Origin: Flavobacteriaceae bacterium
GTDB lineage: Bacteria > Bacteroidota > Bacteroidia > Flavobacteriales > Flavobacteriaceae
DNA length: 64,000 nt
Reading direction: 5' to 3'
Assembly: GCA_030683815.1 (NCBI GenBank)
Contig: JAUXPJ010000014.1
Location: 62,001-126,000 of the forward strand
The notes beneath the pieces were generated by a model, which was not told where the DNA came from, ran no database searches, and was given only the letters and a program-made list of their open reading frames with translations. The translations under genes were made by a program, and so were the position numbers. Position 1 is the first letter of the stretch; the number at the start of each line of letters is the position of its first letter. Shown here in pieces: positions 1 through 64,000 of the stretch.

Positions 1-1
1 T

Positions 2-1486
2 CATCCTGAAAAATCTGCCAGAGCATTTGCGGGGATTCCTACAAATCAGGCCAAGCAATATGCCATTAAATTAAAAATGATTTTAAAAGGCAAGGGCTTA
101 AAAGTTGATTATGATAAAATACCGACTGACCCAAATTTTGTTGATACAACAGCCGTCAATAAACCTAATAAATACGTTTTATTCCCAAAACAGTTACCGC
201 AAGTTTATTTAGTAAAAAGCGGAAATAGTTGGTATTTTTCTGATGAAACGGTCAGTGAAATAGAAAATTTATATGATGAAGTTTATCCTTGGCATTCACA
301 ATGGATTCACACATTAATTCCACAAGAAGGAAAAAATAAGTTTTTAAATATAGAATTGCGGCAACTATTTTCGATCGTAATTATTGCTGTTTCCTTTTTA
401 ATACTATACTTTATTTTTAGAATAATACTCACTTTTATATTGAGAAAAATTCAATTGATGATTTTTCATAGAACAGACCAAAATATCAAAATTGCCCTAA
501 AACAGTTTGCAAGACCTATTGTAATTTTAATACTCATCAATTTAATTGGAAAAATAATACCCTCATTACTCTTTCATGTTGATGTAAATTACTTTTTAAT
601 TTTAGCCATCAATATTGTTTCAACCATTTTTTGGGTATATGTTTTCTTGAATTTGGTGAAAGTACTGATGATTTTCTACGAAGATTATACCTCAAGTACC
701 CCCAGTAAATTGGATGATCAATTGGTTCCGGTACTTCGAAATTTTCTAAAAGGAATTGTCATTTTTATCGGATTTCTAAAATTACTGACCGATTTCGGAT
801 TAGACCCAACAACCGTAATTGCAGGAGCTTCCATTGGAGGTATTGCCATTGCTTTTGCATCGCAGGATACCGTTAAAAATTTGATAGGAACTTTTATGAT
901 TTTCTTGGATAAACCCTTCCATATCGGTGATTGGATTGAAGCCGCCGAAGTAGAGGGAACCGTTGAAGAAGTGGGATTTAGATCTACAAAAATCAGAGCT
1001 TTTGATACTTCTATTTTTCAGATCCCGAATAGTAAATTGGCCGAAATTGTTGTAAACAATAAAGGATTGCGTTTATTCAGACGTTATAAAACGGAATTGG
1101 GAATCCGCTATGACACTCCGCCCGAACTTATAGAAGCTTTTGTGAAAGGTGTTCGGCAGTTAGTTATTCTCCATCCTGATACACATTCTGAACAATACAA
1201 TGTGGAGTTTACCGGATTTGGGACGTCCTCTCTTTTAATTCTTTTAAATGTATATTTTAAACAGTTGGATTGGAATGTTGAGCAATCATCACGTCACCGT
1301 TTACACATTGCCATTTTAAAATTGGCACACGAATTGGGCGTAGAGTTTGCTTTTCCGGCGACTACCGTATATATTGAACAATTTCCTGAAAAAACCGGTC
1401 GGAATTTAAAATACGATTTATCCGATGATCGAATTAAAAAGGTTATCCAAAAAATAATGGAAGATTTTAAAAAGGAAATTGATTAA
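2..1486 (+). CDS. MscS-family mechanosensitive ion channel, 5' end missing
   Basis: An inner-membrane channel that opens under membrane tension to release solutes. The frame is open right back to base 2 (it reads HPEKSARAFAG before the first internal Met at base 77), so the true start lies outside the window and the Met at 77 is internal. About 120 soluble residues come first, then hydrophobic segments (bases about 370-660 and 740-850). The MscS signature follows: a glycine/alanine-rich pore helix running into FASQDTVKNLIGTFM and then the beta domain (FLDKPFHIGDWIE). The long soluble N-terminal part suggests a large MscS paralogue with an extra periplasmic domain. A hairpin terminator follows at once, so this gene ends its transcript. 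The family is clear; the gating stimulus and ion preference are not. Confidence 0.9.
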   Translation, partial: HPEKSARAFAGIPTNQAKQYAIKLKMILKGKGLKVDYDKIPTDPNFVDTTAVNKPNKYVLFPKQLPQVYLVKSGNSWYFSDETVSEIENLYDEVYPWHSQWIHTLIPQEGKNKFLNIELRQLFSIVIIAVSFLILYFIFRIILTFILRKIQLMIFHRTDQNIKIALKQFARPIVILILINLIGKIIPSLLFHVDVNYFLILAINIVSTIFWVYVFLNLVKVLMIFYEDYTSSTPSKLDDQLVPVLRNFLKGIVIFIGFLKLLTDFGLDPTTVIAGASIGGIAIAFASQDTVKNLIGTFMIFLDKPFHIGDWIEAAEVEGTVEEVGFRSTKIRAFDTSIFQIPNSKLAEIVVNNKGLRLFRRYKTELGIRYDTPPELIEAFVKGVRQLVILHPDTHSEQYNVEFTGFGTSSLLILLNVYFKQLDWNVEQSSRHRLHIAILKLAHELGVEFAFPATTVYIEQFPEKTGRNLKYDLSDDRIKKVIQKIMEDFKKEID

Positions 1487-1511
1487 GCAGTAAAAAAGTA
1501 ACGTCAATTTT

Positions 1512-1541
1512 AAGAGCGTATTCAAAAGCGCTCTTTTTTTA
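1512..1541 (+). terminator. Rho-independent terminator after the MscS gene
   Basis: A 7-bp stem (AAGAGCG at 1512-1518 with CGCTCTT at 1529-1535) runs into a T tract. It ends the channel transcript. It lies only a few bases from the convergent LytTR stop codon, so it may serve both strands. Confidence 0.75.
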
Positions 1542-1542
1542 T

Positions 1543-1863
1543 TTATAACATTCGTAAATTAATGATATCCATTAATTCTTTCTTCCTGCTTTTACTGATG
1601 GGTAATTGATAGTTACCAATACTGATAATGTTATTTTGAATGAAGTTAATTTTTTCAAAATTAATAATGTAAGACCTATGAATCTGTATAAACTTGTCGT
1701 TTGGTAAAACATTTAATAAACTGGAAAGAGATAAAAGAGTCACAATTTTTTTGTCTTCCATAAAAAAACGAACATAATCGCCCATACTTTCAATATAGAC
1801 AATTTCCTGAATATTGATTTTCTGAATTTTATAGTCCGATTTAACAAAAAAGTAGGTATTCAT
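1543..1863 (-). CDS. Stand-alone LytTR-type DNA-binding regulator
   Basis: A 106-residue protein made of essentially one LytTR DNA-binding domain. The family landmarks are present: the IVYIESMGDYVRFF strand pair near the N-terminus, the LLSLSSLLNVLP helix, and the HRSYIINFEKI core. LytTR domains usually sit at the C-terminus of response regulators after a receiver domain. Here there is no receiver and no histidine kinase nearby, so the signal is unknown. The gene is divergent from the PqqD/ATP-grasp operon with only about 145 bp between, which makes local control of that operon, and possibly autoregulation, the simplest guess. That link is inference. Confidence 0.85.
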   Translation of the reverse strand: MNTYFFVKSDYKIQKINIQEIVYIESMGDYVRFFMEDKKIVTLLSLSSLLNVLPNDKFIQIHRSYIINFEKINFIQNNIISIGNYQLPISKSRKKELMDIINLRML

Positions 1864-1929
1864 TTTCTTACTTAACGATTATAAATGTCAACTCATCGAG
1901 CAATTGCGTCCATCAATCAAAAACATTCT

Positions 1930-1957
1930 TTGAGTCAAATTTAATGAAATATATTTG
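1930..1957 (+). promoter_or_regulatory. Flavobacterial promoter of the PqqD/ATP-grasp operon
   Basis: TTG at 1930-1932 (inside TTTG) and TATATTTG at 1950-1957 are 17 bases apart. This matches the known Bacteroidota -33 TTTG / -7 TAnnTTTG pattern. Transcription should begin near base 1962, giving a leader of about 45 bases before the PqqD-like gene. It is among the best promoter matches in the window. Confidence 0.75.
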
Positions 1958-2008
1958 GATAGGTAAATAGGCAAGATGATAATTATCAGTTAATAAATTT
2001 TAAATCCC

Positions 2009-2251
2009 ATGAAATTAAAAAAAAGCATAGCAATCAGTGAAAACGGATTTGTGTTCAATCCTGAGATAGGAACTTCTTTCACAACAAATTCATTAGGAGT
2101 AGCCGTTTTAAAACAATTAAAGAATTTAACCACCAAAGAAGAAATTAGAGCTTCAATTCTTAAAAGTTATGAGGTTGATGGAGTTACTTGTGAAAAGGAT
2201 TTAGATGATTTTTTAAGAATGTTAGATCAATATAATCTGATAGAAGACTAA
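2009..2251 (+). CDS. PqqD-family peptide-binding protein
   Basis: An 80-residue protein of the PqqD / RiPP-recognition-element type. It has the expected order: ISENGFVFNPEIGTSF beta strands, a helix with LGVAVLKQLK, then a winged-helix-like part ending in FLRMLDQYNLIED. PqqD-like domains classically bind a precursor peptide and hand it to a modifying enzyme, often a radical SAM protein. No radical SAM gene is present; the next gene, one base downstream of the stop codon, is an ATP-grasp ligase. The partner enzyme may therefore be a ligase, which is unusual. I found no obvious precursor peptide gene between the promoter and this ORF. The family call is fairly firm; the role is inferred from context. 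Confidence 0.75.
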   Translation: MKLKKSIAISENGFVFNPEIGTSFTTNSLGVAVLKQLKNLTTKEEIRASILKSYEVDGVTCEKDLDDFLRMLDQYNLIED

Positions 2252-2252
2252 G

Positions 2253-3305
2253 ATGAAAAAAAAGAAAGATATAACCATTGCAGTAACCGGACTCAATGCA
2301 ATCGATAGCCCCGGTCCTGGAATTTCGGTTATCAGAGGATTAAAAGATAGTAAGGAATTTAATGTTCGGATTATTGGCTTGGTGTATGAAATTTTAGAAC
2401 CCGGAATTTATATGGATGGAATGGTAGATAAGGTATATCAAATTCCTTATCCTTCTACCGGATTTGACGTGATGTTAGAACGCTTTAAATACATTCAAAA
2501 AAATGATAAAATTGATGTAATCATTCCCAATTTTGATGCAGAATTGATGGCTTTTATCAAACTAAAACCCTATTTCAAAGAAATGGGAATTAATTTGTTA
2601 ATCCCAAATAAAGAACAATTTGATGATCGTTTAAAAGGAAATTTAAATGATTATGGAGATAAACATGGTATAAAAGTCCCCAAAAGTGAATCAGTTCATT
2701 CTATTAAAGAATTAGAAGATGAAATAGAAGAATTTGATTTCCCTGTGGTTATAAAAGGAAAATTTTACGATGCTTATATTGCACATTCCATAGAACAAGC
2801 AAAAGAGTATTTCCATAAAATAGCTGCCAAATGGGGAACACCCATTATACTTCAACAATTTATTAAAGGAAATGAATTTAATGTAACTGCCATTGGAGAC
2901 GGAAAAGGAATTATGGTAGGAGCCGTACCTATGCGTAAAACTTTTATCACCGATAAAGGAAAAGCGTGGGCGGGAATCTCAATTGATGATTCAAAACTAA
3001 TTGATATGGCCAATAATATCATTACTAAATCCAAATGGCCTGGAGGGATGGAACTCGAATTGATGAAAGAAGATAAAACAGGTGATTTATATTTATTGGA
3101 AATTAATCCGCGTTTTCCGGCTTGGGTATATTTAGCAGTGGGTTGTGGTCAAAATCACCCGGAAATGCTGGTAAAAATGGCTATGGGCGAAACGGTTGAA
3201 CCTATAAAAACCTATGATATAGGTAAAATGTTTATACGCTATTCTTATGATATGATTTGCGATTTAGAGAAATACGCCAATCTATCAATTCACGGTGAAG
3301 TTTAA
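2253..3305 (+). CDS. ATP-grasp carboxylate-amine ligase, carbamoyl-phosphate-synthase-like
   Basis: A 350-residue soluble enzyme of the ATP-grasp fold, which joins a carboxylate to an amine or similar nucleophile through an acyl phosphate. An N-terminal alpha/beta domain (residues 1-115) opens with the glycine- and proline-rich stretch LNAIDSPGPG. The ATP-grasp region has PVVIKGK (164-170, nucleotide-binding Lys168), QQFIKGNEFNV (201-211) and the metal-binding LLEINPRFPAW (281-291, Glu283, Asn285, Arg287). It resembles CPS-large-subunit-like ligases but is a single domain. The substrate is unknown. It starts one base after the PqqD-like stop, so the two are almost certainly translated together; the next gene follows after 19 bases. 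Amide-bond formation on a peptide or amino acid is the natural inference. Confidence 0.8.
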   Translation: MKKKKDITIAVTGLNAIDSPGPGISVIRGLKDSKEFNVRIIGLVYEILEPGIYMDGMVDKVYQIPYPSTGFDVMLERFKYIQKNDKIDVIIPNFDAELMAFIKLKPYFKEMGINLLIPNKEQFDDRLKGNLNDYGDKHGIKVPKSESVHSIKELEDEIEEFDFPVVIKGKFYDAYIAHSIEQAKEYFHKIAAKWGTPIILQQFIKGNEFNVTAIGDGKGIMVGAVPMRKTFITDKGKAWAGISIDDSKLIDMANNIITKSKWPGGMELELMKEDKTGDLYLLEINPRFPAWVYLAVGCGQNHPEMLVKMAMGETVEPIKTYDIGKMFIRYSYDMICDLEKYANLSIHGEV

Positions 3306-3324
3306 TTATTAAAAATAATTGATT

Positions 3325-4683
3325 ATGAGCAAATTAAAATACGAAAGTCCGAATATAAAACAAATACACGCCGGAATAACCAGTAAATTCGGTGAATCAA
3401 GTACCTTAAAACCAATAACCCATATTAATACCGTGCCGGTTAAAGACTTAATAAACACCTACGGATCACCCTTATTCGTAATTTCTGAACAGAATATCCG
3501 CAATACCCACAAAGAGGCCTATCATGCTTTTTCAACAAGATATCCCAATGTACAATTTGCGTGGTCATACAAAACAAATTATTTAGATGCTGTTTGTAAA
3601 GTTTTTCATCAGGAAGGAGCGTGGGCAGAAGTGGTTTCCGGGTTTGAATACAGAAAAGCGCTCAAAAATGGCGTTAGCGGTGATAAAATTTTATTCAATG
3701 GTCCCGATAAATCAGTGGAAGATTTAACCCTGGCAATTCAAAATAATTCGCCCATTCATATTGATCATTTTGATGAATTATTCAGTTTAGTTGAGGTTAC
3801 CAATCAACTTCAAAAACGAGCTAAAGTTGCTATCAGAGTTAATATGGATACAGGTATCAAACCTTTATGGGATCGATTCGGATTTAACTATGAAAACGGA
3901 CAAGCATGGGATGCCATTACTAAAATAATGTATTCTAAAAATCTAGATTTGGTCGGACTTCACACGCATATCGGAACTTTTATTCTCGATCCGAATGCGT
4001 ATTATATTGCCGCTTCTAAATTGGCAGATTTAGCGATTCATATAAAGAAAAAGCACAAACACGATATTCAATATATTGATATGGGAGGTGGATTCGCATC
4101 AAAAAATACTTTAAAAGGTTCGTATTTAAGCGGGATGGAAATATCGCCTTCTTTTAACGAATATGCCGAAAAAATAACTTCAGCTTTATTAAATGCAGGT
4201 TTCAGTACCGAAGATTTACCTTTATTGATTTTAGAAACAGGAAGAGCACTCATTGATGATGCCGGATATTTGTTGGGAACAGTATTGGCCAATAAAAGAT
4301 TGTCTGACGGAAGAAGATCCATGGTAATGGATTTTGGAGTAAACCTGTTATTTACCTCTTTTTGGTACAATCATATTATTTCGCCCGCCCAAGAATGTAG
4401 TTTATATACCGAAGATACCGTAATGTACGGACCACTTTGTATGAATATTGATGTGATTAGAGATAGTATCAATTTACCACCCTTAAATAAAGGGGATCAT
4501 GTTGTTGTTCAGCGAGTTGGAGCTTATAATATGACGCAATGGATGCAGTTTATAACCTTAAGACCCAGAGTTGTTATGATTGATGTTAAGGGCAAACCTC
4601 ACCTAATCAGAGATAGCGAAACGAGTGAATACGTTACAGCACTCGAAAAAATCCCCAATCATTTGGAATCATTAGATTTATAA
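3325..4683 (+). CDS. PLP-dependent decarboxylase, diaminopimelate/ornithine decarboxylase fold
   Basis: A 452-residue fold-type III PLP enzyme (alanine racemase-like barrel plus beta domain). Visible landmarks: the PLP lysine in AWSYKTNY (Lys83), HTHIGTF (213-219), MGGGFA (253-258) that holds the phosphate, ETGR (304-307) where DapDC has EPGR, the Cys/Asp pair of the partner active site in CMNID (Cys372, Asp376), and GAY (399-401). An upstream TTG at 3319 is in frame, but the ATG at 3325 is the better start. It should decarboxylate an amino acid such as meso-diaminopimelate, a carboxy-polyamine or an amino-acid conjugate made by the ATP-grasp enzyme. The setting argues against housekeeping lysA, since no lysine genes are near. 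Confidence 0.8.
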   Translation: MSKLKYESPNIKQIHAGITSKFGESSTLKPITHINTVPVKDLINTYGSPLFVISEQNIRNTHKEAYHAFSTRYPNVQFAWSYKTNYLDAVCKVFHQEGAWAEVVSGFEYRKALKNGVSGDKILFNGPDKSVEDLTLAIQNNSPIHIDHFDELFSLVEVTNQLQKRAKVAIRVNMDTGIKPLWDRFGFNYENGQAWDAITKIMYSKNLDLVGLHTHIGTFILDPNAYYIAASKLADLAIHIKKKHKHDIQYIDMGGGFASKNTLKGSYLSGMEISPSFNEYAEKITSALLNAGFSTEDLPLLILETGRALIDDAGYLLGTVLANKRLSDGRRSMVMDFGVNLLFTSFWYNHIISPAQECSLYTEDTVMYGPLCMNIDVIRDSINLPPLNKGDHVVVQRVGAYNMTQWMQFITLRPRVVMIDVKGKPHLIRDSETSEYVTALEKIPNHLESLDL

Positions 4684-4701
4684 AAATTACAGCGCTAACC
4701 A

Positions 4702-6900
4702 ATGTCAGAAATCTATAAGTATTGGAAATTTTTCAATAACAGTGTGCTGCACAGTTATTCCCAAATCTTTTTCTCTAAGAATAAATCCTTTGCATTGCTA
4801 ATTTTATTGGCTTCATTTCTGAATCCTGCCATAGGATTTTGGGGATTTGCTGCCGTAATTTTTACGAATGTATTGGCAAAATGGATGGAATTCGATTACC
4901 AAACTAATGAAGATGGCCTGTTCGGCTTAAATTCTCTATTGGTTGTTTTAGGTTTAGCGGTTTTTTTTAATGTAAACTTTAGTTTCTTATTCGTTTTTAT
5001 CACGATTAATATCTTCACACTGTTATTGTCTGTCGGTATTTCCAATTTAATGGCGCGTTTTAATTTACCTTTTTTAGCATTTCCTTTTATAATTGCTATG
5101 TGGGTCACATTTTATGTGATGAATAGTTATACCAATTTAGAAGTTAATGAAGGGAATGTGTATTTTTTAAATGATATTTTTAAAATCGGCGGACAATTAT
5201 TTTTAAATCTATATGAAACATTTGAAACGCTCCCAATACCCGATTTCATTACCGGATATTTTAAGTCGTTAGCGGCAATCGTATTTCAATTTAATTGGAT
5301 TGCCGGGATATTTATTGCTATCGGATTGTTTATAAGTTCAAGAATTTCCTTCACCTTATCACTTATCGGATACAGTACCGGATACTTGTACTATATGATT
5401 GTTGGGGAGAATCTCAACAACTTACATTACGGTTATATTGGCTTTAATTTCATACTATTTGCCATAGCGGTAGGAGCGTTTTATTTTGTATCAAAACGAA
5501 AAGTGCATTTAGCGGTCATAATTTTAACCCCGGTTCTGGGACTTATGATTACCGGTTTAAGCGGATTTTTAGCAGTTTTTGGATTACCCGTTTTTGCATT
5601 GCCTTTTATGCTGATGACCGTTTTGGTAATTTATACGATGAATTACACCACTAACTTAAGCACTTTTCCTAAGGTGATTTACCAAACCTACTCGCCGGAG
5701 AAAAATTTGTATAATTACTCTAATTATATGGAACGATTTGGGAGCAATCAACACTTTTTAAAAATTGGATTGCCATTTTATGGAAAATGGAAAGTTTGGC
5801 AAGGGCATGAAGGAAAACACACTCATAAAGGTGATTGGAAAAATGCGTGGGATTTTGTTATTGATGATAAAAAAGGAAATACTTTTAAGAATGATGGACA
5901 TTTATTAGAAGATTACTATTGTTATAATACCCCAATTGTAGCTCCTGCAGATGGAAATGTGGTGAATATTGTAGATGGAATTCCTGATAATATTCCCGGA
6001 GAAATCAACATGAATCAAAACTGGGGAAATACCATTGTTATAAAACATTCAGACTTTTTGTATTCACAAATAAGTCATTTAAAAGAGGATTCATTTAAAG
6101 TGAAAGAAGGTGATTTTGTAAAGAAAGGACAACAACTTGCCAAGCTGGGAAACTCAGGGAGATCACCGCAACCCCACATTCATTTTCAATTGCAAACCAC
6201 TCCTTTTATAGGATCTAAAACATTAAAATATCCGTTGAGCTATTTTATAAAAGAAACTGAAAATACAGCGGTTTTTTCATCGTTTGATTATCCTGTAGAA
6301 GGCGATAATTTAACGGATGTAAAAATAAATAAAACGATCAATAAAGCCTTTAAGATGATTCCGGGGATGATTTTTGAAGTCAATTCTACCCAGCCCGAAT
6401 TTGAAGCTACCGAGTGGGAAATAAATACTGATGCGTACAACTTAACCTATATAGTATGTGCAAAATCAAAAGCCTATGCGTATTTCGTAAATGACGGAAC
6501 CATGTTGTACTTTACCTCATTTGAAGGGGATAAAAATTCGTTATTATACTATTTTTATCTAAGTGCTTTTAAAATTTTCTTGGGAGATTATTACACTATA
6601 AAAGTGAACGATGTACTTCCTATTCATACTGTTTTTGGCGGTTATATGAAATTTTTTCAAGATATAATAGCACCCTATTACCAATATTGCAGCGCTGATT
6701 ATGAATCTTTTTTAAATGAAGTTGATAAAGATTCAACAAATTTCACGATAACAGCTACCCTTACTAAAAAGATTTTTAATAAAATGAAGGAACAACTGAA
6801 TTTTAAAATTATGGGTAATGACAATTCCTTGAAAAAAATAGAAGTCAAAACACCTCAAAGTACATTTGATATAAATTTAAAATTGAAGTTAAATTATTAA
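4702..6900 (+). CDS. Urea-transporter-like channel fused to an M23 metallopeptidase
   Basis: A 732-residue two-part membrane protein. Residues about 25-320 are an all-helical membrane domain with both internal repeats of the urea transporter family: DGLFGLNSLL (71-80) matching YGYIGFNFIL (243-252), and the signature LPxxTxPF twice, as LPFLAFPF (122-129) and LPVFALPF (295-302). In both copies the conserved Thr is Ala (126 and 299), so selectivity may differ from urea. Residues about 360-520 form an M23 peptidase: HTHKGDWKNAWDF with His375 and Asp384, ISHL (His459), and PHIHF with zinc His492 and His494. About 210 less conserved residues follow. M23 enzymes cut cell-wall peptide crosslinks or act as regulators. 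The role of the fusion is unknown. It sits 18 bases after the decarboxylase and 2 before the next gene. Confidence 0.85.
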   Translation: MSEIYKYWKFFNNSVLHSYSQIFFSKNKSFALLILLASFLNPAIGFWGFAAVIFTNVLAKWMEFDYQTNEDGLFGLNSLLVVLGLAVFFNVNFSFLFVFITINIFTLLLSVGISNLMARFNLPFLAFPFIIAMWVTFYVMNSYTNLEVNEGNVYFLNDIFKIGGQLFLNLYETFETLPIPDFITGYFKSLAAIVFQFNWIAGIFIAIGLFISSRISFTLSLIGYSTGYLYYMIVGENLNNLHYGYIGFNFILFAIAVGAFYFVSKRKVHLAVIILTPVLGLMITGLSGFLAVFGLPVFALPFMLMTVLVIYTMNYTTNLSTFPKVIYQTYSPEKNLYNYSNYMERFGSNQHFLKIGLPFYGKWKVWQGHEGKHTHKGDWKNAWDFVIDDKKGNTFKNDGHLLEDYYCYNTPIVAPADGNVVNIVDGIPDNIPGEINMNQNWGNTIVIKHSDFLYSQISHLKEDSFKVKEGDFVKKGQQLAKLGNSGRSPQPHIHFQLQTTPFIGSKTLKYPLSYFIKETENTAVFSSFDYPVEGDNLTDVKINKTINKAFKMIPGMIFEVNSTQPEFEATEWEINTDAYNLTYIVCAKSKAYAYFVNDGTMLYFTSFEGDKNSLLYYFYLSAFKIFLGDYYTIKVNDVLPIHTVFGGYMKFFQDIIAPYYQYCSADYESFLNEVDKDSTNFTITATLTKKIFNKMKEQLNFKIMGNDNSLKKIEVKTPQSTFDINLKLKLNY

Positions 6901-6902
6901 TT

Positions 6903-8153
6903 ATGAAGAAAATAGTAATAATGGTGGCAGTTCTTGTAGGAATTAATCTAAATGCCCAAGAAGATGATTACAACTCTAAAACCTTAGCCTTATTTAGTGA
7001 AGGTGATTGGAAAAGTTTAATTGAGTTGGCTAAAGAAGCTGAAAAAAATAATCAATCTTCGTTTGAAATTGAGTACCGATTGGCGGTTGCTTACTACAAC
7101 ACCGCTAATTATTTTGACAGCGCATCGCATTTTAAAAAATTGATTGCAACTTATGATGTGAATTACGATTACATCAATGAATATCTTTACTATTCTTATC
7201 TTTTTTCGGGAAGAGAAACTGATGCTTTATTGCTGGCAAAGAAATTTCCATTTCATTTACAACAGAAAATAAATCTTAAAGAACAGGAATTCTTTGATTT
7301 TGTTTATGCTGAAGGTGGTGTTAAAGTAAGTGATAGAAGATATATTGATGTTAAAAATTTATCTTATTTTAATTTCGGATTAGGACATAATATCGGACCG
7401 GCATTCAAAATTTATCAAGCTTTTTCTACGTTATCACAACAATACATCGATTTTGATTATAAGCAAACAGAATATTACATCAATGCAAATACTCAAATAG
7501 GAGATGGTTTAACCCTTATTCCTGCGTATCACTATATTAATATTGCAGATCAAAATCCCCAATATCAAACTATCCAAGTTCCTGGAGGCGGAAATAGATT
7601 TACCACTGTTAGAATTGCCAATAAGGATCAAAAATTGCATGTTTTTTATTTCGGGTTAAAAAAACAATGGAGCAGATTGAGCTTGATGCCAAATATTACC
7701 GGCTCATTGTCTAATGGAACCGGTGAGCAAGGACAATCTGTACAAACAAACCAATTTCAATATGGGGTAGATGCAGGATACTCCCTAAAAACTTTTAATG
7801 ATAAAGTTTGGCTTGGTTTTGGTGGCTATGTTCATAATGATGAAGTAGAAAACAATTTTATTTGGAATGTAAAAACCTATTTTCAACTAAACCCAAAGAC
7901 TTATTTACTCGCCAAATACAGCCAATCAAAAGTGTCTAATTTTTCAGAGGATAATGCATCCGTGTTTGTTAATGCGCTTTCTAAATCAAAAGGTAAAATA
8001 AGCGGCACTTTAGGAACAAATTTATCTGAAAAATTAAAGATTTATTTAAACTATCAATTTGAAAATTTGGAAAACAGTGATGAGAATACAGTTGAAAATA
8101 ACTTTAACTTTACCTATAATACTTTTATCATTGGGTTAAAATTAGATTTGTAA
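6903..8153 (+). CDS. Secreted TPR plus outer-membrane beta-barrel protein (YaiO-like architecture)
   Basis: A 416-residue exported protein. A cleavable signal peptide covers about residues 1-19 (ends LNLNAQ). Residues about 25-130 are helical and TPR-like (AYYNTANYFDSASHFKKL). Residues about 140-416 are alternating strands typical of an outer-membrane barrel and end in FIIGLKLDL, a C-terminal strand with aromatic and hydrophobic alternation. The order TPR then barrel resembles YaiO-family proteins. It begins 2 bases after the urea-channel/M23 gene, so it belongs to the same operon and could be the outer-membrane part of the system. The cargo is unknown. Confidence 0.7.
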   Translation: MKKIVIMVAVLVGINLNAQEDDYNSKTLALFSEGDWKSLIELAKEAEKNNQSSFEIEYRLAVAYYNTANYFDSASHFKKLIATYDVNYDYINEYLYYSYLFSGRETDALLLAKKFPFHLQQKINLKEQEFFDFVYAEGGVKVSDRRYIDVKNLSYFNFGLGHNIGPAFKIYQAFSTLSQQYIDFDYKQTEYYINANTQIGDGLTLIPAYHYINIADQNPQYQTIQVPGGGNRFTTVRIANKDQKLHVFYFGLKKQWSRLSLMPNITGSLSNGTGEQGQSVQTNQFQYGVDAGYSLKTFNDKVWLGFGGYVHNDEVENNFIWNVKTYFQLNPKTYLLAKYSQSKVSNFSEDNASVFVNALSKSKGKISGTLGTNLSEKLKIYLNYQFENLENSDENTVENNFNFTYNTFIIGLKLDL

Positions 8154-8175
8154 TATTAAAATAATAAATAAACAG

Positions 8176-8793
8176 ATGAAACAGTTCTTTTTTGCCTTTG
8201 GTTTTTTATTCGTAATCTTTTCTGGAAATGCTCAAAATGGAGATCTTTTAAGTGCTTTTGAGAAAAGTTACATCCATGAGATAAACCAAGATTACATAAA
8301 ATCCATATCAAGTTTAGAAGCTTTATATACTAAATACCCATCTAATTTTGAAACAAATTTAAGATTAGGATGGCTTCATTATTTGTCGGGTAATTTTAAA
8401 GATTCCGATAAATATTATTCCAAAGCAGTGGAGTTAAAACCTTTGGCGTTGGAAGCTATTTATGGCAATATTTTACCGCTGTTGGCTCAAGGAAAATATA
8501 ATGAAGTCTTAATATTATCAAATAAAGCACTCTCCATAGCGCCTAATGATTCTCGAGCGGAATACTACATTGGTGTGGTGAGTTACTATCAAAAAGATTA
8601 TCCCAAATCGGAACGATTTTTAGAAAAAGCCATCAATAAATACCCATTTGATTTGGATCTAAATTTAATGTTGGGTTGGACAAAATTTGCCTTAGGTAAA
8701 AAAAATGAAGCCAAAGCCTTATTCCAAGTTGCACAAAGAAATTCTCCGAATAGTACAGCTGTTAAAACCGCTCTTGATGCCATCAATAAGTAG
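8176..8793 (+). CDS. Secreted tetratricopeptide-repeat protein
   Basis: A 205-residue protein with a signal peptide (residues 1-20, ends SGNAQ) followed by five or so TPR helices, for example LRLGWLHYLSGNFKDSDKYY and AEYYIGVVSYYQKDYPKSER. It is likely periplasmic and a protein-binding scaffold. It lies 22 bases downstream of the TPR/barrel gene and is the last gene before a strong terminator, so it closes the operon. It resembles the TPR half of the preceding protein, hinting that the two pack together. No enzymatic motif is visible. Confidence 0.75.
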   Translation: MKQFFFAFGFLFVIFSGNAQNGDLLSAFEKSYIHEINQDYIKSISSLEALYTKYPSNFETNLRLGWLHYLSGNFKDSDKYYSKAVELKPLALEAIYGNILPLLAQGKYNEVLILSNKALSIAPNDSRAEYYIGVVSYYQKDYPKSERFLEKAINKYPFDLDLNLMLGWTKFALGKKNEAKALFQVAQRNSPNSTAVKTALDAINK

Positions 8794-8852
8794 AAATAAC
8801 TGCTGAATTATAGTATTTCTTAGAATGAAAAACATATTTTTAATTTATATGG

Positions 8853-8877
8853 AAGCCACGTTTAGCGTGGTTTTTTT
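8853..8877 (+). terminator. Rho-independent terminator closing the PqqD/ATP-grasp operon
   Basis: Stem CCACG (8856-8860), loop TTTAG, stem CGTGG (8866-8870), extended by A-T and G-T pairs on each side and followed by seven T. It marks the 3' end of the six-gene unit. On the other strand it lies just past the stop codon of the convergent membrane-protein gene. Confidence 0.85.
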
Positions 8878-8883
8878 ATACTA

Positions 8884-9576
8884 TTATTTTTGTGGTTTTA
8901 AATTTGCAACCGCTAATAAAATTCCTAATGCAATTCCTAAAAGTGCCGCAAAAAGTACTTGTAAATCAGGAGGTAACAGAAAAGTGATGGTATGAGCCGG
9001 AATCCAAAATAAAGGAATTGTTTTCTTAAAAGTAAAATACCACTGCGTATTCCAATCTAAGTTTGAGAATATTTCTCCAAATTTGATAGGAGTCAAGAAT
9101 CCTTTTAAAGTTCCCTGATTGCTGAGAATATGTGTGTCAGTAATTTTATGAAGTGTCATCATTATTGGTGCGTAAATTAGATTAATAGCTACGCTAATCG
9201 AAAATGAAACTCCTATTTTTTGTAAAGTGATTGGATTAGACATGATTTGTTTGATATCTTCCAATCCGATAGATTCTAAAAAGGCAGGAGTTCCGACAGC
9301 AAAAATTACAAAAGCTATCTTAATGGTGATTCCTAAAAATCCCCAAACAATTGCTCTGGGTAAAACCCCAAATCCTTTTTGAAAATAATTTCTGGTTTTA
9401 ATTCTCAATCCAATTAATTCTCCTAAAGTTGCTAAAACTGCAAATTTTAAAAAACTGGCTATCAGCGGATGAAGCTGATTGAACTCTTTATAAAAATGAT
9501 AAGGTTCATCAGAAATAAAGAAAGGAAAAAACAACAGTACAAATAAGCTACAAAAAAGCAAGTCGTTTTTTTTCAT
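8884..9576 (-). CDS. Multi-pass membrane protein, Mpv17/PMP22-like
   Basis: A 230-residue membrane protein with about five hydrophobic segments. The C-terminal third (WNTQWYFTFKKTIPLFWIP, then THTITFLLPPDLQVL-type residues) resembles the Mpv17/PMP22 signature of a W-x-x-W/P turn before a membrane helix with Asn/Thr-Phe and Pro. Bacterial members are uncharacterised, and mitochondrial relatives have been proposed to form channels. It is monocistronic on the minus strand, convergent with the preceding operon and separated from lysS by REP-like repeats. The family call is from memory of the signature and is moderate; the membrane topology is clear. Confidence 0.5.
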   Translation of the reverse strand: MKKNDLLFCSLFVLLFFPFFISDEPYHFYKEFNQLHPLIASFLKFAVLATLGELIGLRIKTRNYFQKGFGVLPRAIVWGFLGITIKIAFVIFAVGTPAFLESIGLEDIKQIMSNPITLQKIGVSFSISVAINLIYAPIMMTLHKITDTHILSNQGTLKGFLTPIKFGEIFSNLDWNTQWYFTFKKTIPLFWIPAHTITFLLPPDLQVLFAALLGIALGILLAVANLKPQK

Positions 9577-9591
9577 AAAAATAGTATTTTA

Positions 9592-9624
9592 CACACCCCC
9601 CTAACTCCTCTCAAGAGGGGAATT
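9592..9624. repeat. REP-like palindromic repeat, left arm
   Basis: It contains CCTCTCAAGAGG, a perfect palindrome, plus a CACACCCCCCTAACT tail. It is the inverted partner of 9713-9743, with nearly 90% identity between arms. Together they form a paired REP-like unit in the gap between the Mpv17-like gene and lysS. Confidence 0.65.
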
Positions 9625-9712
9625 AAAAATAAATATATTTAACTGAATTGAAGTCAAAATTTTTATATCAACAAAAATAGATTAAGAAAATCACAAAAAT
9701 AAAATGCACCTA

Positions 9713-9743
9713 AATTCCCCTCTTGAGAGGGGTTAGGGATGTG
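9713..9743. repeat. REP-like palindromic repeat, right arm
   Basis: A palindrome CCCCTCTTGAGAGGGG (9717-9732) followed by the tail TTAGGGATGTG. It is the inverted copy of 9592-9624. The palindrome plus a TAGG-rich tail also describes the repeats near 32.6 kb, so these may be one dispersed family. Confidence 0.65.
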
Positions 9744-9781
9744 TTTTTTATTTTAAACGGAATAGCAATATTTATAAAATA

Positions 9782-11488
9782 TTAATTAACAACGTCCACC
9801 ACCAATCCGTTTTCGGCCTGATTCACTTTTACTAAATTATTCTTAGTCAATACTTTAATAGTTTTATCCCATTTTTTACCGCTTAATCCCGATTGGTTCT
9901 TCAATTCATTTAACTCGATTGGAGAGTTGGTTTTCAAAATTTCCAACACTGCTTTTTCTTCATCATTTAAAACAATTGCTTGTGCGGCACGCACTTCTGG
10001 TCTCATTTGCGGGAAAAAGAGGACTTCCTGAATGGAACTATTATTAGTCATCAACATGACAAGTCGGTCAATTCCAATCCCAATTCCTGAAGTTGGAGGC
10101 ATACCATATTCTAGGGCACGCAAGAAATCTTGATCGATAAACATAGCTTCATCATCTCCTTTTTCTGATAAACTCAATTGATATTCAAAACGTTCACGTT
10201 GGTCAATCGGGTCATTTAATTCGGAATATGCGTTCGCTAATTCTTTTCCGTTGACCATCAGTTCAAAACGCTCAGTTAAAGCTGGATTGGTGCGATGTTC
10301 CTTTGTTAACGGACTCATCTCTTTTGGATAATCTATAATAAAAGTAGGTTGAATGTAATGATGCTCACATCTTTCGCCAAATATTTCATCAATCATTTTG
10401 CCAATTCCCCAGGAATCTTCCACTTCGATATGTAATTTTTTACATACATCTTTTAACTGAGCTTCATTCATTCCGGCTAAATCAAAACCAGTGTGTTCTT
10501 TAATAGCATCCAAAATTGAAATTCGTTTGTAAGGGGCTTTAAAATTGATAACATTTTTACCTACGATAACTTCGGTTGATTTGTTAGAATCTATTGCAAC
10601 TTTTTCTAATAGTTGCTCCGTCATTTCCATCATCCAGTTGTAATCTTTGTAGGCGACATAGAGTTCCATCACCGTAAATTCCGGATTATGAGTTCTGTCC
10701 ATTCCCTCATTTCTGAAATCCTTAGAAAATTCATAAACGGCATCAAATCCGCCTACAATGAGTCGTTTTAGATATAATTCGTTGGCAATTCTTAAGTAAA
10801 GCGGGATATTTAAAGCATTGTGATGCGTTAAAAATGGTCTTGCAGCTGCACCTCCCGGTATCGGCTGTAAAATAGGCGTTTCAACTTCTAAATAATCCCT
10901 ATCATTAAAGAAATTGCGAATGGAATTGGTTATTTTAGTGCGTTTGATAAACGTATCTTTTACATGGTCATTCACAATTAAATCTACATAACGTTGGCGA
11001 TAACGCATTTCAGGATCGCTAAAAGCATCGTGAATTTTACCATCAGCATCGGTTTTTACAACAGGTAGCGGACGCAATGACTTGGTTAAAACGGTTAATT
11101 CTTTTGCTTTAACAGAAATTTCACCAACTTGAGTTTTGAAAACTTCACCTTTAATACCGATGATATCACCAATATCAAGCAATTTTTTAAAAACAGTATT
11201 ATACACCTCTTTATCATCACCGGGCGCAATTTCATCTCTATTGATATAGATTTGCATTCTTCCTGAAGAATCTTTTAATTCAGCAAAAGAAGCTTTGCCC
11301 ATAATCCTACGGCTCATAATTCTTCCGGCAAGCACTACTTCTTTCCCTTCAAAAGCATCAAAATTGTTTAAAATATCATGGATGTAAGCAGTGGTTTTAT
11401 ATGCTGCTGCCGGATATGGATTGATGCCAAACTCGCGTAATTTTTGCAAAGATTCTCTACGAATAATTTCCTGTTCTGATAATTGCAT
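9782..11488 (-). CDS. lysS: Lysyl-tRNA synthetase, class II, with C-terminal winged-helix extension
   Basis: It charges tRNA-Lys with lysine in the cytosol. The 568-residue protein has an N-terminal OB-fold anticodon-binding domain ([17 protein letters not shown]), class II motif 2 ([15 protein letters not shown]) and motif 3 ([12 protein letters not shown]) before FFPQMRPE, where most bacterial LysS proteins end. Here about 70 more residues follow. They look like a small winged helix ([20 protein letters not shown] then a basic NNLVKVNQ strand). I recall such extensions in flavobacterial LysS proteins; their role is not known to me. The gene stands alone on the minus strand. Confidence 0.97.
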
Positions 11489-11514
11489 GTAAAATGTCTT
11501 AAATTATAAAGGTG

Positions 11515-11522
11515 CAAAGATA
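11515..11522 (-). promoter_or_regulatory. Candidate -7 element for lysS
   Basis: Read on the minus strand this is TATCTTTG, a match to TAnnTTTG, placed about 27 bases before the lysS start codon. No clear TTG lies at the usual upstream distance, so this is a partial promoter call. Confidence 0.4.
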
Positions 11523-11607
11523 CAATCAATTCAAAAATAATATAATTCTTTGACCTAAAAAGTTGTTTTAATTGATGTTAAAAAGATAATCGATTTGAAA
11601 AAAGGTG

Positions 11608-11615
11608 TATATTTG
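11608..11615 (+). promoter_or_regulatory. -7 element for the structured RNA
   Basis: TATATTTG, a perfect TAnnTTTG match, stands immediately before the folded RNA segment. It implies a start near base 11619-11621. No TTG is found 17-23 bases upstream (the nearest are 10 and 33 bases away), so the -33 element is weak or absent. Confidence 0.5.
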
Positions 11616-11618
11616 TGT

Positions 11619-11723
11619 GCTGTATTGAAAAATACAGTTTAGTTGTGTTGTTGGCATTTCGAAAGAAGTGTTTCGGTTTTAAGTAACCAATGAAAAGCTT
11701 CCCGTGTTCGGGATGCTTTTTTT
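11619..11723 (+). ncRNA. Candidate structured small RNA, about 105 nt, class not assigned
   Basis: An intergenic plus-strand segment antisense to nothing, with both neighbours on the minus strand. It has its own -7 box and its own terminator. Between them are two stems, each capped by a GAAA tetraloop: CTGTATT / AATACAG (11620-11626, 11631-11637) and CATTTC / GAAGTG (11655-11660, 11665-11670). TTGG (11651-11654) can also pair with CCAA (11687-11690) to enclose the second hairpin. No plausible start codon with an ORF is present. It could be one of the Flavobacteria-specific RNAs known from comparative genomics, such as 6S-Flavo or Flavo-1, but I cannot match it from memory. Confidence 0.55.
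11695..11723 (+). terminator. Rho-independent terminator of the structured RNA
   Basis: AAGCTTCCCG pairs with CGGGATGCTT (one T-T mismatch) around the loop TGTT, followed by seven T. The T tract is longer on the plus strand than on the minus strand. The main user is therefore probably the plus-strand RNA rather than the convergent DUF456 gene, though the latter may share it. Confidence 0.8.
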
Positions 11724-11727
11724 GTTT

Positions 11728-12234
11728 TTAAAAACCAATAAAATCCATTCTATTTTCCCAAAATTTAGTTATAAATATGGCAAAATAAACGATGGAAACT
11801 AATAATTTCAGTCCGGTTGAGATAAAAAATCCGATGACTGAACCGAAAGATGCCTTGAGCGCTTTTTGAGAATTGCTGCTTTCGTTATAAATTTCACCTA
11901 TAAAGGCGCCCGAAAATGCTCCGATGATAATTCCGAAAGGAATCGGAATGAACAATCCGACCAATAAACCCAAAGTTGTTCCTATAATTCCGTATTTAGA
12001 ACCCCCAAATTTCTTTGTTCCCCAAGCGGGAATGATGTAATCTAAAATACTTACTGTTATTGCAACTAACAATGTAATTCCGAGAACCGCATAATTGATG
12101 GGAACAATCGAAGTTAAATAAATGAATAATAAACCAAGCCAACTGAGCGGAGGTCCGGGTAAAACGGGTAAAACGGCTCCCAATAATCCTACTGATAAAA
12201 ATATAAGCCCGATGATTAATAATAAAATATCCAT
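11728..12234 (-). CDS. DUF456 domain membrane protein
   Basis: A small protein of about 168 residues, nearly all of it membrane helices rich in Gly, with the family features GLLGAVLPVLPGPPLSW near the start and repeated GxxxG-type stretches (GALVGLFIPIPFG-like, then GAFSGAFIGEIY). A start at 12234 gives MDILLLIIG and has AAGG about 10 bases upstream. An in-frame Met nine codons earlier has less support and would add a charged tail. Function is unknown for the family. Monocistronic. Confidence 0.8.
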   Translation of the reverse strand: MDILLLIIGLIFLSVGLLGAVLPVLPGPPLSWLGLLFIYLTSIVPINYAVLGITLLVAITVSILDYIIPAWGTKKFGGSKYGIIGTTLGLLVGLFIPIPFGIIIGAFSGAFIGEIYNESSNSQKALKASFGSVIGFFISTGLKLLVSIVYFAIFITKFWENRMDFIGF

Positions 12235-12354
12235 TTCGATTACCTTAAGTTTTAAATTCAAATAAAAAGTATAACTTCAGATTGCAAGTTAAAACAATAA
12301 ATGTATCTTGATAAATGCATGTCATAAAAATCAAAAGAAATAAGTAATGTGATT

Positions 12355-12397
12355 GTATAAAAAAACAAGAGTCTCTTATTATTAAGAGACTCTTGTT
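12355..12397 (-). terminator. Terminator of the subtilase gene
   Basis: A perfect 15-bp stem: AACAAGAGTCTCTTA (12364-12378) pairs with TAAGAGACTCTTGTT (12383-12397) around a 4-base loop. On the minus strand a T tract follows, which suits termination of the S8 peptidase transcript 22 bases after its stop. Confidence 0.85.
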
Positions 12398-12418
12398 GAA
12401 ACAATATTATTCAATTAA

Positions 12419-13798
12419 TTAAAACCCACTCACATCTAGGCGACCGCCGGTAACGCATTTATTACTTAATGAAGCGGTTGGAACGGCACTGTTTAATATG
12501 GCGTTTTTAACGGTACTTACAGATGCCCCCGGATTGGAAGAAACATACAAAGCTACAGCACCCGTTACATGTGGTGTAGCCATAGAGGTGCCATTATAGC
12601 TGGCATAACCAGAAACAACTTTTCCTCTTGATCTTACTGGCACAGTAGAATAAATACCTGATCCCGGTGCACCAATATCTACACTGGTTGCTCCATAGTT
12701 AGAAAAGCTACTTATAGCTCCGGTATTAGTAATGGAGGCTACAGCGATAATATTTTCATTTAGATAAGATGCCGGATATGACGGTGTAGCATCATTATTA
12801 TTAGTTGCGTTACCCGCAGCGGCAACGAAAAGAATACCTTGTAGATTGGCTCTTTCTATAGCATCATATAATCCCTGAGAAAAGCCACCGCCACCCCAGG
12901 AGTTATTAGTTGCAACGATATTGATACCACGTTGCTTCAAATCGGTAAAATAGTCAACAGCTTTAATGGCATTTGCAGTTGTGCCACCATTAATTCCTAA
13001 AAATTTGGCGCTCAACAATTTTACATTCCATACCACTCCGGCAACTCCTTTTCCATTTCCACCTACACCACCAATAGTACCGGCAACGTGTGTACCGTGA
13101 TCATCATCTACACCGTCAAAAACAGTGTTATTGTTGCCATCGAAATCCCAACCATAAACATCATCAATAAGCCCGTTACCGTCATCGTCAAGTCCGTTAT
13201 TGGGAACTTCTCCCGTATTAGTACCGGCATTGCTGGCTAAATCTTCATGGGTGTGCATATAACCTTCGTCAATAATTCCGATATAAACGGTGTTTGATCC
13301 TGTTTTGCCATTAGCCCAAGCTTCTGCTGCTTGGCTGCCAAATTGGTTAGAAGGGGAGGAAGCATCTCCGTACATGCCCCAAAGAGATCCGTTAGTGTAA
13401 TAAGTATCGTCAGAAGTAGCAAAGTGTTGATAAATCCAGTTGGGTTCTGCATACTCGATTTCAGATAAATTCTTAAGGAGTTCAATTGCTTCCATTGTAC
13501 CTAATTTTGAAGAAACTAACAAAAGTTCACCACTTTTACTGCCTTTTCTAGCATTGGCAGTTCTCATTGCACTTGTATTAATTGATTCAATGACATTGCC
13601 ACCAATTAGTGACAGGGCGTTTTCTACTGTTCTTCCAGTTGATTTATCTCCGTCTTTAAACTTAATTAGTACTTGATTTGGTACAAATTTTCCTTGTTCA
13701 ATGTTTTGAACTGATACAGGAGTATCGTTGATATCATTTTCACACGACACTGTGATTAGCAATACTGCTAAGAGGATTAATAAATAATTTGATTTCAT
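12419..13798 (-). CDS. Subtilisin-like (S8) serine protease lipoprotein
   Basis: A 459-residue secreted protease. A lipoprotein signal (VSC, lipidated Cys19) anchors it in an envelope membrane. Residues about 38-130 look like an S8 propeptide (FVPNQVLIKFKDGDKS ... EIEYAEPNWIY). The catalytic triad is complete: Asp177 in GIIDEG, His234 in DDHGTHVAG, Ser405 in NGTSMATPH, with the oxyanion Asn330 in AAAGN. It lacks the C-terminal type IX sorting domain seen in many flavobacterial proteases, in keeping with lipid anchoring. A good promoter lies upstream and a strong hairpin downstream, so it is a single-gene unit. Confidence 0.93.
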   Translation of the reverse strand: MKSNYLLILLAVLLITVSCENDINDTPVSVQNIEQGKFVPNQVLIKFKDGDKSTGRTVENALSLIGGNVIESINTSAMRTANARKGSKSGELLLVSSKLGTMEAIELLKNLSEIEYAEPNWIYQHFATSDDTYYTNGSLWGMYGDASSPSNQFGSQAAEAWANGKTGSNTVYIGIIDEGYMHTHEDLASNAGTNTGEVPNNGLDDDGNGLIDDVYGWDFDGNNNTVFDGVDDDHGTHVAGTIGGVGGNGKGVAGVVWNVKLLSAKFLGINGGTTANAIKAVDYFTDLKQRGINIVATNNSWGGGGFSQGLYDAIERANLQGILFVAAAGNATNNNDATPSYPASYLNENIIAVASITNTGAISSFSNYGATSVDIGAPGSGIYSTVPVRSRGKVVSGYASYNGTSMATPHVTGAVALYVSSNPGASVSTVKNAILNSAVPTASLSNKCVTGGRLDVSGF

Positions 13799-13832
13799 AA
13801 TGAACCTAATAATTAAATTGTTAAAATAATCC

Positions 13833-13863
13833 CAAATATATGCACATTATGTTAACTTTCAAA
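13833..13863 (-). promoter_or_regulatory. Flavobacterial promoter of the subtilase gene
   Basis: On the minus strand it reads TTTG, 19 bases, then TATATTTG (plus-strand CAAATATA at 13833-13840 and CAAA at 13860-13863). Both elements match the consensus. The predicted start is about 30 bases before the ATG. Confidence 0.7.
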
Positions 13864-14170
13864 TATTATCATCAATATAATTTAAATTTATTGTAAATAA
13901 TTAATTAATTTATGGATGAGTTGATAGCTTTTAGCAGCTTTTAAACAGAATTAGTTTAAATTTTTATGAACTATGATTTATGGAAGATTAAAAGGTTTTT
14001 TACTTAAAAAATAGTATATCCAATTAATCTATAATTATCACAATAAAAGAGATGTATAGAAGTCAATTATCCAATCTATTTAATTCTGAAAAATAGCGAT
14101 ATGATTTTTATAAAAAAAGATAATTGTAAAGCGTTAAAAAATAGTATTTTTAGACCGTAATTAGCAATCA
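13864..14170. other. AT-rich intergenic stretch between divergent genes
   Basis: About 300 bases without a convincing ORF, RNA fold or repeat. Near the right end TTG (14124-14126) and TATTTTTA (14145-14152) are 18 bases apart and may be an imperfect promoter for the lipoprotein gene at 14171. I see nothing else in it. Confidence 0.5.
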
Positions 14171-14644
14171 ATGAAAAAAATATTTTTCCTCCCTATATTG
14201 TTGATGTTTATCACCTCTTGCGAATATTTAAGTTTTAAAAAACCAACACAAGTTGCCATTCCTAAGATGGATTCTATTGATTATTCCAAAATAGATGATT
14301 TTCCTGTTTTTCCTGAATGTGATAGTATTCCGTCTCAAGATAAACAACGAATTTGTTTCCAGATGGAGATGTCTAAATATATTTATCTCACTTTAAGTCA
14401 GCTTAAAATAAATACTAAATCAGCATTTAATGATACAATTATCGTTAAAATTGTTGTAGATAATCTTGGTAAAACAAAACTTTCATCGATTCAAAAGACC
14501 GCTAATGTAACTCAAAATTTACCAAAACTTGACAGTATTATTAGCTCAGGGTTGCAAAATTTACCGACGTTGCAACCTGCCATCAAAAGAGGAATTCCGG
14601 TTAGTGCTGAATTTTCTTTGCCGATAATTATTAAGACAGATTAA
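14171..14644 (+). CDS. Small lipoprotein with TonB-C-like pattern
   Basis: 157 residues with a lipobox (ITSC, Cys17). The region [11 protein letters not shown] ... [13 protein letters not shown] followed by [17 protein letters not shown] resembles the C-terminal domain that Bacteroidota TonB-like proteins carry. There it appears as a PVFPGC/CF pair, then an I-V strand with a DG turn. The TonB membrane anchor and Pro-rich linker are missing, so it would not transduce energy in the usual way. Function unknown. Its 3' end overlaps the convergent obgE by 14 bases. Confidence 0.6.
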
Positions 14645-15626
14645 GCATTTCCCACAATTTATCTTTCAATTCAGTCAATCCCTGTTGCGCGATTGATGAA
14701 ATGAATACATGAGGAATATCTTTGGGTATTTTTTTCTTGATTTTTACCAATTCTTTATCATCAACCAAATCTATTTTGGTAATGGCCAACAATCGGCTTT
14801 TATCTAATAACTCCGGATTGTGTTGTTTGAGTTCATTCAACAAAATTTCATATTCTTTTTTGATATTTTCCGAATTGGCGGCTACTAAAAACAGCAATGT
14901 TGAATTGCGTTCAATATGACGTAAAAAACGATGCCCTAATCCTTTTCCTTCGGCAGCTCCTTCAATAATTCCCGGGATATCAGCAACTACAAATGTTCTG
15001 AAATCACGATATTTTACAATACCCAGATTGGGTTTTAAAGTGGTAAAAGGATAATCAGCTATTTTAGGTTTTGCAGCAGTTATAACAGATAGTAAAGTTG
15101 ATTTACCTGCGTTTGGAAATCCAACTAAACCAACATCAGCTAAAATTTTAAGTTCTAATAAAAACTCACCTTCTTCACTTGGCATACCAGGTTGTGCATA
15201 ACGCGGAGTCTGATTTGTTGAGGTTTTAAAATGCCAGTTACCTAATCCGCCTTTACCACCATTGATTAAAATTCTTTCTTCTTGATCTTGGGTAATTTCG
15301 AATAGAATTTCATTGGTTTCAACATCTCTTATGATGGTGCCGAGAGGAACATCCAAATAAACATCGGCACCGCTTTTTCCGGTACTTCTGCTTTTACTTC
15401 CATCTCCACCATGTTCAGCTTTAAAGTGTTTTTTAAATTTAAAGTGATATAAGGTCCATAAATTTTTATCGCCACGAACAATGATATGTCCACCTCTTCC
15501 GCCATCACCACCATCTGGACCTCCTTTTAAAATAAATTTTTCTTTATGGAGATGCGCAGAACCTTTGCCGCCTTTACCAGAGGATGCATAAATCTTTACA
15601 TAATCAACAAAATTTCCTTCAGTCAT
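14631..15626 (-). CDS. obgE: Obg-family GTPase
   Basis: An essential ribosome-associated GTPase that helps large-subunit assembly and stress signalling. The 331 residues comprise the glycine-rich Obg fold (about 1-155, with [24 protein letters not shown] and GGDGSKSRS) and a G domain with G1 [10 protein letters not shown]3 DIPGIIEGA and G4 TKID. The optional C-terminal OCT domain is absent, which is common in this phylum. It is followed upstream by hpt-adk with a 31-base gap, so the two may be co-transcribed. Confidence 0.97.
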
Positions 15627-15657
15627 TATTTCTCTTTATAAATGTAATGTGCGATTT

Positions 15658-16770
15658 CTAAAGCTGCTCAACTACAACTTTTAATCTATTTGTAATTTCT
15701 TCAATAGATCCAACTCCGTTAATTCCAAAATATTTTCCTTGGGTAAAATAATAATCTTTTAAAACAGCAGTTTTAGTATTGTATTCATTAAATCGGGTTC
15801 TGATTTTTTCTTGATCTTGATCATCAGGTCTTTCACTAATTTTACCGCGTTCTAATAAACGAGAAACTAAAATATCTTCAGGAACTTCAAGAGCTACCAT
15901 TCCGTTAATGGTTTCACCTTTTTCATTTAAGTATAAATCCAGCGCTTTTGCCTGTGATTCAGTTCTTGGGAAACCGTCAAAAATAAATCCTTTAGCCGTC
16001 GAGTTTTTCTCAACTTCTGCTTTTAACATATCAATGGTGACTTCATCTGGAACCAAATTTCCATCATCCATATACGATTTCGCTAATATTCCTAGTTCAG
16101 TTTGATTTTTAATATTTTGTCTAAAAACATCTCCGGTTGAAATGTGGATTAAGTTAAATATATTTTTTAAGAGGTCTGCTTGCGTTCCTTTTCCGGCGCC
16201 TGGAGGGCCAAATAAAACGATATTTTTCATTTTTAGTGATGTAAGTTGATAGACATCGGGAAGATTTCTGCCTAAATTGTCGTAATCTAAACCATATCCA
16301 ACAATAAATTTATCTGGTATAGACATGCCAATATAATCAATTGGCAATTCTTTTTTATAAACATCCGGTTTTAAAAATAAAGTAGCAATTTTAAGTTGTT
16401 TCACTTTTTTGTCTTCAAAAAGAGAAAATATTTCTTGAAGTGTGTTACCAGTATCAACAATATCTTCTAAAATAACGACAGTTCTATCTTTTACATCGCC
16501 ATTTAATCCGATAAGATTTTTAATAGAACCGGTTGAGTTGGTGCCTTCATAAGATGCTAATTTCACAAAAGATATTTCACATTGTCCTGGATAATGTCTC
16601 AACAAATCTGCAGCATACACAAATGAACCATTTAAAATAGCTATAAACAAGGGAATTTCATCTTTTAAATCATTTGATATTTGTGTTGCAACTGATTTTA
16701 CAGCTAAATCAATTTCTTCTTTTGAGATGAAATTTTTGAAATATTTATCGTGTAATTTAATAATGCTCAT
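15658..16770 (-). CDS. adk: Fused hypoxanthine phosphoribosyltransferase-adenylate kinase
   Basis: A 370-residue bifunctional purine enzyme. Residues 1-180 are a hypoxanthine/guanine phosphoribosyltransferase with the PRPP loop VVILEDIVDTGNT (98-110). Residues 181-370 are adenylate kinase, opening at an internal Met (MKNIVLFGPPGAGKGTQ, P-loop 188-195), with GFPRTESQA and the short-lid form. The first half salvages bases to IMP or GMP; the second interconverts AMP, ADP and ATP. No stop or frameshift separates them. I recall this fusion as a feature of flavobacteria. The neighbour obgE lies 31 bases downstream. Confidence 0.95.
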   Translation of the reverse strand: MSIIKLHDKYFKNFISKEEIDLAVKSVATQISNDLKDEIPLFIAILNGSFVYAADLLRHYPGQCEISFVKLASYEGTNSTGSIKNLIGLNGDVKDRTVVILEDIVDTGNTLQEIFSLFEDKKVKQLKIATLFLKPDVYKKELPIDYIGMSIPDKFIVGYGLDYDNLGRNLPDVYQLTSLKMKNIVLFGPPGAGKGTQADLLKNIFNLIHISTGDVFRQNIKNQTELGILAKSYMDDGNLVPDEVTIDMLKAEVEKNSTAKGFIFDGFPRTESQAKALDLYLNEKGETINGMVALEVPEDILVSRLLERGKISERPDDQDQEKIRTRFNEYNTKTAVLKDYYFTQGKYFGINGVGSIEEITNRLKVVVEQL

Positions 16771-16809
16771 AATCGTTTTTGATAACTTTTATAGGTAAAA
16801 TATAGTTAT

Positions 16810-17355
16810 TTACAATAGTAGTTTTTGAAAGATGTCAAATTTACAAGGAAATTTTAACATTGTTGCTTGTTTAAAATATAATTTTTCATGAGGTATTGTT
16901 TCCTGATGTTTATAACCCCATTTTTGATACCATTTCTCTAAAAATTCTTTTTCTGGGTGATTAAAAGTTTCAGGTTTTAATAATTCTAATTGGATGATTG
17001 AATATTGATTATTTATTGCAAAACTTTCTACAGCTTTCAATAATAAATTTCCAACCCCCATTTTTCTATAATCTAATGAACTTGTTAACATGCCAAATCC
17101 GAGCGTAGTTTTATCAATTGGATAAACGTGAACACTGCCAACTATTTTATTGTCGTACATGGAAACAATCATTTCACCTTTTGTGATAAAATCTGCTATT
17201 TCATCAATATTAGTTCTTGAATAACTTCCGTCAGATGGCCAAAATTCTCCTTCGGATGATTTATAAACAGTATTGATCAAATCAGTGATTTGTTGAATTT
17301 CATTGGCTGAAATTGCTGCTTTTTGAAGGATTTTGACGGTTAAATTTTTCATCAT
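16810..17355 (-). CDS. GNAT-family N-acetyltransferase
   Basis: A 181-residue acetyl-CoA-dependent transferase. The acetyl-CoA loop is visible in DYRKMGVGNLLLKAVESFA (the R/Q-x-x-G-x-G/A type), preceded by MIVSMYDNKIVGSVHVYP strands, with KWGYKHQETIPHEKLYF near the end. The substrate is unknown. ATG codons at 17355 and 17352 are both possible starts. It sits between secDF, from which it is separated by a terminator, and hpt-adk. Confidence 0.8.
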   Translation of the reverse strand: MMKNLTVKILQKAAISANEIQQITDLINTVYKSSEGEFWPSDGSYSRTNIDEIADFITKGEMIVSMYDNKIVGSVHVYPIDKTTLGFGMLTSSLDYRKMGVGNLLLKAVESFAINNQYSIIQLELLKPETFNHPEKEFLEKWYQKWGYKHQETIPHEKLYFKQATMLKFPCKFDIFQKLLL

Positions 17356-17360
17356 TTAAA

Positions 17361-17396
17361 TAGAAAAAACCGTTCAGAATTAATCGGAACGGTTTT
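17361..17396 (-). terminator. Terminator of secDF
   Basis: AAAACCGTTC (17366-17375) pairs with GAACGGTTTT (17387-17396) around an 11-base loop, followed on the minus strand by T residues. It lies between the secDF stop and the acetyltransferase start. Confidence 0.75.
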
Positions 17397-17415
17397 GTTA
17401 AAATGGGATATAATT

Positions 17416-20388
17416 TTATTTTTTAATTTTCTTTCCTAATTTGGAAGTATCATATAAAATGGGCGTTGCAATATATAAAGATGAGTAGGTTCCTACCACA
17501 ATTCCTATAATTAATGCAAACATAAATCCTCTTAATGAGTCACCTCCAAAAGTGAAGATAGCTGCTAATACTACAATAGTTGTGAAGGCAGTATTTAAAG
17601 TTCTGCTTAAAGTACTGCTTAAAGCTTCATCAAGAATTCTAACATAAGTCCACGATTTATGCTCATTAACATATTCTCTGATACGGTCAAAAATAATTAC
17701 GGTATCATTTAAGGAATAACCAATTACTGTTAGTATAGCAGCGATAAATGATTGGTCAATTTCCATATTAAACGGTAGGTACTTATAAAGTAAGGAGAAT
17801 AATGAAATTACAATTAAAGCATCATGGAAAACAGCGGCTACCGCTCCTAAGCTATATTGCCATTTTCTAAATCGGATAAGGATATATAAGAAAACAACAA
17901 ACAGGGAGCCAAATATTGACCATTGAGCAGCGATTTTAATATCGGACGCAATTGTTGGTTCTACTTTAATAGAGTTCATAACCCCGATAGTTTGCCCATC
18001 ATATCCGCCTTTGAAATCGTCTAAACTTATATTCACAGGAAACATCGGTTTTAAACCAGTATATAATAATTCTAAAACTTCATCATCGATATGATTTCCC
18101 TCTTCCTCTATTTTATACTTGGTCGTAATTTTTAATTGATTTGCATCACCGTAAGTTTTAACTTCCGGGGTGTTTTTAAATTCATCTTTCAATAAATTGG
18201 CAACTTCTGAAGGTTTAACAACCTTTTCAAAACGAACCGTATAAGATCTTCCTCCAACAAAATCAACTCCATAATTTAATCGATTGGTGTACAATGAAAA
18301 TAAACCGGCAATGATTACAGTTGATGAAAGGATATATGCATATTTTCTTTGTTTAACAAATTTAATATGAATATTGGTAAACCAATTTTTAGTAAAATTG
18401 GTGGTGAATTTAAAAGATTTTCCTTTTTCAGAATTTGAATCGAGCAATAATCGTGTGATAAAAATAGCCGAAAATAAGGATGTTAAAATACCAATCATCA
18501 ATGTATATGCGAAACCTTTTACAGGACCAGTTCCAAACACATATAAAATAATACCTGTTAACATGGTGGTAACATTGGCATCGATAATTGATGAAAGTGC
18601 ATTTCCAAAACCATCGCGGATTGAGTCTTTTATCCCTTTTCCTTTTTCTTTCTCTTCTTTAATACGTTCAAAGATGATTACGTTTGCATCTACAGACATA
18701 CCGATGGTTAACACAATACCTGCAATACCCGGTAAAGTAAGAACCACACCAAATGCAGTTAAAATTCCCATGATGAAAAGTAAGTTGACAGCTAAAGCAA
18801 TATCAGCATACCAACCGGCTCTACCATAATAGAATACCATCCAAATTAATACAATTACAAATGCAATTAAGAAAGAACTTAATCCGCTATCAATAGATTC
18901 TTGTCCTAATGATGGACCAACAATTTCTGATTGAATGATATGTGCCGCCGCAGGTAATTTACCGGCTTTAAGAACGTTTGCTAAATCTTGAGCTTCGTCA
19001 ACTGTGAAATTTCCAGAGATTGATGTTCTCCCGGTTGTAATGGCATCATTAACTCTTGGAGCTGTATAAACTTGATTGTCTAATACAACAGCCACAAATT
19101 TACCAACGTTATCAGTAGTCATTTTCCCCCAAATTTTTGAACCACGGCTGTTCATGGTCATGCTTACTTCGGGACTAACACCTAGTTGGTCAAATTGTTG
19201 TGAAGCATCTTCAATAACATCACCTTCCAGTGGAGCAATATTTTCGCGATTTCCTTTTATTGCATATAAAGAAATAACTTCAGTTCCTTTTTGTGGTTTT
19301 GCATCCCATAAGAATTTTGCATATCTCATTTCTTCTGAAAGTAAAGCTCTTACTTCAGGCATTGATAGATATTTGTTTACAGCAGCAGTATCTTTTGTAG
19401 ATGAAGTTGCTACCAAAGAGCTAACTTGATTGGCATCTTGAGGGATATTTGGATATAAAACAGCAAACAACTTATTCGTTGTTGGTGCTTTGGTTACAGA
19501 ATCTTTTACAGCGCCTAATAAAGCATCTAATTCTGATGATTTAGCACTCTCAGTTGTAGCTGTGGCAGTTTCATCTTTTAGAAGTTCAGTTAATAATTTA
19601 TCTGCTTGAATTAAGAAATTAGCAGTTTCTTGGTTGCTGTAAACTTCCCAAAATTGTAATTCAGCAGTGCTTTGTAATAATTTTTTAACACGCTCAATAT
19701 CTTTTGCTCCCGGTAATTCAATCAAAATACGACCCGATGATCCAATGCGTTGGATGTTTGGTTGTGTAACTCCAAATTTATCAATCCGACTTCTTAAAAC
19801 TTCAAAAGCTGTACTAATAGAACCTGAAACCTCATGAGCGATAATTGGTTTAACTTCTTCATCGGTTAACTTGAAGTTAATTTTATCACGAAGTGATTTG
19901 TTTCCAAAGATACTTGGGTCACTTAATTTAACTGTTCCTTTACTAAGTTTTTCAAACTCTTGAAAAAACAAATTCAGGTAAGTTTCATCGCTCTTTTTTT
20001 GAGCTTCAGCCGCCGCAACTAATGCTTTGTTAAATACCGGATTTTTAGAATTGTTGGATAATCCGACAAGAATATCTTTAACAGAAACCTGAAGAATAGC
20101 ATTAATACCTCCTTTAAGGTCTAATCCTAAGTTAATTTCTTTGTTTTTGATATCATCATAACTAAATTGAGCAAATCCTAAATCAATAACAGGTTGATTG
20201 GCAATAGAGTCTAAATAAATTTTCTCTAAAATTGATTTCTCGCGTACATCATCAGTTTTTACATGAGTTTGTGCATATACTTTGGCGTTTTCTTCTACAT
20301 TCTTAGTAAACCAGGTAAATGACAATTGATATAAACTTACTATTCCGAAAAGAATAGCAAAAGCTTTAATAAGTCCTTTATTTTGCAT
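17416..20388 (-). CDS. secDF: Protein-export membrane protein SecDF (fused)
   Basis: SecD and SecF use the proton gradient to pull proteins through SecYEG. Here both are one 990-residue chain. The SecD part starts with a membrane anchor and has GLDLKGGINAIL, a large periplasmic region and the RND-type helices around GMSVDANVIIFERIKEE. The SecF part follows (NYGVDFVGGRSYTVRF, then a second six-helix set with GYSLNDTVIIFDRIRE). A lineage-specific Thr/Ser/Ala-rich insertion lies near residues 255-310. SecDF fusion is common in Bacteroidota. The gene is monocistronic with its own terminator. Confidence 0.97.
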   Translation of the reverse strand: MQNKGLIKAFAILFGIVSLYQLSFTWFTKNVEENAKVYAQTHVKTDDVREKSILEKIYLDSIANQPVIDLGFAQFSYDDIKNKEINLGLDLKGGINAILQVSVKDILVGLSNNSKNPVFNKALVAAAEAQKKSDETYLNLFFQEFEKLSKGTVKLSDPSIFGNKSLRDKINFKLTDEEVKPIIAHEVSGSISTAFEVLRSRIDKFGVTQPNIQRIGSSGRILIELPGAKDIERVKKLLQSTAELQFWEVYSNQETANFLIQADKLLTELLKDETATATTESAKSSELDALLGAVKDSVTKAPTTNKLFAVLYPNIPQDANQVSSLVATSSTKDTAAVNKYLSMPEVRALLSEEMRYAKFLWDAKPQKGTEVISLYAIKGNRENIAPLEGDVIEDASQQFDQLGVSPEVSMTMNSRGSKIWGKMTTDNVGKFVAVVLDNQVYTAPRVNDAITTGRTSISGNFTVDEAQDLANVLKAGKLPAAAHIIQSEIVGPSLGQESIDSGLSSFLIAFVIVLIWMVFYYGRAGWYADIALAVNLLFIMGILTAFGVVLTLPGIAGIVLTIGMSVDANVIIFERIKEEKEKGKGIKDSIRDGFGNALSSIIDANVTTMLTGIILYVFGTGPVKGFAYTLMIGILTSLFSAIFITRLLLDSNSEKGKSFKFTTNFTKNWFTNIHIKFVKQRKYAYILSSTVIIAGLFSLYTNRLNYGVDFVGGRSYTVRFEKVVKPSEVANLLKDEFKNTPEVKTYGDANQLKITTKYKIEEEGNHIDDEVLELLYTGLKPMFPVNISLDDFKGGYDGQTIGVMNSIKVEPTIASDIKIAAQWSIFGSLFVVFLYILIRFRKWQYSLGAVAAVFHDALIVISLFSLLYKYLPFNMEIDQSFIAAILTVIGYSLNDTVIIFDRIREYVNEHKSWTYVRILDEALSSTLSRTLNTAFTTIVVLAAIFTFGGDSLRGFMFALIIGIVVGTYSSLYIATPILYDTSKLGKKIKK

Positions 20389-20539
20389 TATGTTAAAATT
20401 TTGAATCTTAATTTTTTCTGAACGTGCAAATATATAATTTCAAATACTAAAAGCCAATTCTTTTGGATAAATTATGGCATTATGGTAGTAAAATAATCAA
20501 TACGTTAAATAGAATATAAATCTACAATTTTCAAATTAG

Positions 20540-20547
20540 TATATTTG
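20540..20547 (+). promoter_or_regulatory. Candidate -7 element of fhs
   Basis: TATATTTG 18 bases before the fhs ATG. This would give a very short leader of 10-14 bases. No TTG at the proper upstream distance is evident. Confidence 0.4.
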
Positions 20548-20565
20548 CTTCCAAAAACAGTGAAC

Positions 20566-22242
20566 ATGAAATATTTAACCGACATAGAAATTGCCCAAAG
20601 TAAAGAGTTAAAACCGATAAAAAAAATTGCTGAAAAACTTAATATTGATGAAGATGATTTAGAATTATACGGTAAGTATAAAGCTAAATTACCGCTTCAT
20701 TTAATTGATGAAGAAAAAATTAAACTCAACAATTTAATCCTAGTAACCGCCTTAACGCCAACTCCGGCTGGTGAAGGAAAAACAACAGTTTCTATTGGAT
20801 TGACTGAAGGTTTAAATAAAATAGGAAAACAAGCAACCGTAGTTTTAAGAGAGCCCTCTTTAGGTCCGGTATTTGGTATTAAAGGAGGAGCCGCCGGTGG
20901 AGGATATTCTCAAGTTGTTCCGATGGAAGATATCAATCTTCATTTTACAGGTGACTTTAATGCCATTGAAAAAGCCAATAATTTACTTTCAGCTTTAATT
21001 GATAATAATCTACAAAGCAAAACTCTAAATCTAAATATTGATCCAAGAACCATACTTTGGAAACGAGTTATTGATATGAATGATCGCGCTTTACGTCAAA
21101 TTACTATAGGATTGGGAGGGACTGCAAACGGAATTCCTAGAGAAGATGGTTTTAATATCACTCCGGCATCAGAAGTCATGGCTATTTTGTGTATGTCAAA
21201 AGATTTAAAAGATTTAAAAAAGCGTTTAGGCGATATTTTTATCGGATTCACTTTTGATAATAAACCGGTTTTTGCGCGTGATTTAAAAGCTGAAAATGCG
21301 ATGGCCATTTTATTAAAAGAAGCCATTAAACCGAATTTAGTTCAAACATTAGAAGAGAATCCGGCGATTATTCACGGCGGACCATTTGCCAATATTGCGC
21401 AAGGAACGAATACAATTATCGCCACAAAAATGGGATTATCACTTTCTAATTATGTGGTAACAGAAGCCGGATTTGGTGCTGATTTAGGTGCTGAAAAATT
21501 CTTGAACATTAAATCGGCTTACGCCGGATTAAATCCGAAAGCGGTGGTTTTAGTAGCTACCATTAGAGCATTAAGACATCATGGTGGCGCTAAAAAAGAA
21601 GAATACAACACGCCAAATTTAGCATATGTTCAAAAAGGTTTTGAAAACCTGGAAAAACATATAGAAAATATCCGCAAGTTTAATATTGAGCCGGTTGTGG
21701 CCATCAATGCGTTTATAAGTGATTCTGAGGAAGAGGTGATTTTTGTGATTCAAAAATGTGCTGAATCAGGTGTTGGTGCAGTTGTTTCTCACGGATGGGC
21801 AAAAGGAGGAGATGGAACTCAAGAATTGGCAAAAGCCGTTGTTAATGTTGTTGAAAATAAAGCTACGCAATTCAAACCATTATATGATTGGAATAGCCCT
21901 GTAAAAGAAAAAATTGAAACTATTGCACGTGAAATTTATGGTGCTGATGGTGTTGATTATGAGAAAAAAGCGGAATTAAACTTAAAGCGTATCAGTCGTT
22001 TAGGATTCGATAATTTTGCAATTTGTATGGCAAAAACGCAGAAATCTTTTTCAGATAATGAAGCAAAACGCGGAAGACCAAGAGGATTTAGAGTTACGGT
22101 TCGTGAAATTGAAATTTCTGCCGGAGCTCAATTTATTATTCCAATTTTAGGTGAAATGATGCGAATGCCGGGTTTGCCCGAAATTCCTGCTTCAGAAAGT
22201 ATGACTATTGACGATAACGGAATAATTTCAGGATTGTCTTAA
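20566..22242 (+). CDS. fhs: Formate-tetrahydrofolate ligase
   Basis: It makes 10-formyl-tetrahydrofolate from formate, ATP and THF, feeding purine and one-carbon metabolism. The 558-residue protein carries the ATP loop TPTPAGEGKTT and the typical REPSLGPVFGIKGGAAGGG and DRALRQITIGLGG segments. The ATG at 20566 begins MKYLTDIEIAQ, the usual family N-terminus; an in-frame TTG at 20545 lies inside the promoter and is rejected. The gene is a single unit between a promoter-like box and a bidirectional terminator. Confidence 0.97.
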   Translation: MKYLTDIEIAQSKELKPIKKIAEKLNIDEDDLELYGKYKAKLPLHLIDEEKIKLNNLILVTALTPTPAGEGKTTVSIGLTEGLNKIGKQATVVLREPSLGPVFGIKGGAAGGGYSQVVPMEDINLHFTGDFNAIEKANNLLSALIDNNLQSKTLNLNIDPRTILWKRVIDMNDRALRQITIGLGGTANGIPREDGFNITPASEVMAILCMSKDLKDLKKRLGDIFIGFTFDNKPVFARDLKAENAMAILLKEAIKPNLVQTLEENPAIIHGGPFANIAQGTNTIIATKMGLSLSNYVVTEAGFGADLGAEKFLNIKSAYAGLNPKAVVLVATIRALRHHGGAKKEEYNTPNLAYVQKGFENLEKHIENIRKFNIEPVVAINAFISDSEEEVIFVIQKCAESGVGAVVSHGWAKGGDGTQELAKAVVNVVENKATQFKPLYDWNSPVKEKIETIAREIYGADGVDYEKKAELNLKRISRLGFDNFAICMAKTQKSFSDNEAKRGRPRGFRVTVREIEISAGAQFIIPILGEMMRMPGLPEIPASESMTIDDNGIISGLS

Positions 22243-22262
22243 AAAATCGATTTATATATAAA

Positions 22263-22292
22263 AAGAGGGCTGAATTTCAGCCCTCTTCTTTT
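22263..22292. terminator. Bidirectional terminator between fhs and mdh
   Basis: An 11-bp perfect stem, AAGAGGGCTGA (22263-22273) with TCAGCCCTCTT (22277-22287), around a 3-base loop. T-rich runs follow on both strands, serving the two convergent genes. Confidence 0.85.
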
Positions 22293-22305
22293 AGTGAAAT
22301 TTATT

Positions 22306-23238
22306 TTATAAAAAGTTTTTCAAATCATCATTCATCGCTCTAACACCATCCGAACTTTTTGCAAATAAAGCTTTTTCAGCATCGTTTAATTTAATGTCAA
22401 CAATTTGTTCCACACCGTTTTTCCCAATAATACAGGGAACTCCGATACAAATATCGTTTTGACCATATTCACCTTCCAATAAAACGGAGCAAGGAATCAT
22501 TTTTTTCTGATCATTAACAATCGATTGAACCAAAACCGATACTGCAGCTCCTGGAGCGTACCAAGCGCTAGTTCCTAAAAGTTTAGTTAAAGTTGCTCCA
22601 CCAACCATCGTTTCGTTGCTTACTTTTTCTAATTGTTCAGCATTTAAAAACTGATTTACGGGCACACCATTTCTTACCGCTAATCTGGTTAAAGGAATCA
22701 TTCCGGTGTCACTGTGTCCGCCAATTACCAATCCGTCAACATCAGATGCAGGGCAATCCAAAGCTTCGCTTAAACGGTATTTAAAACGAGCGCTATCTAA
22801 GGCACCACCCATTCCAATAATTCTGTTTTTTGGTAAATCAGTTGCTTTATGAACTAAGTAAGTCATGGTATCCATTGGATTACTAACAACGATAATAATC
22901 GTGTTTGGCGAGTATTTGATTAAACTTTTAGTTACTGAATCAACGATTCCGGCGTTAATTCCGATTAATTCTTCACGGGTCATTCCCGGTTTTCTGGGAA
23001 TTCCACTTGTTATTACAACTACATCGCTATCGGCAGTTTTTGAATAATCTCCTGTTGTACCTGTAATTTTGGTGTCAAAACCATTTAAAGTGGCTGTTTG
23101 CATTAAGTCCATTGCTTTTCCTTCAGCAAAACCTTCTTTGATATCTACTAAAACTACTTCTGAAGCGAAGTTTTTAATGGCAATGTACTCAGCGCAACTT
23201 GCGCCAACAGCACCTGCTCCAACTATTGTTATTTTCAT
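22306..23238 (-). CDS. mdh: Malate dehydrogenase
   Basis: A TCA-cycle enzyme that oxidises malate to oxaloacetate with NAD. It is of the LDH-like type: MKITIVGAGAVG nucleotide loop, the substrate loop SGIPRKPGMTREEL with catalytic arginines, VSNPMDTMTYL, and the catalytic His in GGHSDTGMIPL. The length of 310 residues is normal. I place the start at MKITIV (23238), because the 11 residues of the longer frame (MSNKKTINYIH) are not part of the family. Monocistronic. Confidence 0.96.
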   Translation of the reverse strand: MKITIVGAGAVGASCAEYIAIKNFASEVVLVDIKEGFAEGKAMDLMQTATLNGFDTKITGTTGDYSKTADSDVVVITSGIPRKPGMTREELIGINAGIVDSVTKSLIKYSPNTIIIVVSNPMDTMTYLVHKATDLPKNRIIGMGGALDSARFKYRLSEALDCPASDVDGLVIGGHSDTGMIPLTRLAVRNGVPVNQFLNAEQLEKVSNETMVGGATLTKLLGTSAWYAPGAAVSVLVQSIVNDQKKMIPCSVLLEGEYGQNDICIGVPCIIGKNGVEQIVDIKLNDAEKALFAKSSDGVRAMNDDLKNFL

Positions 23239-23404
23239 ATGTATATAATTAATTGTTTTTTTATTTGACATATGGAATTCGCATATATATATATTAATCG
23301 GTGATTGAAACCAGTTAAAGTTATGCTCATTTCATATAATTAAAATTTTGTTTGATTTTATATTCAAAAATACAATATTTTAGATGAATCGGATGTGTTA
23401 AATG

Positions 23405-23440
23405 TAATAAAAAAAGGATCGCTTTTTTTGCAATCCTTTT
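23405..23440 (-). terminator. Terminator of the barrel-protein gene
   Basis: AAAAGGAT (23412-23419) and GC pair with GC and ATCCTTTT (23433-23440), with one C-A mismatch. On the minus strand a T run follows. Confidence 0.75.
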
Positions 23441-23492
23441 AAATTATCAAGGTAAAAAATAGGGAGTTATGTTCCTGTTTAATTTTGGTTAA

Positions 23493-24521
23493 TTATCTAA
23501 AACCAAAAGCAATACCACCACTTATGGTGTTGTACTCTTGAATAGTGTAATCAGCAAAAATTTTAAAGAACCCTAAACTTAATCTTGTGCCTAGCGTAGC
23601 TCTCATTCCATTGGCTTTAAAATCTAAATTTAAAGGATCAGTTAAGGTTACTTCCTTTGTATTATTTGGAGCTGGTAACCCGGTATTATACTCTAAGTTA
23701 TAAGTACCTTTCATTTTTAAATCTGAAGTACCGGCGCTATACCCAACTCCTCCATAAAAATTAATGATTGGAAAGTTTAAAGAAGCAATTGCCTGAAAAG
23801 TATATGAATTTAAACTAAATGCGGCTTCTTGGTTTGTACCAGAAATTGAGCTGCTGTTTTGAATGTTATAATTCACATCCATTTTGGTATAAGCACCTAA
23901 CAAAGAAATATGCAATGGTGTTTTTCCAATTACTCCAAACCAATCGGTTATTTCTTTTTTAAGACCAATACCAAATAAATTGCCTGTTACATCATCAGAG
24001 CCAACGTCTGGAACAAATCTAACCATCACGTCAAATTGTTTTGGCAATCCTAAACTAAATTGAACTGATGGTGTAGGAACCGCATTTAAAGGTAAGTCTT
24101 CTTTTACGCCTGCCGGCATTATAAAGTTTGCGGTAACAGTTTGTCCGTCAACGGTTGTGCTAACTGTAACAGGTGCTTTTAAGGTATTTGAGCCCGCTAC
24201 GGTTGCTCCTGTAAGAGATGTTGAAGTTGTTGAAGCAGATAAACCAAGGTCTGCAAATCTAAAAATCTCATCTTTAGAGGGTACTACCGAAGCATTTAAA
24301 CTGATTGAAATGTCAAAGCCAAGTTTCTTGTGTACTTTTGCGGTATGGTACCAGCCACTGTTCATTCCATATATCAATCCTTTCATTGCAGGATTCATAT
24401 AAGCTTCAGTTAATTTATTAGCGTCTTGAACACCTGCTAACAATATAGCTTCAAGACCATCTTGAGCTTTTGCGGAAAAGCTCAAAATAACAGTCAATAA
24501 AATTAGGAATGATTTTTTCAT
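23493..24521 (-). CDS. Outer-membrane beta-barrel protein, DUF6588-like
   Basis: 342 residues with a signal peptide (1-19, ends FSAKAQ) and a long beta-rich body ending in SGGIAFGFR, as barrels do. The DANKLTEAYMNPAMKGLIYGMNSGWYHTAK opening block and the alternating-strand core fit the DUF6588 group of Bacteroidota proteins, though I assign this from memory. Function unknown. It is isolated by terminators on both sides, so it has its own transcript. Confidence 0.6.
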   Translation of the reverse strand: MKKSFLILLTVILSFSAKAQDGLEAILLAGVQDANKLTEAYMNPAMKGLIYGMNSGWYHTAKVHKKLGFDISISLNASVVPSKDEIFRFADLGLSASTTSTSLTGATVAGSNTLKAPVTVSTTVDGQTVTANFIMPAGVKEDLPLNAVPTPSVQFSLGLPKQFDVMVRFVPDVGSDDVTGNLFGIGLKKEITDWFGVIGKTPLHISLLGAYTKMDVNYNIQNSSSISGTNQEAAFSLNSYTFQAIASLNFPIINFYGGVGYSAGTSDLKMKGTYNLEYNTGLPAPNNTKEVTLTDPLNLDFKANGMRATLGTRLSLGFFKIFADYTIQEYNTISGGIAFGFR

Positions 24522-24557
24522 ATGTTGGAGTTTAAAATATTTTGCAATAAATTTAAC

Positions 24558-24595
24558 AAAAAAAGACTGATTTTTTCAAAAAATAGTCTTTTTTT
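24558..24595. terminator. Terminator after gyrB, usable on both strands
   Basis: A near-perfect long hairpin: AAAAAAAGACT plus ATTTTTT pairs with AAAAAAT plus AGTCTTTTTTT, with a single bulged G and a one-base loop. It lies 22 bases past the gyrB stop and also in front of the barrel-protein gene. Confidence 0.75.
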
Positions 24596-24616
24596 AATGA
24601 TTTATTTAAGGATTAA

Positions 24617-26584
<1,968 letters not shown>

Positions 26585-26594
26585 TTAAAACGTA

Positions 26595-26602
26595 CAAATA
26601 TA
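26595..26602 (-). promoter_or_regulatory. Candidate -7 element of gyrB
   Basis: Read on the minus strand this is TATATTTG, 38 bases before the gyrB ATG. The -33 element is not clear. Confidence 0.4.
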
Positions 26603-26789
26603 AGAAAACTCTATGTTTTAACAGTTTTATCAAAGTCGATATCAGTATAAGTTATCAACAATTTAATAGTTATAAACAGCGTTTTCTGATTATATATAAA
26701 TTATGTAATTCGTAAAATATAGATGATTTAGTTTTATTTAATTAAAATTGTGATGTAAATTTGAGCTTTAAATTATAAATAATATTATT

Positions 26790-28235
26790 ATGTCAGAGTC
26801 TAGGTCTGCCTCAAGACGTTATTACGATAAAATTCAAAAAGTGGTTGATATTCAAACTAAGATTATCTACTTTTTAATCAGTATAATTTTTGCTTTTGGT
26901 TTAACTTATATGCTTTATAATTCAGAATTAGACACGCCGCAAACCTATGTCCTTTTCTTATTATTTTTAGCGATTGGTTTATGGTTATCGGAAGCAGTTC
27001 CTCCTTTTGCAGTTGGATTAATGATATTCGGATTTTTAGTTTTAGGCTTAGGGCATTATTACAATAATGTTGATCCGGCAAATGCCACAAAATACGTTCA
27101 AAAATATATTCAAACGTGGTCTAATAGTGTAATTTGGCTGATGTTGGGTGGATTTTTTATTGCAGAAGCCCTACAAAAAGTGAATTTAGATAAGTTGATA
27201 TTTAAACTTTCAATTTCAAAATTCGGGACAAAGCCTAAATATGTTTTATTAGGAATTATGCTAACTACCGCATTATTCTCTATGCTGATGTCTAATACAG
27301 CCACCACTGCCATGATGGTTGCTTCCGTACTTCCTTTTATAAATACATTAGATGATAATGCCCCTTTTTCAAAAGCAATTTTAATAGGGATTCCTGCGGC
27401 TGCCTCTTTTGGAGGGATGGGAACCATTATTGGTTCGCCTCCTAATGCCATTGCTGTTGAGGCGTTAAGCAGTTATAATATTCAATTTGGATTTTTAGAA
27501 TGGATGTTGGTCGGATTTCCAATTGCCATTATTTTAGTGCTCTTATTTTGGTTATTTTTAATTAAAAAGTACATTCCAAAAATTGATTTTATCGATTTAA
27601 GTTATTTAACAGATGATCATATTGAAAACAGTTCAAAACTTTTCAAACTAAAAAAAAGAATAGTAATCATCATCGTAATATTGACTTTGTTATTATGGCT
27701 GACTACTAATTTACATCAGATTCCCGCATCAGCCATTTCATTATTACCCATCATTTTATTGACGATGTTTAGTATTGTTACGAGTGATGATGTCAGAAAA
27801 TTACCTTGGGATACCCTTATGTTAGTTGCCGGTGGTTTATCACTCGGATTGGCAATTAAAGAAACCGGGTTGGCGGCTTATTATGTATCAAAAATTCAGG
27901 ATTATGATTTAAATGTAATGGCAATAATAATAGGTTTCTCATTGTTAACAGTTATTATGTCTAATATTATGAGTAATACTGCTGCAACTACTTTATTAAT
28001 TCCTATTGCAATAATTTTAGCTTCAAATTCATCGCCCATAATTTTGTCTTTGATTATCGGATTTAGCGCATCCACTTCTTTATTTTTTCCAATTTCTACA
28101 CCGCCCAATGCCATCGCATTTAGTACAGGTAAAATTGATCAAAAAGATTTTAGACCGGGAGGATTGTTTGCGGGAATTGTTGGGCCGATTGTAATTATAT
28201 CAATAATTTTACTGTTTTATTATTTAAAATTTTAG
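26790..28235 (+). CDS. DASS-family sodium/anion symporter
   Basis: A 481-residue inner-membrane carrier of the divalent anion:sodium symporter (SLC13) family, which takes up dicarboxylates, sulfate or phosphate. About 11-12 hydrophobic segments are seen. The paired SNT sodium-site motifs are both present, in LMSNTATTAMM and MSNTAATTLLIP, each following a helical hairpin. GSPPNAIA and STPPNAIAFS form the matching second-half loops. Substrate is not predictable from the sequence. A TAAATTTG box at 26756-26763 is a possible -7 element. Confidence 0.9.
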   Translation: MSESRSASRRYYDKIQKVVDIQTKIIYFLISIIFAFGLTYMLYNSELDTPQTYVLFLLFLAIGLWLSEAVPPFAVGLMIFGFLVLGLGHYYNNVDPANATKYVQKYIQTWSNSVIWLMLGGFFIAEALQKVNLDKLIFKLSISKFGTKPKYVLLGIMLTTALFSMLMSNTATTAMMVASVLPFINTLDDNAPFSKAILIGIPAAASFGGMGTIIGSPPNAIAVEALSSYNIQFGFLEWMLVGFPIAIILVLLFWLFLIKKYIPKIDFIDLSYLTDDHIENSSKLFKLKKRIVIIIVILTLLLWLTTNLHQIPASAISLLPIILLTMFSIVTSDDVRKLPWDTLMLVAGGLSLGLAIKETGLAAYYVSKIQDYDLNVMAIIIGFSLLTVIMSNIMSNTAATTLLIPIAIILASNSSPIILSLIIGFSASTSLFFPISTPPNAIAFSTGKIDQKDFRPGGLFAGIVGPIVIISIILLFYYLKF

Positions 28236-28385
28236 TTTTTTTGACTCGATTTTCTTGGAATAATTTGTTGTTGTTCCAGTTCTTTAATGATTGATTTTAT
28301 AATAATCTTTTTCGCCGGCTTCAACATCATCAGTTAACAATTTTTGATCCAACTTTTCTAACTTATTTTCAGATTTTAAGCACTC
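28232..28385 (-). pseudogene. Possible decayed coding remnant downstream of asnB
   Basis: Between the convergent transporter and asnB the minus strand reads as hydrophilic protein with normal-looking codons: CLKSENKLEKLDQKLLTDD then VEAGEKDYYK up to a stop. A shift of one frame there continues SIIKELEQQQIIPRKSSQKN to a second stop at the transporter end. No Met or ribosome site begins it, and the first frame is closed by a stop inside asnB. It may be the 3' relic of a lost gene with one frameshift. It could also be chance in AT-rich DNA; I give it low confidence and no function. Confidence 0.25.
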
Positions 28386-29998
28386 AATTTTGTCTTTTTT
28401 AAAGCGATGGAAGTATCAGCTTGCGAATGTGCTTCATTGGCTCTTCCGGAAGGATCTGTGTTTTCTTGCCACTTCGGAATCCATTTTAAAACGGTTTTTG
28501 CCGCAGCTTCTTGGGGGAAATGTTCATGAAATATGCTTCTGTAAAAAAATGCTTCTTTGGTTGTTGGCGTATTGTGCGGGTACAATTCTTGTGCAGTGGC
28601 CAATTGTTCATCTGTAACTTGTAATTCAGTATATGCAATCAAGGTATCGATCCAGCTATAACCAACTCCATCAGAGAATTGTTCTTTTTGTCGCCATAAT
28701 ATTTCAGTCGGTAAAAATGGTTTTTCAGGAGTATCAAAAGCTTTTCTCAAAACATATTTTTCTATTCCTTGATAGGTTTTTGGAAGTTTGTGTTCTGCAT
28801 CAATTTTCATTGCCACATCTAAAAACTCTTTATCTAAAAACGGAACTCTTGCTTCAAGTCCGAAGGCCATAGTTGATTTGTCTGCTCTCAAACAATCTGA
28901 TGTAGAAAGTAATTGAACTCTTCTAATGGTTTCCTTTTGAAATTCTATTGTGCTAGGGGCATTTCTAAAATACAGATAACCTCCAAAAACCTCATCGGCT
29001 CCTTCTCCCGAAAGAACTACTTTAATTCCTAAATCAGTAATATATTTACTCATAAAGTACATGGGAGTACTGGCTCTTACTGAAGTTACATCATAAGTTT
29101 CTAAATGCCAGATTAATTTTTTAATAGCTGCAATTCCTTCTTCAATTGAAAAATGTATTTCATGATGTTCAGTTCCTAAGAATTTAGCCACTTTTCTTGC
29201 AGCAATTAAGTCAGGTGCTTCTGAGTTTAATCCAATTGAAAATGAATGAAGTTTTTGCGCCGTTCCTTCTAACAGTTTTTTGGCGATGGATGAGGTTAAT
29301 GAAGAATCCAATCCGCCCGATAATAAAACGCCTAACGGAACATCGGTCATCAATCTTTTTTGAGTCGATTTTATCAATGATGTTCTAATTTTTTCTAAAT
29401 CTAATTCATCAATTGCTTTTATTTCATCAAACCATTCGGGTTGATAATATTGTACAAATTCAGTTTTTGGTGTGTAATAATATCCCGGTGGAAAAGCTTT
29501 TACATCAACACAAGGTTCTAAAATAGCTTTCATTTCTGAGGAAAAATAAAGCCGTCCTTCGCTATCTTTTCCATAATACAAAGGTTTAACGCCAATTGGG
29601 TCTCTTGCAACGATAAAATCATCACCATCTATCACAACAAATGCAAAATCGCCGTCTAATTTATCCAGAAAATCGTAGCCAAATTCTTCGTATAAATGAA
29701 CAATAACTTCTGAATCTGATTTTGTTCTAAACTGATGCTGACTTAAAGTAGTTTCTCTTAATTCTTGATGATTGTAAATTTCGCCATTGTGAATCATATA
29801 AGCCGTTGAAGTTCCTTGGATGGGTTGAATTCCGGTATGGATATCGATAATTGAAAGTCGTTCATGACTTAAAATAAATCCACTGGGTGTTTGAATTAAG
29901 TTACTTTCATCCGGACCGCGATGCGACATGGTTTTTGAATAGGTTCTTGCTTTTTCGATACTGATATCTTTTCCGATAATGGCTAAAATTCCGCACAT
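28376..29998 (-). CDS. asnB: Asparagine synthetase B, glutamine-hydrolysing
   Basis: It amidates aspartate to asparagine using glutamine and ATP. The 540-residue protein starts MCGILAIIG, so Cys2 becomes the N-terminal nucleophile of the glutaminase domain (HRGPDESN, MIHNGEIYNHQELR). The synthetase half has the PPi loop LSGGLDSSLTSS and LSGEGADEVFGGY. Length and order match AsnB. Monocistronic on the minus strand. Confidence 0.96.
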   Translation of the reverse strand: MCGILAIIGKDISIEKARTYSKTMSHRGPDESNLIQTPSGFILSHERLSIIDIHTGIQPIQGTSTAYMIHNGEIYNHQELRETTLSQHQFRTKSDSEVIVHLYEEFGYDFLDKLDGDFAFVVIDGDDFIVARDPIGVKPLYYGKDSEGRLYFSSEMKAILEPCVDVKAFPPGYYYTPKTEFVQYYQPEWFDEIKAIDELDLEKIRTSLIKSTQKRLMTDVPLGVLLSGGLDSSLTSSIAKKLLEGTAQKLHSFSIGLNSEAPDLIAARKVAKFLGTEHHEIHFSIEEGIAAIKKLIWHLETYDVTSVRASTPMYFMSKYITDLGIKVVLSGEGADEVFGGYLYFRNAPSTIEFQKETIRRVQLLSTSDCLRADKSTMAFGLEARVPFLDKEFLDVAMKIDAEHKLPKTYQGIEKYVLRKAFDTPEKPFLPTEILWRQKEQFSDGVGYSWIDTLIAYTELQVTDEQLATAQELYPHNTPTTKEAFFYRSIFHEHFPQEAAAKTVLKWIPKWQENTDPSGRANEAHSQADTSIALKKTKLSA

Positions 29999-30233
29999 AA
30001 TTTAAATTGTTTTGATTGATAATTGAAATTCAAAAGAACAAATAAACTTACATAAAGGTTGTAAAAATAATTAAATAGTTATAAAAAATAAGTTTAAAAT
30101 AATAAAAAGTAATAAAATGTAAGTTAGAGAGTAAATTTTCAAGTGTTTTACTTATAATTTGAAAGTTTTAAATAATTAGATGAAGAAGGAAAGAAAATAT
30201 ATAATGTAATACATTTGTCGTATAATTTTTAAA

Positions 30234-30827
30234 ATGAATCAACACAGCTTTAAAATTATTTTAATAGACAATTACGATTCGTTTACGTTTAATTTAGTTC
30301 ATTTAATTGAGAAAGTAAGCGGCATAAAGCCGATTGTAAAACGCAATGATGAAGTGACACTCGAAGAAATCAACGAGTATGATTTGATGGTGCTTTCTCC
30401 CGGACCCGGTATTCCTTCCGAAGCCGGAAAATTAAAAGAAATTATTCAAACCTATGCGAATTCAAAACCTATATTTGGAGTTTGCTTGGGATTACAAGCC
30501 ATTGTAGAGGTTTTTGGAGGAACGCTAGAAAACATGGAAACGGTTTATCACGGAGTTTCTACGGATATAACCGTAGATAATACAAATTCCGAATTATTTA
30601 AAGGATTGGGAACCTCATTAACTGTAGGAAGATACCATTCTTGGATTGCCTCATCAAACAATTTTCCTAAAGCATTTAGGGTTACAGCTATAGATAATCA
30701 AAATAGAATCATGGCAATTGAACATCAATCATTACCCATTTACGCCGTGCAATTTCATCCGGAATCTATATTAACTCCTGATGGTGAGCAAATCTTGAGA
30801 AATCTAATTTCAGAACTAAAGAATTAA
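30234..30827 (+). CDS. Class I glutamine amidotransferase, anthranilate / aminodeoxychorismate synthase component II
   Basis: A 197-residue glutaminase that supplies ammonia to chorismate-using enzymes. It has DNYDSFTFNLVH at the start, LSPGPGIPSEAG, the nucleophile Cys84 in FGVCLGLQAI, GRYHSW, and VQFHPESI with the catalytic His and Glu. Neither a trp operon nor pabB is adjacent, so it could be PabA (folate), TrpG (tryptophan) or serve both, as in some bacteria. Its last 4 bases overlap the convergent amidohydrolase gene. A TACATTTG box at 30210-30217 is a possible -7 element. Confidence 0.9.
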   Translation: MNQHSFKIILIDNYDSFTFNLVHLIEKVSGIKPIVKRNDEVTLEEINEYDLMVLSPGPGIPSEAGKLKEIIQTYANSKPIFGVCLGLQAIVEVFGGTLENMETVYHGVSTDITVDNTNSELFKGLGTSLTVGRYHSWIASSNNFPKAFRVTAIDNQNRIMAIEHQSLPIYAVQFHPESILTPDGEQILRNLISELKN

Positions 30828-32440
30828 AAAACTTTTTGTCCGCCTACAAATGTTTGCAACACTTTTATCTTCGGAATTCCAGTATCAACAATTTTCATTA
30901 AATCTGCATCTAAAAACACAAAATCAGCCACTTTACCTGCTTCTATACTTCCTTTTTCGTTCTCTTCAAAACTGGCATAAGCAGCCCAAATTGTCATGCC
31001 GCGCAAAGCTTCTTCACGACTTAAAGCATTTTCTGTCTGAAAACCATTTTCGGGATAATTATTCAAATCTTTTCTAACTACTGCTGCATAAAAAGTGAGT
31101 AAAGGATTCACTTGTTCTATTGGAAAATCTGTTCCTAACGGAATTTTTCCATATTGTTTCAGCAAATTTTTATAGGCATAAGCGCCTTTAATTCTGTGCA
31201 CACCCAAACGGTCTTTTGCCCAATACATATCGGAAGTGGCGTGTGTGGGTTGAACAGATGGAATGATGTTTTTAAAGTAATTAAAATCTTTTAAATCAAC
31301 TACTTGTGCATGTTCTACTCGCCAACGTCTTTCTTTAGAGTTGTTTAAAAGTTCGCTGTATTTTTTTAACACCACATAATTGGCAGAATCGCCGATGGCA
31401 TGGGTGTTCATTTGATAAGCAGATTTAAAAATCTTATCGGCAGTTTTATGAAAATTTTCTAAGGTATTTACCAATGCCCCAAAATAATTTTTTTTATCGC
31501 TATAAGATTCCTTTAAACAAGCACCGCGAGAACCTAAAGCGCCATCTGCGTAATATTTAAAGGAATGTACATGGAGTTTTTCGGTTTTTATAATGCCTTT
31601 GTTGATATAATATTCCAAGTTTTTTTCTGTAGCAGAAACCATTGCATCAATTCTGATTTTTAATTGATTTTTTTGATGCATTTCATCCATCAATTCAATT
31701 ACATCACGATTTAAACCCGCATCAACAACAGTTGTCAATCCATTTTGAAAACAAATTTTTTCAGCATTAATCAATGCATTTATTTGTTCTTGTTTGGTGT
31801 TTAACGGAATTTTAGCTTCGATTAACTCCATTGGATTATCGATAAAAACACCTGTTAAATTTCCATTTTTTTTGATGATAAATCCACCGGATTCCGGTGT
31901 ATTTACAGTAACTCCTGCCAAATCAATCGCTGCTTGATTGGCTAATAAGGCGTGTCCGTCAATACGAGTGATAGCAATTGGAGTTGTGGGAAATAATTCA
32001 TCTAATCTTTCTTTTGTAGGAAATTCTTTGAGTTCCCAATCATTTTGATCCCAACCGCGACCGGTAATATAACTTACATTTTTTTCTTGTTGAAAAGCGA
32101 TAATTCGCTCAATAACTTCATCAAAACTTGCAGTTCCTGTTAAATCAACTTTTTGTTGCTGTAAACCCAATCCATAAAAATGGCAATGCGCATCAATTAA
32201 ACCTGGAACAATTGTTTTTCCTTCAGCGTTTATAATATTTTCAGCATCATATTTCGAAAGAATATCTACTGATGACCCAACTGCTATGAACTTTCCGTCT
32301 TTTACCGCAAAACTCTCAGCAGAATTAAAATTTTCATCAACCGTATAAATTTGAGCGTTGGTCACAATTAAATCAACCATTACCTTTTTATTGCAGGAAA
32401 TTAAGGATGCTAACAGCATTAAAATCGATATTTTTTTCAT
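30824..32440 (-). CDS. Amidohydrolase lipoprotein, YtcJ-like
   Basis: A metal-dependent amidohydrolase of 538 residues. I start it at MKKISILMLLASLISC (32440), a lipoprotein signal with Cys16; the longer frame adds 20 residues without merit. Metal-site motifs: GLIDAHCHFYG, the HAIGDSANYVV region, and TDFPIEQVNP. The layout matches the YtcJ family, whose substrates are mostly unknown. As a lipoprotein it would work in the envelope rather than the cytosol. Confidence 0.85.
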   Translation of the reverse strand: MKKISILMLLASLISCNKKVMVDLIVTNAQIYTVDENFNSAESFAVKDGKFIAVGSSVDILSKYDAENIINAEGKTIVPGLIDAHCHFYGLGLQQQKVDLTGTASFDEVIERIIAFQQEKNVSYITGRGWDQNDWELKEFPTKERLDELFPTTPIAITRIDGHALLANQAAIDLAGVTVNTPESGGFIIKKNGNLTGVFIDNPMELIEAKIPLNTKQEQINALINAEKICFQNGLTTVVDAGLNRDVIELMDEMHQKNQLKIRIDAMVSATEKNLEYYINKGIIKTEKLHVHSFKYYADGALGSRGACLKESYSDKKNYFGALVNTLENFHKTADKIFKSAYQMNTHAIGDSANYVVLKKYSELLNNSKERRWRVEHAQVVDLKDFNYFKNIIPSVQPTHATSDMYWAKDRLGVHRIKGAYAYKNLLKQYGKIPLGTDFPIEQVNPLLTFYAAVVRKDLNNYPENGFQTENALSREEALRGMTIWAAYASFEENEKGSIEAGKVADFVFLDADLMKIVDTGIPKIKVLQTFVGGQKVF

Positions 32441-32515
32441 TGGTTTATTGGTAGTTTTATTTTCAATATTTAAAAAATTGGTTTGAAGTTTAAAGTTCAA
32501 AGTTTAATTAAAATC

Positions 32516-32542
32516 TTATAAACTTCTCTGATTAGTGTTGAC
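32516..32542. repeat. Direct repeat A, copy 1
   Basis: A 27-bp segment (TTATAAACTTCTCTGATTAG and on) that recurs at 32623-32649 with two mismatches, a spacing of 107 bp. It belongs to the nested repeat cluster between the amidohydrolase and M28 peptidase genes. Confidence 0.65.
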
Positions 32543-32545
32543 TGG

Positions 32546-32624
32546 TTTTTGTTTAAATTATTTTAACTTTTTTTATTTATTTTATGCTCCCTTTCCTTTG
32601 GAAAGGGCTGGGGATAGGATTTTT
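32546..32624. repeat. 79-bp direct repeat B, copy 1, with a REP-like palindrome
   Basis: Identical over 79 bp to 32737-32815. Its 3' half holds the palindrome CCCTTTCCTTTGGAAAGGG-like core (CCTTTCCTTTGGAAAGG) followed by CTGGGGATAGG. The first half is a run of T-rich DNA. Confidence 0.75.
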
Positions 32625-32649
32625 ATAAACTTCCCTGATTAGTGTTGAC
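32623..32649. repeat. Direct repeat A, copy 2
   Basis: Second copy of the 27-bp segment at 32516-32542 (TTATAAACTTCCCTGATTAG and on). It abuts the end of repeat B copy 1. Confidence 0.65.
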
Positions 32650-32705
32650 CGTTTTTTATTAAATTTTCATTATCAATTGTTAATTTTTCATTGTTAATTG
32701 TTTCT

Positions 32706-32737
32706 CCCATCCTAAATCCTTCCCAAAGGGAAGGACT
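32706..32737. repeat. Inverted REP-like element
   Basis: CCCATCCTAAATCCTTCCC then AAAGGGAAGGACT. In reverse complement it is a palindrome followed by TTTAGGATGGG, the same plan as the elements in repeat B. It lies between the two B copies. Confidence 0.55.
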
Positions 32738-32815
32738 TTTTGTTTAAATTATTTTAACTTTTTTTATTTATTTTATGCTCCCTTTCCTTTGGAAAGGGCT
32801 GGGGATAGGATTTTT
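32737..32815. repeat. 79-bp direct repeat B, copy 2
   Basis: An exact second copy of 32546-32624, offset by 191 bp. It ends just before the M28 peptidase stop codon. The whole gap from 32441 to 32837 is made of these repeats and AT-rich spacer, with no gene. Confidence 0.75.
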
Positions 32816-32837
32816 TTATCTTTTTTATCACTTCTTC

Positions 32838-34214
32838 TCAATCCAAATAAGAATCCATCAAATATAATAAGGAAGCCATTGCGGCTGTGCCCAATTCTAA
32901 CTCCCGTTTGTTCACTTTGTCAAAAGTATCAGTTGCAGCATGATGATAATCAAAATAACGTTGAGAATCTGGTTTGTAGCCCACTAAAAGAGTCTCATCA
33001 GTTTTTAAATGTCGTGTGTCAGCGCCACTTCCTCCTTTAAAAAACTCATAGATTCCATATTTTTCAAAAAGTGGTTTCCAAGTTTGGATTAGGTCAAAAT
33101 ATTTTTGGTTACTATCAATAGAAAAACCTCTCGGGGTAAATCCGCCAGAATCTGATTCTAAACCGGCTAAATGAATTTCATTGTTCACTTTTGCCTCATC
33201 AGCATATTTTCTGCTGCCTGATCCGCTGTTTTCTTCATCCATAAAAAGGACAACTCTTAATGTATTTCTTGGTTGAATATTGTTAATTTTAAACAACCTA
33301 ATTGCTTCCATTGATTGTACCACACCGGCTCCATTATCGTGAGAACCTTGACCTAAATCCCAGGAATCTAAATGTCCGCCAACAACGATAAATTTATTCG
33401 GATTTTCAGTTCCCGTTAGTTCTCCAATCACATTATAGGATTGTTTTGGCTCAAAATTATGACAACTTTGTTTGAAGTAAAATTTTAATTGCGGATTTTC
33501 TTTCAAATGTTTGCTCAGCAATTCGGCTGCATTGGTGCTGATGGCAGCGGCAGGAATTTTTTCATTTTCGGGGATATCACGATAGCTCATGACTCCGGTA
33601 TGCGGAAAATCATCTAAACTGGTTGTTAATGATCTGATGATAATCGCTGATGCGCCAAATTTACCGACTACATTTGCGCTGTTTACTCTAATTCCGGCAG
33701 TTTCTCCGTAAGAGGTAAACGGTCTTAAGTTGGTGGTTTTCATCGGAACATTAAAAAATACGATTTTTCCTTTAAGGGCTGTTCCTAATTTTTCGGCTTC
33801 AGCGATGCTTTTAACTTCTACTATTTGGGCGGCAATTCCGCTTTTTGGTGTGGCAATAGAATTGCCTAAAGCCGCGATTGGAACTTTAATTTTTTTCTTG
33901 TTGAGGGTGTAATAAGCCACTTCTTTTGTTCCTCTTTCCCAATGCGGAACCATAACGGGCTGTAACCAAACTTTGTCAAACCCTGCATTTTTCATGGTAG
34001 CTTCTGCCCATTTCACTGCTTTTTCAGCTGAAACAGTTCCAGACATTCTGCCTCCAATTTGATTGGATAAATAAGTCAACCATTCATAACTTTTCCCTTG
34101 CGTTAAAGCAGCAAAATGGAAATCGGTCAAGGCCTTTTCATCAGCTACTTTAATCGATTGTGAAAAAGTAGTTATGGAAATCATTGAAAGGAAAAGGGGG
34201 ATTAAATATTTCAT
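32838..34214 (-). CDS. M28-family zinc aminopeptidase, secreted
   Basis: 458 residues with a signal peptide (1-19, ends TTFSQ). A PA-like insert (residues about 130-240) precedes the M28 catalytic core. Zinc ligands appear in order: HLDSWD, SHDNGAG (bridging Asp), DEENSGSGS (catalytic and ligand Glu), LESDSGG, and YHHAATDTFD near the end. It probably removes N-terminal residues from peptides in the periplasm. Monocistronic, flanked downstream by REP-like repeats. Confidence 0.9.
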   Translation of the reverse strand: MKYLIPLFLSMISITTFSQSIKVADEKALTDFHFAALTQGKSYEWLTYLSNQIGGRMSGTVSAEKAVKWAEATMKNAGFDKVWLQPVMVPHWERGTKEVAYYTLNKKKIKVPIAALGNSIATPKSGIAAQIVEVKSIAEAEKLGTALKGKIVFFNVPMKTTNLRPFTSYGETAGIRVNSANVVGKFGASAIIIRSLTTSLDDFPHTGVMSYRDIPENEKIPAAAISTNAAELLSKHLKENPQLKFYFKQSCHNFEPKQSYNVIGELTGTENPNKFIVVGGHLDSWDLGQGSHDNGAGVVQSMEAIRLFKINNIQPRNTLRVVLFMDEENSGSGSRKYADEAKVNNEIHLAGLESDSGGFTPRGFSIDSNQKYFDLIQTWKPLFEKYGIYEFFKGGSGADTRHLKTDETLLVGYKPDSQRYFDYHHAATDTFDKVNKRELELGTAAMASLLYLMDSYLD

Positions 34215-34294
34215 GTTTTTTTAAAGTTTAAATGTTGAATTTTTCATTTTTCATTTTTCATTGCCAAATTTTGGGCTAAATCTAAACATTTTTC

Positions 34295-34334
34295 ATAAAA
34301 AAACGGCAAAATCGTTTGATAGACTTTACCGTTT
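34295..34334 (-). terminator. Terminator after the barrel-protein / TPR operon
   Basis: AAACGGCAAA (34301-34310) can pair fully with TTTACCGTTT (34325-34334), allowing one G-T pair. A T tract follows on the minus strand. Confidence 0.7.
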
Positions 34335-34354
34335 CCCATATTTCGGGGGAAATA

Positions 34355-36112
34355 TTACAAATCAAATTTATAGGTAATTCCGGCAATGGCTTGTAAACCC
34401 TGCACTTTGTAATGTGCATAGGGTTGGTGGTTGCCGTTTAATAAATTATTTACTTTTGCAAAAGCAGTCAAACGGTTTGAAAAATGATACCCAAAATCAA
34501 TATTAACATCAACATAAGCTTTGTTTTTGATGATAAAATCTGAGGGATCAAAAGGGAGAAAAGACATATATAATCCATAGGGAATCTCAATATCTATTGT
34601 TTCACCCACCAAATAAATCGATGAATTGGCAAACCATTTATTGGTTTGATAATCTGCCGATAGGGTAGTTTTATAAGTTGGAAGATTAAACGCTTCGGCG
34701 AAATTTTCAGTATCATAATTGCTGAAAATAAGATTTCCTTTTAAATAAAATTCATCGCTTAAAGCCAAATTTAAATCGCCTTCAATTTCAAAAGTTGTTA
34801 CCTTATCATATACCAAACCGAATGAATTTCCGGCTTCATAGCCGTAATTAACGGGTAAAATCCCATTACTTTTATTTTGGTTTAACAAAAACATCGGTTT
34901 ATTTTTTTCTTTGATATAAGATGTTTTGAGCTGATAATTTAAAGAGTTTGATAAATTTCCTTTGATTCCGAAAAATGCATTGTAAGCTTGATCGGTTTCC
35001 TTGATAACCAAGGTTGGTGATACAAAAGGATTTTTTTCTACCATATTTTTATACGAATTGGTTTTAAGTTCACCGGTAACGCCTAGAAACGGAATCAATA
35101 AATCATCCATCAATTTATAAGATGCATACACATTTGGATAGGAGTAAAGCTTACTTTCGCGATGTTCCAAATCAAAAGAGTAGGTTAAATTTACGCCTAA
35201 ATTTAATTGAAAGTTTTCTCTTAACACTTCAAGCGAAGGTTTTAATCCAAACTTTAAAAATGAATGTTCTAAATCGGTTGTTGTATTATATGCTTTCTCA
35301 AATTTACCTTTCAATAAATCAACATCAGCTTCTACATGAATTTTTTCGGTTGAAATAGGAAAAGACAAGCCGGTTTTGGCAAAAAGCTGTATTTCGTTAC
35401 TGCTGTAATCATCTTTAAAATAGGAAATTCCGGTTTTTACATCCTCTAAAAAAAACTCTTTAAAATCAATTTTACCGTCAATTCCAATAGTTTGATATTG
35501 TTGTTTCGGATTCAGATTTTCAATAAATGAGGTTGAATAAGCTATCGCTTCCGGCTCGGGCAAACCATACCAATTAGTTTTTTTGTTTTCAAAAATGGCT
35601 TTTGCCTGCCAGTTGTAATATTGTTCTTGATGATGATAGGTCGCTTGGAAATTCATTTTAGAAAATTCATCTTCGATGATGGTATTTGAAACTCCGTTTT
35701 TAGATGAATTGTAAAATCCGTAAATACTAAAGAAATCATCTTTTTCAGCTTTAAATTTCAAGAACGATTCTACTAAAGGAGAGGAGAAATTTCCATATCC
35801 AACCGATAAGAAACTATCGTATAAAAGTTCCTTTTTTGGGCGCTCCAAAACTTGTGCTTTTCCTTTTGCCGGTGTAAAAGTGGATGCAACCGGAACCGAT
35901 TGAATTTCGTATTGAATTTTTTCTTTTACCAGTATGGCATCTTCTTGAATTGAAGGATTTTCATTGAGTTTATACGCATCAGAAACAGTTGGTTTAAACG
36001 ATTTTACCACATTGATGGTTTCTGTTTTAAGTGTGTCTTTTGACTTGGTTACTTGCGCAACTACGCTTGATGTAACAAATAATAAACTGAAGATTATAAT
36101 AAGCTTTCGCAT
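34355..36112 (-). CDS. Outer-membrane TonB-receptor-like barrel without a plug
   Basis: 585 residues with a signal peptide (1-19, ends VVAQ). After about 75 residues of low complexity (VVKSFKPTVSDAYKL) comes a long beta-barrel, ending in the strand LQAIAGITYKFDL with a terminal aromatic pattern. It resembles the barrel of TonB-dependent receptors, but I see no plug domain and no TonB box, so active import is doubtful. The gene follows the 1007-residue TPR gene on the same strand with a 103-base gap, so the pair probably works together. Confidence 0.7.
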   Translation of the reverse strand: MRKLIIIFSLLFVTSSVVAQVTKSKDTLKTETINVVKSFKPTVSDAYKLNENPSIQEDAILVKEKIQYEIQSVPVASTFTPAKGKAQVLERPKKELLYDSFLSVGYGNFSSPLVESFLKFKAEKDDFFSIYGFYNSSKNGVSNTIIEDEFSKMNFQATYHHQEQYYNWQAKAIFENKKTNWYGLPEPEAIAYSTSFIENLNPKQQYQTIGIDGKIDFKEFFLEDVKTGISYFKDDYSSNEIQLFAKTGLSFPISTEKIHVEADVDLLKGKFEKAYNTTTDLEHSFLKFGLKPSLEVLRENFQLNLGVNLTYSFDLEHRESKLYSYPNVYASYKLMDDLLIPFLGVTGELKTNSYKNMVEKNPFVSPTLVIKETDQAYNAFFGIKGNLSNSLNYQLKTSYIKEKNKPMFLLNQNKSNGILPVNYGYEAGNSFGLVYDKVTTFEIEGDLNLALSDEFYLKGNLIFSNYDTENFAEAFNLPTYKTTLSADYQTNKWFANSSIYLVGETIDIEIPYGLYMSFLPFDPSDFIIKNKAYVDVNIDFGYHFSNRLTAFAKVNNLLNGNHQPYAHYKVQGLQAIAGITYKFDL

Positions 36113-36215
36113 AGTTTATTTTTTTAATTTTATATGTATTTAATTTATTGTTTTTAATATGTCATATAGAATACGCCAGTTTTAATAAAAATTCTTCATC
36201 ATTGATTGTTTTTTT

Positions 36216-39200
36216 TCAAACATGGCTATTTCCTATAATTACTGATTCATTGGTTTTAGATTGCTCTATTTTAAATTCAGCCAAAAGTGTTTTTGCTTCT
36301 TGAATCACTTCTTCAAACTCACCGAAATTTGCGATAACATTTTCTAAAATATAATTAGCCTGATAAGCATCTTTGAGTGCATTGAAATTTTTAGCCATGA
36401 TAATCAAAGATTTTGCTCCCCAATATTTATAGGCAGAAAAATCAGCTGCAATTTTCTGAACAATTTCATTGGAAACTTTATAATTTCCGGCTTTATGTTC
36501 GTAATAAGCACTGTAATAAAGTGCTTCAGCTTTTAATTTTCCTGATGAAATTTTCTCAACCTCTTTAAAAGTTGCTTTGGCTTTGGTATCATTTCCGTTT
36601 TTAAAAGCAGCTCTGGCAATCAAAATAGTAGCGTCTGCTCTTACGCGGTCATCAATACGCGGTAATGCCAAAACTTTATCGGCGTACAATTCTGCTTTAA
36701 CAAACTGATTGGTTTCATAAAAACCTTTCATCAAATTAGACATTGCAAAAGTTCTGTTTTGAGTAGATGCTGCAATTTCTTCCAAAGAAATTAAAATAGG
36801 AATGGCGCTATTCCAATCATTTTTTTCTAAATAAAACTGAGCCAAAATGGTCAAAGAAGTTTCTGAAAATTCATTTCTGGTAGTTGCAACTTTTTGCAAA
36901 TGAGGTATTGCATCACTCATTTGTTTTTCGCTGATGTACGATTGCGCTAAATAATAATTGGCTTTAGTAGCATTAATTCCGTTAGGAAAAGTGTTGAGGT
37001 ATTTTTGGAATCCGCTGATGGCTTTTTTAAATTCATTGGATAAAAATGGTTTTTCGGCAGATTCATAAGTTGTATTGTCCAATTCGGCATCAGAAATTGA
37101 CACAAAATCTAGCCCTTTAACCCAAACGGCATATTCATCCACTTTTCCGATATCGATATAAAGTTGTCGCGCATTGGCAACGGCCTCTTTGGCTTCCTGG
37201 CTTTTTGGAAAATCTTTGACCACTTTTTTATACGATGAAAGTGCTAAATCATTTCGGTCAGTATTGTAATAAATCAGCCCTTCTTTAAGCATTGCTCTGG
37301 CAACAAACGGACTTTTTGGATGTTCAGCAATTAGCTTTTTAAATGATTGTATGGCGCCGTTGGCATTGTTGGTAGCCACTTGAGTGTTTCCTAATTCGTA
37401 AAGAGCATTATCTCTGTAAGGTGATTTTTGAAATCGATTTAAAAACGTTTCTAAATTTTTAATTTTATCGGCATTTCTATTGACAAATCCGTAACTGATT
37501 GCTTTTTGATAAAGTGCATAATCTACATCAATTCCGTTTAAATCAATGGCTTTATTGTAGGCATCCATGGCTTTCCAATAATTACTGGCAGCAAAATAAC
37601 TATCACCCAAACGCAGATAAGTGTCGTTTAATTTAGCATTATCTTTAGGTTTTTTGTTGATGAATTTTTGAAACTCATCTGCAGCAGCTTCATATTCTTT
37701 CAATTTAAAATGAGTATATCCGATATGATAATTAACAAACTGAAACTCATTTGTTTTATTGGCTTGTGGATTGCGTTCAAACGATTTAAAATCTTGAAGG
37801 GCATTTCTAAAATAGTTCAATCGGTAATTGGATTCGCCTTTCCAAAAAGAGGCTAAAGCGGTATAAAGAGGATCAATATTTTCTTTGGTCGCTTTTTCAA
37901 AATGTAGTTGAGCATTATTAAAATCATTTTCATTAAAAAGTTGAACACCTCTTAAATAGCTGATTTTTTGATAAAGCGTTTTGCTTTTAACGTCAGATTT
38001 ATCTCTTAAATAAGTGATGGCTCCAGCATAATTCTTGGTTGAAATATAGGAGCTGATAATTAAATCATTGATTTCATTTCGACTGGTAGAACGCGGAAAT
38101 TCTTTGATAAAATCTTGTAAAACTTCGGCTACATTTTTATATGGATTTCCAATTTCGAAACTCAATTTAGCATAATTTAAATAGGCATCTTCTCGTATTT
38201 TTTCATCAAAAGTCATTTGAGAAGCATTTTTAAAAGCGTTTAGTGCTTCCGATTTTTTGTTGGTTTTTAAATAACATTCAGCTAAGTGGTAATAAGCATT
38301 TTGTGCTACAGCATTTTGACCATTAATAATTTTGTTAAACTGCGAAATGGCGTTTTCATAGTCTTTCATTTTGTAGTACGAATACCCTAAATAATAATAA
38401 TCAGTATTGTTCCACTTCCCTCTTTTTCCTTTGTATTTCAATAAATGCGGAATGGCATCTGCATAATTTTTTAAGTTGAAATAACTTTCTCCAACAATTT
38501 TTGAAATTTCGGATTGGTTGTTCGGATTGGTTGTTTTAAGTAAAGGAAGCCCTAAATCAATCACCTTTTGGAATTTTCCCAACTTAAAATTCATATCAAC
38601 CAGATAATAAGACACCTCTTTTTCAAATTTTGAATCTTTTGCCACTTCCGATAAATATTGGTTGGCTTCTTCATAATTATCTTGATTGTAAGCCATAAAT
38701 CCGTAATAATATTTAGCCTGAGAACCGTATTTAGGTGAATTCAGTAATGGTGTAAAATGCTTTTTGGCTTCTGTATAATTATTGGTTGCAAACAATGCAT
38801 AAGCATAACGAAACTTAAAATCTTCTTCTTTTTGGGAAGAAAAACCGGTGGTTTTAACTTTGGATAACCATTTTAAAGCATAAGCATATTTACCGGTATC
38901 AAAATAATAATTGCCAACTTCTAAATAAGCATTGGAAACTTTTAAGCTGGTTGGATATTTTTTAACGAAATTAAGCATTAATTGGTCACCGTTTTGCTGT
39001 CCATTTTTGATGGATGCATTGGCAATATAATATTCACAATTAGCACGATTTTCCGAAGATTTGTCAAATTGATTTTTAACAACTTCAAATAAAATTATGG
39101 CAGCTTCATAAGATTGATTCTCATAAAGAGAAACTGCTTTATTGTAATCGTTTAATGTTGAATAGTTTGCAATAGTTTGTTGCCCAAAAGCAACGTGGAC

Positions 39201-39239
39201 CAACAGTACACTTATAACGAATAATGATGTCTTCTTCAT
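36216..39239 (-). CDS. Very large secreted TPR protein
   Basis: 1007 residues with a signal peptide (1-19, ends HVAFGQ) and then TPR units almost to the end, for example YAYALKWLSKVKTTG, AIPHLLKYKGKRGKWN, and AYYHLAECYLKTNKKSEAL. TPR arrays bind proteins or peptides; this one would lie in the periplasm or on the outer membrane. It is upstream of and co-directional with the plugless barrel protein. It is divergent from ftsE across 232 bases. Role unknown. Confidence 0.85.
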   Translation of the reverse strand: MKKTSLFVISVLLVHVAFGQQTIANYSTLNDYNKAVSLYENQSYEAAIILFEVVKNQFDKSSENRANCEYYIANASIKNGQQNGDQLMLNFVKKYPTSLKVSNAYLEVGNYYFDTGKYAYALKWLSKVKTTGFSSQKEEDFKFRYAYALFATNNYTEAKKHFTPLLNSPKYGSQAKYYYGFMAYNQDNYEEANQYLSEVAKDSKFEKEVSYYLVDMNFKLGKFQKVIDLGLPLLKTTNPNNQSEISKIVGESYFNLKNYADAIPHLLKYKGKRGKWNNTDYYYLGYSYYKMKDYENAISQFNKIINGQNAVAQNAYYHLAECYLKTNKKSEALNAFKNASQMTFDEKIREDAYLNYAKLSFEIGNPYKNVAEVLQDFIKEFPRSTSRNEINDLIISSYISTKNYAGAITYLRDKSDVKSKTLYQKISYLRGVQLFNENDFNNAQLHFEKATKENIDPLYTALASFWKGESNYRLNYFRNALQDFKSFERNPQANKTNEFQFVNYHIGYTHFKLKEYEAAADEFQKFINKKPKDNAKLNDTYLRLGDSYFAASNYWKAMDAYNKAIDLNGIDVDYALYQKAISYGFVNRNADKIKNLETFLNRFQKSPYRDNALYELGNTQVATNNANGAIQSFKKLIAEHPKSPFVARAMLKEGLIYYNTDRNDLALSSYKKVVKDFPKSQEAKEAVANARQLYIDIGKVDEYAVWVKGLDFVSISDAELDNTTYESAEKPFLSNEFKKAISGFQKYLNTFPNGINATKANYYLAQSYISEKQMSDAIPHLQKVATTRNEFSETSLTILAQFYLEKNDWNSAIPILISLEEIAASTQNRTFAMSNLMKGFYETNQFVKAELYADKVLALPRIDDRVRADATILIARAAFKNGNDTKAKATFKEVEKISSGKLKAEALYYSAYYEHKAGNYKVSNEIVQKIAADFSAYKYWGAKSLIIMAKNFNALKDAYQANYILENVIANFGEFEEVIQEAKTLLAEFKIEQSKTNESVIIGNSHV

Positions 39240-39471
39240 GTTTTTTAAAATAGGATACTAACAAATTTAATGAATACTACTTATTGATAACGTTTAGAAA
39301 CTGTATTATTACATTAATTAATAAGTAACTTATGAACAAAAATCTTAACAAATAAGTAAATTTGTGCTTTTAAAACCAAAAGATAACAAAATTTTAACGT
39401 ACTTAAAAGTTTTAAAAAGTTGTATATTTCAAACCCAATATATTGCTCGAAAATAATTATAAATTATACCA

Positions 39472-40155
39472 ATGGAATCATCAGTTCTCAAACTTCAAAA
39501 CGCTTCTATATTTCAAGGTGGACATCTTATTTTATCTAATACTAATTTAGATATTAAAGAGGGCGAATTTTATTATCTTATTGGAAAAACAGGAAGTGGT
39601 AAAAGTAGTTTGATGAAAACGCTTTACGGTGATTTACCGCTTGAAAAAGGAGAAGGTACTATCGTTGGATTTGATTTAAAGAATTTGAAAGTTTCTGAAA
39701 TTCCCTATCTCCGCCGAAAAATTGGTATTGTTTTTCAGGATTTTAAATTATTAGATGATCGTTCAGTTTATAAAAATTTAGAGTTTGTTTTGAGAGCGAC
39801 CGGTTGGAAAGACAATGAAAGCATCGATAATAAAATTAATGAAGTTTTGGACAAAGTTGAGATGAAAACTCAAGGTTATAAAATGCCGCACCAACTTTCT
39901 GGTGGAGAACAACAAAGAGTTGCCATTGCCCGAGCATTATTAAATGACCCAGAATTAATTTTGGCAGATGAACCTACTGGAAATTTAGATCCCAGTACTT
40001 CTGTCGAAGTGATGAAAGTTTTAGAAGAAATTCACCAAAGCGGAAAAACTATTTTAATGGCTACCCATGATTATTCAGTAATCTTAAAGTTTAATCATAA
40101 AACATTAAAATGCGATAACGGTGAAATATTTGAGGTAATTCAAAAAACGGTTTAA
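39472..40155 (+). CDS. ftsE: FtsE-like ABC transporter ATPase
   Basis: A 227-residue ABC ATPase: Walker [11 protein letters not shown]-loop [16 protein letters not shown], signature [15 protein letters not shown], Walker B ILADEPTG, and the switch His in THDYSV. The stretch [18 protein letters not shown] is typical of FtsE, which with FtsX controls cell-wall hydrolases at the division site. No ftsX lies nearby, so it must pair with a distant partner. A TAAATTTG box at 39357-39364 may be its promoter. The glycosyltransferase start follows one base after its stop codon. Confidence 0.85.
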
Positions 40156-40156
40156 G

Positions 40157-41050
40157 TTGTTATCTGTCCTTATACCCTCATATAATTATAATTTTTTTCC
40201 TTTAGTAAAGGAATTACATCAGCAACTCAATAATGAAAATATATCCTTTGAAATTATCTGTATTGATGATGCCTCAGAACTAAAATTTAATGAAAATGAT
40301 GAATTAGTTAATTTAGAAAATGTATCGCATCACATACTTGAAAAGAATATAGGGAGAAGTGCCATTCGAAATAAATTAGCGGATCAAGCAGTTTTTGAGT
40401 GGTTGTTATTTTTAGACGTAGATGTTTTTCCTAAAGATTCAAACTTTATTAAAAACTATATTTCAGTTATCCAAAATTCTGTTGTTGAAAGTGTGTTTTG
40501 TGGCGGAGTGGTCTATGAAAAAAATACACCTGAAATCTCAAAATATTTAAGATGGAATTTTGGCAGAAATAGAGAACAACGTGATTTAATTTCCAGATTG
40601 AAAAACCCTTACAAAACTTTTTTTTCTTCTAATTTTTTGATAAATAAACAATTATTTAATACCATCAATTTTAATAAGGAAATATCGTTATATGGTTATG
40701 AAGATGTTGTTTTTTCTTTGGATTTAAAGAAATCAGGGTTTATAATAAATCATATTGAGAATTCGGTTTATCATCTTGGTTTAGAATCTAATATTGACTA
40801 TTTAAGAAAAACTAAAGTTGCCATAGAAAACCTAAAGTTATTATCAGAAAAAAAAATAATACTCAATAATGATGTAAAACTGCTGAGAACTTATAAAAAT
40901 ATTAATATGTTTTATTTTGATTATCTATTAGGGGGGTTGTATCAGTTTTTTGGCAGGTATTTGGAAAAGTATTTGATAAAAGGTAAATCAAAATTATTTA
41001 TGTTTGATTTTTTTAAAATCTCCTATATAAGCTATATTTACAGAAATTGA
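40157..41050 (+). CDS. Family 2 glycosyltransferase with a TTG start
   Basis: A 297-residue GT-A enzyme that transfers a sugar from a nucleotide donor. It opens LSVLIPSYNY, has ICIDDASE, and a DxD metal site in LLFLDVDVFP, then SSNFLINKQLF and YGYEDVVFSLDL. No ATG is available: the frame is closed by a stop at 40136-40138, so TTG at 40157, one base past the ftsE stop, is the only sensible start. The acceptor is unknown. Its end overlaps the convergent family 4 enzyme by 13 bases. Confidence 0.85.
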   Translation: MLSVLIPSYNYNFFPLVKELHQQLNNENISFEIICIDDASELKFNENDELVNLENVSHHILEKNIGRSAIRNKLADQAVFEWLLFLDVDVFPKDSNFIKNYISVIQNSVVESVFCGGVVYEKNTPEISKYLRWNFGRNREQRDLISRLKNPYKTFFSSNFLINKQLFNTINFNKEISLYGYEDVVFSLDLKKSGFIINHIENSVYHLGLESNIDYLRKTKVAIENLKLLSEKKIILNNDVKLLRTYKNINMFYFDYLLGGLYQFFGRYLEKYLIKGKSKLFMFDFFKISYISYIYRN

Positions 41051-42138
41051 TTAATGCTGTAAAAAATTTCTTTTAACTTCACTTCTTCTTTTTCCCAACA
41101 CAATGCTGAAGTGGCAATTTCAAGATTTTTTTGATAAGAATAGCTGTTTTGAAACATCAAATCGATTATTTCGGCAACAGCTTTCGGGTTTCGGTCTACA
41201 ATTATTTCTCCAATTTTATATTGATTTACAACTTGTTTCATTTCGGGTAAATCACTTACTAAAACCGGAATTTTGGCTTGTATATAATCAAACAATTTGT
41301 TGGGAAGTGCATATTTGTAATTTAATCCTAAATCTTCCTCAACACTAATTCCGATGGCTGCTTGAGAGGTAATCTTTAATAAATCATTCGGTACTATTTT
41401 TCCTAAAAAAATTACTTTTTCAGTGAGTTTTAATTCAGAAACAAGTTGTTTTAATTCATTTGTTAAATCACCATCACCAATAATATACAAATAAGAATTA
41501 TCCAGATACAACATGGTTTCGATAATTAATTCTAATCCCCGGCCTTTATTTAAAGCTCCTTGATAAAGGATGGTATTTTTTTTCAAGGTGATATCAGCTA
41601 TTGAATCCGGTAAATTAATATATTTCATCGGAACATTTCTGATAACTTCAAATGAAGTGTTGTAAGTTGTTTTATAATAATCAGCAATAGAGTCACATAC
41701 TGTATATTTATATTTGATTTTAGGAATAAAAATTTGTTCAATTTTTTTCCAAATAGATTTAACCAAAGGTCGATTTGCTAATTCTGGAACTTCCGAAAAC
41801 AACTCATGGCTATCAAAAACTATGGGTATATTAAAAAGTCTGCCAATCAGAAAATTAGGAAGTAAAGTATCAACATCGTTAGAAAGTAAAATATGTTTCC
41901 TTTTAAATATCAAAAAGCAGCATAAACGGATATTATATTCAGTATAAAAAAGAAATCCCTTATTAAATAGCAGATTAAATCGTTTGGTTTTATAAGGTCT
42001 ATTAATTGGTAAGTTGCTATTTAACTTTCTTCCAACCAATAAAACATCAAAATTTAAATTTACCAAAGTAATACAAGTTCTATGTACTCTTTGGTCAGTT
42101 GTGAGGTCATTTGTAACAGAAACAATAATTCTTTTCAA
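41038..42138 (-). CDS. Family 4 glycosyltransferase (GT-B)
   Basis: 366 residues of the GT-B fold: an N-terminal acceptor domain (MKRIIVSVTNDLTTDQRVHR) and a C-terminal donor domain (ILYQGALNKGRGLELIIETM, YIIGDGDLTNELKQL, VIFLGKI, then the E-x7-E type SVEEDLGLNYKYALPNKLFDY). It resembles enzymes that build surface polysaccharides. It lies next to the family 2 enzyme but on the other strand. Confidence 0.88.
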   Translation of the reverse strand: MKRIIVSVTNDLTTDQRVHRTCITLVNLNFDVLLVGRKLNSNLPINRPYKTKRFNLLFNKGFLFYTEYNIRLCCFLIFKRKHILLSNDVDTLLPNFLIGRLFNIPIVFDSHELFSEVPELANRPLVKSIWKKIEQIFIPKIKYKYTVCDSIADYYKTTYNTSFEVIRNVPMKYINLPDSIADITLKKNTILYQGALNKGRGLELIIETMLYLDNSYLYIIGDGDLTNELKQLVSELKLTEKVIFLGKIVPNDLLKITSQAAIGISVEEDLGLNYKYALPNKLFDYIQAKIPVLVSDLPEMKQVVNQYKIGEIIVDRNPKAVAEIIDLMFQNSYSYQKNLEIATSALCWEKEEVKLKEIFYSINQFL

Positions 42139-42170
42139 TGCAGTTAAAATTGTTTATGCAAGATAAGAAA

Positions 42171-42401
42171 TCAATTGGTTCTATAAAATTTCAATAAATA
42201 ATAAACATTTACGCCTAAAATAAAGGTATTGGTAATGATGACTGGCCAAGAAGTTACGAGCATAAAACCATAAACAACAAATAATAAAGCTCCCACAGAG
42301 TTAATAATTCTCAATGTATTGATGCTTTTCATCAAAAAAGAAATCATTAAAATAACAGAGGCGAGGTAACCGACCCAATCGGTCATTGATATGTCAAACA
42401 T
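42171..42401 (-). CDS. Small three-helix membrane protein, YgjV-like
   Basis: A 76-residue integral membrane protein with three hydrophobic segments (WVGYLASVILMISFL, INSVGALLFVVYGFML, WPVIITNTFILGVNVYYLL). Its pattern recalls half of a PQ-loop transporter or the YgjV family. Such proteins are often dimers. It is followed by the glycosyltransferase on the same strand with a 32-base gap. Function unknown. Confidence 0.6.
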   Translation of the reverse strand: MFDISMTDWVGYLASVILMISFLMKSINTLRIINSVGALLFVVYGFMLVTSWPVIITNTFILGVNVYYLLKFYRTN

Positions 42402-42431
42402 TTGATTTTAATTTAAGGGGAGCGAAAATAC

Positions 42432-42482
42432 AAAAAAATTCAATGTTCAAGTTAATTTGGGGGAACTATTTTGAACATTGAA
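42432..42482 (-). terminator. Terminator of the nrf-ccs operon
   Basis: A perfect 12-bp inverted repeat, TTCAATGTTCAA (42439-42450) and TTGAACATTGAA (42471-42482), with a 20-base loop. On the minus strand seven T follow directly. It is 16 bases past the ccsA stop codon. Confidence 0.85.
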
Positions 42483-42497
42483 ATTGGATTCAATATT

Positions 42498-43301
42498 TTA
42501 AGATTGTGTATAAGTATGAACACTCGTGTTGGCAACGGGTAAATAGTTTATGCCAAACCAGCAAATTAATAAGATGATAAAAGCAACGGTTAAAATTATT
42601 AGGGCTTCTTTTGAGTTTGAACTATGAAAATATCGATAATGGATATACAATAAGTACATCATCCAAGTAAGAAAAGCCCAGATTTCTTTCGGATCCCAAG
42701 TCCAATAATTTCCCCAAGCTTCTTTAGCCCAAAGTGCCCCAAAAAGCAATCCTAAAGTTAAAAATGCAAATCCGATATACACCAAATTATCGGCTAATTT
42801 TAAATCATTTTCAGAAAAAGTGTGGTTGTAAAAGCTGTACAAACTTTTGATAGCCACAAAACTGGAGGCCGCTAACAGGGCATATGCAAACAAATAAACC
42901 AATACATGCGGTATAAACCACGGACTTTGCAGGGCGGGCATCAATGTTTTAGAATAGGTTTCGGGATGTAAATAATTGATGCTTAGAAATAAGATTCCCA
43001 TTCCTAAACAGTAAGCCAAAAACCATTTGTATTTCCATCTGACATAAACTAACAACCCGATGATGGGTAAAAAAGTGGCGTACCACAATCTGGTTTCGCC
43101 AAGTGTTCTCATGGGTGGTCTGTGAAGTTCCATCCACAACTCAACATCAAACCAAATGAGCAATAATGTGCCTAAAATAGCGCTTAACATACTAAATTTA
43201 AACAGTTTTTTGGTGCGATATGATAAGCCCAAAAGTGCTAAACTTAAAGTCCAGCAAAGTACAATTACTAAATAATATGCTTCAAAATTAATCCAAGTCA
43301 T
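42498..43301 (-). CDS. ccsA: Cytochrome c biogenesis protein CcsA
   Basis: An inner-membrane heme-handling protein that with Ccs1 attaches heme to c-type cytochromes in the periplasm (system II). The 267 residues have about eight helices and the tryptophan-rich heme motif WGNYWTWDPKEIWAF, with conserved His residues in flanking loops. I start it at 43301 (MTWINFEAYY), overlapping the ccs1 end by 14 bases; the frame goes on upstream but without support. It is the last gene of the nrf operon. Confidence 0.93.
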   Translation of the reverse strand: MTWINFEAYYLVIVLCWTLSLALLGLSYRTKKLFKFSMLSAILGTLLLIWFDVELWMELHRPPMRTLGETRLWYATFLPIIGLLVYVRWKYKWFLAYCLGMGILFLSINYLHPETYSKTLMPALQSPWFIPHVLVYLFAYALLAASSFVAIKSLYSFYNHTFSENDLKLADNLVYIGFAFLTLGLLFGALWAKEAWGNYWTWDPKEIWAFLTWMMYLLYIHYRYFHSSNSKEALIILTVAFIILLICWFGINYLPVANTSVHTYTQS

Positions 43302-44547
43302 GATTGTTTTCTTTTTTAAATTTAGCACCTGCCCAAAACATATAAATTGCTCCGGTTATCATCATAAAAATCCCGGTGTAAACATACTTTAGCCAAGGGT
43401 CTTTGACCAATTCTAATACACTTTTGGTGGACCATTTCCCCATTTTTTCATCATAACTGAGTTGGTAAATTTTCCATTCGTTAAAATCAAAAGGTTTGTT
43501 CACTTCAATGGCAGTTTCAATTCTGTTACCATTTTTTTGAAGGATGGAAACTTCGGAAGTGAATTTTTTAACTTCGGGGATGGTCATTACTACAGATACA
43601 TTTTTATCAATTTTTAAGGATTCGTATTGATGTAAAAAACTGCCGCTCGAAATCCAGCCCTTAACTGTTTTATCGGTTTTAGTGTTTCTGACCGTTAAAA
43701 ATGAAGAAGGAGGAGCACCCATATCATGAACCGGATGATAATCATTTTCAACTTTAGCAGAACTTGCTAAATATTTGTTGATTTTAATTTCATATTCATT
43801 AAAAAAATATTGTTCACCTTGGTTGATTAAATACAGATTTTTGCCGTCATTATGGATGATTTCACCTTTTTCATTATCAACAAAAGCCAGTTTTGGTTGA
43901 AACTCATCGACCTTAAAATCTTTTAAATAAATAGCGAAATCGAGTTCTACAGTTGTTTTTGTTTTATTGTTATAAGCCATCCAATTGGGCGCATTTTCTT
44001 CTAATTCCAAATTTAATCTCTGGGTATCGCCGGCACCTAAAATACCGGTTGATAAAGCGATAAAAAGCCCTAAATGATTTAAGATAAATCCGATATTAGG
44101 GACGTTAAAATTCAGTATTCTTTTAAAAGTAGTTAATCCTAAAGAGATTAAAAACACCAATAAAATAAGTAAAAATGCCCAATGAGTGGTGATAGAATTT
44201 AATCCAAGTAATTGAATGATAGTCGATTCTGATTTAATTTGTGGGATAATTCCCATAATCATCACCATCAAAAAAATAAAAATGATAGCCATAATTGCCG
44301 CGTTTACACTTCCCAGCCATTTGACAAAGACATGTTTTTTAAAAAATAATTGAAGAATTATAATGCTTGCAACAATACCAACTAAAATAAATAAATTATA
44401 AGGAAACACAATTCCGATAGTTGTTTTTAAAGGAAAAAATATTTCCATTAAAAATCCGGTGATTAAAAGTCCGCTATAGATTAAAAAAGATTCAGCATAA
44501 GCCCAAGGAAAATCCCAGAGCTTATGTTGATTTTTATGATTGCTCAT
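43288..44547 (-). CDS. Cytochrome c biogenesis protein Ccs1/ResB
   Basis: The partner of CcsA in heme attachment. 419 residues: four hydrophobic segments in the first 190 residues, a large periplasmic part (about 195-390) and a final helix (YVYTGIFMMITGAIYMFWAG). It holds and reduces the apocytochrome while CcsA supplies heme. It lies 28 bases after nrfA and overlaps ccsA by 14 bases, so the operon carries its own maturation genes. Confidence 0.88.
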   Translation of the reverse strand: MSNHKNQHKLWDFPWAYAESFLIYSGLLITGFLMEIFFPLKTTIGIVFPYNLFILVGIVASIIILQLFFKKHVFVKWLGSVNAAIMAIIFIFLMVMIMGIIPQIKSESTIIQLLGLNSITTHWAFLLILLVFLISLGLTTFKRILNFNVPNIGFILNHLGLFIALSTGILGAGDTQRLNLELEENAPNWMAYNNKTKTTVELDFAIYLKDFKVDEFQPKLAFVDNEKGEIIHNDGKNLYLINQGEQYFFNEYEIKINKYLASSAKVENDYHPVHDMGAPPSSFLTVRNTKTDKTVKGWISSGSFLHQYESLKIDKNVSVVMTIPEVKKFTSEVSILQKNGNRIETAIEVNKPFDFNEWKIYQLSYDEKMGKWSTKSVLELVKDPWLKYVYTGIFMMITGAIYMFWAGAKFKKENNHDLD

Positions 44548-44575
44548 ATTTGGAGGATGAAATTAAAGAAAAATA

Positions 44576-46072
44576 TTATTTTTTACTTTTGTCTTTTCTT
44601 GCTTTAGCTTCGGCATCCCATTTAGGTAAAATTTCTTTTTTAAATTTCTCTTTTGCCGCTTTTTCAGCAGGAATATCCAAACCGATTAATTTTTGTGCCT
44701 CTGCTTTAGTTTTGATATTTGGATAAGGAACATCGCCTTTAAAACCTTTATTCAACAATAGTTTAGCCAATTTAATGCGCGCTTCTTGAGTGTACATAAT
44801 TCCTTGACTGATAACTCTTCCGGTTTCAACAGGTGCGTGGAAAGAGTTTCCGTGACCAGAAGCTGCATAATCCCAACGCCATTGACCTTTGCGAATATCC
44901 TGTAAAATAGCTGCCATTTCTTTTTCTGTTGCGCCTAAATCCCAACATTGCTTAGCTTCAAAATGAGCTCTTACCAATAATTCTTCCAATTTATCTTGAT
45001 TTTCTTTAATCTTATCCTGACGGTCATATACATTTTTCAGTAATTTATCAGTTTCAGCTTTATGACAAACCTGACAAGAATTTGCCGGATTTTTTAAAGG
45101 AGACATGATATGATGATTGGTAAATTTTTGTCCGCCTTCGGTTTTGTAAGGCATATGACAATCTGCGCAAGAAACACCTCTTTCGGCATGAATTCCTGAT
45201 TTGAATACTTCATAATCTGGATGTTGCGATTTAATCATAGGCGCTTTACTAATGGCGTGTGTCCAATCAGAAAACTGCATAGCATCATAATATTTTTCAA
45301 TGCCTTCGGCAGTATCGCCGTTATCCCAAGGGAAAGTTAAATATTTAATTCCTTCTTTTCCGGGTAATTTATCGTTAAAATAATATTCAACGTGACATTG
45401 AGCACAAACCAAAGAACGCATTTCATTATGGGTAGCTTTAGTGATATCTTTTCCTTGACGTTGATATGCCTCAACTAAAGCCGGGCGCGTAATTTTAAGA
45501 TTCATCGTTTTAGCATCGTGACAGTCAGCACATCCAATTGGATTAACTATTTCAGCACCTTTTGATGCCCATTTTCCTTTGTAATAGTTGTCAACACCAA
45601 TTTCGTTCATCAATCTTGGCACATCCGGCGATTTACAAGTCCAACAAGTTGATGGCATGGGGCCATCATCAGCAGTCATAGGACTTCCCGTTCTTAAAGT
45701 ATTACGCGTATCTTCAATTGCGTAATAATGTCCACGACCCTGATTGTAATCTTTTGAAAATCCATATCCGGCAAATAAGACTACCAAACGCGGATTTTTT
45801 ACTAACATATCAGTTTTAGCATTGGTTAAATGCTTAGAGGCAAAAGTAGTATCTGCCGTTTGGTAATATGATTCAAATTCTCTGGGGAAATTTTGACCCC
45901 ATACTTCATTTTGTGGTTCAAACTCGCCAATAGTTGTTTGCGGTGTATAAGCATATTTGGCTTCCGTTTTACGCTCAACTATTGAAGAAATTACGATGCC
46001 GAGTACAAAAACGAGCACTAAAGATGTAATAAATAACATCCAATTCATCCAAGGTTTTCTAATATTAGTCAT
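44576..46072 (-). CDS. nrfA: Ammonia-forming cytochrome c nitrite reductase, catalytic subunit
   Basis: It reduces nitrite to ammonium with six electrons in the periplasm. 498 residues with an N-terminal membrane/signal segment (11-31). Five heme sites: the special CWTCK (Cys143-Lys147) that marks the NrfA active site, and CXXCH at 181-185, 223-227, 302-306 and 333-337. It lies 5 bases downstream of nrfH. The CXXCK means no dedicated alternative lyase is evident; Ccs1/CcsA of the same operon may do the job. Confidence 0.97.
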   Translation of the reverse strand: MTNIRKPWMNWMLFITSLVLVFVLGIVISSIVERKTEAKYAYTPQTTIGEFEPQNEVWGQNFPREFESYYQTADTTFASKHLTNAKTDMLVKNPRLVVLFAGYGFSKDYNQGRGHYYAIEDTRNTLRTGSPMTADDGPMPSTCWTCKSPDVPRLMNEIGVDNYYKGKWASKGAEIVNPIGCADCHDAKTMNLKITRPALVEAYQRQGKDITKATHNEMRSLVCAQCHVEYYFNDKLPGKEGIKYLTFPWDNGDTAEGIEKYYDAMQFSDWTHAISKAPMIKSQHPDYEVFKSGIHAERGVSCADCHMPYKTEGGQKFTNHHIMSPLKNPANSCQVCHKAETDKLLKNVYDRQDKIKENQDKLEELLVRAHFEAKQCWDLGATEKEMAAILQDIRKGQWRWDYAASGHGNSFHAPVETGRVISQGIMYTQEARIKLAKLLLNKGFKGDVPYPNIKTKAEAQKLIGLDIPAEKAAKEKFKKEILPKWDAEAKARKDKSKK

Positions 46073-46077
46073 TTTAT

Positions 46078-46680
46078 TTATTTTTTATCATTATTTGTGT
46101 TAGTATATTTTTTTAACCAATCGGGTAGGGTATTTTGATGTTCCATCGGAATTTTACCGTAATATTTGGTAGTTGATAAGCTATTTGCTTTTCCGTGTGG
46201 CACTTCTTGATGACATTCCCAACATTTTCTGTCGGTACGATTTTTTTTATGATCTTCAATTAAACCGTCTAAGCGCACATCGGTTACCTGATTTTCATGA
46301 CAACGGATACAATTTTCTTGTACTACTTCAATTCCGGCTTCTTTCATTCTGATTACTTCAGGTTCATTTCTCAATAAGAAAGCTGAGGCATGATTAAAGC
46401 CATCCTGTGCTTTAAAAGCATAGGTTCTGATGACATTGTCTTGCGGCACATGGCAATCATTACAACTAGCCCATTCTCGGTGCGAACTGTTTTTCCAAGT
46501 GGCATATTGCGGTGTCATTACATGGCAATTGGCACAAGTTTTAGGATCATCTGAAAGGTATGATACCGCTTTTGATTCAATCAGCGCATATAAGGTTAAT
46601 CCCACAAGTGCACCTGTTAAAATGAGCCCCGGAATGAGCCATTCTTGAGGAGGAATTAAAAATTTAAAGAGTTTCTTCAT
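46078..46680 (-). CDS. nrfH: Cytochrome c nitrite reductase, quinol-oxidising subunit
   Basis: A NapC/NirT-type membrane cytochrome that takes electrons from menaquinol and feeds NrfA. 200 residues: one N-terminal membrane helix (about 15-35) and four CXXCH hemes at 49-53, 73-77, 124-128 and 153-157. It lies between the barrel porin gene (2 bases upstream) and nrfA (5 bases downstream). Confidence 0.96.
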   Translation of the reverse strand: MKKLFKFLIPPQEWLIPGLILTGALVGLTLYALIESKAVSYLSDDPKTCANCHVMTPQYATWKNSSHREWASCNDCHVPQDNVIRTYAFKAQDGFNHASAFLLRNEPEVIRMKEAGIEVVQENCIRCHENQVTDVRLDGLIEDHKKNRTDRKCWECHQEVPHGKANSLSTTKYYGKIPMEHQNTLPDWLKKYTNTNNDKK

Positions 46681-46682
46681 TC

Positions 46683-47948
46683 TTATTTACTGTTAAATAA
46701 TTTCGGACTGAAGGTAACCATCAACCAGCTCCATGTATTGGCTTCATCTTTGTCGCCACCTTTCAGTATTTCCATTGAATTGGTTGCGTACATTTTTGAG
46801 AAACCGGCATTAAAGTTGATATTATTTGCAACTTTATAACCAATACTCAAATCTATTTCTGTACCTAGGTTAGCACTTTTTTGAATAATTCCAGCATAAA
46901 TATCTCCTGAAGATTTAAAAAAGTGCGGTGTAACATTGGCAGTGAATTTTTCTTTTTGATAATTCAACGTGAAATATAAATCGGTTAAACCAACAGAATT
47001 TGCATGATTTCCTACATAAAAATAATCCATCCAACCGTTGAATTTGTGGTTTGTGCCATATAATGGATTGAATGATTTTATTTTGGTGTCGCTATCATTC
47101 ATGTCTTTTCCTGATAGATACTCAAATCCGGCAAGTCCAGAAAAGTTTTCTGAAAATTTATAATTGGCGTTTGCAGTAAAATAAGAAGCACTTACGTCGT
47201 TAAGTGCAATTTTTCCAGATTGTAAATAAGCAGCAGCATCTAAACTTAAATTACCTTTTTTGTAAGTGAAACGTGGACCAAAAGTTTGGCTATATGCTAT
47301 TTCTTGTTTGCCAAGCTCAAGGTATTCCATTCCATTGTTTAATAATAATAAACTGATGCCGACTTTTTCAATTTGTCCGTTATACCAAACATATTGAAAA
47401 GATTTGTATTGATTTACAGCATAGGTTTCGCGCGCCAAAGTTTCGGTATTTGCATTGTAGGCAACACCAAAATCAAAACGATTTTTTGCATTGGAAATAT
47501 ACTTAGCCACTAAAGCATCATGACTTCTTGCCTGTTGAGCCCAGCCAACATTTCCAAAAATACGGTGATCATCATAAACAATTTCCTGACGACCTAATTT
47601 AACTGAAAATTGATCAGTTAGTAAAGTTTCTCCCCAAGCTTCATGTAAAGCAATTCCGTTTTTATCCGTTGAAGATAGCGTGTTAACATCACCCCAAACA
47701 CGAACATTTTGAACAGCAATTCCCATTTTAAGTTTTTCTTGTTTGAAATTAAAATTTAAACGGGAACGTTGTGAAATAAAATTTGCAGCATCTGCATTGG
47801 TGACAGCTAATTTACTGAATCCATTTCTGCTTTCAAAACGAGGGCGTAATTCAGCTGAGAGATCAAATTCTTGAGCAAAAGCACTTGAGGTGGATATCAA
47901 TAGTGTTATCGTAAAAAATAATTGTAAAGTTGATTTAATGTTTTGCAT
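46683..47948 (-). CDS. Outer-membrane porin, alginate-export-like
   Basis: 421 residues with a signal peptide (1-25, ends SSAFAQ) and a barrel of many strands: LSAELRPRFESRNGF, VKLGRQEIVYDDHRIFG and a C-terminal SWLMVTFSPKLF. The KLGRQEI..D..R..G pattern is typical of the alginate-export (AlgE-like) family. As the first gene of the nrf operon and 2 bases from nrfH, it may let nitrite into the periplasm rather than export alginate. That role is inferred from position. Confidence 0.75.
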   Translation of the reverse strand: MQNIKSTLQLFFTITLLISTSSAFAQEFDLSAELRPRFESRNGFSKLAVTNADAANFISQRSRLNFNFKQEKLKMGIAVQNVRVWGDVNTLSSTDKNGIALHEAWGETLLTDQFSVKLGRQEIVYDDHRIFGNVGWAQQARSHDALVAKYISNAKNRFDFGVAYNANTETLARETYAVNQYKSFQYVWYNGQIEKVGISLLLLNNGMEYLELGKQEIAYSQTFGPRFTYKKGNLSLDAAAYLQSGKIALNDVSASYFTANANYKFSENFSGLAGFEYLSGKDMNDSDTKIKSFNPLYGTNHKFNGWMDYFYVGNHANSVGLTDLYFTLNYQKEKFTANVTPHFFKSSGDIYAGIIQKSANLGTEIDLSIGYKVANNINFNAGFSKMYATNSMEILKGGDKDEANTWSWLMVTFSPKLFNSK

Positions 47949-48002
47949 ATTAATAGTTTTAATAGTTATTGAAAATAAAGGATATTAAAATCTTTTATTA
48001 TG

Positions 48003-48010
48003 CAAATTTA
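48003..48010 (-). promoter_or_regulatory. -7 element of the nrf operon
   Basis: TAAATTTG on the minus strand, about 55 bases before the porin ATG. There is no TTG at the -33 position, which fits a promoter that needs an activator. The FNR-type palindrome lies just upstream. Confidence 0.5.
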
Positions 48011-48032
48011 GAAGTTGAGACTTTATTAAAAT

Positions 48033-48046
48033 ATGATAAATATCAT
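48033..48046. promoter_or_regulatory. FNR/CRP-type operator of the nrf operon
   Basis: ATGATAAATATCAT contains TGAT-N4-ATCA, the core of FNR/CRP-family sites (TTGAT-N4-ATCAA) with the outer bases swapped. Its centre (48039.5) is about 41-42 bases before the predicted start near 47998, the classic class II activator position. It sits upstream of the porin-nrfHA-ccs operon. Confidence 0.6.
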
Positions 48047-48063
48047 GAAATATAAGGATTTTT

Positions 48064-48495
48064 TTAGATATCCAAAAGACCTTTATTATTTTGAACTTCA
48101 GCAGAAAAATCCTCGATAGTTTTTTCTTTAAATTGATGCAAGATTTGTTCTCTAAATTTAGCAACAATAGGATGAACCGAACAAGGGTTTTCATCATTAC
48201 ACTTTGATAATCCCATAAAACAACCTTCAAAAAAATGAGGTCCATCAATAACTTCAATAATATCACAAATTGAATGATATTTATCATTTTCTGATAAATA
48301 AAATCCTCCGTTTGGTCCTTTAGTAGATGAAATTATTTGGGCTTTTGCTAATCGTTGCAATAACTTTGCAATAAAAGGTTTTGGAATCATTAAAGTATCA
48401 GCTATGATTTGGACACTTAATTTAGAACTGTCATCTGATTTTTCTGCCAAAAAAAGTACAGCTTTGATGGAATATTTACTTGCATTGGATAACAT
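48064..48495 (-). CDS. Rrf2-family Fe-S regulator
   Basis: A 143-residue Rrf2-type transcription factor. The winged helix occupies residues 1-65 (SIKAVLFLAEKS, QIIADTLMIPKPFIAKLLQRL, TKGPNGGFYLS). Three cysteines suited to bind an iron-sulfur cluster follow: Cys92, Cys99, Cys105 (C-X6-C-X5-C), as in NsrR and IscR. Members sense nitric oxide, iron-sulfur or redox state. It sits at the end of the DUF2249-like operon and beside the nrf operon, with a palindrome at 48548-48570 in its own leader. Control of nitrosative-stress genes is probable but inferred. Confidence 0.88.
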   Translation of the reverse strand: MLSNASKYSIKAVLFLAEKSDDSSKLSVQIIADTLMIPKPFIAKLLQRLAKAQIISSTKGPNGGFYLSENDKYHSICDIIEVIDGPHFFEGCFMGLSKCNDENPCSVHPIVAKFREQILHQFKEKTIEDFSAEVQNNKGLLDI

Positions 48496-48547
48496 TTGGT
48501 TGCAATTTAAGTTACGAATTTACTGAAAATGTTGAATGTATATAAAT

Positions 48548-48570
48548 TTTATAAACATTATGTTTATAAA
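48548..48570. promoter_or_regulatory. 23-bp palindrome before the Rrf2 gene
   Basis: TTTATAAACAT, one T, then ATGTTTATAAA: an 11+1+11 perfect palindrome. It lies 53 bases upstream of the Rrf2 start and just past the MIP18-family stop. No T tract follows on the minus strand, so it is not a terminator. A dimeric regulator such as Rrf2 itself is the obvious candidate to bind it. Confidence 0.6.
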
Positions 48571-48575
48571 TTAGA

Positions 48576-48893
48576 TTATTCTAATTGTTGTTTTCCTTCT
48601 TCTGTAATAAAAGAGGGATTCCAAGAAGGTTCCCACACAATGTTAATAGAACTGGAAAAAGCAGGATATTGGGCTTTTAACACTTCTGTTGCATGTTGCA
48701 TAATTACATCACCCAATGGGCATCCTTTGGAAGTTAATGTCATTTCAACTTCTATTAAATGAGTTGAGTTATTGACTTTGATATTATAAATCATTCCCAA
48801 GTCAACAATATTTACCATTAATTCCGGGTCAATTACTGATTTTAATGAATTCAATATCTGAATATCAGTTGGAGTAGAAACAATATTCGTCAT
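48576..48893 (-). CDS. MIP18/SufT-like metal-sulfur cluster assembly factor
   Basis: 105 residues of the DUF59/MIP18 family. Typical parts are DPELMVNIVDLGMIYNI, VEMTLTSKGCPLGDVI (with the conserved Cys) and IVWEPSWNPSFITEEGK. These proteins help insert or repair Fe-S clusters. It overlaps the previous gene by 4 bases (ATGA type), so it is translated together with the heme-copper-oxidase-like protein. A role in repairing clusters after nitric oxide damage is plausible but not shown. Confidence 0.9.
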   Translation of the reverse strand: MTNIVSTPTDIQILNSLKSVIDPELMVNIVDLGMIYNIKVNNSTHLIEVEMTLTSKGCPLGDVIMQHATEVLKAQYPAFSSSINIVWEPSWNPSFITEEGKQQLE

Positions 48894-50167
48894 AACAAAA
48901 TAGTTTTATGGGTAACAATTTTAATAACATTTATAAAATATAATATGGATGCAACAAAAAATATGATTGTACCAATTTGAATTATCAAAATCATGGAAAA
49001 TAAAATTCCAATTACAATAAACCAAAATCCTATAATAAAAGTAAGAAGTTGAAACTTTTGAATTTTTTCTGAATAAAGATCTTTTGGCAAAGGAGTTTTT
49101 TGCTTTCCTATTACATTTTTATATTCTTTCAGCCAAATTATAAAAGGTAATGTCTTGTATGTTAAACCCATAATCAGCATAGATATCACACCAATTAAAA
49201 GGGCAAAACCATACAACAAGGCCATTGAGGTGTTGAATTCGATAGAATTGTTCGGACTCAATAAATTTACTGCTGCTAAAATTAACGGGATAATTAAAAA
49301 TGCAATAGCCAGTACTGATTTTTTCATTCCAACATCAAGTTTTTTCTTTGCACGATTGATGTATGTTTTATAAATGAATCTAGAAAAATTTAAAACAGCG
49401 ATAATCACTAAAATAACAGCAGAAATAATTCCAATTTTTAATGAAAACAATATGCTTAAAGCTCCAATTATCAATCCTGCATTTATTGTTATGAAAGCAA
49501 TTTTTAAAGGTTTTTTGTCAGCTTCATAAGAAAGTAAAAACATGGGGAATAATCTACTCCCAACTCCCATTATCAGTTGTATGAACCATCCGAAAATTCC
49601 GATATGCGAGTGAAGTTTTAACAATTCTAAATGGGAAATACTTATGTAACTGTTTGACAAATTAATTCCAAACAGCAACCCTGCTAAAACAGTTAAAAAC
49701 AACCATCCAACAGCAGTTAAAATAAATTTTTTTTCAAGACTATTTTGAGTGGTTTTTTTGGCAGTCAATATTAGATTAACCTTAAAAATTGTAATCGCAA
49801 GGATGATAAATGTTGCTGCTAAATAAAAAATGAATCTGAAATTAAAATTCCAAAAAGCAATCACTAAAAAAATGATACCGATTGATAATAAGCTTAAAGT
49901 AAACCACCCCATTTTTTCAGAATGTAATTTAACATCTAAAATAACCGGAATCAGCTGATATAATGCTCCAATGCAAATCATCGTTATAAATCCTAAAACC
50001 AATAAATGTGTAGCAGCCAATAAAGTTGGATTAAAATAATGTTGTATCAAGATCTCAGGATTTAACATTAAAATAAAAGAAACAAGAACAATAGAAAATC
50101 CACCAATTACAAAATGTGGTGTAACTAAACTTGGATTCGGTGCTTTTTGTGTTGATGTTAAATTCAT
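48890..50167 (-). CDS. Heme-copper-oxidase-subunit-I-like membrane protein
   Basis: 425 residues with about 12 hydrophobic segments. Histidines lie in helix-end motifs reminiscent of heme-copper oxidase subunit I: TPHFVIGG, ATHLLVLGFITMICIGALYQLIP, and LKLHSHIGIFGWFIQLIMGVGSRLFPMF. It resembles NnrS-like or quinol-oxidase-I-like proteins found with nitric oxide genes, but shows no sure CuB site. It may bind heme and take part in nitric oxide resistance. It overlaps its neighbours by 4 bases on both sides. Confidence 0.6.
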   Translation of the reverse strand: MNLTSTQKAPNPSLVTPHFVIGGFSIVLVSFILMLNPEILIQHYFNPTLLAATHLLVLGFITMICIGALYQLIPVILDVKLHSEKMGWFTLSLLSIGIIFLVIAFWNFNFRFIFYLAATFIILAITIFKVNLILTAKKTTQNSLEKKFILTAVGWLFLTVLAGLLFGINLSNSYISISHLELLKLHSHIGIFGWFIQLIMGVGSRLFPMFLLSYEADKKPLKIAFITINAGLIIGALSILFSLKIGIISAVILVIIAVLNFSRFIYKTYINRAKKKLDVGMKKSVLAIAFLIIPLILAAVNLLSPNNSIEFNTSMALLYGFALLIGVISMLIMGLTYKTLPFIIWLKEYKNVIGKQKTPLPKDLYSEKIQKFQLLTFIIGFWFIVIGILFSMILIIQIGTIIFFVASILYFINVIKIVTHKTILL

Positions 50168-50442
50168 GAATTCAGAAATAAAAGTTGAAAATAATTATCT
50201 CGAATTTGAGTTATGTAAATATTCAAATTGCGATTCTCTAAATCGTTTAAAAGTATTTGTGGAATTCTGTGATGATTTACCAATAAGGCATTATAGTCTT
50301 TTAAATTTTCAAGTTCATTTACGATGGTAATCATTGGTAAAGGCATTTCCATTTCTCTTACGTCAATTTCTTTATAAACCTTATTTAAACCCTCAATGAT
50401 GATATTAAAGTCGGTATTAGAAATTATCTTTTGTGTAGTCAC
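50164..50442 (-). CDS. DUF2249-like small protein
   Basis: 92 residues. The order (I)DVREMEMPLPMITIVNELENL, then NALLVNHHRIPQILLNDLENRNL, then YFQLLFLN follows the DUF2249 / SirA-like fold: an Asp-Arg strand, a helix, a two-His HxxP segment and a final strand. Such proteins occur with nitric oxide reductases and hemerythrins. It opens the operon, has a leader with a hairpin, and overlaps the next gene by 4 bases. No Cys, so it is not a TusA-type sulfur carrier. Confidence 0.6.
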   Translation of the reverse strand: MTTQKIISNTDFNIIIEGLNKVYKEIDVREMEMPLPMITIVNELENLKDYNALLVNHHRIPQILLNDLENRNLNIYITQIRDNYFQLLFLNS

Positions 50443-50468
50443 TTAAATTAAATTAAAAAAAATTAAAA

Positions 50469-50489
50469 GAGGGTAGGTTTAATACCCTC
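50469..50489 (-). promoter_or_regulatory. Hairpin in the leader of the DUF2249-like operon
   Basis: GAGGGTA / TACCCTC, 7 bp with a 7-base loop. On the minus strand it is followed by T-rich sequence (CTTTTAATTTTTTTT) just before the start codon. It looks like a terminator placed in a 5' leader, so attenuation is possible. Confidence 0.4.
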
Positions 50490-50531
50490 AATTAAAAAAA
50501 AGAACCTAATTAAATCTTTATATTTTGTCAA

Positions 50532-50565
50532 TACACCTAATAATTAATTATACTATAATGGTGTA
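50532..50565. promoter_or_regulatory. Inverted repeat upstream of the DUF2249-like operon
   Basis: TACACC (50532-50537) and GGTGTA (50560-50565) face each other across 22 AT-rich bases. It lies downstream of a -7 type box (TAAATTTG on the minus strand, 50590-50597), within the presumed leader. Function unknown. Confidence 0.35.
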
Positions 50566-50589
50566 ATGCATTTTTGAAATAATCAACCG

Positions 50590-50597
50590 CAAATTTA
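50590..50597 (-). promoter_or_regulatory. Candidate -7 element of the DUF2249-like operon
   Basis: TAAATTTG on the minus strand about 150 bases before the first ATG. It would make a leader of about 140 bases containing the two structures above. No -33 TTG is visible. Confidence 0.35.
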
Positions 50598-50721
50598 CCA
50601 TTTAATTTTTATTAAAAGATAAAAAGACCTTAAATATGATTGTGAAATTTAACATATTTCTTGGAAATTAATTATAAGCTATTCACAATTAAATTTTATC
50701 TTCCATTTTTAAAAGAAAAAA

Positions 50722-51243
50722 ATGAAACTAAAGATATTCATATTAATTCTGGTGGTTTTTTATTCGTGTAAGTCAGAAACATCATTTGAAAGAACTCCAA
50801 TAGAAGTTGTTACTGATGATGGAGTTTCAATTGAAGTGTATGATTTTGAAAATTTTAAACCATTTATTCAACAACAAGATAATGTTATTTATGTGATTAA
50901 TTTTTGGGCTACTTGGTGTAAACCATGTGTAGAAGAGCTCCCGGCATTTATCAGTTTACAGGAGAAATATCAAGACAAGAAAGTGAAAGTATTATTGGTA
51001 AGTTTAGATTTTCCAACAAAAATTATAGAGCAGTTGATTCCTTTTATCAAAATAAAAAAATTAGCGCCGGAAGTTATATTATTAGATGATCCGGATCAAA
51101 ATACATGGATTCCGCAAATTTCCGAAAAATGGTCAGGTGCCATTCCGGCAACGCTCATCTATTATAAAGATAAGCGTGTTTTTTATGAGCAATCTTTTAC
51201 TTTTGAAACTTTAGAACAAGCCGTTTTGGCTATTAAAAAATAA
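50722..51243 (+). CDS. TlpA-like thioredoxin-fold lipoprotein
   Basis: A 173-residue lipoprotein (FYSC, Cys16) with a thioredoxin domain and the active site ATWCKPC (Cys66, Cys69). These proteins reduce disulfides in the envelope, for instance apocytochromes before heme attachment. It is co-directional with the next thioredoxin-fold gene (17-base gap), so they may share a redox pathway. Confidence 0.88.
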   Translation: MKLKIFILILVVFYSCKSETSFERTPIEVVTDDGVSIEVYDFENFKPFIQQQDNVIYVINFWATWCKPCVEELPAFISLQEKYQDKKVKVLLVSLDFPTKIIEQLIPFIKIKKLAPEVILLDDPDQNTWIPQISEKWSGAIPATLIYYKDKRVFYEQSFTFETLEQAVLAIKK

Positions 51244-51260
51244 ATTTAAATCGATAACTT

Positions 51261-51872
51261 ATGAAAACAATCAGAATTTTAACGCTTTTCACTTTTTCTA
51301 TTTTATTAGCGTCCTTTGGTTTGATGAACAACAAAGAAGGTTACAAGATTGGTGATTATGCTACCGATTTTAAATTGAAAAATGTAGATGATAAAATGGT
51401 TTCGCTATCAGATTTTAAAAAAGCAAAGGGATTTATCGTCATTTTTACTTGTAATCACTGTCCGTATTCAGTAGCTTATGAAGATCGTATTATCGATTTA
51501 GACAAAAAATACAAAGAAAAAGGATATCCGGTGATTGCCATCAATCCGAACAATCCGGCAAAAGAACCTAAAGACAGTTTTGATTTAATGAAAGTGAGAG
51601 CCAAAGAAAAAGGATTTACTTTTCCTTATTTGTTTGATGACAGACAAAAAATTTATCCACAGTATGGCGCAACAAGAACTCCGCATGTTTATTTGTTGAA
51701 AAAAGAAAAAGGAAATTTAGTAGTTTCTTATATAGGTGCCATTGATGATAATTATAAAGAAGCTTCTCAAACCAAAGTTAAATATGTAGAAGATGCTGTT
51801 GATGCTTTGCTAAAAGGCGAAAAACCTTTAACTACAGAAACCAAAGCAATTGGTTGTTCCATTAAAGTTTGA
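51261..51872 (+). CDS. Secreted peroxiredoxin/thioredoxin-like protein
   Basis: 203 residues: a hydrophobic export signal (1-20), then an AhpC/TSA-type thioredoxin fold with TCNHCPYSVAYEDRI (Cys64, Cys67) in place of the usual CxxC spacing partner. The CNHCPY motif belongs to a thioredoxin-like group common in Bacteroidota. Likely a periplasmic thiol oxidoreductase. It follows the TlpA-like gene in the same unit. Confidence 0.8.
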   Translation: MKTIRILTLFTFSILLASFGLMNNKEGYKIGDYATDFKLKNVDDKMVSLSDFKKAKGFIVIFTCNHCPYSVAYEDRIIDLDKKYKEKGYPVIAINPNNPAKEPKDSFDLMKVRAKEKGFTFPYLFDDRQKIYPQYGATRTPHVYLLKKEKGNLVVSYIGAIDDNYKEASQTKVKYVEDAVDALLKGEKPLTTETKAIGCSIKV

Positions 51873-51874
51873 TA

Positions 51875-51903
51875 AAAATGCGAAAACGTTTTAGCATTTT
51901 ATT
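51875..51903 (+). terminator. Weak terminator after the thioredoxin pair
   Basis: AAAATGC (51875-51881) pairs with GCATTTT (51894-51900), with an inner AAAACGTTTT palindrome. The T tail is short. Confidence 0.4.
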
Positions 51904-51984
51904 ATAAAAAAGAGAGGTGTAAACAGGTATTTATAGGTAATTTTACGACTTTAGAAAACAGATTTTAGTAATAATTAAAGAATT

Positions 51985-52839
51985 ATGATTTTAATTGCCG
52001 ACGGAGGATCTACCAAAGCAGATTGGATTGCGATTGACGCCACTACAAAAGAAGAATTATTTAGAGTAAGAACTATGGGGTTGAATCCGGAAATGTCCTC
52101 TTCAGATGTATTAAGAGATCGTGTATTGCATACTTTTCAATTAGTACAACACAAAGACAAAGTGTCAAAGGTATATTTTTATGGAGCAGGATGTGGTACT
52201 TCAGAAGGTATTAAAATTTTGAAAAGTGTTTTCGAATCTATTTTCACAAATGCCGATGTTCATGTAGATGAAGATATGCTGGCGGCAGTTTATGCTGCAT
52301 CGGGTAAAAATCCTGCCATTGTTTGTATCATCGGAACAGGATCTAACAGTTGTTATTTTGATGGAAAAACAATTCATCAAAATGTAGTTTCTTTAGGATA
52401 TATTTTGATGGATGAAGCTAGTGGAAATTATTTTGGAAAGCGATTAATTCGCGATTATTATTATCAAAAAATGCCACGACATATTGCTCAAAAATTTGAA
52501 TCGACCTATAATGTAGATGCAGATTTTATCAAGAAAAATCTTTACAGAGAACCTGATCCAAATGCGTATTTAGCCACTTTTGCCAAATTTATGTTAGAAA
52601 ATAAAGAGGAACCATATGTGCAAGCGTTGATGAAGAAGGGATTTGAGAAATTTTTCCAATACCGAATTTTACCTTATCAGAAAGGAGCCGAAACGCCCAT
52701 TTATTTCATCGGTTCCATTGCGCATTATTTCAGAGATATTCTAGAAAAGGTAGCCCAAAGTTATAATTTAAGGATAACCGACGTGATTCAACGCCCCATT
52801 GATAATTTAATTGAGTTCCATAAAACAAACGAAGTCTAA
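51985..52839 (+). CDS. N-acetylglucosamine kinase-like (BadF/BadG family)
   Basis: A 284-residue ASKHA-fold kinase. The phosphate-1 loop is LIADGGSTKADWIAID, the phosphate-2 loop CIIGTGSNSCYF, and a third region GSIAHYF. This layout is typical of eukaryote-like GlcNAc kinases in Bacteroidota. It would phosphorylate amino sugars recycled from peptidoglycan or glycans. It is followed by a terminator and convergent with murF. Confidence 0.85.
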   Translation: MILIADGGSTKADWIAIDATTKEELFRVRTMGLNPEMSSSDVLRDRVLHTFQLVQHKDKVSKVYFYGAGCGTSEGIKILKSVFESIFTNADVHVDEDMLAAVYAASGKNPAIVCIIGTGSNSCYFDGKTIHQNVVSLGYILMDEASGNYFGKRLIRDYYYQKMPRHIAQKFESTYNVDADFIKKNLYREPDPNAYLATFAKFMLENKEEPYVQALMKKGFEKFFQYRILPYQKGAETPIYFIGSIAHYFRDILEKVAQSYNLRITDVIQRPIDNLIEFHKTNEV

Positions 52840-52871
52840 AGTTGGTAATAAAGTTGTGTTTGATTGAAAAG

Positions 52872-52897
52872 TTGTCTCAGAAATGGGGCAATTTTTT
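52872..52897 (+). terminator. Terminator of the GlcNAc kinase gene
   Basis: TTGTCTC (52872-52878) with GGGGCAA (52885-52891), using G-T pairs, then six T. It lies in the gap between convergent genes. Confidence 0.65.
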
Positions 52898-54164
52898 ATT
52901 TTAACAATTCCAAAACACGTTCTAAAGCCATTCCTCTAGATCCTTTTATCAGAATCGTTGAGTTTTGAATTGCAGTTAAATCAAACTCCTTTTTAAATTG
53001 TTCAAAATCTGAAAATTGGAATGCTTTTTGGACTTTAACCGATGAAAAATGGGCTCCGATTAAATATACTTGATTGAAATTAAAGTCAGCAATTAGATCA
53101 GCAATTGCTTGGTGTTCTGTCAAACTTGCTGAACCCAATTCAAACATATCGCCTAAAATTATCATTTTTGAATTTCCTTCTATTTGATTAAAATTTTCTA
53201 AAGCAACTTTCATACTACTCGGATTGGCATTATAAGCATCCATAAAAATAGTGTTATTACCAATTTTCATTAACTGAGACCGATTGTTGGATGGAGCATA
53301 ATTTTCAATGGCTTTTTTGATATCTTTTTCAGGTACTTTAAAAAACATACCAATTGTAATTGCGGCGGCTATATTATTGACATTATATCGACCAATTAAT
53401 TGACTATGAATATCCAAATTATTAAACCGGATTTTAACAAAAGGATTGGCTTCTACGAGTTCAATAAAATCTGAGTTGATATCAAATGAAACTGTTTTAA
53501 TTCCTATTGATTGCGTAAATTGGATATCATCATCAAAATTCACAAATGCCAACCCGTTAGTTTTTCTTAAAAAATCATATAATTCAGATTTACCTTTTAT
53601 AACACCTTCTACACTGCCAAAACCTTCTAAATGGGCTTTCCCAAAATTGGTGATATAGCCAAAATTTGGTTCAGCAATTGAGCATAAAAATTCAATTTCT
53701 TTTTGATGATTAGCTCCCATTTCAACAATGGCAATTTCAGTATCTTTTCTGATTGAAAGTAAAGTTAACGGAACTCCAATATGATTATTTAAGTTTCCTT
53801 TTGTAGCAATTGTGTTGAATTTTTTTGATAAAACTGCGTTGATTAATTCTTTGGTGGTCGTTTTTCCATTACTGCCGGTCAGTGAAATTATTGGTGTATT
53901 TAACAAATTTCGATGATAATTGGCGAGTTGTTGTAATGAATTTAAAACATCATCAACTAAAATAATATTGAGGTTTGATGGGAATAAATCTTCATCAACA
54001 ACAGCAAAAGATGCTCCTTTTTTAAGCGCTTCTTCAGCAAATAAATTTCCATTAAAATTTTCACCTTTTAAAGCAAAGAAAATACTCTTTTTTCTAATGG
54101 TACGCGTGTCAGTATCTATAATTGGATTTGCTAAAAAAAGTTGATAAAGTTGTTGAATTTCCAT
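52896..54164 (-). CDS. murF: UDP-MurNAc-tripeptide-D-alanyl-D-alanine ligase
   Basis: It adds D-Ala-D-Ala to the peptidoglycan precursor in the cytoplasm. 422 residues: N-terminal UDP-binding domain, ATP loop LTGSNGKTTTKEL, carbamylated-Lys/metal region IGVPLTLLS ... IVEMGANHQKEI, and C-terminal DAYNANPSSMKVALENF and ILGDMFELG. I start it at MEIQQLYQLF (54164), 10 bases from a hairpin, rather than at 54188. The gene follows gldJ on the same strand. Confidence 0.95.
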   Translation of the reverse strand: MEIQQLYQLFLANPIIDTDTRTIRKKSIFFALKGENFNGNLFAEEALKKGASFAVVDEDLFPSNLNIILVDDVLNSLQQLANYHRNLLNTPIISLTGSNGKTTTKELINAVLSKKFNTIATKGNLNNHIGVPLTLLSIRKDTEIAIVEMGANHQKEIEFLCSIAEPNFGYITNFGKAHLEGFGSVEGVIKGKSELYDFLRKTNGLAFVNFDDDIQFTQSIGIKTVSFDINSDFIELVEANPFVKIRFNNLDIHSQLIGRYNVNNIAAAITIGMFFKVPEKDIKKAIENYAPSNNRSQLMKIGNNTIFMDAYNANPSSMKVALENFNQIEGNSKMIILGDMFELGSASLTEHQAIADLIADFNFNQVYLIGAHFSSVKVQKAFQFSDFEQFKKEFDLTAIQNSTILIKGSRGMALERVLELLK

Positions 54165-54173
54165 GAGCTGGTT

Positions 54174-54208
54174 ATAAAAAAACCCCAATGATTATTCCCA
54201 TTGAGGTT
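54174..54208 (-). terminator. Terminator between gldJ and murF
   Basis: AACCCCAATG (54181-54190) pairs with CATTGAGGTT (54199-54208) with one mismatch, and T residues follow on the minus strand. It comes only about 10 bases before the murF start, so murF would need leaky read-through or a promoter inside gldJ. Confidence 0.7.
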
Positions 54209-54229
54209 GGTGTTTTTAAAATATCAGTA

Positions 54230-55921
54230 TTACAATTTGATGTTAAATGGTTTTCTTCTTTTATGAGTCATCGGACCTAATTTATCCATAGCACATCTAA
54301 AACCAATGTAACTGGATGCCATATATTCTGGTAAATAACGGCGTTGTGCAGGATCTAACCAATATTCTCTATCTTGCCAAGACCCTCCTTTAAAAACTCT
54401 AGCTTGATCACTAATTAATGTATTACGAAGTTCTTTATCGTATTCTTGTTGCACATTTCCGTCTTCACCCGTTAATTTTGGAATTATTGGAGCATTGTAC
54501 ATACGAGATTGAACAGGATCTATTTGGTCAGTGTCTTTATTGTAAAATTTTGTAGAAGCTAAATCGCCATCTTTTGAATCTTTATTATAAGCTTTTGTAT
54601 AATTATTTCGCATAAAAGCATCTGTATCTGTAATTGGAATGTACTTAATGCTGCCTGGGAGTTCTCTTGGTATGATTTTTCCATTGTCAAGAGTGTCATA
54701 AACCATATTGTTATAATCAACCACAACAACTTTACCTTCTTGATTTATAAGTCGTTTGTTGAAGGTATTTCCACGGAAGTAGTTAAAATCATTCGCATCA
54801 TTATCAATAATCGGACGGTAAACATCTTGAACCCATTCTGCAACGTTTCCAGACATATCATATAAACCAAATGAATTTGGTGCGTATGATTTTACTCTGA
54901 TAGTGATATCGGCACCGTCATTGCTCCAACCGGCAATACCACTATAATCACCTTTTCCTTGTTTAAAATTGGCCAATTGATCTCCTTGGTATTTGCGTGA
55001 TTTGTTTCGGGTATATTTTCCTTCCCAAGCGTATTTTTTACGACCTCTTATGTTATTGTATTCGCGGTTTTCAACGGTTGCTTTTGCGGCATATTCCCAC
55101 TCTGCTTCTGTTGGAAGTCTAAAATCGGGCAGCATAATACCGTCAGAAACTTTTATATGTCTACCTGTAAAACTTCCTTTTTCCGGGCGTGTTGCTCCTT
55201 TTACTTTGGGTTTTACTTCTTTTAATCCTTTTTTATAAATAGATTCGTCTCCTTCGTATAATAAAGTAGGACTTGTTTTATAAGCAGCCGCATCAAAACG
55301 GTTTTTACCATCTGCTTGTTTTTCAGGATCACGATACAAGTTTTTAAGTACTCCTTTTTGAATTAATATTTTTTCGTTTACAACATCTGTTCTCCACTTA
55401 CAATATTGATTTGCTTGAATCCAACTAACTCCAACAACAGGATAATCAGCATATGCAGGGTGACGTAAATAATTTTCAGTCAACAATTCATTGGCGCCCA
55501 GTGTATTTCTCCAAACCAAAGTATCTGGTAATGCAGCGCTGTAAATATATTTGTAGTTTGTTTCAGATGGTGGGAAAACACGTTCAAGCCAATCTAAATA
55601 GAATAAGTATTCTGAGTTGGTAACCTCGGTCTCATCTAAATAAAAAGAGCGAATCTGAATTTTAGATGGAGTAGTATTCCAATCAAAAAGGACATCATCC
55701 TGTACATGTCCCATGGTAAATGCTCCGCCTTCAATTAAAACCATTCCGGGAGGTGCTTTTTCACCTTTATAATCATCGTTTTTTGAAAAACCAGCAGCTT
55801 GCATGTCTTTTGAGTTCCATCCGGTTAGCGACGATCCTTCTTTTGAACGCTTACCGCAGCTAGCTAAAAGAAAGATAATTGACAATATAAACAGGAGTCT
55901 AATTCCTAAAATTTTCTTCAT
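54230..55921 (-). CDS. gldJ: Gliding-motility / type IX secretion lipoprotein GldJ
   Basis: An outer-membrane-associated lipoprotein needed for gliding and for stability of other T9SS proteins in flavobacteria. 563 residues from MKKILGIRLLF (55921); the longer frame adds 21 residues without a signal. The lipobox is LLASC. The body is a formylglycine-generating-enzyme/sulfatase-modifying fold (APPGMVLIEGGAFTMGHVQDD, DETEVTNSEYLFYL, RLPTEAEWEYAAK, VFKGGSWQDREYW, YIGFRCAMD). The order murF-gldJ-porU-porV is the usual one. It is divergent from porU. Confidence 0.93.
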   Translation of the reverse strand: MKKILGIRLLFILSIIFLLASCGKRSKEGSSLTGWNSKDMQAAGFSKNDDYKGEKAPPGMVLIEGGAFTMGHVQDDVLFDWNTTPSKIQIRSFYLDETEVTNSEYLFYLDWLERVFPPSETNYKYIYSAALPDTLVWRNTLGANELLTENYLRHPAYADYPVVGVSWIQANQYCKWRTDVVNEKILIQKGVLKNLYRDPEKQADGKNRFDAAAYKTSPTLLYEGDESIYKKGLKEVKPKVKGATRPEKGSFTGRHIKVSDGIMLPDFRLPTEAEWEYAAKATVENREYNNIRGRKKYAWEGKYTRNKSRKYQGDQLANFKQGKGDYSGIAGWSNDGADITIRVKSYAPNSFGLYDMSGNVAEWVQDVYRPIIDNDANDFNYFRGNTFNKRLINQEGKVVVVDYNNMVYDTLDNGKIIPRELPGSIKYIPITDTDAFMRNNYTKAYNKDSKDGDLASTKFYNKDTDQIDPVQSRMYNAPIIPKLTGEDGNVQQEYDKELRNTLISDQARVFKGGSWQDREYWLDPAQRRYLPEYMASSYIGFRCAMDKLGPMTHKRRKPFNIKL

Positions 55922-56114
55922 ATAAACCATTATTAATAGGGTTTTAATCGTGTTGCAATTTACAATATAATTATTTTTAAACAAGTAAATATAATTAAAA
56001 AGTAGCTATTTCATTACCGTTTCACCATTATAACGATTGATTTTTTTCTTTATTATACGTAACCTTGCATTATCAACTAAAATAAGCGAATATTTTATTC
56101 GTTATAACAGGTAT

Positions 56115-59100
56115 ATGTTAAAAAAAAGACTCCTCTATTTAATAGTTTTTTTCAGTGCACTTTTTATCCAGGCACAAGAGAAAAATAGCAAGCAATTTGA
56201 GCTGTTATGGCTTGAAAATCAATCGTTAAGAATTGATAAGAATACTTCAATTCAATTACCTTTGGCAGCAACTCAATTTGTAAATAATAATCTTATTCCT
56301 AATTACACAACTCAATGGATTGTTGATTCTAATCTAAAAGTATTGAATTATTCAATTCAGAATGTGCAATACGAATCATTTAATTTCAATAATTATCCTG
56401 ATTTTAATGAAAATTTGATTGAAAACAGTCTCAATTCTGAATTCAAAATTGTGAATGATTCAAAACAATCATTTGCAGTTTTTCAATTAGTTCCATTTCT
56501 TAAAGAAGGAAATGCTATTCGTAGAATAAAATCATTTGAGTTGGTTTATGAATTAGTTGCTGATAATCAAAAAATTCAAGGAATATCTTCAGTTAAAAAT
56601 TCAGTAATGTCAACAGGAACCTGGTATAAATTTGCTGTTGATACGAGTGGAGTTTATAAAATTGATCGAAATTTTTTGCAAAATTTAGGATTGAATGTTA
56701 ATAATATCAATCCGAAAAACATCCGAATATATGGAAATGGCGGTGGTATGCTGCCTTTTATTAATAATGATTTTAGGTATGATGACTTGCAAGAAAATGC
56801 TGTTTATGTAAGCGGAGAAGAAGATCAAAAATTTGATGCCAATGATTTTGTTTTATTCTATGCCAAAGGACCTCACCAATGGAAAAATATCTCGAGTTTA
56901 GATCTTCAAAATATTACACATCAACAAAATATATTTTCCGATGCGGCTTATTATTTTATAACAGTTGATAACGGATCAGGTAAACGAATCAATAATGAAA
57001 TTGCTATTACTGATGTGCCGATTTCAACAATTACTACTTTTCAAGACTATACTTTTTTAGAAAAGGATAAAATAAATTTATTTGGCATTGGTCAACAATG
57101 GTTTGGAGATGATTTTAATATCCAAAATACATTGAGTTATACCATTCCATTTAAAAATATGGATATCAGTCAAGATGTTTTTATCCGTGTAAGAGGCATT
57201 TCTGTTTCATCAACTACTTCCAATATGAATGTAAAAGCAAATGGTCAGGATTTATATACTTTAAATTATCCGGCTGTTATAATTGGTTCACTTACAAAAG
57301 CTTATGCTGCAGAACGAATAGCTCCAATTAAAATATCCGGCAATAATGTAAAGGTTGATATTTTGTTTAATAATAATGGAAATCCATCAGCAAAAGCTTA
57401 TGTTGATTATATCGAGGTACTTGGAAGTAAACAATTGATTGCCGATGGAAAACAATTTGTCTTTAGAAATTTTAATGCTGCCAACATAAACGGAGTAGTG
57501 GAATATCAAATTCAAAATTCCAATAATGTTCAAGAAGTTTGGAATGTAACAGATTTTTTAAACCCAAAAAGAATTTCAAATCAATCAACTGGCGGAAATT
57601 TTAATTTTAAATCTAACGGAGGAAACTTAAAAGAATTTATTGTTTTAAATGCAAACAATTATTATACACCAAAACAGCTTACAAATCCGAAACAGGAAAA
57701 TCAAAATTTACACGCACTTCAAGATATAGATTATATTGTTATTACGCAAGATTATTTGATGTCACAAGCTGAACGATTAGCAAAACATCACAGAGATAAC
57801 AGCGGTTTTCGAACTAAAGTTATCAATATAGCTCATATTTATAATGAATTTGCTTCGGGTTCAAAAGATATAACTGCCATCAGAGATTTTGTAAAACATA
57901 TGTATGATAATGCATCATCACCGGGAAAAAAGATAAAATTTGTGACTTTGTTAGGTGATGCTTCCTATGATTATAAAGATAGAATTAAAGGAAATAATAA
58001 TATTGTACCTGTTTATGAAGCATATGAAAGTTTTAATAATGCCACCACTTTTGTAACTGATGATTTTTATGGAATGATGGATTCTAGTGAAGGAGAAATG
58101 AATTCGATAGATAAACAAGACGTATCAACCGGAAGAATTCCTGTTTCAACTATTCAAGAAGCTGATAAGGTGATTACAAAAATATTAAATTATTACGAAT
58201 CGCATACCATGGGTGATTGGCGCAATATTATAACATTTGTTTCTGATGATGTTGATGCGGCAGGCGAAGAAGTTTTACAATTTGATTTAGAAAAAATTGC
58301 TGAAAATATCCAGTTAAATAATCCTTCTCTGAATATGAATAAAATATATGCTGATGCTTATAAACAAGAGATCTCATCAGGAGGCGAAAGATATCCGGAG
58401 GTAAATTCTGATATTACCAATGCAATTGAAAAAGGAACTTTAATTTTTAATTATTTTGGACATGGAGGTGAAGATGGGCTTGCATCAGAGCGTATTTTAG
58501 GTGTTCCAGAAATTCAATCTTGGAAAAATTTTAATGCATTGCCACTATTTATAACTGTAACATGTGAATTCACGCGTTTCGATAATCCATTAAGACCTAC
58601 TGCAGGCGAATACGTTTTTTGGAATATAAATGGCGGAGCGGCCAATTTAATAACAACAACACGTGCGGTTTTTGTTCATATCGGCAGTGTAATTAACAAT
58701 AAATTAATGAGTGAATTATTAAGTTCTGACAATGAAGAACTTTCTATCGCCGAAATTCTAATGCATACTAAAAATAATTTTACGACAAATCAACGATATT
58801 TTATGTATTTAATTGGAGATTCTGCTTTAAAATTAGCTATACCTAAACCTAAGATTTTACTGACAAAAATGAATGGTAAAGATTTTAGTCAGCCTTTAGA
58901 TACCATTAAAGCTCTTTCTCTTACCTCATTTGAAGGAATAGTAACTGATAATTCTGGTAACACTTTAACCGATTTTAATGGTATACTAGACGCTGCTGTT
59001 TATGATAAATATATTCTAAAAAGTACACTTCAAAATAATTACAGAGGTGTAGGTTATACAGTTCCGATGCAATTTGAGTCACTAGAAAGCAAGCTGTTTA

Positions 59101-59939
59101 AAGGAAAAGCAAAAGTGACAAATGGTAGTTTTAAATTTGAGTTTATTGCGCCAAAAGATATCAGAATAGCTTATGGAAAGGGAAAAATAAGTTTATATGC
59201 AGATAATCAAATAATTGATAAAGGTGGTTTTGATTTAAACGTCGTTGTTGGCGGAGTTAATACCAATGCCCCCGAAGACAAAACAGGTCCAATTATCAAA
59301 TTGTATTTAAATGATGAATCTTTTATTGATGGAGGAAATACGAACCAATCCCCTATTTTAATTGTAAAATTAGAAGATGAAAGTGGCATAAATACTTCTA
59401 TAACTGCCGTAGATCATGATATCATTGCAATTTTAGACGGAAATCAAGCAAACCCAATTATTCTCAATGATTTTTATGAAACAGAATTAAATAATTATAA
59501 GAAAGGTTCTTTGTCTTATCAATTGAGAAATCTTTCAACGGGTTTGCATACGTTAACCTTAAAAGCTTGGGATACTTATAACAATTCATCAGAAGTAACT
59601 ATTACTTTTTATGTGGTAAGCGATGCGGAATTGCTGTTAGAAAATGTATTGAATTACCCCAATCCGTTTATAAATTATACCGAATTTTGGTTCAATCACA
59701 ATAAACCAAATGAACCGTTAGAAGTTCAAATTCAGATTTTTACAGTATCTGGAAAATTAGTTAAAACCATCAATCAAACAATTCAAACAACCGGTGGATT
59801 GGCGCGGTCAATAAATTGGAACGGATTGGATGATTTTGGCAATAAAATCGGCAAAGGAGTTTACCTTTATAAATTGAAAGTAAAGTCGTTAATCTCTGGT
59901 AAAAAGGGAGAAAAAATAGAGAAATTAGTTATACTTTAA
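56115..59939 (+). CDS. porU: Type IX secretion system sortase PorU
   Basis: A cysteine protease of the gingipain (C25) family that removes the C-terminal sorting signal from T9SS cargo and links it to A-LPS. 1274 residues from the ATG at 56115 (MLKKRLLYLIVFF, signal peptide ending IQAQ); an upstream in-frame start is not credible. The catalytic His783 lies in NYFGHGGEDGL and Cys817 in VTCEFTRF. A C-terminal beta domain (NYPNPFINYTEFWF ... GKGVYLYKLKVKS) is of the T9SS type. It precedes porV by 37 bases. Confidence 0.94.
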   Translation: MLKKRLLYLIVFFSALFIQAQEKNSKQFELLWLENQSLRIDKNTSIQLPLAATQFVNNNLIPNYTTQWIVDSNLKVLNYSIQNVQYESFNFNNYPDFNENLIENSLNSEFKIVNDSKQSFAVFQLVPFLKEGNAIRRIKSFELVYELVADNQKIQGISSVKNSVMSTGTWYKFAVDTSGVYKIDRNFLQNLGLNVNNINPKNIRIYGNGGGMLPFINNDFRYDDLQENAVYVSGEEDQKFDANDFVLFYAKGPHQWKNISSLDLQNITHQQNIFSDAAYYFITVDNGSGKRINNEIAITDVPISTITTFQDYTFLEKDKINLFGIGQQWFGDDFNIQNTLSYTIPFKNMDISQDVFIRVRGISVSSTTSNMNVKANGQDLYTLNYPAVIIGSLTKAYAAERIAPIKISGNNVKVDILFNNNGNPSAKAYVDYIEVLGSKQLIADGKQFVFRNFNAANINGVVEYQIQNSNNVQEVWNVTDFLNPKRISNQSTGGNFNFKSNGGNLKEFIVLNANNYYTPKQLTNPKQENQNLHALQDIDYIVITQDYLMSQAERLAKHHRDNSGFRTKVINIAHIYNEFASGSKDITAIRDFVKHMYDNASSPGKKIKFVTLLGDASYDYKDRIKGNNNIVPVYEAYESFNNATTFVTDDFYGMMDSSEGEMNSIDKQDVSTGRIPVSTIQEADKVITKILNYYESHTMGDWRNIITFVSDDVDAAGEEVLQFDLEKIAENIQLNNPSLNMNKIYADAYKQEISSGGERYPEVNSDITNAIEKGTLIFNYFGHGGEDGLASERILGVPEIQSWKNFNALPLFITVTCEFTRFDNPLRPTAGEYVFWNINGGAANLITTTRAVFVHIGSVINNKLMSELLSSDNEELSIAEILMHTKNNFTTNQRYFMYLIGDSALKLAIPKPKILLTKMNGKDFSQPLDTIKALSLTSFEGIVTDNSGNTLTDFNGILDAAVYDKYILKSTLQNNYRGVGYTVPMQFESLESKLFKGKAKVTNGSFKFEFIAPKDIRIAYGKGKISLYADNQIIDKGGFDLNVVVGGVNTNAPEDKTGPIIKLYLNDESFIDGGNTNQSPILIVKLEDESGINTSITAVDHDIIAILDGNQANPIILNDFYETELNNYKKGSLSYQLRNLSTGLHTLTLKAWDTYNNSSEVTITFYVVSDAELLLENVLNYPNPFINYTEFWFNHNKPNEPLEVQIQIFTVSGKLVKTINQTIQTTGGLARSINWNGLDDFGNKIGKGVYLYKLKVKSLISGKKGEKIEKLVIL

Positions 59940-59976
59940 TAAAAAAACAGATATTTGTAAATTAATCAATTTAATT

Positions 59977-61116
59977 ATGGGAAAAAAGGTAATATTACTT
60001 TTTATGGCAATGGTTTTTAGCCAAATTATTTTTGCTCAGCAAAGAGCTATCACAACTTCGGTACCCTTTTTATTAATTGTTCCAGATGCTAGAGCTGGAT
60101 CTATGGGAGATGTAGGAGTTTCAACTTCTCCGGATGTTTATTCACAACATCACAATCCTGCTAAATATGCATTTATTGATTCACAATATAGTTTAGGAAT
60201 AAATTATACACCATGGATGCGTGAATTAGTAAATGATGTTTTTTTAGGGGGTGTAACTTTTGCAAACCGTTTTAATGATCGAAGTGCTTGGTCTGCTAGC
60301 ATTAAGTATTTTAATTTTGGAGTAATACAGTTGACTGATATAAACGGAGAAGATTTAGGACTTGAAAAACCAAATCAGTTATCTATTGATGGGACATATG
60401 CTATGAAATTGAGTAATACATATTCAATGGGTGTTACATTACGTTATATTCGTTCAGATATTGCATTAAAAGTGGATAATTCTGAATTAAAAACTGTAAA
60501 TACTTTCTCAGTTGATGTCTCTGGTTATTATCAATCAGAAGAAGATTATTATGGAAATATTTCAGGAAGATGGAGAGGAGGTTATAATATCTCAAATATC
60601 GGCCCAAAAATTAGATCATCAGATGGAGGTAAAGAGAGTTTTATTCCTACAAATTTAAAATTAGGTGGAGGTTTTGATTTTATTTTAGACGATTATAACA
60701 CCATATCTGCTAACATTGAATTTAATAAATTATTAGTCCCCACACCTCCAATTAGAGACGAGCTAACGGGTGAAGTTCTAGAAGGAAAAGAAGATAATGT
60801 AGGTTGGGTAAAAGGAATGTTTCAATCATTTAATGATGCACCTGATGGGTTTTCTGAAGAATTAAAAGAATTTACATGGGGAATTGGAGCGGAATATGTC
60901 TACGATAAATCGTTTGCCCTAAGAGCGGGATATTTTAATGAGGATGATTTAAAGGGCGCTCGAAAATATTTCACACTTGGAGCCGGTTTTAAATTCAAAA
61001 GTACTTCTATTGATTTATCATATTTATTTAATTCTTCGGATATTAAAAATCCATTAGAGAATACCTTGCGATTTTCTCTGGCATTTAATTTTGGTGATTT
61101 ATTTGAAAATTATTAA
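59977..61116 (+). CDS. porV: Type IX secretion system outer-membrane protein PorV
   Basis: A 379-residue barrel (FadL-type) that hands secreted proteins from the SprA translocon to PorU. Signal peptide 1-20 (ends IIFAQ), then the typical VPDARAGSMGDVGVSTSPD start and a long run of strands to LRFSLAFNFGDLF. It lies just downstream of porU and 18 bases upstream of cdd. Confidence 0.94.
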   Translation: MGKKVILLFMAMVFSQIIFAQQRAITTSVPFLLIVPDARAGSMGDVGVSTSPDVYSQHHNPAKYAFIDSQYSLGINYTPWMRELVNDVFLGGVTFANRFNDRSAWSASIKYFNFGVIQLTDINGEDLGLEKPNQLSIDGTYAMKLSNTYSMGVTLRYIRSDIALKVDNSELKTVNTFSVDVSGYYQSEEDYYGNISGRWRGGYNISNIGPKIRSSDGGKESFIPTNLKLGGGFDFILDDYNTISANIEFNKLLVPTPPIRDELTGEVLEGKEDNVGWVKGMFQSFNDAPDGFSEELKEFTWGIGAEYVYDKSFALRAGYFNEDDLKGARKYFTLGAGFKFKSTSIDLSYLFNSSDIKNPLENTLRFSLAFNFGDLFENY

Positions 61117-61134
61117 TGATTTTTTAAATTTTGA

Positions 61135-61617
61135 ATGAAAAAAATAGAAATTTCTACCTCTTTAACAATTTATGATTCTGTTGAGGAACTTCCGGTTGAT
61201 GTACAACAATTGGTTAAAATAGCCATCGAATCCAGAAAAACAGCTTATGCTCCCTATTCCAATTTTAATGTTGGAGCGGCATTAATGCTGGAAAATGGAA
61301 AAATAATATCTGGAAACAATCAGGAAAATGCTGCCTATCCATCTGGAATTTGTGCAGAACGCGTCGCCATTTGGAAAGCCGCTTCCGATTATCCAGATAT
61401 AAAAGTTAATAAATTAGTAATTACAGCTAATTCAAATCTTAAAATGGTGGATTCTCCCGTTTCTCCTTGTGGCGCTTGTAGGCAAACGCTGTTTGAATAT
61501 GAGAGTAAACAAGAGCAATCTATTGAAGTCTATTTTATGGGCGAAACCGGAAAAATATTTAAAACAGATTCATTAAAAGACTTATTGCCGGTTGCGTTTA
61601 GCAAATTATTGTTATAA
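61135..61617 (+). CDS. cdd: Cytidine deaminase
   Basis: It converts cytidine and deoxycytidine to uridine forms for salvage. 160 residues with the zinc site GICAERVAIW (Cys73, Glu75) and SPCGACRQTL (Cys112, Cys115), plus APYSNFNVGAAL. Tetrameric type by length. It follows porV closely and may be read through from it. Confidence 0.95.
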   Translation: MKKIEISTSLTIYDSVEELPVDVQQLVKIAIESRKTAYAPYSNFNVGAALMLENGKIISGNNQENAAYPSGICAERVAIWKAASDYPDIKVNKLVITANSNLKMVDSPVSPCGACRQTLFEYESKQEQSIEVYFMGETGKIFKTDSLKDLLPVAFSKLLL

Positions 61618-61685
61618 AATTTCAAAAATTTTCTATTGATATCAATGATTTTAAATGCTAAAATCATCATTTAAAGTAATGGGAA

Positions 61686-61720
61686 TTTGTAATTTATAAA
61701 AAGTTCTTGCAATATATTTG
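61686..61720 (+). promoter_or_regulatory. Flavobacterial promoter of the FabH-like gene
   Basis: TTTG (61686-61689) and TATATTTG (61713-61720) with 23 bases between. The predicted leader is about 45-50 bases. Confidence 0.55.
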
Positions 61721-61772
61721 CCTTTTAACATTGATTTTCCAGTTAAATTAGTTAAGTATAAAATATAAAAAT

Positions 61773-62846
61773 ATGGCTATTTATTCAGTAATTACAGGTA
61801 CAGGAAGTTATATTCCTTCTATCTTAAAAACCAATGAAGATTTTTTAAATCACGAATTTCTCAATGAAGATGGAACTCCATTTATCTACGATAATGAAAC
61901 GATTATTGATAAATTTAAAGCCATCACAGGAATTGAAGAAAGACGTTGGGCTTCGGCCGATTTAAACACCTCAGATTTAGGATTTTTAGCCGCAGAAAAA
62001 GCCATTGATGATGCTCAAATTGATAAAGAAACGTTAGATTATATTATTGTTGCTCATAATTTTGGCGATGTAAAAAGTGCTTCCATTCAAAGTGATATAT
62101 TGCCAAGTTTGGCATCAAGAGTCAAACATAAACTTCAAATTGAAAATCCAAATTGTGTTTGTTACGATATTTTATTTGGTTGCCCGGGTTGGGTTGAAGG
62201 AGTCATTCAGGCGCATGCTTTTATCCAATCAAAAATGGCGAAAAAATGTTTGGTAATTGGTGCCGAAACACTTTCTAGGGTGTTAGATATGCATGATCGC
62301 GATTCTATGATTTATTCTGATGGAGCCGGAGCTTGTATTGTTGAAGCAGTTGAGAGTGAAACTCCTGTCGGAATTATGAGTCATGCTACCCAAAGTCATA
62401 CGATGGAAGAAGTCTATTATTTACATTTTGGGAACTCTTTTGATAAAACAGAAGATCCGAATGTCAGATATATCAAAATGAATGGAAGAAAAATTTATGA
62501 ATATGCCCTTTCTAATGTTCCTTTAGCCATGAAACACGCCATGGAAAAATGTAATATTGATATACACGATGTTAAAAAAGTGTTTATTCATCAGGCAAAT
62601 GAGAAAATGGATGAGGCCATCATTAAACGATTTTATCGATTGTTTAAATCGCCTACACCAGAAGATGTAATGCCAATGAGTATTCATAAATTAGGAAATA
62701 GCTCAGTAGCGACAGTGCCAACTTTGTTTGATTTAGTTAGAAAAGGAAAGATTGAAAATCAAGAAATTCAGACTAATGATGTAATCATTTTAGCTTCAGT
62801 TGGAGCCGGAATGAATATAAACGCAATTGTTTATAAATGTCAGTAA
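61773..62846 (+). CDS. 3-oxoacyl-ACP synthase III family protein (FabH-like)
   Basis: A thiolase-fold condensing enzyme of 357 residues. Catalytic triad: Cys137 in FGCPGWVEG, His273 in FIHQANEKM, Asn309 in LGNSSVATVP. It begins fatty-acid chains in classic FabH; the longer N-terminal insert (LNEDGTPFIYDNETI) and the FGCPGW sequence mark a paralogue group in Bacteroidota that may use other acyl groups, for example in polyene or lipid synthesis. A TTTG/TATATTTG promoter lies upstream and a terminator downstream. Confidence 0.88.
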   Translation: MAIYSVITGTGSYIPSILKTNEDFLNHEFLNEDGTPFIYDNETIIDKFKAITGIEERRWASADLNTSDLGFLAAEKAIDDAQIDKETLDYIIVAHNFGDVKSASIQSDILPSLASRVKHKLQIENPNCVCYDILFGCPGWVEGVIQAHAFIQSKMAKKCLVIGAETLSRVLDMHDRDSMIYSDGAGACIVEAVESETPVGIMSHATQSHTMEEVYYLHFGNSFDKTEDPNVRYIKMNGRKIYEYALSNVPLAMKHAMEKCNIDIHDVKKVFIHQANEKMDEAIIKRFYRLFKSPTPEDVMPMSIHKLGNSSVATVPTLFDLVRKGKIENQEIQTNDVIILASVGAGMNINAIVYKCQ

Positions 62847-62906
62847 AATAGAAATTATCAATTCATAATTTCATTAATAATATGTTTGATTAAACAATAT
62901 TTTTTA

Positions 62907-62934
62907 AAAGGGCAAAATCAGTTGTCCTTTTTTT
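62907..62934 (+). terminator. Terminator of the FabH-like gene
   Basis: AAAGGGCA (62907-62914) with TGTCCTTT (62923-62930), one G-T pair, then a T tract. Confidence 0.75.
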
Positions 62935-62994
62935 ATTTAATTAGTAAGACTACCTCAATATTTTCGTTAATTTAGCTTATAATTAAAGTCAACC

Positions 62995-63735
62995 ATGAAT
63001 TATTTAGAACATACCGGTAAGTATTTTATAATGCTTAAACAAGTGTTTAGAAAACCTCAAAAATGGTCTATTTTTAAGGGAATGCTTTTTAGAGAAATAG
63101 AAGATATAGGAATTAATTCCATCGGAATTACTGCTTTTATATCTTTTTTTGTTGGAGGAGTTGTGGTAATTCAGATGGCTTTAAACTTAGAAAACCCTTT
63201 TATTCCAAGATATTTGATTGGTTATGCAACCAGGATGTCTTTGGTTTTAGAATTTTCTCCAACCTTAATGTCCATTATTTTAGCAGGAAAAGTGGGTTCA
63301 TATATTACTTCTAGTATAGGAACAATGCGGGTTACAGAACAAATTGACGCTTTGGAAGTAATGGGTGTTAACTCATTAAATTACTTAGTGTTACCTAAAA
63401 TTATTGCATCCATCATATTTTATCCGTTAGTAGTAACTTTAGGAATATTTTTAGGAATTTATGGCGGAATGGTTGCAGGTGTTCTCACAGATTTAATCTC
63501 GATGCAAGATTATATCACAGGTTTACGAACTGATTTAGACCCATTTCACTTTACCTATTCTATGATTAAAACCGTGGTTTTTGCATTTGTTATTGCAACA
63601 ATTCCCGCTTATCACGGATATTATGTTTCCGGTGGTTCTTTAGAAGTTGGAAGAGCAAGTACAAAAGCAGTGGTTTGGACTAGTGTGGTAATCATCGTTT
63701 TAAACTATTTTCTAACACAAATGTTATTGAGCTAA
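62995..63735 (+). CDS. MlaE-family lipid ABC transporter permease
   Basis: A 246-residue permease of the Mla/YrbE type, which moves phospholipids between inner and outer membranes. It has five to six hydrophobic segments and the typical GITAFISFFVGGVVVIQ, VLEFSPTLMSIILAGKVGSYITS and GTMRVTEQIDALEVMGVN blocks, the last being the ATPase-coupling helix. Its stop codon overlaps the next start codon by one base. Confidence 0.93.
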   Translation: MNYLEHTGKYFIMLKQVFRKPQKWSIFKGMLFREIEDIGINSIGITAFISFFVGGVVVIQMALNLENPFIPRYLIGYATRMSLVLEFSPTLMSIILAGKVGSYITSSIGTMRVTEQIDALEVMGVNSLNYLVLPKIIASIIFYPLVVTLGIFLGIYGGMVAGVLTDLISMQDYITGLRTDLDPFHFTYSMIKTVVFAFVIATIPAYHGYYVSGGSLEVGRASTKAVVWTSVVIIVLNYFLTQMLLS

Positions 63736-64000
63736 TGATAGAGGTAAAAAATTTATATAAAGAATTTAACGGAGTTGAAATATTGAAAGATATTTCGGCA
63801 ACTTTTGAAAATGGTAAAACAAGTTTAATTATCGGGCAAAGTGGCTCGGGAAAAACAGTATTACTTAAATGTTTATTAGGATTGTTTGAACCTGAAAAAG
63901 GTATTATATCTTTTGATGGAAGAATTTACGCTGATATTGAAATTAAGAAGATAAGAAAATTACGGGAAGAAATTGGCATGGTTTTTCAAGGAAGTGCTTT
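63735..64000 (+). CDS. MlaF-like ABC transporter ATPase, cut by the window end
   Basis: The first 88 codons of an ABC ATPase: MIEVKNLYKEFNGVEILKDI, Walker A GQSGSGKT, and VFQGSA where the Q-loop begins. The ATG at 63735 shares its A with the stop of the permease gene (TAATG), so the two are coupled. It is probably the MlaF partner. The signature and Walker B motifs lie outside the window. Confidence 0.9.
   Translation, partial: MIEVKNLYKEFNGVEILKDISATFENGKTSLIIGQSGSGKTVLLKCLLGLFEPEKGIISFDGRIYADIEIKKIRKLREEIGMVFQGSA

Follow-up and report, generated by a model that had tools for sequence, protein, structure and literature searches.

What six neighbouring genes of a Flavobacteriaceae genome make together, and where their product goes, is the question raised by an operon that combines a PqqD-domain protein, an ATP-grasp ligase and a PLP decarboxylase with a urea-channel/M23 peptidase fusion, an outer-membrane barrel and a TPR protein. 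The operon lies in a window of 64,000 nucleotides (the whole stretch of DNA analysed, from contig JAUXPJ010000014.1), and while operons of this type are common in Bacteroidota, they have had no explanation so far. Searches of an open-access library, which lacks most subscription papers and in which passages of PMC7857480, PMC2922099, PMC8939145 and PMC10352776 were consulted, returned no pathway or paper on the six-gene set.

Layout and co-occurrence of the six genes

The six genes occupy positions 2009-8793 of the plus strand in the order PqqD, ATP-grasp, PLP decarboxylase, UT/M23 fusion, TPR-barrel and TPR (Table 1), with gaps of 1, 13 or 19, 18, 2 and 22 nt. The coordinates and Pfam matches thus confirm the preliminary description of this locus, which had reported six genes on one strand with gaps of 1-22 bases and a LytTR regulator facing away from them. 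The decarboxylase start was placed at 3325, or at a TTG at 3319 in the ORF listing, hence the two values for the second gap.

Table 1. Features of the operon and its flanks, in positions of the window
Feature	Position	Strand	Basis
LytTR DNA-binding regulator, 106 aa	1543..1863	-	PF04397 70.8 bits; divergent from operon
Possible Bacteroidota-type promoter, TTTG-N17-TATATTTG	1929..1957	+	Pattern match
PqqD-domain protein, 80 aa	2009..2251	+	PF05402 45.1 bits, cut-off 23.4
ATP-grasp amide ligase, carbamoyl-phosphate-synthase-like/PylC-like group, 350 aa	2253..3305	+	PF15632 40.8 bits
Fold-III PLP decarboxylase, FigC/DAPDC clade, 452 aa	3325..4683	+	PF02784 108.3 bits
UT-fold channel/M23/beta-rich fusion	4702..6900	+	PF03253 174.1 bits; M23 63.1 bits
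TPR + 14-strand outer-membrane beta-barrel protein	6903..8153	+	Predicted structure; no Pfam match
TPR protein, 205 aa	8176..8793	+	PF07719 63.1 bits, three stretches
Intrinsic terminator of operon	8856..8877	+	Hairpin + T run

The hairpin terminator that had been placed behind the set is present as CCACG-N5-CGTGG followed by seven T, and the 38 nt around it (8845-8882) fold 5.5 SD better than shuffles (z -5.5). A general terminator scan of the window did not list this hairpin, and returned four terminators against 4.3 expected over the whole window, i.e., no excess. Of the near-consensus promoter that had been described in front of the set, a plausible candidate is left, a match to the Bacteroidota-type promoter consensus. 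The pattern occurs close to chance across the window (9 vs 7.1), and all four aligned close relatives have A in place of the last G. Sigma-70 promoter matches in the window are likewise at chance (39 vs 37.1, sd 6.2). Among 106 loci, TAnnTTTG was found upstream in 20, compared to 10.1 in mononucleotide shuffles (largest 16), and together with a TTG box in four, compared to 1.1 (largest 5), which is a weak signal.

A divergent LytTR homologue of ~106-115 aa is found in the same place in four of the five closest relatives among the best 80 loci (L092, L093, L095 and L096), the contig of the fifth (L094) beginning at the ATP-grasp gene. In nine further loci of the 106, the first upstream gene belongs to a LytTR response-regulator cluster, of which three of 20 members were Pfam-checked. 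Overall, regulator clusters (AraC, LytTR, hybrid kinase and ECF, named from one to three members per cluster) supply the first upstream gene in 36/106 loci as compared to 9/353 distant genes, and these adjoining regulators suggest that expression may answer to signals. Furthermore, a scan of the six core families and 20 accessory neighbours returned no radical SAM enzyme, NRPS or ABC transporter, in agreement with the absence of radical SAM, NRPS and transporter ATPase genes noted in the preliminary description.

The six genes are one system, as had been proposed, since all six families are present in 50/50 loci with enough flank among 80 loci outside profile training. These 80 are the best of at least 562 stretches encoding ATP-grasp relatives in a collection of 84,980 species and therefore lean towards closer relatives; the scan used alignment A1 as its query (a single-sequence query gave no match), and only 50 loci have enough flank because many sit at contig ends. 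Among the training loci with enough flank, 22 of 26 contain all six families, a recognised barrel being missing in three and the TPR protein in two, while PqqD is missing in one of 29 training loci (L086) in six-frame profile searches. ORF calls alone gave no PqqD label in four of these 29 (L076, L078, L086 and L090). In 107 of 108 loci, PqqD is encoded no more than 450 nt ahead of the ATP-grasp gene, and a check of gene order, which tested only decarboxylase before channel as its windows fix PqqD before and the other genes after the ATP-grasp gene, found no violation. Locus L091, whose contig ends ahead of the ATP-grasp gene, was excluded from the co-occurrence counts, and a shorter protein of ~275 aa (cluster 9, 13 loci), by appearance barrel-like without TPR, was counted as a barrel and is the sole basis of the barrel call in L072 and L087.

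The preliminary description had named two findings that would speak against a single system, namely homologues that are rarely neighbours elsewhere and genes with housekeeping roles. The families are neighbours across the untrained loci, the genome has a separate LysA gene, and the family is carried by only 27 of 296 sampled Bacteroidota genomes; independent housekeeping genes are ruled out by the co-occurrence of all six families together with the separate LysA. Distance correlations among the three largest proteins (0.82-0.88) fit co-inheritance, although shared descent alone would also yield them. Among the carriers are isolates, for example of Algoriphagus and Cyclobacterium (L155, L165 and L147).

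A possible route from ligation to release

It is tentatively proposed that the operon produces a small amine or amide derived from an amino acid and releases it from the cell, a reading to which we assign a probability of roughly 0.37. PqqD would hold an acceptor, either a peptide tail or another small partner, on the ATP-grasp ligase, which would link this acceptor to an amino acid through an amide bond; the PLP enzyme would decarboxylate the bound amino acid, and a cytosolic M23 domain at the channel mouth would cut the product free. The altered urea-channel fold, as modelled, may then pass the product to the periplasm, from where the TPR protein and the modelled TPR/14-strand barrel may carry it across the outer membrane. 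This proposal gives no role to the last ~200 residues of the fusion. The preliminary description had also envisaged a small product made in the cytosol and moved at the envelope, and this part is in keeping with the cytosolic enzymes, the inner-membrane channel fold and the outer-membrane barrel fold, whereas wall cutting by M23, the activity it had noted for such enzymes, is not supported (see below). A doubtful, more narrowly drawn form of the proposal couples biosynthesis to the channel, with M23 freeing the product from a PqqD-guided ligase/decarboxylase line into a repurposed urea-type pore that leads to the TPR outer-membrane pore.

The PqqD protein is the sole PqqD match in the genome; at E up to 1 it matches no other Pfam family, phosphopantetheine carriers included. 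PqqD C-termini vary among 26 aligned sequences, ruling out a LysW-like carrier whose C-terminal acid can be ligated. The ATP-grasp protein, which also matches NCBIfam PRK12767-type models with scores below the equivalog cut-offs, belongs to a family in which the active-site residues K168, E208, E267, E269, E283 and N285 are kept in at least 110 of 111 members.

PqqD domains are peptide-binding elements, and the one encoded here might recognise, in a RiPP-like manner, a ribosomal peptide or protein whose gene lies elsewhere, the ATP-grasp enzyme extending or cross-linking this target and the PLP enzyme decarboxylating the new end. Proteins with type IX sorting tails (cluster 8, two members Pfam-checked) are encoded inside or beside the operon in 14 loci, so that a cargo protein could be such a target. 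However, no conserved small ORF that could represent a precursor peptide was seen around the operon in four loci compared by eye, the narrow gaps leave no room for a precursor gene inside the operon of the window, and the ATP-grasp enzyme matches carbamoyl-phosphate-synthase-like/PylC-like models, making this an unlikely explanation.

Sidedness of the fusion protein and the outer-membrane barrel

The fusion is predicted (pLDDT 89.6) to comprise a UT-fold channel (residues 1-345), an M23 metallopeptidase (351-530) and a beta-rich C-terminal domain (~535-732). The Pfam scores of the channel and the M23 domain compare with cut-offs of 25 and 28.7, respectively, and structure match listings, which leave room for other folds here and for the barrel, assign the UT fold with Z 36-38 over 306-318 residues and the M23 fold with Z up to 14.1.

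The M23 metal and catalytic residues H375, D384, H459, H492 and H494 are present in 90/90 members of at least 650 aa. The nearest stand-alone M23 relatives (L007 and L008) begin with a signal peptide or lipobox, and the ancestry of the domain thus looks extracytoplasmic; furthermore, PBP2 and RodA genes (family names from one member each) lie just upstream in seven loci. These observations favour a modification of the cell envelope in which a periplasmic M23 domain opens or trims peptidoglycan and the product is attached to the wall or surface, but the predicted topology of the channel argues against it. Short loops, taken from the helices of the predicted structure, carry 4.6 Lys+Arg on the C-terminal side as compared to 0.3, the value being larger on that side in 90/90 members, and the stand-alone UTs behave alike (5 vs 0-1). 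No likely membrane helix separates channel and M23, the junction at 316-365 having a peak 19-residue hydropathy mean of 0.21 (largest 1.06). Against a cytosolic M23 domain, the region 366-732 contains, in one member or more, a 19-residue stretch with a hydropathy of 1.72, as high as that of some membrane helices. The charge bias supports a cytosolic location of the channel C-terminus, and hence of M23, which speaks against a wall-cutting role for this domain and renders envelope modification improbable. Free cysteines (odd count in 48/90) had been considered as an indicator that M23 is cytosolic, an argument dropped because the secreted-type L007 and L008 also contain cysteines.

The barrel protein has a signal-peptide-like start, a TPR domain at residues 20-132 and a barrel at 129-416, modelled with 14 long strands (pLDDT 91.7). 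The barrel matches CymA, FadL and OmpG with Z 18-21 at 5-12% identity, and the TPR domain gives Z 13.7. The 205-aa TPR protein is probably periplasmic, its N-terminus, read by eye, being signal-peptide-like. Both pores of the operon resemble passive channels, implying that direction would be set only by gradients, and they might import a small amide or amine to be processed in the cytosol by the M23 domain, the ligase and the decarboxylase. Nevertheless, a ligase that spends ATP, with a decarboxylase acting after it, points to synthesis and not to breakdown, and such uptake or salvage is considered to have a poor chance of being correct.

The decarboxylase, the altered channel and known systems

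The nearest solved relative of the decarboxylase is the N-citrylornithine decarboxylase FigC, which the family profile scores at 298.6 bits compared to 232.9 for the best DAPDC, both above BtrK, and the motifs SYKTNY and GPLCMNID are almost invariant across 105 members. A rhizoferrin- or staphyloferrin B-related siderophore or metallophore, to which this kinship to FigC would point, is nonetheless very unlikely: the positions of the citrate-binding residues H357 and R387 of FigC are occupied by Ile and Gln in 105/105 members, the NCBIfam FslC model scores 234.8 against a cut-off of 500, and no NIS synthetase, MFS exporter or TonB receptor is found among the six core families and 20 scanned neighbours. 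The replaced citrate-binding residues rule out a citryl-ornithine decarboxylase. A role as LysA is similarly rejected, as the TIGR01048 score (213.6 bits) is below the cut-off of 297.9, the residue after the catalytic Cys is Met in 105/105 members where the DAPDCs 1twi, 1tuf and 2p3e have Glu (CE in three alignments), and the separate LysA gene of the genome scores 382.5 bits.

In PMC7857480, FigC is grouped with SbnH, AcsE, MccE and BtrK, whose substrates are amino acids, or groups resembling them, that have already been attached to citrate, microcin or the carrier protein BtrI, whereas DAPDC and D-ornithine decarboxylase of the same clade use free amino acids. Since the clade includes enzymes of the latter kind, decarboxylation of an attached group, as in the export route proposed here, is not forced by this kinship.

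The urea-filter residues of the UT fold, two Thr and one Glu, are all kept in six of six stand-alone Bacteroidota urea transporters, whereas among 90 fusions the Glu is found in none and the Thr in four and nine, with mostly Ser instead; the TIGR03441 score of the fusion channel is 121.5 against a cut-off of 274.6. Judged from these filter residues, the label 'urea channel' misleads for the fusion. A strong urease match was found in one of 31 carrier genomes (E 7e-59) and weak ones in four (E 5e-5 to 2e-4), as compared to one weak match in 31 other genomes and none in the source genome. The use of a true urea transporter to scavenge urea or nitrogen, which the PF03253 score alone would favour, is hence scarcely credible in view of the filter, TIGR03441 and urease results. 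It counts against the proposed export route that urea channels pass very small neutral molecules, as a product of the aminoacyl-diamine kind would carry charge and be bulky for a pore of that type. Of 148 genomes in a further sample, 17 have a urea-transporter match, and in 15 of them this match belongs to the operon; the name urea transporter thus probably misleads for most of these matches. One of these 15 operons (G200) is broken by a frame break.

If export of an amino-acid-derived product takes place as proposed, the operon would yield a new metabolite and employ the urea-channel fold in a new way, an M23 peptidase would have a function in the cytosol, and export would proceed with no ATPase. 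Were the form in which biosynthesis is coupled to the channel to hold, passive metabolite export across two membranes would occur in probably hundreds of Bacteroidota species, and most urea-transporter-family matches of the phylum would be parts of such export lines.

Parts of the operon resemble known systems. DvUT, UT-A and UT-B share the fold of the operon channel, and stand-alone UTs share its charge-predicted orientation, yet the operon channel has a changed filter and adds C-terminal M23 and beta domains. The M23 fold and all five metal and catalytic residues are common to DipM, LytM, lysostaphin and LasA, although the first His and Asp, usually four positions apart in M23 peptidases, are nine apart in the fusion. 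The OmpG, CymA and FadL channels have the 14-strand barrel but not the N-terminal TPR domain. RiPP recognition elements and graspetide loci likewise combine a PqqD-type domain with an ATP-grasp enzyme, and differ from the operon in the precursor peptide, of which none was seen in the four loci compared, and in the carbamoyl-phosphate-synthase-like/PylC-like affinity of the ATP-grasp enzyme. FigC and FslC of the rhizoferrin pathway have W-x-R-F-G-F and GPxCM in common with the operon decarboxylase, but act alongside an NIS synthetase in place of an ATP-grasp ligase. In butirosin synthesis, the ATP-grasp enzyme BtrJ loads the carrier BtrI. In both the BtrI/BtrJ/BtrK module and the operon, a small partner protein accompanies an ATP-grasp ligase and a decarboxylase from one clade, with ligation followed by decarboxylation, the order proposed here for the operon; BtrI, however, is a phosphopantetheine carrier where the operon has PqqD, and the operon adds a channel, an M23 domain and an outer-membrane barrel.

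Layout of the operon and its recurrence across genomes

The window lies on contig C20 of a 2.5 Mb genome, whose closest relatives at the operon locus, among the matches listed, are Flavobacteriaceae MAGs. Gene calls and Pfam assignments bear out the preliminary description of six closely spaced genes on one strand (successive gaps of 1, 13-19, 18, 2 and 22 nt), encoding, in order, PqqD, ATP-grasp, fold-III PLP decarboxylase, urea transporter (UT) plus M23 (channel/M23), a fifth protein for which the Pfam search returned no match, and TPR. The hairpin terminator, which is followed by a T run, and the LytTR regulator facing away were likewise found where claimed, while the near-consensus promoter is plausible but matches to its pattern are no more frequent than expected by chance.

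Coordinates of features in and around the operon
Feature	Position	Strand or orientation	Basis or remark
LytTR gene	1543-1863	faces away from operon	Pfam
PqqD-to-TPR gene run	2009-8793	+	
channel/M23 gene	4702-6900	+	UT and M23 by Pfam
membrane-like protein, 230 aa	8884-9576	-	Mpv17/PMP22 match sub-threshold (18.6 bits, cut-off 27)
inverted pair	9593-9744		57-nt arms, 38 nt apart, 74% complementary
class II D/K/N-type tRNA synthetase	9782-11488	-	PF00152

The inverted pair, which has a near-perfect core of ~25 nt, sits between the membrane-like protein gene and that of the tRNA synthetase, and from its sequence resembles a short repeat element of palindromic type. In the 568-residue synthetase the PF00152 domain stops at residue 495 and is followed by a C-terminal extension.

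Among 296 genomes sampled from the phylum, 27, including that of the window, carry the ATP-grasp family (E below 1e-90, 42-100% identity), which is sharply delimited: the best match of the next genome reaches only 50.8 bits. Extended loci were extracted from 29 carriers (26 from this search and three from another) as a training set, in all of which the ORF listing placed the decarboxylase and channel/M23 downstream of the ATP-grasp gene; PqqD was labelled in 25/29 by the ORF listing and in 28/29 by six-frame search. Profiles built from these loci were applied to 80 further loci, representing the best 80 of at least 562 matches and labelled as Bacteroidota and kin, bar a few evidently mislabelled MAGs. 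Counting only loci with sufficient flank for each family, PqqD was present in 79/79 of these untrained loci (training loci, 28/29), the decarboxylase in 77/77 (29/29), channel/M23 in 62/63 (28/28), the barrel protein in 50/50 (23/26), TPR in 50/50 (24/26) and the complete set in 50/50 (22/26). The proposed co-occurrence is thus observed, and we place the probability that the six genes form one functional unit above 0.95. Furthermore, 17 of 148 sampled genomes have a UT match, which in 15 of the 17 belongs to this operon. One 3.74 Mb contig (G306, C1) carries the ATP-grasp gene near opposite ends with equal score (3928-4962 and 3735344-3736378), probably owing to an assembly end overlap.

The first upstream gene falls into an AraC, LytTR, hybrid-kinase or ECF cluster, as named from one to three members apiece, in 36 of 106 loci, the corresponding figure for more distant genes being 9/353. 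The small divergent LytTR gene of the window is retained in four of its five closest relatives among the matches listed. PBP2 and RodA genes, named from a Pfam run on L098, lie directly upstream of the operon at seven loci (L098, L103, L105, L117, L120, L121 and L135), in six of which an AraC-cluster gene intervenes. Proteins of another cluster recur beside or within the operon at 14 loci (L071, L072, L073, L074, L075, L077, L079, L081, L082, L122, L139, L153, L154 and L163); both scanned members (L072 and L163) carry a type IX secretion sorting tail, and such proteins are possible partners or targets.

The channel/M23 fusion and the predicted outer-membrane pore

In structure comparisons of the channel/M23 AlphaFold model (pLDDT 89.6), residues 1-345 resemble urea transporters (Z 36-38 over 306-318 residues) and residues 351-530 resemble M23 domains (Z up to 14.1), while the C-terminal beta-rich domain (residues 535-732) returned no significant Pfam or NCBIfam match. 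Of the 107 sequences so labelled, the 90 that reach 650 aa or more were used for residue counts, with filter roles following DvUT. The first filter Thr position holds Ser in 79 members, Ala in five and Thr in four; at the second, 61 members have Ser, 12 Val, nine Thr and eight Ala. No member retains the GE(V/I)xFQ Glu, and most conserve Phe 24 (85/90), Phe 195 (88/90) and the Gln in the first re-entrant helix (78/90). In contrast, six stand-alone UTs of the phylum retain both Thr, the Glu and the Gln, indicating that the operon pore has kept the fold with an altered filter. Urease is rare among 31 carriers (one strong and four weak matches). The M23 residues H375, D384, H459, H492 and H494 are conserved in 90/90.

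Short channel loops, picked from the helices of the predicted model, contain on average 4.6 Lys+Arg on the C-terminal side vs 0.3 opposite, with the same sign in 90/90; the corresponding count for stand-alone UTs is 5 vs 0-1. The orientation with this bias places UT termini in the cytosol. No likely membrane helix was found in the channel-M23 linker of the members (peak hydropathy mean 0.21, largest 1.06), although hydropathy reaches 1.72 somewhere within residues 366-732 in at least one. From the charge bias and the linker, the M23 domain is predicted, with fair assurance, to be cytosolic, although its nearest stand-alone relatives appear secreted, which counts against this placement.

The model of the fifth protein (pLDDT 91.7) comprises a TPR part (residues 20-132), resembling designed and natural TPRs (Z 13.6-13.7), followed by a barrel of 14 long strands whose top matches include CymA, FadL and OmpG (Z 18-21, 5-12% identity, 252-272 residues). 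Both this protein and the last TPR protein have starts that, by eye, are signal-peptide-like. A shorter protein of ~275 aa (cluster 9), with the appearance of a barrel without TPR, occurs after the TPR gene or nearby in 13 loci; a search with one member returned no family match.

The ATP-grasp ligase and the decarboxylase

Six fold-typical residues are conserved in at least 110 of 111 ATP-grasp family members; the protein matches CPS-like models, with a weakly PylC-like N-domain. Profile scores of the decarboxylase family were highest for FigC (298.6 bits), followed by DAPDC (232.9), DokD (160.5) and BtrK (147-148). It is not the LysA of this genome, a separate LysA being located on contig C12 (382.5 bits). 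PMC7857480 puts FigC, SbnH, AcsE, MccE and BtrK, which act on a partner-attached group, together with DAPDCs and D-ornithine decarboxylase, which use free amino acids, and describes a docking model in which FigC H357 and R387 contact citrate. The aligned sites hold Ile and Gln in 105/105 family members. The presence of an amide ligase beside a FigC-clade decarboxylase suggests, by analogy with these relatives, that the operon enzymes ligate and then decarboxylate. At five loci (L123, L128, L133, L149 and L166) an IF-2B-like gene, so named from a PF01008 match in one scanned member, lies between the decarboxylase and channel/M23 genes and could hint at an additional product step.

Proposed function and comparison with known systems

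Ligation followed by decarboxylation would yield a small amino-acid-derived product, which would be freed at the mouth of the channel by an M23 domain on the cytosolic side and would leave through two passive pores. This full chain is put forward tentatively, at somewhat less than even odds, its weakest links being the ligand of PqqD, the product size tolerated by a urea-channel fold, and the direction of transport. Searches of open-access literature found no account of the six-gene combination, of the channel/M23 fusion or of the predicted cytosolic position of its M23 domain. Every domain family in the operon is already known, and we rate the operon as categorically new at the level of the system, while its product may be familiar after all. 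BtrJ is a member of the butirosin BtrI/J/K line, and it is in ligation before decarboxylation, suggested for the operon by its relatives, that the two systems resemble each other.
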